Source: Halorubrum ezzemoulense DSM 17463
GTDB lineage: Archaea; Halobacteriota; Halobacteria; Halobacteriales; Haloferacaceae
Direction of reading: 5' to 3'
Assembly: GCF_002114285.1 (NCBI RefSeq)
Contig: NZ_NEDJ01000030.1
Coordinates: 1 to 36,826, forward strand
DNA length: 36,826 nt
In this document: positions 1-36,826 of the stretch, piece after piece
Layout of the letters: each line of letters begins with the position of its first letter
Numbering within the stretch: the stretch's first letter is position 1
Made by a program: the position numbers and the translations under genes
The notes under the pieces: model-generated
Seen by the model: only the letters and a program-made list of their open reading frames with translations
What the model was told of the DNA's origin: nothing
Database searches by the model: none

Positions 1-170
1 GCGCTGTGCGGGGTGGGACTCGAAGGGGCAGCCGTGAGGGCGCCGTAGGCGATGTAAGCACCGGAACGAGGGAGCGAACGAAGTGAGCGACCGAGTGAGG
101 AGCACAGCGAGCGTACGGCGCCCTCACGGCTGGGGCTTTGGCGGTGGGAACCGGCGATCTGTAGCTGACC
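1..170. repeat. Hairpin-bearing intergenic repeat element, copy 1 (left part outside the window)
   Basis: Positions 29-47 (CAGCCGTGAGGGCGCCGTA) and 114-132 form a perfect 19-bp inverted repeat around a 66-nt loop. The second arm runs into a conserved box at 127-144 (CGGCTGGGGCTTTGGCGG), followed by a GATCT at about 156. Positions 1-30 align with 29955-29985 with a few mismatches, and the box recurs at 30091 and 30148, so this is one member of a dispersed family. The element continues left of position 1. No credible protein is encoded; an open frame at 83-277 only follows the repeat. It may be a structured RNA or a non-autonomous mobile element; the sequence does not decide which. Confidence 0.75.
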
Positions 171-268
171 GAGCAGAGTTGAGCGGCTTGAGCTTCGGCT
201 GTGTTCGACTCCGCAGTACCGATATGAATGGAACACACACCCGCGTATCGACCGCAACACATTTCACA

Positions 269-288
269 ACCAAGTAATACTACCAAGT
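269..288 (+). promoter_or_regulatory. Direct repeat ACCAAGT just upstream of thi4 (candidate ThiR operator)
   Basis: ACCAAGT occurs at 269-275 and again at 282-288, a 13-bp period, ending three bases before the thi4 start. Between them lies the near-palindrome AGTAATACT. The TATA element expected near position 265 is weak (ATTTCA), which suits a regulated promoter. A thiR gene lies 5.6 kb downstream, so a thiamine-responsive site is plausible, but I do not know the published ThiR motif for haloarchaea well enough to assert a match. Confidence 0.35.
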
Positions 289-291
289 TGT

Positions 292-1227
292 ATGGACGGA
301 TTCAACGGCTTCGCGGACGTGAGCGAGACCGACGTGACGAAGGCGATCGGGAACGAGTGGACCGACGGATTCCTCGATTTCACCGACTCCGAGGTCATCG
401 TCCTCGGCGGCGGCCCCTCCGGACTGATGGCCGCGAAGGAGCTGGCCGAGCGCGGCGTGAAGGTGATGATCGTCGAGAAGAACAACTACCTCGGCGGCGG
501 CTTCTGGCTCGGCGGGTTCCTGATGAACACCGTGACGGTCCGGGACCCCGCCCAGGAGATCCTCGACGACCTCAACGTGGAGTACGAACCGGTCGAGGAC
601 GTGGACGGGCTCTACACCGCCGCGGGGCCGGAGGCCTGCTCCGGGCTGATCAAGGCGGCCTGCGACGCCGGCGCGCGCGTCCAGAACATGACCGAGTTCA
701 CCGACCTCGTCGTCCGGGACGACCACGAGGTCGGGGGGATCGTGATGAACTGGACGCCGGTCCACGCGCTCCCGCGCGAGATCACCTGCGTCGATCCGAT
801 CGCGGTCGAGTCCGACCTCGTCATCGACGCGACCGGCCACGACGCGGTCGCGATCAGCAAGCTCGACGAGCGCGGCGTCCTCTCGGCGCCCGGGATCGAG
901 CACGCGAAGGAGCACAACACCGGCATGGACCAGACGGGCGACGGCGAGTACGGCGCGCCCGGCCACGACTCGCCCGGCCACGACTCGATGTGGGTCGGTG
1001 AGAGCGAGGACGCGGTCGTCGAGCACACCGGCGTCGTCCACGACGGCCTGATCGCCTCCGGGATGGCGGTCGCGACCGCCCACGGCCTCCCGCGGATGGG
1101 CCCGACGTTCGGCGCGATGCTCGTCTCCGGCAAGCGCGCCGCGCAGTCCGCGCTCGACGAGCTCGGCGTCGACGCGCCCGAGGTGTCGCTGTCGACCGGT
1201 AGCGCGCCCGCGCCCGCCGACGACTGA
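292..1227 (+). CDS. thi4: Thiamine thiazole synthase (Thi4 family)
   Basis: Makes the ADP-thiazole precursor of thiamine from NAD and glycine. The 311-residue protein has an N-terminal dinucleotide-binding motif ([12 protein letters not shown], residues 39-50), the GGGFW segment typical of Thi4 near residue 70, and the C-terminal segment [13 protein letters not shown]. Cys166 sits in [12 protein letters not shown]. In yeast Thi4 and the Haloferax homologue the matching cysteine donates the thiazole sulfur, giving a single-turnover 'suicide' enzyme; many methanogen Thi4 proteins have histidine there and use free sulfide. The sequence therefore predicts the cysteine-dependent type. The ATG follows a short promoter with no clear ribosome-binding site, so the mRNA is probably leaderless. 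The partner regulator thiR is at 5876-6790. Confidence 0.95.
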
Positions 1228-1440
1228 AAATCCGTCACCGCTGACGCTGCGGCGACCGACCCTCCACCGTTCCGATCGCTCGGCGATACGTACTCGACTG
1301 CGGAGCGACCGCGAACGCCGGCAGGGCCCCGGTCGCGGGCTCCGTGTCCGGGACCCGCGAGGGGACCGTTCTTCACGAACGTTCACTCGGGAGCGACTCA
1401 ACCGGGTGCCTTTTTCAGCCGCTACGCCGAACCCGGCGGT

Positions 1441-3198
1441 ATGCGAAACGCCAAGATCGTCTGTACGATCGGTCCCGCCTCGGACGACCGGGACACGATC
1501 CGCGGCCTCGCCGACGCGGGGATGTCCGTCGTCCGACTCAACGCCAGCCACGGGACGACCGACCACCGGGAGACGGTGATCGAGCGCGCCCGCGCCGTCG
1601 ACGACGAGATCGACGACCCGCTCGCGGTGATGGTCGACCTGAAGGGGCCGGAGGTCCGCACCGCCGAGATCGACGACCCGATCGCGCTCGCCGAGGGCTC
1701 GGAAGTGAGCTTCCTCGAAGGCGACGACGCGACGCCCGAGCGCGTCGGGCTCACCCACTCGATCGGGGCCGCCGAGCCGGGCGACACGATCCTCCTCGAC
1801 GACGGCCGGATCGAGTGCCGCGTCGAGCGCGTCGACGGCGAGTCCGTGGTCGCGACGGTCGTCTCGGGCGGCAAGCTCGGCTCCCGGAAGGGCGTGAACC
1901 TGCCGGGCGTCGCCATCGACGTGGACCTGATCACCCCGGAAGACGAGGCCGAACTCGACCTCGCGGCCCGGACGAACGCCGACTTCGTGGCGGCCTCGTT
2001 CGTGCGCGACGCGGACGACGTGTACCGGATCGCCGACGAGCTGGAGGCGCGCGGCGGCGACGACATCCCGATCGTCGCGAAGATCGAACGCGCCGGGGCG
2101 GTCGAGAACCTGGAGGGGATCGTCGACGCCGCCGACGGCGTGATGGTCGCCCGCGGCGACCTCGGCGTCGAGTGCCCGCTTGAGGACGTGCCCGTGATCC
2201 AGAAGCGGATCATCCGGACCTGCGTCAACGAGGGCGTCCCCGTCATCACCGCGACGGAGATGCTCGACTCGATGGTCTCCTCGCGGCGGCCGACCCGCGC
2301 GGAGGCCTCCGACGTGGCGAACGCCGTCCTCGACGGCACCGACGCCGTGATGCTCTCCGGCGAGACCGCGGTCGGCGAGGACCCGATCAACGTCGTCGAC
2401 ACGATGGACCGGATCGTCCGGCAGGTCGAGTCTAGTGACGAGTACGCGGAGACGCGCGAGCAGCGCGTCCCGACCGCCGAGGAGGGCTCCCGGACGGAGG
2501 CGCTGGCGCGGTCGGCGCGCTACCTCGCGCGCGACATCGGCGCCTCCACGGTGGTCGCGGTCTCCGAGTCGGGCTTCACGGCGCGAAAGACCGCGATGTT
2601 CCGCCCGGGCGTCCCGGTCGTCGCGACGACGCCGAACGACCGGGTCCGCCGACAGCTCGCCCTCTCGTGGGGAGTCCGACCGGTGTTGACCGAGTACGCC
2701 AACGACATGGAGTCGATCCTCGACAACGCGGTCGACGCCGCGCTCGACCGCGGCGGCGCGGCGTCCGGCGACACCCTCGTGGTCCTCTCCGGGATGCTCA
2801 CCGAGCTGGAGGGGACGAACACGACGAACACCCTGAAGGTCCACGTCGCCGCGGAGACGCTCGTGACCGGCAAAGGGGCCGTGGCCGGCCGCGTGGCCGC
2901 CCCGGTCCACCGGACCGAGGACGGCGACCTCGACGCGCTCCCCGAGGACTCCGTGGTCGCGCTGGGGCCCGAGTTCAACGGGGAGTTCGGCGGCGACCTC
3001 GACCGGATCGCCGGCATCGTCGACGCCCGCGAGGGGATGACCGGCTACCCCGCCGTCGTCGCCCGCGAGCTGGGCGTCCCGATGGTCTCCGGCGCCGCCC
3101 TCCCCGAGTCGGTCGCCGACGGGACCACGGTGACCGTCGACGGCGAGCGCGGCGTCGTCTACGACGGCGACGTGCTCCGCGCGGCCCGCGAGCGGTAA
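1441..3198 (+). CDS. pyk: Pyruvate kinase with C-terminal swivelling-type domain
   Basis: Converts phosphoenolpyruvate and ADP to pyruvate and ATP in glycolysis. The N-terminus KIVCTIGPAS and the substrate-binding MVDLKGPEVRT are typical. The active-site signature is IVAKIERAGAVEN with Lys214 and Glu216, followed by VMVARGDLGVE and MLDSM. At 585 residues it is about 100 longer than the core enzyme. Residues from about 478 form a PEP-utilising 'mobile' domain, as in some bacillar enzymes. Its usual phospho-histidine motif (TSHAA) is here TGYPA at 534-538, so the phosphorylatable histidine is missing and the domain is probably structural or allosteric. A TATA-like element (TTTTTCA, about 1411-1417) lies 27 bp before the ATG, supporting a leaderless start. 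Confidence 0.96.
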   Translation: MRNAKIVCTIGPASDDRDTIRGLADAGMSVVRLNASHGTTDHRETVIERARAVDDEIDDPLAVMVDLKGPEVRTAEIDDPIALAEGSEVSFLEGDDATPERVGLTHSIGAAEPGDTILLDDGRIECRVERVDGESVVATVVSGGKLGSRKGVNLPGVAIDVDLITPEDEAELDLAARTNADFVAASFVRDADDVYRIADELEARGGDDIPIVAKIERAGAVENLEGIVDAADGVMVARGDLGVECPLEDVPVIQKRIIRTCVNEGVPVITATEMLDSMVSSRRPTRAEASDVANAVLDGTDAVMLSGETAVGEDPINVVDTMDRIVRQVESSDEYAETREQRVPTAEEGSRTEALARSARYLARDIGASTVVAVSESGFTARKTAMFRPGVPVVATTPNDRVRRQLALSWGVRPVLTEYANDMESILDNAVDAALDRGGAASGDTLVVLSGMLTELEGTNTTNTLKVHVAAETLVTGKGAVAGRVAAPVHRTEDGDLDALPEDSVVALGPEFNGEFGGDLDRIAGIVDAREGMTGYPAVVARELGVPMVSGAALPESVADGTTVTVDGERGVVYDGDVLRAARER

Positions 3199-3289
3199 GT
3201 ACCGGCGACGCCCGCGACGCGACCGCCGCGCTCGGTCCGGGACCGACGCGCCCGCCAGCCATTTATTACGGAGTCGCGTACGAGGTCGT

Positions 3290-3580
3290 ATGAGCGACGA
3301 ATCCGGCGACGGTGCCCGCGACGGAGACTCGGCCGTCGAGGCCGGCGACGACGCCGTCACCGGCGATCGGAGCCGAGCCAACGACGCGGGCGAGAAGGGC
3401 CCGGACGGCGGGACCGAGTGGCGCTTCTCGGTCGACGACGTGGGGCCGGACGGGGTCACCGAGGACACCGCCACCCCGGCGGACGAACCGATTGAGCCGG
3501 GCGACATCACCCTCGAACACGCGGCGTTCGTCGTCCTCGGCGTCGCCCTCACCGTCGGCACCTTAGTGGTCGGACTCTGA
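3290..3580 (+). CDS. Small acidic protein with C-terminal membrane anchor
   Basis: A 96-residue protein with a long acidic, glycine- and aspartate-rich N-terminal part and one hydrophobic segment at about residues 77-96 that ends the protein. It should sit in the membrane with the charged part in solution. The conserved-looking core is WRFSVDDVGPDG and EPIEPGDITLEHAAF. It resembles a haloarchaeal family of unknown function that I believe is called DUF7312, recalled without a search. A TATA-like box (ATTTATTA, 3261-3268) stands 27 bp before the ATG, which supports a real gene despite the small size. It lies between pyk and nfeD in the same direction with its own promoter. Confidence 0.75.
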   Translation: MSDESGDGARDGDSAVEAGDDAVTGDRSRANDAGEKGPDGGTEWRFSVDDVGPDGVTEDTATPADEPIEPGDITLEHAAFVVLGVALTVGTLVVGL

Positions 3581-3731
3581 GTCGGACGCCGCGGGGAGAC
3601 CGGACGAGGAGCGTCGAGAGCGTCCGAGCGACGAGCGGCGAGACGGCCCGAGGGGAGAGCGTCAACGGCTCGTCGGACGCCGCGCGACCGCGCGCACCAC
3701 CACTTATCAGGCCGCGGCCGTAGGACCGAAC

Positions 3732-4358
3732 ATGAACGCGCTGGCACAGTCCGGACTCCTCTCGCCGGACACCCTCCCCCTCCTGCTGTTGACCGCGGGG
3801 CTGCTGCTCTCGATGGCGGAGGCGCTCGCGCCGGGGGCGAACTTCATCGTCGTCGGCATCGCGCTCATCGGCGCCGGGCTCGGCGGGCTGGCGCTGACCT
3901 CGCTCGGCGTCGCCGGCGCCCTCCTCACCCTGTTCATGGCGCTGCTGACGCTCGTGTTCGGTGCGGCTGCCTTCTACGCCTACCACGAGTTCGACTTCTA
4001 CGGCGGGAAGGGGCAACAGCAGACCAGCGACAGCGACTCCCTGAAGGGGAAGACCGGAACCGTCACGGAGCGCGTGACGCCCACGGGCGGCGAGGTGAAA
4101 CTCGCCGGCGGCGGGTTCAACCCACACTACTCCGCCCGGTCGATGGAGGGGACGATAGACGAGGGCGAGGAGGTGATGGTGGTCGACCCCGGCGGGGGGA
4201 ACGTCGTCACCGTGGAGTCGATGGGGTACGTCGAGGACGACATCGACCGCGAGCTGGCGGCCGACCGCGCGCGGAAGGCCGCGGCGAGCGAGGCCGAGCG
4301 GGAGGCGGACGCGGCCGAAGAGGACGCCGACCCGGAGGCCGAACTCGAACGGGAGTGA
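3732..4358 (+). CDS. NfeD-like membrane protein
   Basis: A 208-residue protein with three or four hydrophobic segments in the first 90 residues, then a soluble beta-rich domain (about 103-170) of the NfeD OB-fold type, containing GKTGTVTERVTPTGGEVKL and EEVMVVDPGGGNVVTVE. The tail from about 180 is a charged Ala/Glu/Asp stretch. NfeD proteins usually work with SPFH/stomatin proteins in membrane microdomains and are often encoded beside them; no stomatin-like gene is seen in this window. A TATA-like CTTATCA at 3703-3709 lies about 27 bp before the ATG. The precise role is unknown. Confidence 0.88.
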   Translation: MNALAQSGLLSPDTLPLLLLTAGLLLSMAEALAPGANFIVVGIALIGAGLGGLALTSLGVAGALLTLFMALLTLVFGAAAFYAYHEFDFYGGKGQQQTSDSDSLKGKTGTVTERVTPTGGEVKLAGGGFNPHYSARSMEGTIDEGEEVMVVDPGGGNVVTVESMGYVEDDIDRELAADRARKAAASEAEREADAAEEDADPEAELERE

Positions 4359-4421
4359 CGCGGTCGGCGGCGGCGCGTTCGACCGAAAAAGCACTTGTGT
4401 GTCGCCCCGGATCGCTTGGGC

Positions 4422-5165
4422 GTGCCCTCCCCGCTCGCCGTCCTCACGAGTCCGATCGGTAGCGTCCTCGACCGCGTCCGCGACGCGTTCGACTCTCCCC
4501 GCGCCGGGACCGTCGCGGTCGCGATGCTGGTCGTCGTCACGATCGGCACCAGTGTCGGAATCATCGCGCTCGGGGCCGTCTTCGACGCGACGGTCGACCA
4601 GCAGATCACGGTCGACAACCCGGATCGCCCCTCGGAGTCGACCTGCGAGACCTTCGGCGACGACCCCGACTCCGCGTTCGCAGAGGAGTGTGACGAGCCG
4701 AAGCAAATCGAGGTCGACGCGGGCGAGGAACTGAGCGACGCCGCGAACGGCTACATCCACTACGGGCTGCTCGGCGTCCCGATCTGGTGGGTCGCGTTCG
4801 CGCTCGCGCTCCACGTCGGGGCGCTCGTCGCGGGCGGCTCCGGCTCCGTCGGCGACTCCTTCGTGATCGCCGGGTGGGCGATCGGGGCTGAACTGCTCCG
4901 GCTCGGCGCCGGGATCGTCGCGATCTGGTACACGCTCTCGAACGCGGCGCCCGCGGGGTCGTCGTTCGAGGCGCTCACGACGGACCTCGTCGCCGCGATC
5001 ACGAGCGCGACGGGGCCGCTGCTGGTCGCGTCCGCGGTAGCGATCGCGATCCAGTGGGTCGTGGTCGTCGGCGGGCTGGAGGCCGTACACGACCTCGACC
5101 GCGGCCCCGCGGCGGGAGTGGCGACGTTCTTCGCCGCGATCGCCCTCCTGATCGCGGCGGTCTGA
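4422..5165 (+). CDS. YIP1-like polytopic membrane protein
   Basis: Predicted 247 residues with about five hydrophobic segments: one near residues 25-50, then after an acidic loop containing two cysteines, further segments from about residue 110 to the end. The organisation resembles the YIP1 membrane family common in haloarchaea; the assignment rests on overall look, not a diagnostic motif. I chose the GTG at 4422 (MPSPLAVLTSPIGS) over the TTG at 4395. A TATA-like GACCGAAAAAGC (about 4381-4392) would put transcription start near 4414, leaving the upstream codon outside the message. No function can be given beyond membrane localisation. Confidence 0.75.
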   Translation: MPSPLAVLTSPIGSVLDRVRDAFDSPRAGTVAVAMLVVVTIGTSVGIIALGAVFDATVDQQITVDNPDRPSESTCETFGDDPDSAFAEECDEPKQIEVDAGEELSDAANGYIHYGLLGVPIWWVAFALALHVGALVAGGSGSVGDSFVIAGWAIGAELLRLGAGIVAIWYTLSNAAPAGSSFEALTTDLVAAITSATGPLLVASAVAIAIQWVVVVGGLEAVHDLDRGPAAGVATFFAAIALLIAAV

Positions 5166-5258
5166 GCGCTCCCAGAGCGGTCGGCCCCGGGCGTCGGTTC
5201 GAGCGCTCGGAGCCGCCGATTCGGGAGTTTTTAAGCCGCCGGCGCTCCCCCTCTCGGT

Positions 5259-5879
5259 ATGATCCTGTCCGACGCAGACATCCTCGACCGGCTCGCCGAG
5301 GGCGACCTCGCGATCGAGCCGCTCGACGACGTCGACCAGCAGGTCCAGCCCGCCAGCGTGGACCTGCGGCTCGGCGAGCGGTTCCTGGAGTTCCAGCGCA
5401 CCAACATCCCCTGTATCCACCCGACAGACGCCGGCGAGGTGAGCGAGTACGTCAGCGAGACGACCGTCGCCGAGGGCGACGAGTTCATCCTCCACCCCGG
5501 CGACTTCGTCCTCGGGACGACCGCCGAGCGGGTCAGGATTCCGGACGACCTCGTCGCGCACGTCGAGGGGCGCTCTTCGCTCGGGCGACTCGCCATCGTC
5601 GTCCACGCCACCGCTGGGCTGTGCGACCCCGGCTACGAGGGGCAGATTACCCTCGAACTCTCGAACCTCGGGACCGCCCCGGTCGCGCTCTCGCCCGGAA
5701 TGCGCGTCTCGCAGCTCACCTTCACCGAGCTGAAGCGGCCCGCGGACCGGCCGTACGGCGCTGAGCGGGGCTCAAAGTACCAAGGACAGGACGGCCCGCA
5801 GGCGTCGCGGATCGGCGACGATCCGGAGTTCGCCAACGATAGCCGCACCGATGAAGCGGCCGGAGGTGACGGGCGATGA
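5259..5879 (+). CDS. dcd: dCTP deaminase
   Basis: Deaminates dCTP to dUTP on the way to dTTP. The 206-residue trimer-type protein shows the family motifs in order: [12 protein letters not shown] (about 30-41), [13 protein letters not shown] (about 104-116), and [13 protein letters not shown] followed by ITLELSNLG, where Glu133 fits the catalytic glutamate. The C-terminal tail with [15 protein letters not shown] matches the nucleotide-covering end of the family. Some archaeal members are bifunctional dCTP deaminase/dUTPases; I cannot tell which applies. A TATA-like TTTTTAA (about 5227-5233) lies 27 bp before the ATG. The stop overlaps the start of thiR (ATGA), so both are probably made from one message. 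Confidence 0.93.
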
Positions 5880-6790
5880 GGTTCATCGAGGAGGTCGTCG
5901 TCGACGAGTTCCTGCCGACCGTCCGCTCGATGCTCGCGGAGGACCTCCGCGACCGCGGGTTCACCCAGAGCGAGGTCGCCGACGCCCTCGGCATCTCGCA
6001 GTCGGCGGTCTCGAAGTACGCCGCCGGCGACGTGGCCAGGCACGAAGACATCGTCGCGGACGAGCGCGTGCGCGACCTCGTCGAGCGCGTCGGCGAGGGG
6101 CTCGCGAGCGGCGACCTCACGCCCGTGGCCGCGCTCGTCGAAATCGAGGTGCTGATCCGCCAGCTGGAGGAGGGCGACCTGCTCGCCGACCTCCACGAGG
6201 CGGCGATGCCGGGGCTCGCCGACGCCGACGTGGAGTTCTCGGTCCACGACCCGGACAGCGGGCTCCGCGAGCGCGAGCGCGTCCTCACCTCGGTCCGGCG
6301 CGGGCTCCGCACCCTGACGAACGCCTCCGGCTTCGCGGGGCTCATCCCGAACGTCGGCGCGAACGTCGCCGAGTGTACCGACGACGCCGCCACGGTCGAC
6401 GACGTGGCCGCGGTCCCGGGCCGGCTCGTCGACGTGAAGGGCCGCGCGATGGTCCCCGGCGAGCCGGAGTTCGGCGTGAGCGAACACGTCGCGACGGTGC
6501 TGCTCGCGGCGCGCGAGGCCGGGTCCGGCGTCCGGGGCGCGGTGAACCTCCGGTACGACCCGGAGACGGTCGCGGCGCTCAGCGAGTCGCACCCGACCGT
6601 CGAGTTCGACGCCGAGCGCGAGACCCGCGAGGCGGTCGCCGACGCGGTCGCGGCCGCCAACCGCTCGGCGGACGACGAGGCGGAGACGCTCGTGGCGTAC
6701 CAGACCGGCGCGGTCGGCGTCGAACCGATCGTGTACGTCCTCGCGCCGACCGCTGCCGAGGCGGCGCGGATCGTCCGCGGCCTGCTGTGA
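5876..6790 (+). CDS. thiR: ThiR-type transcriptional regulator (HTH plus ThiN-like domain)
   Basis: A 304-residue two-domain protein. Residues about 25-52 form a Cro/XRE-like helix-turn-helix ([20 protein letters not shown]). From about residue 130 to the end it resembles ThiN, the archaeal thiamine-phosphate synthase domain ([24 protein letters not shown], then [10 protein letters not shown]). The described archaeal ThiR regulators have this architecture and use the ThiN-like domain to sense thiamine phosphate and control thiamine genes. Finding thi4 in the same window supports that role. The ATG overlaps the dcd stop by four bases, so there is no room for its own operator here and expression should follow dcd. 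A catalytic role is less likely but cannot be excluded by reading alone. Confidence 0.85.
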
Positions 6791-7110
6791 CGCGGGGCAG
6801 GTCGTCCGCGACCGACCGTGACCCCGTCACAGGCGACGGGTTTTAGACCGGACCGTCCAAATTCACGGGCGTGACACGGACACGGCGGTCCGGGATGCGG
6901 ACGCGCTCCTTCTAGCGGCGGGCGGACCCGTCGCGGCGGCGACGGCCGGTAGCGCGGCCGACGCCGGCGCGGCGGCGAATCCCGCCGCCCTTCCGCAGCG
7001 CCCGGACCGTCGACCCGGCCGCGGTGTGACCAGTTCCCGAGCCGGCCGCGACGGCCCAGAACCAGCGGGCTTTAGACCCGATCGACCGACATACGACATA
7101 CACACACCAC
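6791..7110. other. Intergenic region before metS with two look-alike promoter motifs
   Basis: No convincing gene. TTTTAGACC at 6841-6849 and CTTTAGACC at about 7069-7077 share the context GGG-(T/C)-TTTAGACC-(C/G)-GA-NCG, so a promoter-like sequence occurs twice, about 230 bp apart. The second fits metS, with initiation expected near 7097 and a leader of about 14 nt. The first is 27-30 bp before a GTG at 6871 that opens a 14-codon frame ending in TAG at 6913-6915. That could be a leaderless micro-ORF or the start of a short RNA. The rest, 6916-7060, is extremely GC-rich without recognisable coding content. Confidence 0.4.
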
Positions 7111-9285
7111 ATGAGCCACGACGACTTCCCCACGGCCGACCCGGCGGTGGTGACCTGTGGGCTGCCGTACGCCAACGGCGACCTCCACATCGGTCACCTC
7201 CGCACCTACGTCGGCGGCGACGTGTACAGCCGCGCGCTCGAACGACTCGGGCAGGAGACCGCGTTCGTCTCCGGCTCCGACATGCACGGCACGCCGGTCG
7301 CGGTCAACGCCGAGCAGGAGGGCGTCTCCCCGGAGGCATTCGCGCTCGACTGGCACGAGCGCTACGCGGAGACGTTCCCGAAGTTCAACGTCGAGTTCGA
7401 CAACTACGGCCACACCCACGACGAGACGAACACGGCGGTGACTCAGGAGCTCGTCCGCGACCTCGACGAGGCGGGCCACCTCTACGAGAAGGAGATCATG
7501 GTCGCGTACGACCCCGTCGACGACCAGTACCTCCCGGACCGCTACGTCGAGGGGACCTGCCCCTACTGCGGCGCGCACGCCCGCGGCGACGAGTGCGACG
7601 AGGGGTGCCAGCGCCACCTCGAACCCGGCGAGGTCGAGGACCCCGAGTCGACGATCACCGGCAACCCCGCGGAGTACCGCGAGCGCACCCACAAGTTCTT
7701 CGCGGTCTCGGAGTTCGCCGACTACCTCTCCGACTTTCTCGACCGGCTGGAGGGCACCTCGAACGCCCGCAACCAGCCTCGCGAGTGGATCGAGCAGGGG
7801 CTCCAGGACTGGTGTATTACCCGCGACATGGACTGGGGGATCGACCTGCCCGGCGAGAACCCGCAGGACCTCGTCCTCTACGTCTGGGTCGACGCCCCGA
7901 TCGAGTACATCTCCTCGACGAAGCAGTACTCCGAGCGCGTCGGCGCGGACGCGTTCGACTGGGAGGCGGCCTGGAAGGAGGGCGCCAGCGACGACCACCC
8001 CGAGGGCGGCGAGATCGTCCACGTGATCGGCCGCGACATCATCCAGCACCACACGATATTCTGGCCCGCGATGCTGGAGGCGACCGACCACGCGGAGCCG
8101 CGCGCGGTGATGGCGAGCGGGTTCGTCACCCTCGACGGGAAGGGGTTCTCGACCAGCCGCGACCGCGCGGTCTGGGCCGACGAGTACCTCAACGAGGGGT
8201 TCCACCCGGACCCGCTGCGCTACTACCTCGCCACCAACGGCGGGTTCCAGCAGGACGTGGACTTCTCGTGGGAGAAGTTCGCCGAGCGCGTCAACACCGA
8301 GCTCGTGGGGACCGTCGGCAACTTCCTCTACCGCTCGCTGCTGTTCGCCCACCGCAACTTCGAGGGCGGCCCCGACGCCGACGCCCCGAGCGACGACGTG
8401 GCGGCGCGGATCGACGAGGCGGTCGACGACGTGGCCGCCGCGGTCAACGACTACTCCGTGCGGGCGCTGGGCGACGCGGTCACCGACCTCGCGCGGTACG
8501 GCAACGAGTACATCCAGCGCAACGAGCCGTGGAAGCTCGTCGACGAGGCCCCCGACGAGGCGGAACAGGTCATCTACGACTGCGTCGCGCTCGCGAAGGC
8601 GATCGGGGTCCTCTTCGAGCCGCTGGGCCCCGAGAAGAGCGAACGACTCTGGGAGCAGCTCGGCGAGCCCGGCTCCGTCCACGAGACCACCGTCGAGGCG
8701 GCACGGGAGGGCCCGGCGGGCGACCTGAGCGAGCCGACTGAGCTGTTCGAACAGATCGAAGACGAGCGCGTCGAGGCGCTCAACGAGAAGCTCGAAGCGC
8801 GCGTCGCCGAGGCGGAAGCGGACGACGGCGACGAGGCGGAAGCGGACGACGGCGACGAGGAGCGCGACGACGGCGCGGACGCGACCGACGACGACGGAAC
8901 CGACGCGAACGCCGACGAAGCCGACGCCGACGACACCGACATGACCGACATCGAACCCCTCAGCGACGACCGCATCAGCTTCGACGACTTCCAAGAACTG
9001 GACATCCGCGTCGGGCGGATCGAGGACGCGGTCGGGATCGACGGCGCCGACGAGCTGCTGAAGCTCACCGTCGACCTCGGCGCGGAGACCCGGACGATCG
9101 TTGCGGGGCTCAAGCAGCTCCACGACGTCGACGACCTGCCCGACACGAAGGTGATCGTGCTCGCGAACATGGAGAAGGCGGAGCTGTTCGGCGTCGAGTC
9201 CAACGGGATGGTCCTCGCGGCCGGCGAGGAGGCCGACCTCCTCACCACCTACGAGGGCGCCGGACCGGGCACGAAGGTGAAGTGA
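7111..9285 (+). CDS. metS: Methionyl-tRNA synthetase with C-terminal tRNA-binding domain
   Basis: Charges tRNA-Met with methionine. The class I HIGH motif is at residues 26-29. A zinc knuckle is formed by Cys150, Cys153, Cys162 and Cys166. The KMSKS loop is represented by GKGFSTSR with Lys344, so the second canonical lysine is replaced by threonine. The anticodon-binding helical domain follows to about residue 555. Residues about 565-615 are a very acidic linker made partly of repeated EADDGDE units. Residues about 622-724 form an EMAP II/Arc1p-like tRNA-binding OB domain (FQELDIRVGRIEDA). Length and order are as in other archaeal enzymes with the fused domain. The ATG follows a TATA-like CTTTAGA at about 7069. 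Confidence 0.96.
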   Translation: MSHDDFPTADPAVVTCGLPYANGDLHIGHLRTYVGGDVYSRALERLGQETAFVSGSDMHGTPVAVNAEQEGVSPEAFALDWHERYAETFPKFNVEFDNYGHTHDETNTAVTQELVRDLDEAGHLYEKEIMVAYDPVDDQYLPDRYVEGTCPYCGAHARGDECDEGCQRHLEPGEVEDPESTITGNPAEYRERTHKFFAVSEFADYLSDFLDRLEGTSNARNQPREWIEQGLQDWCITRDMDWGIDLPGENPQDLVLYVWVDAPIEYISSTKQYSERVGADAFDWEAAWKEGASDDHPEGGEIVHVIGRDIIQHHTIFWPAMLEATDHAEPRAVMASGFVTLDGKGFSTSRDRAVWADEYLNEGFHPDPLRYYLATNGGFQQDVDFSWEKFAERVNTELVGTVGNFLYRSLLFAHRNFEGGPDADAPSDDVAARIDEAVDDVAAAVNDYSVRALGDAVTDLARYGNEYIQRNEPWKLVDEAPDEAEQVIYDCVALAKAIGVLFEPLGPEKSERLWEQLGEPGSVHETTVEAAREGPAGDLSEPTELFEQIEDERVEALNEKLEARVAEAEADDGDEAEADDGDEERDDGADATDDDGTDANADEADADDTDMTDIEPLSDDRISFDDFQELDIRVGRIEDAVGIDGADELLKLTVDLGAETRTIVAGLKQLHDVDDLPDTKVIVLANMEKAELFGVESNGMVLAAGEEADLLTTYEGAGPGTKVK

Positions 9286-9313
9286 GGCGACGGACCGGCC
9301 GGCGCAGCGCCGC

Positions 9314-9736
9314 TCAGGCGTCGAGCACTTCTATCAGGTTCCCCTCGGGGTCCCTGACGAACAGGACGGTGGTCCCGCTCTCGGTGGGCCGAGGCGGGCT
9401 CAGCGTCTCCACGTCGTCCGCGAGGCCGTCGTAGAACGCCTCCACGTCGTCGACGGAGAGGCCGAGGTGCGTCGCCCCGGGACGGTTCAGCTCCGGTGGG
9501 TCGGGGCTCTCCTCGCCGACCGGCTCGTATTCGACGAGCTCGACTATCGAGCCGCCGGCGTCGAGGTGGGCGAACTCGGCCGACGCGTCCTCGACGGCGA
9601 CCGCCTCGGCGAAGGCGTCGCCGCCGACCGCGAACTCGGCGACGAGGTCGAGGCCGAACGTCTCGGCGTAGAAGTCGACGGCGCGGTCCAAGTTGGCGAC
9701 GGTGATCCCGACGTGGTGGGCGGTTGGGTCGGACAC
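9314..9736 (-). CDS. VOC-superfamily (glyoxalase/dioxygenase-like) protein
   Basis: A 140-residue single-module vicinal oxygen chelate protein with two beta-alpha-beta-beta-beta units. Candidate metal ligands are the histidines near residue 7-8 (HHVGITV), a glutamate in IVELVEYEP, the histidine in ATHLGLSVDD and the final glutamate in NLIEVLDA. FVRDPEGNLIE is the usual C-terminal signature. The substrate cannot be read from sequence: glyoxalase I, methylmalonyl-CoA epimerase-like or unknown activities are all possible. The start is a GTG at 9736. A weak TATA-like element (GGTTTCC on this strand, near 9764) lies about 28 bp upstream. It follows the 41-residue membrane protein gene by about 40 bp. 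Confidence 0.85.
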   Translation of the reverse strand: MSDPTAHHVGITVANLDRAVDFYAETFGLDLVAEFAVGGDAFAEAVAVEDASAEFAHLDAGGSIVELVEYEPVGEESPDPPELNRPGATHLGLSVDDVEAFYDGLADDVETLSPPRPTESGTTVLFVRDPEGNLIEVLDA

Positions 9737-9775
9737 GGGTAGGCGCTCGGCCGGCGCCGGGGAAACCGTGTCGCC

Positions 9776-9901
9776 TCAGAGCCCGAACAGGCGAGCGACG
9801 AGGCCGGCGAGGACGACCAGCGCGCCGAGAACGAACGTCCCCGGGAGCGGGAGAACGAACAGGAGCGCGCCGACCAGTATCAGGAGCGTCGAGGTCCGCA
9901 T
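9776..9901 (-). CDS. 41-residue hydrophobic membrane protein
   Basis: Reading this strand from the ATG at 9901 gives 41 codons and a TGA. The protein begins MRTSTLLILVGALLFVLP and continues through GTFVLGALVVLAGLVARLFG, so it is two hydrophobic segments split by a Pro-Leu-Pro-Gly turn, probably a membrane hairpin. A clear TATA-like box, GGTATATT on this strand (9926-9933), is centred about 28-30 bp before the ATG, as expected for a leaderless gene. That promoter, the all-hydrophobic content and the clean stop make it a real small gene in my view. I believe related short proteins occur in other haloarchaea, but this is from memory. Function unknown. Confidence 0.7.
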   Translation of the reverse strand: MRTSTLLILVGALLFVLPLPGTFVLGALVVLAGLVARLFGL

Positions 9902-9925
9902 CACCGTCGTTTCGGCGTCGCGACC

Positions 9926-9933
9926 AATATACC
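9926..9933 (-). promoter_or_regulatory. TATA box of the 41-residue membrane protein gene
   Basis: GGTATATT on the minus strand, about 28-30 bp upstream of the ATG at 9901. It is the main support for calling the small gene and predicts a leaderless transcript. Confidence 0.65.
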
Positions 9934-9993
9934 TTCGGACGAGCGACCCCCTGGGACCGAAACGACCATTCCGCCGCCGGCCGACCCTCCGGT

Positions 9994-10674
9994 ATGCACG
10001 TGGTCGTCAACGCGGCCCAGAGCGTCGACGGGAAGCTCGCCACCCGCCGCCGGGAACAGCTCCGGATCTCCGGCCCGGAAGACTTCGACCGGGTCGACCG
10101 GGTCAGGGCGGCCGCGGACGCGGTGCTCGTGGGCGTCGGCACCGTCCTCGCGGACGATCCGCACCTCACCCTCGACGAGGAGGACCGTCGCGTGGGGCGG
10201 CTCCAGAACGGGCGACCGGGCGACCCCGCGCGCGTCGTGGTGGACTCGACCGGGCGGACGCCGACCGACGCCCGAATCTTAGACGACGCGGCGACGACGT
10301 ACCTCCTCGTCTCGGCCGCGACCGACCGCGACCGGCGGAGCGAGCTCGCCGACGCCGGCGCGGAGGTGATCGTCGCCGGCGAGGAGCGCGTCGACGTCGC
10401 CGAAGGGGTCGAGAAGCTCGCGGACCGCGGCGTCGAGCGCCTGATGGTCGAGGGGGGCGGCGAGGTGATCTTCTCGTGTTTCGAGGCCGGGATCGTCGAC
10501 GAGCTCCACGTCTACGTCGGCTCGTTCGTGATCGGCGGCCGCGACGCGCCCACGCTGGCGGACGGGGCGGGCTTCACCGAGGAGTTCCCCGAGCTCACGC
10601 TCGTCGAGACGGAGCGGTTCGACGACGGGATCGTCCTCTCGTACGAGGTCGGCGGTGGCGGCGGCGAGTCGTGA
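9994..10674 (+). CDS. arfC: 2,5-diamino-6-(ribosylamino)-pyrimidinone 5'-phosphate reductase
   Basis: Reduces the ribosyl side chain in the archaeal/fungal order of riboflavin synthesis, using NADPH. The 226-residue protein belongs to the RibD C-terminal/Rib7 reductase family. Markers are NAAQSVDGKLA (about 5-15), the GVGTVLADDPHLTL segment (about 48-61), PARVVVDSTGRTP, and LMVEGGGEVIFSCFEAGIVD near residues 150-170, where the glycine-rich loop binds the cofactor. The start at 9994 gives the standard MHVVVNAAQS N-terminus; an in-frame extension back to 9724 would run through the small divergent gene and is rejected. A 26-bp-period tandem duplication covers its stop codon region. No other riboflavin gene is in the window. 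Confidence 0.92.
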   Translation: MHVVVNAAQSVDGKLATRRREQLRISGPEDFDRVDRVRAAADAVLVGVGTVLADDPHLTLDEEDRRVGRLQNGRPGDPARVVVDSTGRTPTDARILDDAATTYLLVSAATDRDRRSELADAGAEVIVAGEERVDVAEGVEKLADRGVERLMVEGGGEVIFSCFEAGIVDELHVYVGSFVIGGRDAPTLADGAGFTEEFPELTLVETERFDDGIVLSYEVGGGGGES

Positions 10675-10713
10675 GCAGGGGGACGCGAGGCGAGTCGTGA
10701 GCAGGGGGACGCG
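10663..10713. repeat. Tandem duplication across the arfC stop codon
   Basis: The 25 bases at 10663-10687 are repeated exactly at 10689-10713, separated by one base. The TGA of arfC is in the first unit and a copy of it is in the second. This looks like a recent slippage duplication; the protein end is not altered. Confidence 0.9.
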
Positions 10714-10735
10714 GCCCGGGGCGTGTGAACGGTAA

Positions 10736-10800
10736 CCACGAAATCGCGGAGTACACGCGCCGTGCCACCGGTGTACACGAAAATCACCGAAGTATTTATA
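10736..10800 (+). promoter_or_regulatory. Promoter region of the coiled-coil gene
   Basis: A strong TATA box, GTATTTATA, ends at 10800. Upstream there is a direct repeat (CACGAAATC near 10737 and CACGAAAATC near 10775, each followed by C-x-G-(x)-AGTA) and an inverted pair GTACAC (10751-10756) / GTGTAC (10771-10776). These could be operator half-sites for an unidentified regulator. Transcription should begin at about 10822-10826. Confidence 0.55.
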
Positions 10801-10817
10801 TGCCGTCCGCAGGTAGT

Positions 10818-10856
10818 TGCGGGTACCAGAACGCCTCTGGCGCTGGTGGAATCGCA
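10818..10856 (+). promoter_or_regulatory. Hairpin at the 5' end of a long leader
   Basis: The stems TGCG/CGCA (10818-10821 with 10853-10856), ACCAG/CTGGT (10825-10829 with 10843-10847) and CGCC/GGCG (10832-10835 with 10839-10842) nest around a TCT loop. The hairpin lies at or just after the expected transcription start. The remaining leader of roughly 90 nt reaches a purine-rich GGAGAG at about 10932-10937, a likely ribosome-binding site. Most genes here are leaderless, so this leader is unusual. Confidence 0.5.
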
Positions 10857-10944
10857 CGCTGAAATGAACGGGAGTTCTTGCAGACGGCCCGACGCACCAC
10901 AGCGAGCGTCCGCTATCGCCGGAGCGGTGATGGAGAGATAACAA

Positions 10945-11868
10945 ATGGTAACGAAAGAAGAAGTCATCGAGCAGTACGACGTGGAACCGATGGACGAGGC
11001 GGACAACGTGGACCTTTCTGAGGACGACTTGGACAACGGCTCCAAGGGGCAGCTCATCAAACGCGCCGGGCAGCTGCGAGACCGACGCAACGAGCTGAAC
11101 CAGATGGCGTCCGAGCGCGCCTCCAAGCGCGACGACCTCAACGCGAAGACGCGAGAGAAGGTCGACGAGGCCCAGGAACACCGCGAACAGCGCGACGAGC
11201 TCAACGAGCAGGTCCAAGAGCACAAGGACAAGCGCAACGAGCTCAACGCCGAGGCCAACGAGCTGTTCGACGAGGTCGAGGAGCTCAAACAGGACCTCGA
11301 ACTCGGCTCCGGCAAGTCCATCGAGGAGCTCGAAGAGGAGATCGAGGACCTCGAGTTCCGCCAGCAGACCGAAGTGCTCGACGCCGAAGACGAGCGCGAG
11401 CTCATCGAGAAGATCGACGACAAACGCGAGAAGCTCGCCGAAAAGAAAGAGAAGGTCGACGACACGAGCGAGCTCGACGACCTCGTCGAGGAGGCCGAGG
11501 AGGTCCGCTCCGAGGCGTCCCAGCACCACCAGAAGGTGACGGAGCTCGCGGACAAGGCCCAGGAACACCACAACCAGATGATCGAGGCCTACCGCGAGGC
11601 CGACGACATCCGCGACGAGGCCGACGAGATGCACGAGCTGTTCGTCGAGGCCCAGGAGGCGGCCGACCGCCACCACGAGGACTTCGTCCGCGTCCAGAAG
11701 CGCCTGCGCGAGCTCGACAAGAAGGAGGAAGAAGAGCGGGAGGACGAGCGCGCCGAGAAGCGCGAAGAGGAGAAGGAAGAGGCCGAGGAGATCTATCAGA
11801 AGTTCAAGGAGGGCGAGACGCTCGACACCGAGGACCTGATGAAGCTCCAGAAGACCGGCCTCCTGTAA
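10945..11868 (+). CDS. Long coiled-coil protein (COG1340-like)
   Basis: A 307-residue, almost entirely helical protein. From about residue 30 to 290 it has continuous heptad-like Leu/charged patterning, very rich in Glu, Asp, Lys, Arg and Gln (RDRRNELNQMASERASKRDD is typical). It ends in a short compact tail (EGETLDTEDLMKLQKTGLL). It fits the uncharacterised archaeal coiled-coil family COG1340, sometimes mislabelled phosphoserine phosphatase; I see no phosphatase motif. Unlike its neighbours it has a long leader of about 120 nt with a hairpin and a Shine-Dalgarno-like GGAG eight or nine bases before the ATG. That suggests translational or RNA-level control. The function is unknown. Confidence 0.85.
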   Translation: MVTKEEVIEQYDVEPMDEADNVDLSEDDLDNGSKGQLIKRAGQLRDRRNELNQMASERASKRDDLNAKTREKVDEAQEHREQRDELNEQVQEHKDKRNELNAEANELFDEVEELKQDLELGSGKSIEELEEEIEDLEFRQQTEVLDAEDERELIEKIDDKREKLAEKKEKVDDTSELDDLVEEAEEVRSEASQHHQKVTELADKAQEHHNQMIEAYREADDIRDEADEMHELFVEAQEAADRHHEDFVRVQKRLRELDKKEEEEREDERAEKREEEKEEAEEIYQKFKEGETLDTEDLMKLQKTGLL

Positions 11869-12000
11869 GCCGGGCGACGCGACCTTTCTGCGGTTCTTCT
11901 GCGACGCGCCGAGCGACGGGTCCGTCGCCCGCCACGCGCAGGTCGTCGGGGGTCCGCCGAGGATTGGCGATCCCGACCGAACGGCTCGGCTCGACGCCGT

Positions 12001-13530
12001 TCAGTCGGTGCGCGTCGGCTCGTCCTCGGCGACGAAGCGGTCGTACGCAGATGTGAACTCCGCGTCCGCCTCGGTCGCGTCCTCCCACGCGGTGAGGCCC
12101 CGCTCCGCGGCCGTTCCCGGGATCGAGTTGTCGAGGAGGAACGCCACGACCCCGCCGACCGCCATCCCCGTCGACCCGATGACGTAGACCGTGTTCGCGA
12201 CCACGTCGGCCCCGAGGAGCGGGCCGAACAGGAAGACCTCGACCAGCCCCTGCTGGAGGGCGTCCGCGCCCCCGACGCTCCGCATGTACTTCGGGACGGC
12301 CAGTCCGGTGAACATCGCGATACCGACGACGAAGATGTTGCGCGAGGAGTCGAGGTCGACGTACTTGAGGTTCGAGAGCCCGACGCCGACGATCTGGGCG
12401 AACATGGCGATGTAGAGTCCGCCGATGATCGGGCTCGGGACGGTGGCGACGAGCTGGCCGAAGTAGCCGACGAACCCGACGAGGATCATGAGCGCGGCGC
12501 CGATCTGGACGACGTACCGCGAGGCCACGCCGGTGAGACCGATGGCGCCGACGTTCTCGGAGTAGGAGGTCGACCCGCCGGTCCCCATCACCCCGGAGAA
12601 GACGTTCATCAGCCCCTCCATCCCGATCCCGTGCGTCATCCGCTCGCTGCTGGGGGCGCCCATGCCGGAGAGCCGGGCGACGGCGTGGTAATCGCCGATG
12701 GACTCGACGATCGAGGCGGCGACGCCGGCGAGCATCCCGATGACGAACGCCGGCGTGACGCTCGGCACGCCCCACTGAAGCGGGTAGATGAGGTGAACTG
12801 GGTCGGCGGCAGCGACGCTCGCCAAGTCGACGTAACCCGGCGTCTCCGGTCCGAAGACGCCGAGGACCGAGAGGGACGCCGCGAGTACCCACGCGACGAC
12901 GATGCCGAGGAGAACCGGAAACAGCTGGAACAGCTTGGACCGCGCGCCGAGGTACTGCGAGAACAGGACGATGGCGACCAGCGTCAGGCCGACGAGCCAC
13001 CAGTTCTGATCGGCCGTGGTGATCTCGGGGGCGTTGAACAGGGAGAGACCGATGAGGACGATGACCGGGGCGATGACGACCGGCGAGAGACCCTTCCGCA
13101 GTCGACCGACGAGGCCGAAGTAGCCGACCGCGACCTCGGCGAGCGCGGCGACGATGATCGCGCCCTGAAGCTGTAACAGGGCGGCCCGCCAGGCCTCGAT
13201 GCCGGCCGGCGGGTTCGCCGTCACGACGCCGATGACCGCGAGCGCGGGCGCGAGCATCGAGAACGGCGCGCCCTGAACGATCGGGTAGCGGTTGCCGAAC
13301 GTCGTCTGCGCGAGCGTCGCGATCCCCGACACGACGAAGAACGTGCCGACGAAGCGGGGGATGACCGACTCCGGCATGCCCATCGCGCCGGCGAGGATGA
13401 GGGGCACGGCGATGTTCGCCCCGACCATCGTGAGGTAGTGTTGCGCGCCCAGCAGAAGCGACCTCCCGAGCGGTGGTCTGTCGTCGATGCCATACCGAAC
13501 GAACGCGTCGTCGTCCTCGTTCCCTCCCAT
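12001..13530 (-). CDS. NCS2-family nucleobase permease (xanthine/uracil type)
   Basis: A membrane transporter of about 509 residues with the usual 12-14 hydrophobic segments. Near residue 325, ENVGAIGLTG fits the nucleobase-ascorbate transporter signature, and QGAPFSMLAPALAVIG and VESIGDYHA are the other conserved substrate-site segments. It should move a purine or pyrimidine base by cation symport; which base cannot be read. Two in-frame ATGs exist at 13545 and 13530. The TATA-like GAATTTTTG (13559-13567 on this strand) predicts initiation near 13536, so I prefer the downstream ATG (MGGNEDDDAF). The divergent sppA promoter is about 100 bp away. No purine-catabolic genes are adjacent. Confidence 0.93.
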   Translation of the reverse strand: MGGNEDDDAFVRYGIDDRPPLGRSLLLGAQHYLTMVGANIAVPLILAGAMGMPESVIPRFVGTFFVVSGIATLAQTTFGNRYPIVQGAPFSMLAPALAVIGVVTANPPAGIEAWRAALLQLQGAIIVAALAEVAVGYFGLVGRLRKGLSPVVIAPVIVLIGLSLFNAPEITTADQNWWLVGLTLVAIVLFSQYLGARSKLFQLFPVLLGIVVAWVLAASLSVLGVFGPETPGYVDLASVAAADPVHLIYPLQWGVPSVTPAFVIGMLAGVAASIVESIGDYHAVARLSGMGAPSSERMTHGIGMEGLMNVFSGVMGTGGSTSYSENVGAIGLTGVASRYVVQIGAALMILVGFVGYFGQLVATVPSPIIGGLYIAMFAQIVGVGLSNLKYVDLDSSRNIFVVGIAMFTGLAVPKYMRSVGGADALQQGLVEVFLFGPLLGADVVANTVYVIGSTGMAVGGVVAFLLDNSIPGTAAERGLTAWEDATEADAEFTSAYDRFVAEDEPTRTD

Positions 13531-13558
13531 TCCTGTGGCGTTCATCGACGCAGGGGTA

Positions 13559-13567
13559 CAAAAATTC
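13559..13567 (-). promoter_or_regulatory. TATA-like element deciding the permease start
   Basis: GAATTTTTG on the minus strand. With normal archaeal spacing it places the transcript start at about 13536, between two candidate ATGs (13545 and 13530), and so favours the second. Confidence 0.5.
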
Positions 13568-13650
13568 GGCCCTTGGCGGGCGCGGGTCGGCCCGTTGGGA
13601 GGTACGGTGCTGTGCCGCGGTAGCTCCGCGACGCGCGTCGGCCGGCGACA

Positions 13651-13662
13651 GTATATATAAAC
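13651..13662 (+). promoter_or_regulatory. TATA box of sppA
   Basis: GTATATATAAAC, the strongest TATA element in the window, is centred about 28 bp before the ATG at 13685. It predicts a leaderless sppA transcript. Confidence 0.7.
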
Positions 13663-13684
13663 GGTCCCGCGCCCAACCGACGGT

Positions 13685-14620
13685 ATGGACGACGCGCCGG
13701 CGAACGGACGGAAGGGATTGCTCGCGGCCGCCGCGGTGGGCGCGGCGACGACGATCGCGGGCCGAGCGGTGCTCTCGCGGCTCACCGGCGGGCGGTGCGG
13801 TGACGCCGACGAGTACAACGCCGCGAAGGTGACCGTGGCGGGGCCGATCAGGCGAAGTCAAGGGCGACCCTCGCCGCTTTCGGGCCCCGGCGGCGCGACC
13901 GCCGACGACGTGGTCGAGCAGATCGAGGCGGCCGACGACGACGAGGACGTCGAGGCGCTGCTCGTCGAGCTCAATACGCCCGGCGGCGAGGTCGTCCCGA
14001 GCGACGACATCCGGCGGGCCGCCGCCGCCTTCGACGGGCCGACCGTGGCGTACGCGACCGACACCTGCGCCTCCGGGGGGTACTGGATCGCGAGCGGCTG
14101 CGACGAGCTGTGGGCACGCGACGCCAGCCTCGTCGGCTCCATCGGCGTCGTCGGCTCCCGACCGAACGCGAAGGGGCTCGCCGACAAGCTGGGGATCTCC
14201 TACGAGCAGTTCACCGCCGGGGAGTACAAGGACGCCGGCGTCCCGCTGAAGGAGATCGAGGAGGAGGAACGCGAGTATCTCCAAGGGATCATCGACGGCT
14301 ACTACGAGCAGTTCGTCGAGACCGTGAGCGAGGGGCGCGACATGGACCCCGAAGAGATCCGGGAGACCGAGGCGCGCGTGTACCTCGGCGACGACGCCGC
14401 GGAGATCGGGCTCGTCGACGAACTCGGGACCGAGGACGACGTGGAGGACCGGCTCGCGGAGCTGATCGGCGCGGAGCCGGAAGTGCGCGAGTTCACGCCG
14501 GAGCGCGGACTGGCGGAGCGGCTCGGTATCGGCGCCGAGCGGGTCGCGTTCGCCGCCGGGAGCGGCGTCGCGGACGCCTTCGTCGACGACGGCGGCGACA
14601 TCGACGTGGAGTTCCGCTAG
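13685..14620 (+). CDS. sppA: Signal peptide peptidase SppA (S49 family)
   Basis: A membrane serine protease that degrades released signal peptides. The 311-residue protein has an N-terminal hydrophobic anchor (about 9-32), then a ClpP-like fold. The proposed catalytic serine is Ser130 in CASGGYWIAS and the general base is Lys182 in GEYKDAG. The Ser-Lys spacing of 52 residues is that reported for the Thermococcus enzyme (Ser162/Lys214, from memory). ELNTPGGEVVPSD and GSIGVVGSRPNAKG are further family segments. It is the short archaeal form with a single catalytic module. A very strong TATA box precedes it, and the DUF373 gene starts 43 bp after its stop. Confidence 0.93.
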   Translation: MDDAPANGRKGLLAAAAVGAATTIAGRAVLSRLTGGRCGDADEYNAAKVTVAGPIRRSQGRPSPLSGPGGATADDVVEQIEAADDDEDVEALLVELNTPGGEVVPSDDIRRAAAAFDGPTVAYATDTCASGGYWIASGCDELWARDASLVGSIGVVGSRPNAKGLADKLGISYEQFTAGEYKDAGVPLKEIEEEEREYLQGIIDGYYEQFVETVSEGRDMDPEEIRETEARVYLGDDAAEIGLVDELGTEDDVEDRLAELIGAEPEVREFTPERGLAERLGIGAERVAFAAGSGVADAFVDDGGDIDVEFR

Positions 14621-14662
14621 CGACGGGGAGGATTTTTGTCCGGTCGCGGTGTGAGTCGACAC

Positions 14663-15799
14663 GTGACGACGCTGGTCATCTGCGTCGACCGCTCCGGGGC
14701 GCTCGGCCGCGCCACCAACGTCCCGATGCCGGTCGCCGGCTGGGAGGCCGTCCGGTCGCTGGTCACGGACGCCGGGCTGGACGACCCCGAGGGCGCCAGC
14801 CTGAACTGCCTGCTGGAGTCGCTTCGCGTCGCGCGCGACCTCAGGGACGAGCGCGAGGAGTCGGTGGTGGCGGTCGTCTCCGCCGAGAGCGACACGGCGG
14901 TCGGCGCCGACCGCTCTATCGCCTCCCAGCTCGACGACCTCGTGGAGCGGTACGACCCGCGGGCCGCGATCGTCGTCGTCGACTCCGCCGAGGACGAGCG
15001 CGTCCTCCCGGTCGTGGAGTCGCGGGTCCCCGTCGACTCCGTCGACCGCGTCGTCGTCCGGCAGGCCCGCGACATCGAGTCCACCTACTACCTCCTCAAG
15101 CAGTTCCTCGCCGACGAGCAGCTGCGGTCGACGGTGTTGGTCCCCGTCGGGGTCGCGCTGCTCCTCGTGCCCGCGCTGTTCGCCTGGTTCTCCGCGGGCG
15201 AAGCGGTCGCGGGCGTCGCCGGGCTGCTCGGCGCCGCGCTGCTATACAAGGGGCTCGCGATCGACCGGCTGATGGCGGGAATGCCCGAGCGCGTCCGCGA
15301 GGCGCTGTACGCCGGACAGGTGTCGGTCGTGACGTACGTCGTCGCCGGGGGGCTCGCCCTGGTCGGCGGCTTCTTCGGCTTCCTCGCCGCCTCGGAGCTG
15401 GCCCCCGGATCGCCCCGGCTCGTCGAGGTCGTGGAGTTCACCTTCGTCGCGGTCCCGTGGTTCGCGGTCGCCGGCGTGACCGCGGCCGTCGGGCGGCTGC
15501 TCGATGAGCTGATCCGCGACGAGGGGATCCGGACGCCGTACCTCAACCTCCCGTTCGTCATCGCCGCGGTGGCCCTCGTCGTCCGCGGGTTCGCGGGCTA
15601 CTTCCTCGCCCAGGAGGCGATCCGGCAGCCGCTGTCGGCGTACGGGATGGCGATGACCCCGGTCCAGCAGCTGGCGGCGTTCATCGTCGGCGGAATCGTC
15701 GTGTCGCTCGTCGGCGTCAAGGTCGCCAGCGACGTCGGCACCGAGACCCTCGAAGACGTCATCGACGCGGACCGGGACGCCGAGGGGCAGCGCGAGTAG
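14663..15799 (+). CDS. DUF373 family membrane protein
   Basis: A protein of about 378 residues found widely in archaea and of unknown function. The N-terminal 145 residues are soluble-looking, beginning [15 protein letters not shown] and containing [13 protein letters not shown] and [20 protein letters not shown]. From about residue 160 there are six or seven hydrophobic segments, then an acidic tail. I chose the GTG at 14663 over upstream in-frame TTG and GTG codons. It gives the usual (M/V)TTLV-(I/V)-C-(V/L)-DR beginning, and a TATA-like GATTTTTG (14631-14638) sits 27-28 bp before it. It may share regulation with sppA, which ends 43 bp upstream. Confidence 0.88.
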
Positions 15800-15896
15800 A
15801 CGGCCGGACGAGACGTTCAGCCGCGAGGGCACGGGTAGACCGCGGACGCGTCGTCCGACCGACCGCCTTTTGTCGGTCGCGGCCGCGGGGGCGGGC

Positions 15897-16721
15897 ATGG
15901 ACGTTTACGGACTGATCGGGAACCCGGTCGAGCACTCGCTGTCGCCGCCGCTACACGAGGCGGGCTACGAGGCGCTCGGCCTCGACGCGCGGTACGTCAC
16001 CTTCGAGCCGGACGCCGACGCCGCGGCCGCGGCGATCACGGGCGCGGCCGACCTCGGAGTGGCGGGGCTCAACGTCACGGTGCCGTTCAAGCGCGACGCC
16101 CTCGACGCGGTCGACGCCGCCCCGCTCGCCGCGCGCATCGGCGCGGTCAACACGGTCGACTACGGGCCGGTCCGGGCCGGCGAGGCCGACCGGCCGCGCG
16201 GCCACAACACGGACGCCGCCGGGGTGACCCGGGCGCTCGCGCACCACGACGTGGCGGTCGACGGGCGAGACGCGCTCGTCGTCGGGGCGGGCGGCGCGGG
16301 ACGGGCGGCCGCGTTCGCGCTGGCCGACGCGGGCGCGACGGTCCACGTCGCGAACCGCACCGCGGAGCGGGCCGTCGAGCTGGCCGACGCGGTTCCGGAC
16401 GCGACCGGCGGCGGCCTCGACGACCTCGGTGAGCGCGTCGCCGCCGCGGACCTCCTGGTCAACGCGACGAGCGTCGGAATGGAGGCGCCCGACGAGACGC
16501 CCGTCCCCGCGGAACACCTCCACGGCGACCTCGCGGTCCTCGACGCGGTGTACGCGCCCGTCGAGACGCGGCTGCTGCGGGAGGCCGCCGCCGCGGGCGC
16601 GACGACCGTCGACGGCGCGTGGATGCTGCTGTATCAGGGCGTCGAGGCGTTCGAGATCTGGACCGGCGAGGACGCGCCGGTCGACGCGATGAACGCGGCG
16701 CTGCGGGCTGCGTTGGAGTAA
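15897..16721 (+). CDS. aroE: Shikimate dehydrogenase
   Basis: Reduces 3-dehydroshikimate to shikimate with NADPH in aromatic amino acid synthesis. The 274-residue protein starts [20 protein letters not shown], the shikimate-binding N-terminus. Lys65 in NVTVPFK and Asp106 in HNTD fit the catalytic pair. The cofactor loop is GAGGAGRA (130-137), and NRTAER supplies the arginine typical of NADP preference. The C-terminal [14 protein letters not shown] is the last family motif. The ATG at 15897 is favoured over an extended frame because a TATA-like CCTTTTGT (about 15866-15873) lies 27 bp upstream. No other shikimate gene is in the window. Confidence 0.95.
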
Positions 16722-16750
16722 GGAAGGGTTCGGGACGGGAGGTTCGCCGC

Positions 16751-17803
16751 TCAGACCAGCCGTTCCGCGATCCGCGCCGCGCCCTCCGCGGCCGCGGTCG
16801 CGGGGCTGTCGGGGGAGACGACCTCAACGTCGCGGTCGAGCTCCTCGGCGAGGCGCTTCTCGAACTCCTCGGTGAGCCCGGGGATACACGCCATGCCGCC
16901 GGTTGCGGCGAGGGGGCGCCCGAGCGCCAGCTGGTATGGTTTCATGTGGTCGTTCGCGAGCTCCGGGAGGAACTCGTTGGCGACGACGTCGACCGCCTCG
17001 TCGATGTACCGGTCGACCGGCTCGCGGACGCCCCGGTCGACGGTGAACTCGTGGCTTCCGCCGCCCGGCTGCTGGATCACGTCCGTGAACGGCTCGAAGT
17101 CGTACACGTCCGCGTGCTCCTCTTTATACTCGCGGGCGGTCGTCCGGTCGATGTGGACGCGGCCCTGGCTCTCCTCCTCGACGGCGGCGACGATCCGGCG
17201 GTCGACCTCGTTACCCGTCACCGAGCCGGTCGAGAACGGCGAGAGCTGCTCGCCGCGCCGGTAGGCGCACGCCTCCATCGTCGTCGACCCGAGGTTCACC
17301 GAGACGAACACCTCGTCGATCGCGTCAAGGTCGTCGCCGTAGGCGGGGATCGCCCCGCACAGCGACTCGGGGTAGCTCCGGGTCTCGACCTGGCCGATGG
17401 AGGAGCCCTCGATCACCGACTTGAGGTTCTCGACGCCCGCCTCGTTGTCGATGGTCGGCACCGCGTAGACGACCGCGCTGTCCTCGGGCACGTCGTAGGC
17501 ATCTACGATGGCCTCGAAGAAGCGCTCTGCGTCCGCGACGCTGTCGTCGTCCTCGGGGAGGCCCGACCGCAGCATGAAGCGCACGCGGTCGGGGTACTCG
17601 ACCGCGGCCTCCTCGCCGAACAGCACCTTCTCTTCGCCGGTGATGGCGTCCTCGTAGGTCGCCAGACAGGTCAGCACCGAGTGGCGCTCCCGTCCGCCCC
17701 GCCCGTCGGGAACGTCGAGCACCGTTCGGGTGCTGCCGAGTTTTACGCCGACCGCTGCCGATTCGTCCGATTCGTTGATGTCCGTGGATTCGTCGTCGCT
17801 CAT
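16751..17803 (-). CDS. Salactin-type actin homologue
   Basis: A 350-residue actin/Hsp70-fold protein matching the haloarchaeal cytoskeletal actins (salactin of Halobacterium, volactin of Haloferax; recognised from family features, not an alignment). The nucleotide site is laid out as in actins: phosphate-1 loop VGVKLGSTRT (18-27), connect segment ESLCGAIPAYG (about 146-156), phosphate-2 loop VFVSVNLGSTTMEA (165-178) and adenosine motif ATGGMACIPG (300-309). Residues 1-16 are a flexible acidic tail. The usual aspartate of the phosphate-1 loop is replaced by Lys21 and that of phosphate-2 by Asn170. Salactin forms dynamically unstable polar filaments linked to DNA partitioning. The start overlaps the stop of the upstream FlaD/E-like gene by four bases, so the two are translated together. 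Confidence 0.85.
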   Translation of the reverse strand: MSDDESTDINESDESAAVGVKLGSTRTVLDVPDGRGGRERHSVLTCLATYEDAITGEEKVLFGEEAAVEYPDRVRFMLRSGLPEDDDSVADAERFFEAIVDAYDVPEDSAVVYAVPTIDNEAGVENLKSVIEGSSIGQVETRSYPESLCGAIPAYGDDLDAIDEVFVSVNLGSTTMEACAYRRGEQLSPFSTGSVTGNEVDRRIVAAVEEESQGRVHIDRTTAREYKEEHADVYDFEPFTDVIQQPGGGSHEFTVDRGVREPVDRYIDEAVDVVANEFLPELANDHMKPYQLALGRPLAATGGMACIPGLTEEFEKRLAEELDRDVEVVSPDSPATAAAEGAARIAERLV

Positions 17804-18285
17804 TGGTCACTCGCACACGAAGCGATCCGGACGATGGAGACGAGACTGATCCGGTGGTCCGCCGGCGTGAACGGCCGGTCGCGCGTCGGGGCGTCGAACC
17901 CCTCCAACCGGCGCGTCAGCGCCGCGACCGCGTCGTCGCCGACCCAGTCGAGCTCGCCGTAGTAGGACAGCACGTCCCGGCTCCGCACGTGGCCGCCGAC
18001 GTCGACGAGGTAGCCGAGCCACTCGCCGATCTCGCGTTCCGCCGCGGGCGACGCCGGGATCGCCGTCAGGTACGGCCGATCCGCGGGGTCGTCGCCGTCG
18101 AACCGCGCACCACGCTGACGCTGGAGCAGCTCCGTGAACGCGGCCGAGCGCGCCGCCTGCTCGGCTCGGTTCCGGTTCGGCCGCCGGAGCGCCCGCTCCC
18201 GAGGCGCCCCGTCCGCACCGTCTCGCGGCGCGTCCGCGATCCGGCGCAGCTCCCGTACGTCGTATCGTCGTGGATTCAGACTCAT
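17800..18285 (-). CDS. Archaellar FlaD/E-domain protein, operon partner of the actin
   Basis: A 161-residue protein. The N-terminal 65 residues are basic and charged (MSLNPRRYDVRELRRIAD, then an Arg-rich stretch). Residues about 70-155 resemble the FlaD/FlaE domain of archaellar cytosolic-ring proteins: PYLTAIPASPAAEREIGEWL, then GYLVDVGG, DVLSYYGELDWVGDDAV and the closing FTPADHRISLVSIVRIA. FlaD/E proteins connect the archaellum base to the cell pole and to chemotaxis. The stop overlaps the actin start (ATGA), which strongly suggests translational coupling and a shared process. No other archaellum gene is in the window. I chose the ATG at 18285, preceded by a GGACGGAAAC purine tract. A TATA-like ACTATCATATG lies at about 18335-18345. 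Confidence 0.75.
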   Translation of the reverse strand: MSLNPRRYDVRELRRIADAPRDGADGAPRERALRRPNRNRAEQAARSAAFTELLQRQRGARFDGDDPADRPYLTAIPASPAAEREIGEWLGYLVDVGGHVRSRDVLSYYGELDWVGDDAVAALTRRLEGFDAPTRDRPFTPADHRISLVSIVRIASCASDQ

Positions 18286-18438
18286 GTTTCCGTCCGTCGT
18301 TCGCGTCCGTACCCGAATCCTCACGGCGGGGTCATATGATAGTTAGGCCTCGGTTATCAGCGGTGAGAAACGTCGTGGTGGCACGACCGGCGCCGGGAGC
18401 GCTCGCCGCGCGCTCGTGCGCGGACCGTGTGCGGCCGC

Positions 18439-19275
18439 TCAGTCGACGACGCGGTTCGCGAGCGCGACGCTGCCGGCGGCGAGTGCGGTCCCGGCGACCA
18501 CGTCGGTCGCCCAGTGGATCCCGAGGAACATCGTCGCCACCACGATGCTCGCGGTGAGGAACGCGGCCACTGGCGTCCACCGCGGGAACTCCTCGTGGGT
18601 AAAGACGGCCGCGAGCAGCACCGTCACCGACAGCGCGGTGTGAAGCGAGGGGAAGACGTTCGTCTCGACGTTCACTCGCGCCGTCAGCCGCGTCACGCCG
18701 CGGAACCAGTCGAGGAGGAGCGGCTCGACGCTCGCGGCGCTCTGGTCGGCACCGGGCACGTCGCGGTAGCTGCGCGGACCGTACGCGACGACCCCGGCGT
18801 AGCAGGCGATCGCGAACGCGTAGTTGACCGCGTACGCCGCGATCAGTCGCTTCAGCGGTCGCAGATTCCGGGCGAACGCGTACGCCACGAGCGGGAACGA
18901 GAGCAACACGACGTAGCCGACGACGTATATCGGTCCGAAGTAGTACACCGCGGCCCGCGGGATCGCGTCCTGTATCGCGGCCACGAGGTCGCCCTCCACA
19001 GCGTAGATGGCAGTCGTCGCGCGGTAGCCGTACTCGAACGAGAACGCTTCCAGCCGTCGAAGCAGGCCCTTGTTGACGGCGAGCACGAGCGCGAGTCCGC
19101 CGACGTACGGCGCGATTCTGCGCGCGCGCTCGCGGAGCAGTTCGCGGTCCGCGAGGACGCTCCGGACTCGATCGCGGCCGACACACGCCGGTCGCAGCGC
19201 GGCGAACGCGGCGACCACGGCGGCGAGGACGACGCCGAGGAGCCGGAGGAACTCGACCGGGAGTTGCTCGATCAT
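18439..19275 (-). CDS. PAP2-superfamily membrane phosphatase/phosphotransferase
   Basis: A 278-residue polytopic protein with about six or seven hydrophobic segments. The PAP2 catalytic motifs are in the C-terminal half: YGPRSYRD near residue 165, NVFPSLHTALSV with His212, and FLGIHWATDVVAG with His254 and Asp258. The arrangement suits lipid phosphate phosphatases and inositol-phosphoceramide-synthase-like phosphotransferases. The substrate is probably a polyprenyl or archaeal lipid phosphate, but this cannot be read. The start at 19275 is the first ATG. A TATA-like GGAGTAATACC on this strand (about 19325-19335) would leave a leader of around 25-30 nt. It lies downstream of the zinc-ribbon gene in the same direction. 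Confidence 0.85.
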   Translation of the reverse strand: MIEQLPVEFLRLLGVVLAAVVAAFAALRPACVGRDRVRSVLADRELLRERARRIAPYVGGLALVLAVNKGLLRRLEAFSFEYGYRATTAIYAVEGDLVAAIQDAIPRAAVYYFGPIYVVGYVVLLSFPLVAYAFARNLRPLKRLIAAYAVNYAFAIACYAGVVAYGPRSYRDVPGADQSAASVEPLLLDWFRGVTRLTARVNVETNVFPSLHTALSVTVLLAAVFTHEEFPRWTPVAAFLTASIVVATMFLGIHWATDVVAGTALAAGSVALANRVVD

Positions 19276-19397
19276 CGACTACGTCTCACCCGTCATCCGT
19301 CGGTACGAGGCCAGGACCGGACCGGTATTACTCCCTCGGTAGCGGTGGGTCGGTCCGCGTCTCCGACGACCGCCGCGCTCCGCACCGCCCCGTCGAC

Positions 19398-19907
19398 TCA
19401 GTCCGACTCTGCCCACGGGAGCGGCTCGGTACACCAGTGACAGAATTCGAGGTCGGCGTCGATCTCCTTGCCGCAGTTGGGACAGGTCACGTCGACGGCC
19501 TCGCCGTCCCCGCCGCTCACGGCCGCGACCGGCGCGGCGTGACCGGCTCCCGCCCCGTCGTCGCCGTCGGCGCGCTCGACCTGACGCCGCATCGCCTCGG
19601 CGGTGGCGGCGCGCTCGCGCTCCGCGACGACGGTCCGGCCGACGAGGTACGCATCGAGCGCCGACAGCAGCGACAGGAGCGCGATCGGCAGCGCCACGTC
19701 CGGGGGGACCGCGGCCGACACCGCCGCGGGGTCGGCGAGAGGGTCGACCGGTTCGACGTCGTACAGGGCAAACAGCGCGACGCCGCCGCCGATGATCGTC
19801 AGGTGCCACAGCAGCGCCCGGCCCCACCGGCGCAGCGAGAGGTGGCCGAGCCCCGGGAGGACCAGCGCGAGCACGGCGGCGAGGACGGGACGCAACTGGC
19901 TTCGCAT
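19398..19907 (-). CDS. Membrane protein with C-terminal zinc ribbon
   Basis: A 169-residue protein. An N-terminal part with about three hydrophobic segments (residues 5-95; GLGHLSLRRWGRALLWHL is in the first loop) is followed by a charged linker. A double-CxxC zinc ribbon lies near the end: Cys142, Cys145, Cys156 and Cys159 (CPNCGKEID, FCHWC). Similar proteins are common in haloarchaea without assigned function. The ATG at 19907 is chosen because a TATA-like CCTAAGTAC (about 19930-19938) is 27 bp upstream, and an upstream frame extension to 20021 has no promoter support. The pantoate kinase gene is divergent from it. Confidence 0.8.
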   Translation of the reverse strand: MRSQLRPVLAAVLALVLPGLGHLSLRRWGRALLWHLTIIGGGVALFALYDVEPVDPLADPAAVSAAVPPDVALPIALLSLLSALDAYLVGRTVVAERERAATAEAMRRQVERADGDDGAGAGHAAPVAAVSGGDGEAVDVTCPNCGKEIDADLEFCHWCTEPLPWAESD

Positions 19908-20053
19908 ACGGCCCGGGTTCGATCGGCCCGTACTTAGGCCTGCGGTGTCGCACCGAGCGACCGCGGCCGGGCGGTCGCTCTCGTCGCGCGGACGCCCCGG
20001 GGATCCCGTCGCGGATAACAACCGTTAATCGCCGCCCGGTCGTCGGCCGCGAC

Positions 20054-20923
20054 ATGAGCAGCCAGCGGGCGACCGCGTTCGTCCCGGGTCACGTCACCGC
20101 CTTCTTCAGCGCGCACCGCGACGACGACCCGACCGTCGCCGGGTCGCGCGGCGCGGGCGTGACGCTCACCGACGGCGTGACGGTCCGAGTGTCGGCGGCG
20201 GACGACGGGGACACGGTGGCGGACGACGCCGCCGCTGGGGAGACGACCATCGACGGCGAGGTCGGTTCGATCGGCGCGGTCGACGACGTGCTCGCCGAAC
20301 TGGACGCGACCGCCGCCGACGTGGCGGTCGAGACCGACCTCCCGATCGGCGCGGGCTTCGGCGTCTCGGGCGCCGCGGCGCTCGGGGCCGCGCTCGCGGC
20401 GAACGACGCGTTCGACCGGGGGCGCTCCGAGAACGAGCTCGTCCGCGTCGCCCACGCCGCGGAGGTCGACCGCGGGACCGGCCTCGGCGACGTGGTCGCG
20501 CAGGCGCGCGGCGGGGTCCCGGTCCGGCTCGAACCCGGCGCGCCGGGCGTCGGCGAGCTCGACGGTGTGCCGGCGAGCGCGCGCGTCGAGTACGTCACGT
20601 TCGGCGAGCTGTCGACCGAGGAGGTACTCGGCGGCGACACGGACGCCCTCTCGGCGGCCGGCGAGGACGCGCTCGACCGGCTTCGGGCGGACCCGCGGCT
20701 CCCGACGCTGATGGACGCGGCCCGCGGATTCGCCGGCGAGGCTGATCTCCTCGTTCCCGAGGTGGCCGAGGCGATCGACGCGGTCGACGCGGCCGGCGGC
20801 GAGGCCGCGATGGCGATGCTCGGCCGCACCGTCTTCGCGCTCGGCACCGGGCTCTCCGACGCGGGCTACGACCCCGAGGCCTGCCGGATCGACGCCGCGG
20901 GCGCGCGGCTCGTTGACGACTGA
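20054..20923 (+). CDS. Pantoate kinase (GHMP family)
   Basis: Phosphorylates pantoate in the archaeal coenzyme A pathway, where pantoate is phosphorylated before beta-alanine is joined. The 289-residue GHMP kinase begins with AFVPGHVTAFFSAH, the pantoate-kinase version of motif 1. The ATP-binding motif 2 is LPIGAGFGVSGAAALGAA (about 96-113), followed by HAAEVDRGTGLGDVVAQARGG. The C-terminal segment with AAMAMLGRTVFALG holds motif 3. A TATA-like CCGTTAATC (about 20021-20033 region) lies 27 bp before the ATG. Its usual partner, phosphopantothenate synthetase, is not in this window. The frame remains open beyond its stop into the antitoxin remnant. Confidence 0.9.
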   Translation: MSSQRATAFVPGHVTAFFSAHRDDDPTVAGSRGAGVTLTDGVTVRVSAADDGDTVADDAAAGETTIDGEVGSIGAVDDVLAELDATAADVAVETDLPIGAGFGVSGAAALGAALAANDAFDRGRSENELVRVAHAAEVDRGTGLGDVVAQARGGVPVRLEPGAPGVGELDGVPASARVEYVTFGELSTEEVLGGDTDALSAAGEDALDRLRADPRLPTLMDAARGFAGEADLLVPEVAEAIDAVDAAGGEAAMAMLGRTVFALGTGLSDAGYDPEACRIDAAGARLVDD

Positions 20924-21136
20924 GGGCGCCTCGGATCCGAGTATCGGCTCCAGAAGCGGGCGACGACCACAGAAGACGGCGACGACCCCTTCGAGAAGCA
21001 TCGCGGCAGCGCCGACAGCAACGAGACGATGCCGGAGCGGATGCGTCGACTCCGCGGCGAGTACCCGCGAGAGGTCGATGGCCCACCAGAAACCGACGAG
21101 GGTTCCGACGGCGGGACGACGGGTGCCGACCCGTGA
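20924..21136 (+). pseudogene. Headless antitoxin remnant upstream of the PIN toxin
   Basis: The frame between the pantoate kinase stop (20921-20923) and a TGA at 21134-21136 reads through GDDPFEKHRGSADS and MPERMRRLRGEYPRE to a Gly/Asp-rich end. This looks like the toxin-binding C-terminal half of a small antitoxin. It overlaps the toxin GTG by GTGA, the classical toxin-antitoxin order. No ATG, GTG or TTG is available before the internal ATG at 21029, which would give only 35 residues, and there is no room for a DNA-binding N-terminus. The gene has probably lost its 5' half next to pantoate kinase. A short functional peptide from 21029 remains possible. Confidence 0.45.
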
Positions 21137-21609
21137 CGACGGCGGTCGACACGAACGCGTTCCTCGGGCTGCTGTACGACGACGAACGCGCTGACGCAAG
21201 CGGGGCGGCGCTCAGGCGCGCGTATCGAGACGGAGCGGTCGTTGCCGCGCCCGTCGTCTACGCCGAACTCGCGGCCGACGGCCGCTTCGCATCGGCCGCC
21301 GACCTCGATCGCTTTCTCGCGGACTTCAGCGTCGACGTGACCGAACCCTCGCGCGAGGCGCGCTTCGCCGCGGGCGAGCGGTTCCGGGAATACGTGGACC
21401 GCCGTCCGGACGGAATCCAGTGTCCCGCGTGCGGTGAGAAGCGGTCCGTCGACTGCGAGGCGTGCGGCGAGTCGCTCTCACCGCGCCAGCACGTCGCCGC
21501 CGATTTCCTCATCGGCGCGCACGCCGCAGTCGACTGCGACGGACTGGTCAGCTTCGACGAGGAGGTCTACTCGACGTACTTCCCGTCGCTGACCGTGTCT
21601 CCCGCGTGA
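21133..21609 (+). CDS. PIN-domain ribonuclease (VapC-like) with zinc-knuckle insert
   Basis: A 158-residue PIN nuclease. Candidate acidic metal ligands are Asp6 (AVDTNAFLG), Glu45 (VVYAELAADG), Asp124 (ADFLIGAHA) and Asp142 (LVSFDEEVY). Between the third helix and Asp124 there is a Cys4 insert, CPACGEKRSVDCEACGE, with Cys97, Cys100, Cys108 and Cys111, which looks like a zinc knuckle. VapC toxins cleave RNA and are neutralised by an antitoxin encoded just upstream. Here the GTG start overlaps the stop of an antitoxin that appears truncated. The toxin frame itself is intact, with all four acidic residues. It may be silent, neutralised by the remaining peptide, or used as an ordinary ribonuclease. 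Confidence 0.8.
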   Translation: MTTAVDTNAFLGLLYDDERADASGAALRRAYRDGAVVAAPVVYAELAADGRFASAADLDRFLADFSVDVTEPSREARFAAGERFREYVDRRPDGIQCPACGEKRSVDCEACGESLSPRQHVAADFLIGAHAAVDCDGLVSFDEEVYSTYFPSLTVSPA

Positions 21610-21613
21610 TCGG

Positions 21614-21951
21614 TTACCGGGTTTCGTCCGGAAAGAGGTCCCGCAAGTCCGGGTGTTCGCGGGGTTCGATCGGTGGTTCTTGACTCCGGGCCGCGGACGG
21701 ATCGGAGGCGATCCGGTCCCGGATCCGTTGCCACTCCTCGTGGCGACACAGGCCGTTCACCGTAATCTCGTCGAGTTCGAACACGGACGCGACCGCCGCC
21801 CGGTGGAACCCCTCGCACAGTTGTATCTCCCCGTCCCGTCCGATCGCGACGACCGGTACACCGCCGTCTCTCGAAGCCGCTCTCTCCCATCGAGGTCCCA
21901 GTCGCCGCCCTCGACGCGGCCTCCTCGCAGCGCCCGCCGACGAACAAAGCT
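21614..21951 (-). pseudogene. Degenerate ParB-like (DGRHR-type) gene remnant
   Basis: Two reading frames on this strand carry pieces of one protein family. Near 21865-21951 one frame reads ALRGGRVEGGDWDLDGRERL and on to RETAVYR. From about 21880 down to a TAA at 21614-21616 another frame reads GGVPVVAIGRDGEIQLCEGF, then HRAAVASVFELDEITVNGLC, RHEEWQRIRDR, and ends EHPDLRDLFPDETR. This resembles haloarchaeal ParB-like nuclease-fold proteins, with VxIGRDG, DGRHR and RHxxWQ in order, as often seen in cell-surface glycosylation loci. There is no start codon. The central part is deleted or frameshifted near 21855-21880, and the DGRHR arginine is altered to EGFHR. It ends against the srp54 promoter. 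I recognise the family from memory. Confidence 0.6.
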
Positions 21952-21980
21952 TTACCGCGTCGCCCGCCTAGCTCCGGCAA

Positions 21981-23372
21981 ATGGTACTCGACGACCTCGG
22001 CACGTCCCTGCGGAGCAGCCTCGACAAGCTCCAGGGGAAGTCCCGACTCTCCGAGAGCGACGTCGAGGAGATCGTCAAGGAGATCCAGCGCTCCCTGCTG
22101 TCCGCCGACGTCGACGTCTCCCTCGTGATGGAGCTGTCGGACTCGATCAAGTCCCGCGCGCTCGAAGAGGAGCCGCCGGGCGGCACCACGGCGAAGGACC
22201 ACGTCCTCAAGATCGTCTACGAGGAGATGGTCGAGTTGGTCGGCGACTCGACCGAGCTCCCCTTAGAAAACCAGACGATCCTCCTCGCCGGCCTCCAGGG
22301 GTCGGGGAAGACGACCTCCGCGGCGAAGATGGCGTGGTGGTTCTCGAAGAAGGGGCTCCGGCCCGCGGTCGTCCAGACCGACACCTTCCGGCCGGGCGCG
22401 TACGACCAGGCGAAGCAGATGTGCGAGCGCGCGGAGGTCGACTTCTACGGGAACCCCGACAACGACGACCCGGTCGACATCGCCCGCACCGGCCTCGAAG
22501 AGACGGCCGACGCGGACGTTCACATCGTCGACACGGCGGGGCGGCACGCGCTCGAAGACGACCTCATCGCGGAGATCGAGGAGATCGAAGGCGTCGTCGA
22601 CCCCGACCGCTCGCTGCTCGTCTTGGACGCCGCGATCGGTCAGGGCGCGAAGGAGCAGGCCCGACAGTTCGAGGAGTCGATCGGCATCGAGGGCGTCGTG
22701 ATCACCAAGCTCGACGGGACCGCGAAGGGCGGGGGCGCGCTGACCGCGGTCAACGAGACCGACTCCTCGATCGCCTTCCTCGGGACCGGCGAGACGGTCC
22801 AGGACATCGAGCGGTTCGAGCCGTCGGGGTTCATCTCCCGGCTGCTCGGCATGGGCGACCTGAAGCAGCTCTCCGAGCGCGTCGAGCGCGCGATGCAGGA
22901 GACCCAGGAGGAGGACGAGGACTGGGACCCCGAGGACATGCTTCAGGGCGAGTTCACCCTGAAGGACATGAAACGGCAGATGGACGCGATGAACAAGATG
23001 GGGCCGCTCGACCAGGTGATGGACATGATCCCGGGGCTCGGCGGCGGGATGATGGACGAGCTCCCGGACGACGCGATGGACGTCACCCAAGACCGGATGC
23101 GCCGCTTCGAGCGCATCATGGACTCGATGACGGAGGAGGAGCTCGAGAACCCGCGCGTCGTCGGCCAGTCGCGCACGGAGCGCATCGCCCGCGGCTCGGG
23201 CACCGACGAGGAGACGGTCCGGCAGCTGCTCGAACAGCACTCGATGATGGAGCAGACGATCAGCCAGTTCCAAGGGATGGGCGAGGGCGATATGCAGCGC
23301 ATGATGAAGAAGATGGGCGGCGAGGGCGGCGGCCTCGGCGACATGATGGGCGGCGGCAAGGGCCCGTTCTGA
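21981..23372 (+). CDS. srp54: Signal recognition particle protein SRP54
   Basis: The GTPase of the signal recognition particle, which binds 7S RNA and nascent signal sequences and targets ribosomes to the membrane. The 463-residue protein has the N domain (1-95), then the G domain with GLQGSGKTT (104-112), [20 protein letters not shown] (184-188) and TKLDG (242-246). A methionine-rich M domain follows from about 310, including the RNA-binding segment around ERIARGSG, and ends in a Gly/Met-rich tail (MMGGGKGPF). Length and order are standard. A TATA-like GCTTTACC (about 21949-21956) lies 28 bp before the ATG. The SRP RNA gene is not in the window. Confidence 0.97.
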
Positions 23373-23464
23373 GCGGCGCCGCGAGGCGGTTCCCGTGCGG
23401 CTGTCCGCTCCATCCGGTCGGGGCGACGACACAACACTTCTGACGGGGGCGAGTTGAGGCCGGC

Positions 23465-23737
23465 GTGACCGTGCGCGACGTGGTGACCGACAACCTCGGA
23501 TACGCCCTCCTCGGCGGTCCGGCGGTGGCCGTCCTCTCGGGGCTCGCCGGGGCGTCCGCCCTCGGGACGGCTGGCGGCGTCGCCTGCGGGACGGCGGCGT
23601 ACGGCCTCGGGTGGGTGCTCGCGGTCCGCCGGTCGACGGGAGACGCCGAACCGCCGTCGGGGGCCGACGAGGCCGACGGCCGTCGCGAGGGCGAGCTAGA
23701 GGCGCAGAAGGGGTCGTACGGCGGCGGTGGCGGATAG
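23465..23737 (+). CDS. Small two-helix membrane protein
   Basis: A 90-residue protein starting at GTG. Residues about 10-55 contain two hydrophobic segments (GYALLGGPAVAVLSGLAG and GGVACGTAAYGLGWVLAV). The rest is a polar tail ending in a run of glycines. A TATA-like ACAACACTTC (about 23431-23440) about 28 bp before the GTG supports a leaderless gene. It lies between srp54 and the MFS gene in the same direction. I do not recognise the family. Confidence 0.6.
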   Translation: MTVRDVVTDNLGYALLGGPAVAVLSGLAGASALGTAGGVACGTAAYGLGWVLAVRRSTGDAEPPSGADEADGRREGELEAQKGSYGGGGG

Positions 23738-23886
23738 CGCCCGCGCCGGCGTTCGCCATCGCGGCGGCAGGTAACGCGGCACGAGTACAGAGAACGCAAC
23801 GCGGCGACGGGAGCCCACACGCCGCGCGACCGCGGGCCGCCCGACGCTTCAGACCTTTTATGCCGTCGACCGGGCAAGAACGCCCG

Positions 23887-25128
23887 ATGCGCTCCCGTCG
23901 AATCGGCGAGTACGACGCCCTCCTCCTCGTCTCGCTCGTCTGGTTCCTCGGGAAGTTCGTCCGGTACCTCTTCCCGCCGCTGTTCGAGTCGATCCGGGGC
24001 ACCTACGGTGTGAGCAACGCGACCGTCGGGACCGCGTTCACCGGCTTCATGATCGTGTACGCGCTGTTACAGTTCCCGAGCGGTGCGGTCGCGGACCGGG
24101 TGGGTCCGGTACGGGTGATCGGCGCCGGCGCGCTCGTCGCGGGCGCGGGGTCGCTCGCGTTGGTGGTCGACGCCCCCTTCGCCGCGCTGGTGGCCGCGAT
24201 GCTCGTCATCGGCGCGGGGACGGGCGTCCACAAGACCGTCTCGGTGCGGCTGATCGCCCGCGTGTACCCCGCTCGCACCGGGCGGATGCTCGGCGCGCAC
24301 GACACGCTCGGCGCGATGGGCGGGGTCGCCGCGCCCGCGGTCGTCGTCGCCGTCCTCTCGGCGCCGCCCGCGCTCGCGGCCGTCCTCGCGCGCCTGCCCG
24401 GCGCCGACTGGCGCGCCCCCTTCCTGCTCACCGGGACGCTCGCCGTCGCGCTCGCGGCCGTCGCCACGGTCCGGCTCGCCGGATCCCCGGCGGCGACGGG
24501 GGCGGCGGACGAGGGCGACGACGGCGGCGATCCGGGGGCGCGCGACTACCTCCGGCTGTTCGGGGACGCCCGGTTCGCGGCGTTCGTCCTCGTGACGGTC
24601 GGCTTCTCGTTCGCCTACAACGGCCTCGTCGCGTTCCTGCCGCTGTACCTCTCCGAGGCGGTCGAGCTCGCGAGCCCGACGGCGAGCCTGCTGTACTCGC
24701 TCGTGTTCGCGATGACACTCGTCCAGCTCGTCACCGGTGATCTCTCTGACCGCGTCGGCCGCTTCCCCGTGATGGTCGCCACGCTCGGGCTGGCGGCCGC
24801 GACGCTCGTCGCCCTCGTCTCGCTCCCCGCGCTCGGCGGCGGCGCGCTCGCGGCCGGCGCGGTCGTCGCCGCCTTCGGCCTCGGGTCGCACGGCTTCCGC
24901 CCGGTCCGGGGCGCCTACCTGATGGAGCTGCTCCCCGAGCGGCTCGCCGGCGGCGGCCTCGGCGTGGTCCGGACGCTGCTCATGGGGGCCGGCGCGCTCG
25001 CGCCGAGCGCGGTCGGCGTCGTGGCCGACGCCGCCGGGTTCCGCCCGGCGTTCGCGCTGCTGGCCGTGTCGATGGGGGTCGCGGCGGCCGTCGCAGCCGG
25101 GCTCTGGCTGACCGAGTCGAGGGAGTGA
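23887..25128 (+). CDS. Major facilitator superfamily transporter
   Basis: About 413 residues with 12 hydrophobic segments in two six-helix halves. The MFS loop-2/3 signature is seen as GAVADRVGPVRVIGAGAL in the N-half and as GDLSDRVGRFPVMVATLG in the C-half. The central loop (about residue 200-220) is acidic and Gly/Asp-rich. The substrate is unknown; nothing nearby identifies it. I chose the ATG at 23887 (MRSRRIGEYDALLL) because a TATA-like CCTTTTATG (23854-23862) lies about 28 bp before it. That element overlaps the earlier in-frame ATG at 23860, so the earlier codon would not be transcribed. Confidence 0.9.
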   Translation: MRSRRIGEYDALLLVSLVWFLGKFVRYLFPPLFESIRGTYGVSNATVGTAFTGFMIVYALLQFPSGAVADRVGPVRVIGAGALVAGAGSLALVVDAPFAALVAAMLVIGAGTGVHKTVSVRLIARVYPARTGRMLGAHDTLGAMGGVAAPAVVVAVLSAPPALAAVLARLPGADWRAPFLLTGTLAVALAAVATVRLAGSPAATGAADEGDDGGDPGARDYLRLFGDARFAAFVLVTVGFSFAYNGLVAFLPLYLSEAVELASPTASLLYSLVFAMTLVQLVTGDLSDRVGRFPVMVATLGLAAATLVALVSLPALGGGALAAGAVVAAFGLGSHGFRPVRGAYLMELLPERLAGGGLGVVRTLLMGAGALAPSAVGVVADAAGFRPAFALLAVSMGVAAAVAAGLWLTESRE

Positions 25129-25135
25129 CGGCCGC

Positions 25136-26155
25136 TCACGCCTCGCCGTCGGTCTCGCGCAGGATGAACGGGCCGACTGAGAGGGTGCGCTTCGTCACCG
25201 TCGCGATCCGGAGGATGTAGGCTAAAAGCAGCGCGAACGGGACGAGCGAGACGGCGGCTGCGAGCGCCACCCAGAACGCGACGGCCTCGACGCCGAGGAT
25301 AGACCCGGCGTAGCGCTCGGCGTTGAAGAAGGCGACCATCGCCGCCGCCGTCAGCAGCGCCGGGACGGCGGACACGAGCATCCGCCGCGAGAGGTCGATC
25401 AGCTCCCACTGGAAGTACAGCGTCTTGAAGTGTTCGCGGGCGGGGCCGAACAGCCGCAGCGTCTCGATCAGGTCGTCGAGCGCCGCCGCCGCGGTCTCGT
25501 TCAGCGCCTCGCCGTGGCGCTCGCGGAGCCGCCGGGCCGCGAACAGCTTCCACGAGTAGTTGAAGTCGAGGACCGCCGATATCACCTCGAACGCGCCGAA
25601 CTGAGCCCCGTCGAGCCCGTCCGTCGTCCGGGCCGCGTTCTCCGCGATGGCGTCGGTCAGGTCGTCGGTCGCCCGGGCCAACTCCGCGTCGGTCGTCCCG
25701 GAGACGGCCTCGCGGAGGGCGGTCGCGCGGTCGCTCGCCGTCCGGACGAGCGCGCCGAGGAACGCCGCCGGCTCGGCGGGGCTGACCGGCTCGCCGAGGA
25801 CGGCCGCCGCGTCGTCCCGGAACGCCATCGCGCCGTCCATGCGCTCGCGCTGGTCGCCGACGGCGCCGAGCTCCTGTGAGAGCACGAGCTGGTGCAGCGT
25901 GAGCACGAGCGTGACGCCGGTGATCGTGGCCGTGAGGAGCCCTTGGAACAGCGTGTCGACGGAGTCGCCGCGGCGGAGGGTCTCGGCGGCGCCGGGCAGG
26001 ACGGCCCCGGCCGCCACCAGTCCGAGGAAGACGAGCGAGAGGATGACTGCCGTGACGAGCCGTCGGTCGGCGTCGAGCAGGAGCCACAGCGCGACGCGGC
26101 TCCTATCGGCGCGCTCGCGGACGCTGTCGTCCGGCGCGTCGCCCGTCTCGGCCAT
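25136..26155 (-). CDS. Four-helix membrane protein of unknown function
   Basis: A 339-residue protein with two hydrophobic segments near residues 38-60 and 70-95 and two more near 245-300. These flank a mainly helical soluble region that includes MDGAMAFRDDAAAVLGEPVS and LRLFGPAREHFKTLYFQWEL. The topology suggests a membrane sensor or channel-like protein, but there is no diagnostic motif and I do not recognise the family. The start at 26155 is supported by a TATA-like GGCTTTTTCG (about 26182-26191) 27-30 bp upstream. It is convergent with the MFS gene; only 7 bp separate the two stops. Confidence 0.7.
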   Translation of the reverse strand: MAETGDAPDDSVRERADRSRVALWLLLDADRRLVTAVILSLVFLGLVAAGAVLPGAAETLRRGDSVDTLFQGLLTATITGVTLVLTLHQLVLSQELGAVGDQRERMDGAMAFRDDAAAVLGEPVSPAEPAAFLGALVRTASDRATALREAVSGTTDAELARATDDLTDAIAENAARTTDGLDGAQFGAFEVISAVLDFNYSWKLFAARRLRERHGEALNETAAAALDDLIETLRLFGPAREHFKTLYFQWELIDLSRRMLVSAVPALLTAAAMVAFFNAERYAGSILGVEAVAFWVALAAAVSLVPFALLLAYILRIATVTKRTLSVGPFILRETDGEA

Positions 26156-26228
26156 GTCTCGGAGTCCCGGGCCGGGGCGAAAAAGCCTCCGGGGTCGCCT
26201 CCGAACGCCGCCCCGGCGCGCACCCACC

Positions 26229-26651
26229 TCAGTCGAGCGTTCCGGGATCGAACGCCGCCGGGTCGAACTCGTGCTCGCGGAGTCGGTCGGGATCGACCGC
26301 GCGCAGCACGGACTCGTCCGTCGCTTCGAGGACGACCGGCGGGGCGACGCCCGCCTCGGCGGCCTCCAGCCACCGGCCGACGCAGAGGCACCAGCGGTCG
26401 CCCGGCTCCAGCCCGGGGAACTCGAACTCGGGGCGGGGGGTGATCAGGTCGTTGCCGCGGTCGCGGCTGTACCGAAGGAACTCGGCCGTGACGACCGCAC
26501 AGAGTGTGTGCTCGCCGGCGTCGCCGTCCACGTCGCGACAGTGTCCGTCCCGCAGGTAGCCGGTCGTCGGGTCGCGGCCGCAGGGGGCCAGTTCGCCCCC
26601 GAGGACGTTTCGGTCCGCCGTGCCGTCGGCGCCGCCGTGGTCGCTCGACAT
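26229..26651 (-). CDS. DUF2237 family protein
   Basis: A 140-residue cysteine-containing protein. The family core is clear: NVLGGELAPCGRDPTTGYLR, then GHCRDVDGDAGEHTLCAVVT, then GNDLITPRPEFEFPGLEPGD and RWCLCVGRWLEA. Conserved cysteines are Cys24, Cys38, Cys51, Cys88 and Cys90, which suggest metal binding or a redox site. The family is widespread and, as far as I know, uncharacterised. The C-terminal 45 residues are an acidic haloarchaeal extension. The ATG at 26651 follows a TATA-like GCTTATTCC (about 26675-26683) at 27 bp. It is divergent from polX. Confidence 0.88.
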   Translation of the reverse strand: MSSDHGGADGTADRNVLGGELAPCGRDPTTGYLRDGHCRDVDGDAGEHTLCAVVTAEFLRYSRDRGNDLITPRPEFEFPGLEPGDRWCLCVGRWLEAAEAGVAPPVVLEATDESVLRAVDPDRLREHEFDPAAFDPGTLD

Positions 26652-26766
26652 ACTACCGGGTTCGGTCTCGGTCGGAATAAGCGACCGGTCGACGTGGCCC
26701 GCGGACGGCGCCGATCGCGGGCGTTCGCCCGGCGGTATAAGTGCCGTCCCGCCGAACGGTCGCGTG

Positions 26767-28575
26767 ATGAGCCGGAACGACGAGGTCGCGACGCGGTTGG
26801 AGGAGTTCGCCGACCTCCTCGAGGCGACGGGCGTCGAGTACAAACCGACCGCCTACCGACGGGCGGCCGAGAACGTCCGCGACCACCCGGCGCCGATCGA
26901 GGGGCTCGCGGCCGGCGGCGAGGACGCGGTCGCCGAGATCGACCGCGTCGGCGACGCCATCGCCGCGAAGATCGTCGAGTACGTCGAGACCGGCGAGATC
27001 GGAGAATTAACCGAGCTCCGCGAGGAGCTGCCCGTCGACATGGCCGGGCTGACCGCGGTGGAGGGCGTCGGGCCGAATACGGTCGGCTCGCTGTACGACG
27101 CGCTCGGGATCAGCGACCTCGACGAGCTGGAGACCGCCGCCGAGGCGGAGGAGATCCGGGAGGTCTCCGGCTTCGGGGCCAAGACGGAGGAGAACATCCT
27201 CGACAACATCCCGTTCGCGCGCGAGGCCCGCGAGCGGACCCGCCTCGGCGACGCCCGGCCGGTCGCGGACGACGCGCTCGCGTACCTCGCCGACCGCGAC
27301 GCCGTCGAGTCGGTCGAGGTGTGCGGCTCGATCCGGCGGTGGAAGCCGACGATCGGGGACATCGACCTGCTCGTCGCCAGCGAGGAGCGCGATCCAATCG
27401 TCGAGGCGTTCACCCACTGGGAGGCCGCGGACGCGACGATCGAGGCGGGCACCGGGAAGGCGAGCGTGCGCGCGGACGGCACCCGCGTCGACCTCCGGAT
27501 CGTCGACCCCGACGAGTTCGGCGCCGCGCTCCAGTACTTCACCGGGTCGCGGGCACATAACGTCGCCGTCCGCAACCGCGCGATCGACCGCGGGCGCAAG
27601 CTGAACGAGTACGGGCTCTTCGACGTGAGCGACGCGGAGGGCGAGGCGGCCGACGACGACGCGGAAGGCGAGGCGGCCGACGGAGCCGCCGCGGACGGCG
27701 CGGAGGCCGACGCGACGCGTGCCGGCGAGCGCATCGCGGGGGAGAGCGAGGACGAGGTCTACCGCGCGCTCGACATGGACCCGGTCTCGCCGGAGCTCCG
27801 GGAGGACCGCGGCGAGGTCGAGGCCGCCGCCGAGGGTCGCCTGCCGCCGCTCGTCGGGCCGGACGAGCTCCGCGGCGACCTCCACACCCACACCGACTGG
27901 TCCGACGGCGGTTTCTCGATCGCCGAGATGGCCGCGGCGGCCGAAGAACGCGGCTACGACTACCACGTCGTCACCGACCACGCGACCGGACCGGGAATGG
28001 TGGGCGGCGTCGGGCTCGACGAGTCCGACATCGAGGCGCAGGCCGCGGCGGTCGCCGAGGCGGCCGACGAAGTCGATATCCCGCTCCTCCACGGGATCGA
28101 GGCGAACATCGACGCCGGCGGCGACCTCTCGACCGACGACGAGACGCTCGCCGCCCTCGACTTGGTCGTCGCGTCGCCGCACGCCGCGCTCGGGCAGGAC
28201 GCCGAGGCGGCCACCGAGCGACTGGTCCGGGCGGTCGAGCACCCTCACGTCGACGTGCTCGGCCACCCGACCGGCCGGTTGATCAACGAGCGACCGGGGC
28301 TCGACCCGGACGTGGAAGCGGTCGCCGAGGCGGCGTCCGCGTCGGGCACCGCCATCGAGGTGAACGCGAACCCCGCCCGGCTCGACGCCGACGGCGAGTT
28401 CGTCCGGGCCGCGGTCGAGGCGGGCGCGACGATCGCCGTCAACACCGACGCGCACGCCCCGCGCGAACTCGACAACGCGCGGTACGGCGTCCACACCGCG
28501 CGGCGGGGGTGGGCGCGGGCCGCCGACGTGCTCAACGCGCGCTCGCTCGACGGGCTCCGGTCGTTCCTGCTGTAG
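26767..28575 (+). CDS. polX: Family X DNA polymerase with PHP exonuclease domain (PolX)
   Basis: A repair polymerase that fills short gaps and usually carries 3'-5' exonuclease or phosphatase activity in its PHP domain. In 602 residues: an 8-kDa-like helix-hairpin-helix region (1-150, with VEGVGPNTVGSLYDALG), the polymerase palm with GSIRRWKPTIGDIDLL (Asp198, Asp200) and a third carboxylate Asp242 (VDLRIVD), then the PHP domain from about 370 with DLHTHTDWSDG, VTDHA, LHGIEANID, SPHAALG, GHPTGR and NTDAH. Residues about 288-322 between the two parts are a low-complexity Ala/Glu/Asp/Gly linker. The ATG is preceded at 27-30 bp by GGTATAAG (26733-26740). The Mut7-C gene follows immediately after the stop. 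Confidence 0.95.
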   Translation: MSRNDEVATRLEEFADLLEATGVEYKPTAYRRAAENVRDHPAPIEGLAAGGEDAVAEIDRVGDAIAAKIVEYVETGEIGELTELREELPVDMAGLTAVEGVGPNTVGSLYDALGISDLDELETAAEAEEIREVSGFGAKTEENILDNIPFAREARERTRLGDARPVADDALAYLADRDAVESVEVCGSIRRWKPTIGDIDLLVASEERDPIVEAFTHWEAADATIEAGTGKASVRADGTRVDLRIVDPDEFGAALQYFTGSRAHNVAVRNRAIDRGRKLNEYGLFDVSDAEGEAADDDAEGEAADGAAADGAEADATRAGERIAGESEDEVYRALDMDPVSPELREDRGEVEAAAEGRLPPLVGPDELRGDLHTHTDWSDGGFSIAEMAAAAEERGYDYHVVTDHATGPGMVGGVGLDESDIEAQAAAVAEAADEVDIPLLHGIEANIDAGGDLSTDDETLAALDLVVASPHAALGQDAEAATERLVRAVEHPHVDVLGHPTGRLINERPGLDPDVEAVAEAASASGTAIEVNANPARLDADGEFVRAAVEAGATIAVNTDAHAPRELDNARYGVHTARRGWARAADVLNARSLDGLRSFLL

Positions 28576-29103
28576 ATGACGGACCGGGACGGGAGCGCCC
28601 CCTCGGCCGCCGACCGCCCGCCGGTCCTGCTCGACGTGATGTGCGGGAAGCTCGCCACCTACCTCCGGCTCTGCGGGTACGACGCCGCCTACGCGCTCGA
28701 CCGGGGGATCGAGGCCGACGACCGGCTCCGCGAGGTCGCGGCCGCCGAGGACCGCGTCCTCCTCACTCGGGACCGCGACCTCGCGGACCGCGCCCCCCGC
28801 GGCGACCCCGCCGTCGACGCCGTCCTCCTCGCCGAGCGCGACGTGCTCGACCAGCTCCGGGAACTCGCCGCCGCCGGTCTCCGCGTCGAACTCGCCGACG
28901 AGCCGACGCGGTGCGGCTCGTGTAACGGGCCCGTCGAGCGCGTCGACTCGCTCGAAGTCGGCGACCCGTCAGCCGACCGTCCGGAGTACGTCCCGGACGA
29001 CGTAGGGTCGGAGCGCCCGGGGTGGCGCTGTACCGAGTGCGGCCAGTGGTTCTGGAAAGGGGGGCACTGGGACGACGTGGCGGCGCGGCTCGACGAGATC
29101 TGA
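28576..29103 (+). CDS. Mut7-C (PIN-like) ribonuclease-domain protein with zinc ribbon
   Basis: A 175-residue protein of the Mut7-C family, a PIN-related nuclease fold named after the C-terminal part of nematode Mut-7. The motif VLLDVMCGKLATYLRLCGYD has acidic Asp20 and Asp36. RVLLTRDRDLADRA supplies Asp66 and Asp68. A C-terminal zinc ribbon follows: RCGSCNGPVE with Cys113 and Cys116, then RCTECGQWFWKGGHW with Cys152 and Cys155. Archaeal members are thought to act on RNA, but the substrate is unknown. The ATG directly follows the polX TAG with no gap, so the two are almost certainly co-transcribed. That suggests a nucleic-acid processing role linked to polX. Confidence 0.87.
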   Translation: MTDRDGSAPSAADRPPVLLDVMCGKLATYLRLCGYDAAYALDRGIEADDRLREVAAAEDRVLLTRDRDLADRAPRGDPAVDAVLLAERDVLDQLRELAAAGLRVELADEPTRCGSCNGPVERVDSLEVGDPSADRPEYVPDDVGSERPGWRCTECGQWFWKGGHWDDVAARLDEI

Positions 29104-29154
29104 CCGCCCCGCCGAGCGTAACCGGTTTGCCCGCCCGACGCGTAGTCGTCGCCA

Positions 29155-29799
29155 ATGGAACGCGAAGGGGCCGTCGACCGTCTGGAGTCGCTCGTCGACC
29201 GCGTCGCGGGCGAACCGATGCCGGTGCCCGTCCGCGAGGTGTGGGCGTTCGGCGACGTGGCGCTCGGACTCGACCCGGTCGACCGGCTCGACGTCTATCT
29301 CACCAAGGACGTGATCATGGGCGGCGACGGCGACGCGGCCGCGGCGTTCGAGGCCGAGTACGGCGTGAAGGGCGTCGGCACCACCGTCGACGCCGAGTGG
29401 GCCGAGGCGCACCCGGACCGCGTGCGGACGAGCGACAACGGGTACGCCGCACCCGAGAAGTGCCTCGCGGCCGAACTCCTTGACGACGACGAGCCGATCC
29501 ACTTGGAGGTGTGTAACGCGGGCTTCGAGGACAACGTCCGGCAGCGCCTGAAGGGCGCGCTCGCCCGGGACGCCTACGAGGAGGTGCTCGACCCCCGCGG
29601 GGTCTGCCTGTGGGTCGACGGCGAGCGCGACGACGAGGCCTTCGACCGCCTCCGCGAGGCCTCGCTCGCGATGCCGACGCTACCCGCCGCGCTCGGGATG
29701 CTCGGCGCCGACGAGGAGGCCGCGACCGAGGCCGCGGACGTGTTGAAACGACAGCGCACAGAGCAGGAGGGCGCCTCGGTTCGCGGCGACATGGTGTAA
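29155..29799 (+). CDS. Uncharacterised haloarchaeal protein, possibly nucleotidyltransferase-like
   Basis: A 214-residue soluble protein. The segment VREVWAFGDVALGLDPVDRL followed by DVYLTKDV looks faintly like the start of a nucleotidyltransferase fold, with a small-residue turn followed by Asp-x-Leu/Asp strands, but the usual GS and DxD residues are not clean. Later parts include ECNAGF-like HLEVCNAGFEDNVRQRLKGA and DPRGVCLWVDGERDDEAFDR. I believe it belongs to a haloarchaea-only DUF (perhaps DUF7095), from memory only. It lies 51 bp after the Mut7-C gene in the same direction. Its promoter is weak, so it may share the polX transcript. The repeat element begins right after its stop. Confidence 0.7.
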   Translation: MEREGAVDRLESLVDRVAGEPMPVPVREVWAFGDVALGLDPVDRLDVYLTKDVIMGGDGDAAAAFEAEYGVKGVGTTVDAEWAEAHPDRVRTSDNGYAAPEKCLAAELLDDDEPIHLEVCNAGFEDNVRQRLKGALARDAYEEVLDPRGVCLWVDGERDDEAFDRLREASLAMPTLPAALGMLGADEEAATEAADVLKRQRTEQEGASVRGDMV

Positions 29800-30272
29800 G
29801 GCGGACGCACCGCGACGCTATTTATAAATCGAACCCGGTGCGGTGGCGCGCGCCTCCGAGCGGCCGCCCTCGGCGGCCGCGAGACAGCACGCGCGAGGGA
29901 GTCGGCCGGCCGGAGCGAAGCGGAGGCCGGCCGACGAGGCTGGGGCGGCGTGAGGCGCGGTGCGGGGCGGGACTCAAAGTGGCAGTCGCGAGGGCGAAGT
30001 ACGGCGCAGTACGCACCGCAGCGAGCAACGCGAGCGAGGAGCGCAACGAGCCGCGCGAGCGAGGAGCGCAACGAGCCGCGCGAGCCCTCGCGGCTGGGGC
30101 TTTGGAGGAGTTCGCCGCCGATCTACAACCAGTCATTTATACCCGGACGGCTGGGGCTTTGGCGGTGTCGGCCGCCGATCTGCTACCGTTCATTTATCTA
30201 TCAAATTCGGAATCAGCCTCTCTGGCTTATAAACAACCGCCCGTCGGCGTCGGTTCTGGTTTCCTCTTTCTC
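29800..30272. repeat. Hairpin-rich intergenic repeat element, copy 2
   Basis: No protein gene is credible here. In order: a TATA-like TATTTATAAAT (about 29819-29829) lying inside the inverted arms CACCGC/GCGGTG; hairpin 29860-29866/29874-29880; a perfect 11-bp hairpin GTCGGCCGGCC (29901-29911)/29925-29935; a stretch at 29955-29985 matching window positions 1-30; the long stem 29983-29995/30084-30096 (CAGTCGCGAGGGC with one G-T pair); a loop holding a 25-bp exact tandem duplication (30031-30055 and 30056-30080); then two 57-bp units from 30091 and 30148, each beginning CGGCTGGGGCTTTGG and ending in a TATA-like CATTTAT. The same stem and box occur in copy 1. A structured RNA or a non-autonomous mobile element would both fit. 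Confidence 0.75.
30091..30204. repeat. Two 57-bp units with CGGCTGGGGCTTTGG box and TATA-like tail
   Basis: Unit 1 at 30091-30147 and unit 2 at 30148-30204 share CGGCTGGGGCTTTGG, a later GCCGCCGATCT, and CATTTAT. A third member lies at 127-170 in copy 1, where the CATTTAT end is not conserved. Confidence 0.8.
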
Positions 30273-31079
30273 TCAGCTCGCTCGTCCGACCGTCACGTCG
30301 AACGGGACGTACTCGACGCGTTCGTACTCCGCGGCGCCGATGGCGTCGACGACCTCGCGGCCCATCTCGCGCCAGCGCCCGCGGAGGTCGTCGTACGCGC
30401 GCTCGGAGGTCGCGGCCACCAACTCGTCGCGGTGGTCGGCCAGCCCCGCGCCGGAGGCCTTCCGCGCCGCCGACCGCAGCGCGGCCTCGGCGTACGGCGG
30501 CTCGGTCCGCTTCTCGTGGACGTAGCGCCGAGTGCGCACGTCGACGAGTCCCGCCGCGTCGAACGCCTCGCGGACCCGGTCGCCGAGCGCCACGTCGGTG
30601 TCCACCCCGTCGACGTACGCCTCGCGGGCCTCGCGCTCCAGTCGCTCCTCGGCGTCGACCGTCGAGGCCACCCGCACGTCGGCGTTGTCCGGCTCGACCG
30701 CGGCGACGAGGTCCCCGGAGACGCGGGCGAGCTCTCGGACCGCGGCGGTCGGGTCCGGGAGGTTGATCAGCAGGGCCTGACAGGCGGCCAGGTCGACCGC
30801 GTCGTCATCGACCGGGAGCCGCGTGGCGTCGCCCGCGAGGTAGCCGATCCGGCTGTCGCTCTCCTCGCGGGCGACCGAGAGGAGCTCTCGGTCCGCGTCG
30901 ACGCCGAGTACGTCCGCGTCCGTCTCCGCGGCCAGCACGCGGGTCAGCTCTCCGGTACCGCAGCCGACATCGAGGGCGCGCTCGCGGCTCGATAGCTCCA
31001 AGTCGGCGAGCGCGTCGCGGCCGTCCTCCCACATCCCGCGGCGGGTGTGTTCGAGGTACTCGGCGGAGAAGCGTCGCAC
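30273..31079 (-). CDS. SAM-dependent methyltransferase (class I)
   Basis: A 268-residue class I methyltransferase. Motif I is ALDVGCGTGELTRVL (about 35-49), the ribose-binding acidic residue is in VLGVDADRELL, and motif II/III are YLAGDATRLPVDDDAVDLA and QALLINLPDPTAAVREL. The C-terminal half is helical and Arg/Glu-rich without a substrate signature, so it could act on a small molecule, tRNA or a quinone. The start is a GTG at 31079. A TATA-like GTTTATTTTCG (about 31101-31111 on this strand) lies 27 bp upstream, supporting a leaderless GTG start. Its 3' end meets repeat element copy 2. Confidence 0.86.
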   Translation of the reverse strand: MRRFSAEYLEHTRRGMWEDGRDALADLELSSRERALDVGCGTGELTRVLAAETDADVLGVDADRELLSVAREESDSRIGYLAGDATRLPVDDDAVDLAACQALLINLPDPTAAVRELARVSGDLVAAVEPDNADVRVASTVDAEERLEREAREAYVDGVDTDVALGDRVREAFDAAGLVDVRTRRYVHEKRTEPPYAEAALRSAARKASGAGLADHRDELVAATSERAYDDLRGRWREMGREVVDAIGAAEYERVEYVPFDVTVGRAS

Positions 31080-31148
31080 GCCCCCGTTTCGGCGCGGGCG
31101 AAAATAAACGTCCGGAGATCGACCGCCGCTCGATTCCCGGTCGGGCCG

Positions 31149-31643
31149 TCACGGCTCGTCGGCGTCCCCCTCGCCGCCGTCCGTCTCCCCTCCGCTGCCG
31201 TGGCCGCCGAATCCCAGCATGTCGGCGGCGAGGACGGCGGTCACCCCGGCGCAGTAGCCGACAAACGCGCTGCTCAGCCCGATCGCGGCGAAGCTCACCG
31301 TCACGTCGCCGAGCGCCGGGTTCCCGCCGTTGACGCCGGGGACGCCGACCACCGTCCCGACGAGGACGAACCCCCCGAGGACGACCGCCGGCACGACGCC
31401 GACGGTCAGACAGGCCGGCCCCCCGCAGCGCGCGTACGCCCCGGCGGCGGCCAGCGGCCCGGGCGCGTAGAACACTAACGGCGGGAGGAGCCGGTCGGTC
31501 AGCGCGGCCGCCGTCGTCGCGCCGACCGACTCGGCGACGAAGGCGGCGACGAGCACGAGGGCCACGACCCCGGCGAATCCGACCACCAGTCCGACCGCGC
31601 GGCCGCGGCGACGGCCAACCAGCAGCGCTCTCGTGGTGGACAT
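31149..31643 (-). CDS. Membrane protein, unknown function
   Basis: A 164-residue protein with four hydrophobic segments: about 17-38, 50-68, 78-100 and 115-140. A Gly/Asp/Glu-rich tail follows. A loop contains ARCGGPACLTVG with two cysteines. The N-terminus is short and basic (TTRALLVGRRRGR), which suggests it lies inside the cell. I do not recognise the family. A TATA-like GTTTTAAGTTATC (about 31663-31675) lies 28 bp before the ATG, a clear leaderless promoter, which supports expression. Confidence 0.75.
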   Translation of the reverse strand: MSTTRALLVGRRRGRAVGLVVGFAGVVALVLVAAFVAESVGATTAAALTDRLLPPLVFYAPGPLAAAGAYARCGGPACLTVGVVPAVVLGGFVLVGTVVGVPGVNGGNPALGDVTVSFAAIGLSSAFVGYCAGVTAVLAADMLGFGGHGSGGETDGGEGDADEP

Positions 31644-31727
31644 GCCCGCGGATCGCCCGCGAGATAACTTAAAACTGCGTCGGACGGACGGCGTCCGCGG
31701 AGACGGCGGCGTCTCGGTCGCGGTGCC

Positions 31728-32564
31728 TCAGTCGCGCCGGAGTTCGCGCACTCGGTCGATGTTCCACGCGAAGCTCTTCCCGTCCTCGGTCGGCGTCTCC
31801 AGCGCGAGCGGCACGTCCGCCAGGTCGGGGTGGTTGAGGAACCGCTCCATCCCCGCCTCGCCGATGTGCCCCTCGCCGATGTGGGCGTGTTCGTCCTTGT
31901 TGGTGCCGCACTCGTGTTTCGAGTCGTTGAGGTGGACGTACTCCAAGTGTTCTAACCCGACCACGTCGTCGAACTCGCCGATCGTCTGGTCGACCGCCTC
32001 GGGCGTCGAGAGGTCGTAGCCCGCCGCGAACGCGTGTGCGGTGTCGACGCAGACATCGATGTCGGTCTCGGTGCGGTCGATGACCCCCGCGAGGTGCTCG
32101 AACTCGCCGCCGAGTTTCGTTCCCGCGCCCGCGTCGCTCTCGATCAGGATCGTCACGCCGTCGGGCACGTCGAGGTCGTCTATCACCGACGCGGCGTTAT
32201 CGAGGCCGCCCTCGACGCCGGCCCCCGTGTGCGCGCCGAGGTGGACGTTCACGTACGGGATGCCCAGCTTGTCGGCCGCGTCGACCTCTTTTTGCATCGA
32301 GTCGAGCGACTTCTCACGGAGCCCCTCCTTCGGCGTACAGAGGTTCACGAGGTAGGAGGTGTGGATCACCCACGGCCCCTCCAAGTCGCGTTCGGTCCCC
32401 TCGCGGAACCGTTCGGCCTCCTCGTCGCCGATGTCCGGGTCCTGCCACACCTGCGGCGAGTGGGTGAAGATCTGTCCACAGTTGCCGCCGACCTCGACCT
32501 GGTTCGCCACGGCGTTGTCCACGCCGCCGGCGATGGAGACGTGCGCGCCGACCTTGAGACTCAT
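31728..32564 (-). CDS. nfo: Endonuclease IV (AP endonuclease)
   Basis: Cuts the DNA backbone 5' of abasic sites in base-excision repair. The 278-residue TIM barrel has the three-metal site residues spread along it: [28 protein letters not shown] with its glutamate, [13 protein letters not shown] with Asp and His, [12 protein letters not shown], the D-x-H of [12 protein letters not shown], and the final [10 protein letters not shown]. All expected positions are filled. The start [14 protein letters not shown] is the classical N-terminus. A TATA-like GGCTTTTTCG (about 32584-32593) lies 27 bp before the ATG. The longer open frame that continues to 33263 is in the repeat and lplA region and is not part of the protein. 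PolX in this window works in the same repair route. Confidence 0.95.
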
Positions 32565-32640
32565 ACCGATCACACGGGGGCGGTCGAAAAAGCCCCTTCG
32601 GAACCGGGCGGTCCGCGGTCGTTCGCGGTCGTCCCCGCCG

Positions 32641-32751
32641 TCACCCGCCGCCGCTCCCCGCTTTCCACGTCTTATCGCCGCTCCCCGCTTTCCACGTCTT
32701 GCCGCCGCTTCCCGCTTTCCACGTCTTACCGCCGCTCCCCGCTTTCCGCAT
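32641..32751 (-). CDS. Possible small repeat peptide after lplA
   Basis: The ATG at 32751 starts one base after the lplA TAA (TAAGATG) and opens 36 codons to a TGA. The product is almost wholly a nine-residue repeat, KTWKAGSGG and variants, in four copies: strongly basic, with one Trp per repeat except the first, which has Arg for Trp. It is encoded by the 27-bp tandem array below, whose period is a multiple of three, so every unit stays in frame. Tight spacing to lplA would allow translational coupling. A basic protein would be unusual in an acidic proteome, so the frame may be only a by-product of the repeat. Confidence 0.25.
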
Positions 32752-32757
32752 CTTACG
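32650..32757. repeat. 27-bp tandem repeat, four copies
   Basis: Units begin at 32650, 32677, 32704 and 32731, each starting GCCGCT (unit 3 GCCGCT with a following T for C) and containing CCCGCTTTCC and CTTA or a variant. The array lies between the endonuclease IV promoter and the end of lplA; the lplA stop codon is inside the last unit. Confidence 0.92.
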
Positions 32758-33601
32758 CGCCGCCCCCGGGTCGCGTCCGGGCCCATTCCTCGTTCCGGTA
32801 CTTCTCCGCGGCGATTTCCTCGGCCCGCTCCAGTTCGTCGTCGGTCCACGACCCGTCCGCGTCGACCGTCGCTCCCGGAGTCGCGTCCGCCCAGTCGGCC
32901 AGCGCCGCCTCGACGGTCGCCACCGCGGCCGCGCGGTCGACATCGACCAGTTCGTCCATCCCGACGACCCGGTCTCGGAACGCCTCGGGAGTCACCGACG
33001 GATCGGCGAAGACGCCGAGGTGCCGCGGCGCGTCGACCGAGAAGGTCAACGACCCGTGCTGGATCACCGCCTCCCGCTTGCGGTACTGCGCGTTGCCGGC
33101 GATCTTGCGGAGCTCGTCGCCCTCCGGTCCCGGGGCCACCACGTCGTGTGCCGGGTGGAGCTCGCGGAGGTAGCAGGCGGGGTGATACAGTTCCGGCATC
33201 CACTCGTCGACGTAGTCCGCGTCGACGCCGAGCCGGTCGAAGGCGTCGAGGACCGGCTCGCAAAGAAGGTGGTAGCAGTCGAGCAGTTCGCCCGGCACCG
33301 GCTCCGCGGGGACCGCGATAGAGTAGGCGACATCACCCGTTTCGTCGTGGTAGATGCCGCCGCCGCCGGTCTGCCGGCGCGTTGCGTCGATCCCCTCGCG
33401 CTCGCAGAATCTCCAGTCGACCGTCTCCGGGTCTTGGTGGCGGCCGAGGGTGAGACAGCTCGGCTCCCAGCGGTAGGTGCGGAGCGTGGCGGGGCCGCCG
33501 GCCGCGGCGGTCTCGGCGGCAACCTCGTCTAACGCCATCTGCATTGGGCCGGGGCGGGTCTCCTCGCGGATCAGCCGCCAGTCGACGGCGGGCGCGGTCA
33601 T
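32753..33601 (-). CDS. lplA: Lipoate-protein ligase A family protein
   Basis: Attaches lipoate or octanoate to 2-oxoacid dehydrogenase or glycine-cleavage proteins. The 282-residue protein has the biotin/lipoyl ligase core: [15 protein letters not shown] (about 43-57), the ligand loop [12 protein letters not shown], and the catalytic lysine segment [20 protein letters not shown], followed by [16 protein letters not shown]-terminal helical part ([18 protein letters not shown]) resembles the accessory domain sometimes encoded separately. The ATG at 33601 follows a TATA-like CGCTTTCGG at about 27 bp (near 33625-33633). RIO2 is divergent. The stop lies in the 27-bp repeat array. Confidence 0.9.
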
Positions 33602-33747
33602 GTCGACACCGTCGGCCGCCGCTCCGAAAGCGGTTGCGCTCGGCCCAGCGGTCGGCCCGAACGAAATTCGATATCGCAATATACGCTATACTAGTGGATG
33701 TCGTCGAACGCGCGCCCCTTTTACGAATCGCCGGAGTAGGGGCGCGT

Positions 33748-34662
33748 ATGGTGCGAAACGTCGCCGGCGACATGGCCGACCTCGACCCCGAGGACTTCTA
33801 CCTCCTCTCGGGCGTCGAGCAGGGGATGCGCTTCTCGGAGTGGGTCCGTCGCGACAAGCTCCCGGACTACGCCGACCTGACGCGCGAGGAGGTCGACTAC
33901 CGCATCGACCGCTGCCTCGACCGCGAGCTGATCGAGCGGAAGACGATCCAGTACGAGGGGTACCAGCTCACCTTCGAGGGGTATGACGCCCTGGCGCTCC
34001 GGACGTTCGCGGAGCGGGAGACAATAGACGGCGTGGGGTCGCCGCTCGGGCTCGGCAAGGAGGGCGACGTGTACGAGGCGCAGTCGTTCCGGCCGCTCGC
34101 CCTGAAGTACCACCGCGAGGGGTACACCAACTTCCGCGAGGTGAACCGCGAGCGCGAGTACACCGCCGACCGGGACCACGTCTCGTGGCTGTACACCGCG
34201 CGCAAGGCGGCCGAGCGGGAGTACGAGGCGATGGAGTCGCTGTATCCGGACGTCTCCGTCCCCCGGCCGGTCGACCACAACCGACACGCCATCGTGATGG
34301 AGAAGTTCGCGGGCGTCGAACTTTCGCGCGCGAAGCTCGACCCCGAGCAGGCGGTCGGCGTCCTCGATCTGATCTGCCGCGAACTCGCGACCGCCCACGA
34401 ACTCGGCTGGATCCACGCCGACGCCTCCGAGCACAACGTCGCGGTCGCCGAGAGCGGGATCACCATCTTCGACTGGCCGCAGGCGGTGCCCGTCGACCAC
34501 GAGAACGCGCGGGAGTTCCTCGAACGCGACGTGGAGAACCTCGTCCGGTACTTCGGTCGGAAGTACCCGCACGAGGTGCCGCGAGAGGCCGACATCGAGG
34601 GCATCGCCGCCGCTATCGCCGACGGCTCGTTCGAGAGCGTGCGGTCGTTCGGCGCCGAATAA
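33748..34662 (+). CDS. rio2: RIO2-type serine kinase
   Basis: An atypical kinase/ATPase needed in archaea and eukaryotes for late maturation of the small ribosomal subunit. In 304 residues: an N-terminal winged helix (about 8-85, with LLSGVEQGMRFSEWV and REVDYRIDRCL-like EEVDYRIDRCLDRELIER), then the RIO domain. The P-loop is GLGKEGDVYEA (101-111), Lys120 is in ALKYHREG, the catalytic loop is HADASEHNVAV with Asp225, and the metal aspartate is Asp242 in IFDWPQAV. All key residues are present. The ATG follows CCTTTTACG (about 33716-33724) at 27 bp, supporting a leaderless start at 33748, not the longer frame from 33544. Confidence 0.95.
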   Translation: MVRNVAGDMADLDPEDFYLLSGVEQGMRFSEWVRRDKLPDYADLTREEVDYRIDRCLDRELIERKTIQYEGYQLTFEGYDALALRTFAERETIDGVGSPLGLGKEGDVYEAQSFRPLALKYHREGYTNFREVNREREYTADRDHVSWLYTARKAAEREYEAMESLYPDVSVPRPVDHNRHAIVMEKFAGVELSRAKLDPEQAVGVLDLICRELATAHELGWIHADASEHNVAVAESGITIFDWPQAVPVDHENAREFLERDVENLVRYFGRKYPHEVPREADIEGIAAAIADGSFESVRSFGAE

Positions 34663-34770
34663 AGCGGATAGCGCGATACGAAATCCGGCTTGGCCGCGGT
34701 TCGTCCCGCTCGGCTGCCGTTCGTCACGTCCGCACCGGTCCGCAGGGTCTCGCCGACCGTCTGGCGAGGT

Positions 34771-34822
34771 TTTAGGCATACCTAAGATTCGAAACCGCTT
34801 TAATCCTTTAGGGTGGCCTAAA
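34771..34822 (+). promoter_or_regulatory. Two palindromic TTAGG-N4-CCTAA operators around the promoter
   Basis: Site 1: TTAGG (34772-34776), four bases, CCTAA (34781-34785). Site 2: TTTAGG (34807-34812), GTGG, CCTAAA (34817-34822). Centres are 36 bp apart, and the TATA-like GCTTTAATCC (34798-34807) lies between them, with initiation expected at about the ATG (34827). The half-sites match those of DtxR/IdeR-family metal regulators. Binding would block the TATA region and the start site together, which suits repression of an iron-uptake gene when iron is plentiful. Confidence 0.75.
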
Positions 34823-34826
34823 TCGT

Positions 34827-36065
34827 ATGCAACCAGACGCGGACCGACTCACCGGCACGCGACGCGACGCGATCAGGTACTGCGGCGCCGTCGCCGGCGC
34901 GGGGCTCCTCGCCGGGTGTAGCGGGAGGGAGACGACGCCGAGCGGGTCCGAGAATGAGGCCGGTTCCGCGGACGGAGGCTCCGGCGGCGACTCGCCGGAC
35001 ACGTACACGGCCGCGATGGCCCCGGTGGGCGAGGTCGAGTTCGACGCGGTCCCCGAGAGCGTGTCGGTGTACAGCCTGCTGTACGCCGACCTCGCCGTGG
35101 CGCTCGGCCACGGCGGGGCGGTGAACTCTCTCGGGTTCGACGCCGACGCGGGCGGGAACACGCTCGACGCCTACTACGCGAACCTCGACGGCGTCTCCTT
35201 CGATCGCGAGGGGATCACGCAGCTCAACTCCGGTTCGGGCGGGGGCATCTCGGTCGACCGCGAGCTCCTCTACGAGCTCGACTCCGACCTCCACCTGGCC
35301 GACCCGGCGCTGTTCGCCTCCTTCGACGGCTGGGACGAGGAGGACGTGGCCGAGGTCCGGGAGCGCGTCGGGCCGTGGTTCGGAAACAGCTACAGCCGCC
35401 GGCACGCCGCGCCGCCCGAGGCGTACCGCGACCGGTACGAGTACTACACCCTCCCCGAGATCGGCGAGCGGGTCGCCGCCGCGTTCCGAGAGTCGGAACG
35501 CTTCGCCGCGCTCGACGCGGTCCGCGAGGACCTGATCGAGACGATCCGGAGCGACCTCCCCCCGGCCGAGGAGCGGCCGACCGTCGCGACGCTCATCTAC
35601 ATGGACGGGACATACTACCCCTCGCGGACCGACGAGCCGGGGTTCGCAAACGCGCACGTGCGTCCGTTCGACGTGCCCGACGCGTTCGCCGGCGACGACG
35701 TCACCTACGAGACGGCATACGACCACGAGCGACTGCTGGAGGTCGACCCCGACGTCGTCCTCCACCAGTACGGGATCGCCTCTTACTACGACGTGGGCGC
35801 TGTCCGCGAGGAGCTGTCGGACCACCCGGTCGCCGGCGACCTCTCCGCGATAGCGAACGACCGCTTCTACCCCTCCGGCGATCCGGTTCAGGGCCCGATC
35901 ATGAACCTGTTCCAGCTGGAGATGACCGCGAAACAGCTGTTCCCGGAGCGGTTCGGTGAGTGGCCGACGTACGAACACGGCGACGACTACCCGGAGATCC
36001 CCGCCGACGAACAGCTGTTCGACCGCGGCGAGGTCGCCTCGATCGTCGCCGGAGGGGGCGAATGA
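34827..36065 (+). CDS. ABC transporter substrate-binding lipoprotein (iron/siderophore type)
   Basis: A 412-residue exported binding protein. The N-terminus has twin arginines (TRRDAIRYCG, Arg12-Arg13), a hydrophobic stretch and a lipobox LLAGC with Cys31, so it is a Tat-exported lipoprotein as usual for haloarchaea. A Gly/Ser/Asp linker leads into a helical-backbone binding fold of the BtuF/FepB/FhuD class (ESVSVYSLLYADLAVALGHG early, DVVLHQYGIASYY and ANDRFYPSGDPVQG late). Iron-siderophore or related metal chelates are the likely ligand. This is supported by the two DtxR-like operators at its promoter. It overlaps the next gene by four bases (ATGA). No permease or ATPase gene is seen before the window ends. 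Confidence 0.88.
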   Translation: MQPDADRLTGTRRDAIRYCGAVAGAGLLAGCSGRETTPSGSENEAGSADGGSGGDSPDTYTAAMAPVGEVEFDAVPESVSVYSLLYADLAVALGHGGAVNSLGFDADAGGNTLDAYYANLDGVSFDREGITQLNSGSGGGISVDRELLYELDSDLHLADPALFASFDGWDEEDVAEVRERVGPWFGNSYSRRHAAPPEAYRDRYEYYTLPEIGERVAAAFRESERFAALDAVREDLIETIRSDLPPAEERPTVATLIYMDGTYYPSRTDEPGFANAHVRPFDVPDAFAGDDVTYETAYDHERLLEVDPDVVLHQYGIASYYDVGAVREELSDHPVAGDLSAIANDRFYPSGDPVQGPIMNLFQLEMTAKQLFPERFGEWPTYEHGDDYPEIPADEQLFDRGEVASIVAGGGE

Positions 36066-36826
36066 GCGGTCCCGCCGAGCCCGAGGCCGCCGACCGCGAC
36101 GTCGTCGTGGTCGGCTGCGGGCCGGCCGGCTGCGCCGCCGCGGTGTTCGCCGCGCGCGACGGCCTCGACGTGACCGTCTTCGACCGCGGCCGGTCGTCGC
36201 TCGCGCGGTGCGCGCACCTCGAGAACTACCCCGGCTTCCCGGCCGGCGTCGACGTCGGAACCCTCTCCGACCTCATGCGCGAGCAGGCCGAGCGGGCGGG
36301 CTGTGCGGTCGTCGACGACCTCGTCGAGACCGTCGAGCGGGCGACCGACGGCGGGCCCGGAGAGCCCCCCGAGGGCGACGCGCCTCGGTTCGTCGTGACC
36401 CCGCAGGAGGGCGACCCGGTCACCGCCCGCCGGGTGGTCGCGGCGACGCGCTACGACGGCGAGTACCTCCGCGGGCTCAACGAGGACGGCGCGATGTTCG
36501 AGGCACGCGATCGCGACGGTGAGACGCGCGAGGACTTCGACCGGGAGTACGCGGACCGAGACGGGAAGACGCCGGTCGAGGGGCTGTACGTCGCGTCTCC
36601 GTCGGACGCGGACCGGCAGGCGGTCACGGCCGCGGGCCGGGGCGCGCGGGTCGGCAAGCGGGTGGTCGCCGACGCCCGGATCGCCGACGGCTGGTGGCCG
36701 GCCGCCGCCGCGGCCGTCGACTGCGCCCGCCGCGCCGCCCCGCGCGAGGCCGCGGGGACCGACCCGGCGCGCCGGGGCGCGCGGCTCGCGGCGACCCACG
36801 CCTGCCGCCCGGCCGACCCCGACTCC
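36062..36826 (+). CDS. FAD-dependent oxidoreductase, thioredoxin-reductase-like (runs off window)
   Basis: 255 codons are visible and the frame is still open at the last base. The N-terminus has the FAD dinucleotide motif VVVVGCGPAGCAAAVFAARD, followed by VTVFDRGRSSLARCAHLENY and PGFPAGVDVGTLSDLM, all like thioredoxin reductase. The second FAD motif is GLYVASPSDADRQAVTAAGRGA at about residue 185-205. The NADPH-binding domain and CxxC centre expected between them are missing; instead there is a short acidic bridge. The ATG overlaps the stop of the substrate-binding protein, so it belongs to the same iron-controlled operon. A role in releasing iron from a chelate by reduction is possible but is an inference. 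Confidence 0.8.
   Translation, partial: MSGPAEPEAADRDVVVVGCGPAGCAAAVFAARDGLDVTVFDRGRSSLARCAHLENYPGFPAGVDVGTLSDLMREQAERAGCAVVDDLVETVERATDGGPGEPPEGDAPRFVVTPQEGDPVTARRVVAATRYDGEYLRGLNEDGAMFEARDRDGETREDFDREYADRDGKTPVEGLYVASPSDADRQAVTAAGRGARVGKRVVADARIADGWWPAAAAAVDCARRAAPREAAGTDPARRGARLAATHACRPADPDS

Follow-up and report, generated by a model that had tools for sequence, protein, structure and literature searches.

Why does a gene for an actin homologue in a haloarchaeon begin inside the stop codon of a gene for an archaellum-type protein, and what could the two products have in common? The question arises from the window analysed here, a stretch of 36,826 nt from Halorubrum ezzemoulense DSM 17463. 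An earlier note, made from its sequence alone, had pictured the small protein as a polar anchor, nucleator or filament regulator built from an archaellar part.

An actin gene overlapping a gene of the FlaD/E family

The second gene of the pair (16751..17803, minus strand) encodes an actin-family ATPase of 350 aa. It matched the Pfam model PF25229 with an E-value of 4.3e-176 (585 bits) and scored 569.5 bits against the curated NCBIfam salactin equivalog NF053533, for which the cut-off is 400. Judged by its sequence, the product is salactin, as the earlier note had called it; dynamically unstable filaments emanating from the cell poles are documented for the H. salinarum protein only (PMC10746226). 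The start of salactin was also correctly placed inside the stop codon of the upstream gene: minus-strand bases 17803-17800 read ATGA, and the arlD stop and the salactin start share these 4 nt (17800..17803). From this overlap fixed co-expression had been deduced. The overlap is real here and in the majority of Halorubrum loci, with a spacing of +2 nt in the remainder, but it is a trait of the Halorubrum lineage and not general, since the gap elsewhere is usually ~25–200 nt. The loci closest to the window belong to Halorubrum species, with salactin identities of up to 97%, and the genes flanking the pair in the window appear unrelated when judged by eye, e.g., a shikimate-dehydrogenase-like ORF downstream.

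The first gene of the pair (17800..18285, minus strand) encodes 161 aa. Its sole domain recognisable in profile searches is PF04659 (Arch_fla_DE), matched over residues 69–155 (17821..18081, minus strand) with 59.9 bits against a cut-off of 21 (E 2.4e-16), which confirms the suspected resemblance of the C-terminal part to FlaD/FlaE. AlphaFold predicts a short N-terminal helix, a variable linker of low confidence and then a confident, all-helical domain (pLDDT ~85–95). Overall identity outside Halorubrum is ~33% in an alignment of 44 orthologues. The proteins share the N-terminal motif M-x-[IL]-[ND]-P-x-x-Y-D-x-x-E-L-R (18244..18285, minus strand), in which M1, P5, Y8, D9, L13 and R14 are invariant, the window protein included; the start at 18285 is backed by M1 and NP..YD..ELR aligning in 44/44 orthologues. 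The motif reads MSLNPRRYDVRELR in the window protein and MTLNPREYDPEELR in Halobacterium ArlD, and its value as a salactin-binding signature is ambiguous, since salactin-less genomes of family f6 and some Halobacterium keep it too. Structural databases added little: a sequence search of the PDB with the 161-aa protein returned weak, chance-like matches only, a profile search of the PDB gave no match, sequence searches revealed no solved structure of a FlaD/E protein, and Foldseek with the ArlD model against PDB and BFVD yielded nothing at E ≤ 0.001. One of the weak matches was GrgF, with a whole-sequence E-value of 1e-3, although its best single stretch reached only E 0.3.

Two PF04659 genes are present in the window genome, this one and an ArlCE gene on another contig. 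The genome carries ArlCE, ArlF-J and archaellins, with arlCE-F-G-H-I-J on contig C103 and the pair on C79. The small gene hence lies outside the archaellum cluster; a place in or near that cluster, which usually marks arlD but does not define it, was found in Haloferax and some other Haloferacaceae. In a tree of the domain, the salactin-linked proteins of other genera formed one group with the small f6 FlaD and with Halobacterium ArlD, the one encoded beside arlCE, and the ArlCE proteins fell outside it; the tree was built on few columns and the Halorubrum proteins sit on a long branch, so that their exact place is unsure. Because the small protein groups with archaellum-locus ArlD and is encoded by the only non-ArlCE PF04659 gene of its genome, it is best read as the ArlD of haloarchaea, diverged in Halorubrum. 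The idea of an anonymous protein derived from an archaellar part thus stood with respect to the domain, but not with respect to the anonymity; most relatives have no other candidate for ArlD.

The divergence could also mean that ArlD has been neofunctionalised in Halorubrum and works for salactin alone, no longer for the archaellum, which would be compatible with the explanation preferred below for the other genera. Besides the long branch and the low identity to other ArlD proteins, a PF04659 E-value of 2e-16 compared with ~1e-26 to 1e-30 in many relatives would fit, as would Halorubrum G108, which has ArlCE and archaellins and neither an arlD-like gene nor salactin. However, the N-terminal motif is intact and the protein is the sole ArlD candidate in a genome with ArlCE, ArlF-J and archaellins, and we regard such a change of function as rather unlikely.

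Conservation and genomic context of the pair

The sample covered 33 salactin-bearing genera, and 29 of them have one or more species with arlD directly upstream of salactin (17/17 genera in f1, the family of the window; 11/13 in f3; 1/1 in f5; 0/2 in f2). The genera lacking the adjacency are the two Halobacteriaceae-type genera of f2, one of which is Halobacterium, as well as g56 and Halosimplex, where 5 kb separate the genes; the two are also apart in some species of g37, g44, g50 and g56. The same-strand arrangement was seen in 97 loci at first pass and in 120 locus entries, some of them duplicates, after loci had been added. When the neighbours were compared at 19 loci, with antisense shadows of the pair left out, arlD was common to 18 and the next-best neighbours to at most 6. 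No other real neighbour of salactin is conserved so widely: arlD-salactin is a conserved haloarchaeal gene module, its recurrence excludes a chance pairing, and a peculiarity of this one strain is clearly refuted. Both genes are under purifying selection, which is weaker on arlD (median dN/dS 0.32 vs 0.15–0.16 for salactin). A gene fusion of ArlD and salactin was sought and none was found, the lone match being a broken salactin locus. Salactin homologues outside Halobacteria do not lie beside PF04659 genes, and some of these genomes have no PF04659. Two Halorubrum loci (L159 and L160; genomes G210 and G310) keep an ArlD-like gene, with no salactin found and other ORFs in its place.

In Halobacterium, salactin lies apart from arlD, which there stands ahead of arlCE. 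Zheng et al. (2023, PMC10746226) reported poor synteny around salactin even within Halobacterium and named no partner. Gene neighbourhood was uninformative in that study because its view was limited to Halobacterium, which is among the genera with the pair split.

The observation that no other archaellum gene is near the pair holds for the window but does not extend to its relatives. In Halorubrum and Haloarculaceae, a long distance separates the pair from the archaellum cluster; several genera of Haloferacaceae have it embedded among the archaellum/chemotaxis genes, and in several genera of this family other than Haloferax salactin is found ~8–13 kb from arlCE. In Haloferax (L154), arlJ-I-H-G-F-CE occupies one strand, with a KaiC-like gene, archaellins and a small regulator after arlCE, and cheY-cheC-cheD-arlD-salactin homologue the other. 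ArlD/HVO_1202 is listed as one transcription unit in H. volcanii (2026, PMC13286277), and the gene order suggests that HVO_1202 is probably the salactin homologue. Volactin (HVO_2015) is an unlikely candidate for the Haloferax PF25229 protein, as the Haloferax genomes checked have their PF25229 match adjoining arlD, among the archaellum genes. Additionally, a second small FlaD/E protein is encoded near the pair in Haloferax (L154:17575-18027(+), L057:7122-7574(+)), and Haloferax mucosum has a second salactin with a second-type small FlaD/E protein downstream.

Retention without an archaellum and a possible polar role

Salactin was present in 186 of the 391 genomes of the class examined, each with at least one PF04659 gene (186/186). 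In 96 of the 391, no convincing ArlC domain was detected; all 10 of these that carry salactin have PF04659 (10/10), and none of the 86 without salactin does (0/86; Fisher 9e-14, a value not corrected for kinship). One of the 10, G187, was dropped from the archaellum-less set owing to its archaellins. The remaining set comprises 9 genomes from 5 genera with no intact archaellin (a broken gene in G289, none in the other 8). In 8 of these 9 (4 genera), the small FlaD/E gene adjoins an intact salactin; in G379 (L173), salactin is broken, split across two frames, and the FlaD/E gene is ~4 kb away. The archaellum-less genus g69 keeps salactin with a degenerate N-terminal motif in ArlD, and its genomes (loci L167, L168, L169) carry multiple copies of salactin, just one per genome with a FlaD/E neighbour. 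On the other side, many archaellum-bearing haloarchaea are devoid of salactin, and in 10 salactin-less genomes the single PF04659 gene has an ArlC match, i.e., it represents ArlCE, with no small ArlD.

As the pair is kept in archaellum-less genomes, and genomes with neither archaellum nor salactin have no PF04659, a second function of ArlD, linked to salactin and independent of the archaellum, is probable, and a polar adaptor or anchor is its most likely form. Retention without an archaellum supports an actin-related role in general; whether this would be that of anchor, nucleator or regulator goes beyond it.

What is known about the two proteins shares a polar theme, in line with the earlier note. 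In H. volcanii, archaella depend on ArlD (FlaD) and FlaD-GFP forms polar foci (PMC6509185), ArlD-ArlCE binding is cited in PMC8978795, and MinD proteins affect ArlD positioning (PMC11588486). In H. salinarum, salactin filaments extend from the poles; cells that have lost salactin show a disturbed distribution of DNA in low phosphate and no motility defect (PMC10746226). ArlD is small and helical, carries a peptide motif at its N-terminus and is known from Haloferax volcanii as a polar part of the archaellum motor/switch. We propose that it would dock, nucleate or regulate the pole end of the dynamically unstable salactin filaments. One polar site would then be shared by the actin apparatus, which Zheng et al. 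tied to DNA partitioning, and, in species that have it, the swimming motor. Given the conserved linkage and the retention without a motor, a polar adaptor for both archaellum and salactin is the simplest reading. We infer that ArlD binds salactin, that it acts on salactin rather than the reverse, and that some part of it would contact the filament. That ArlD also serves salactin, the two forming one conserved module, appears somewhat favoured (probability roughly 0.55).

Some observations count against such a module. Motility gives no sign of joint action in the strains concerned, because FlaD-GFP alone fully restores motility to the flaD deletion (PMC6509185) and the salactin deletion shows no motility defect (PMC10746226). 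The genes are unlinked in Halobacterium, the only genus in which salactin has been studied. Two Halorubrum genomes have an ArlD-like gene and no salactin, no link to PF04659 was found outside Halobacteria, and the N-terminal motif is degenerate in g69 even though salactin is kept there.

The dependence could run the other way, with salactin serving the archaellum: its filament might position polar motors, help them to be inherited or build part of the polar cap, with ArlD as the docking point and the archaellum-less pairs as remnants or re-used. The position of the pair inside the archaellum/che cluster of several Haloferacaceae genera agrees with this idea, as do the need for ArlD in making archaella and the influence of MinD that its positioning is already under. 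Yet the pair persists with intact salactin in the 8 archaellum-less genomes of 4 genera, numerous haloarchaea have an archaellum and no salactin, and Halobacterium swims normally when salactin is deleted; we consider this reading unlikely.

Proteins encoded in one operon need not touch each other, and the pair might be linked by co-regulation only, through a shared promoter inherited from an ancestral archaellum locus. The split pairs in Halobacterium and in some species of four further genera are compatible with this, and so is a tethered ArlD-linker-salactin AlphaFold model (a single-chain read-through from Haloarcula rara with 80 rows and Q in place of stops), which reached a pTM of 0.63 with salactin well folded, ArlD weak (~50–80) and no interface score. 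However, the remaining neighbours all turned over while the pair stayed together in three families, there are 0 salactin-bearing genomes without PF04659, and archaellum-less genomes keep PF04659 only with salactin, which makes mere co-regulation quite improbable.

ParA-family neighbours and comparison with known systems

At many loci of Haloarculaceae (Haloarcula, Halomicrobium, Salinibaculum and others), a gene for a ParA-family ATPase lies divergent from arlD, e.g., L063:4269-5150(-), and in Halosimplex the ParA-arlD pair persists though salactin has moved 5 kb away. In family f4, an archaellum locus (L148) likewise has a ParA-like gene next to one for an ArlD-like protein. Outside Halobacteria, ten loci show a salactin homologue followed by a coiled-coil gene and then a ParA/MinD-like gene, with no adjacent ArlD (e.g., L193:8321-10710(+), L198:7601-10119(+), L196:7626-10204(+)); their hosts, family f15 and its neighbours, are possibly Archaeoglobi. 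The ParA-family association is correlative and supports a positioning or segregation role for salactin. More tentatively, and at somewhat less than even odds, the archaellum switch protein ArlD might be a dual-use polar hub that also anchors or nucleates an unstable actin, often with a ParA-type ATPase alongside. If so, haloarchaea would run motility and the positioning of chromosomes or other cargo from one polar module.

Salactin and ArlD are each already known. Their linkage was not found described in the literature searched on salactin and volactin, with subscription papers and preprints outside the search, and the same literature contained no characterisation of the actin homologue beside arlD in H. 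volcanii (probably HVO_1202). The conserved linkage names a candidate partner that may hold salactin at the pole and bear on its function. For H. volcanii, a strain deleted for arlD and a functional ArlD-GFP already exist, which makes this candidate readily accessible there. If the proposal is true, ArlD, known only as a motor part, would gain a role that outlives the loss of the motor.

Among known systems, the crenactin-arcadin operon of Pyrobaculum likewise has an archaeal actin gene beside genes for small partner proteins, with an actin of a different subfamily; arcadins are not known to be FlaD/E proteins. ParM/ParR and MamK are bacterial actin systems with an adaptor or a positioning role. 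In contrast to ParM/ParR, no ParR-like DNA-binding partner was recognised here, and the partner is an archaellum protein. MamK represents the actin subfamily nearest to salactin (PMC10746226). The salactin of H. salinarum (VNG0153C, PMC10746226) belongs to the same actin family as the window protein, which passed the NCBIfam equivalog threshold; unlike in H. salinarum, the salactin gene has arlD as its partner in nearly every other haloarchaeal genus of the sample. With the ArlD/FlaD of the ArlCDE switch complex (H. volcanii, H. salinarum), the small protein shares the FlaD/E domain, the N-terminal motif and the clade, but here its gene is paired with that of an actin and, in Halorubrum and Haloarculaceae, lies at a distance from the archaellum genes; it is also kept where the archaellum is gone.
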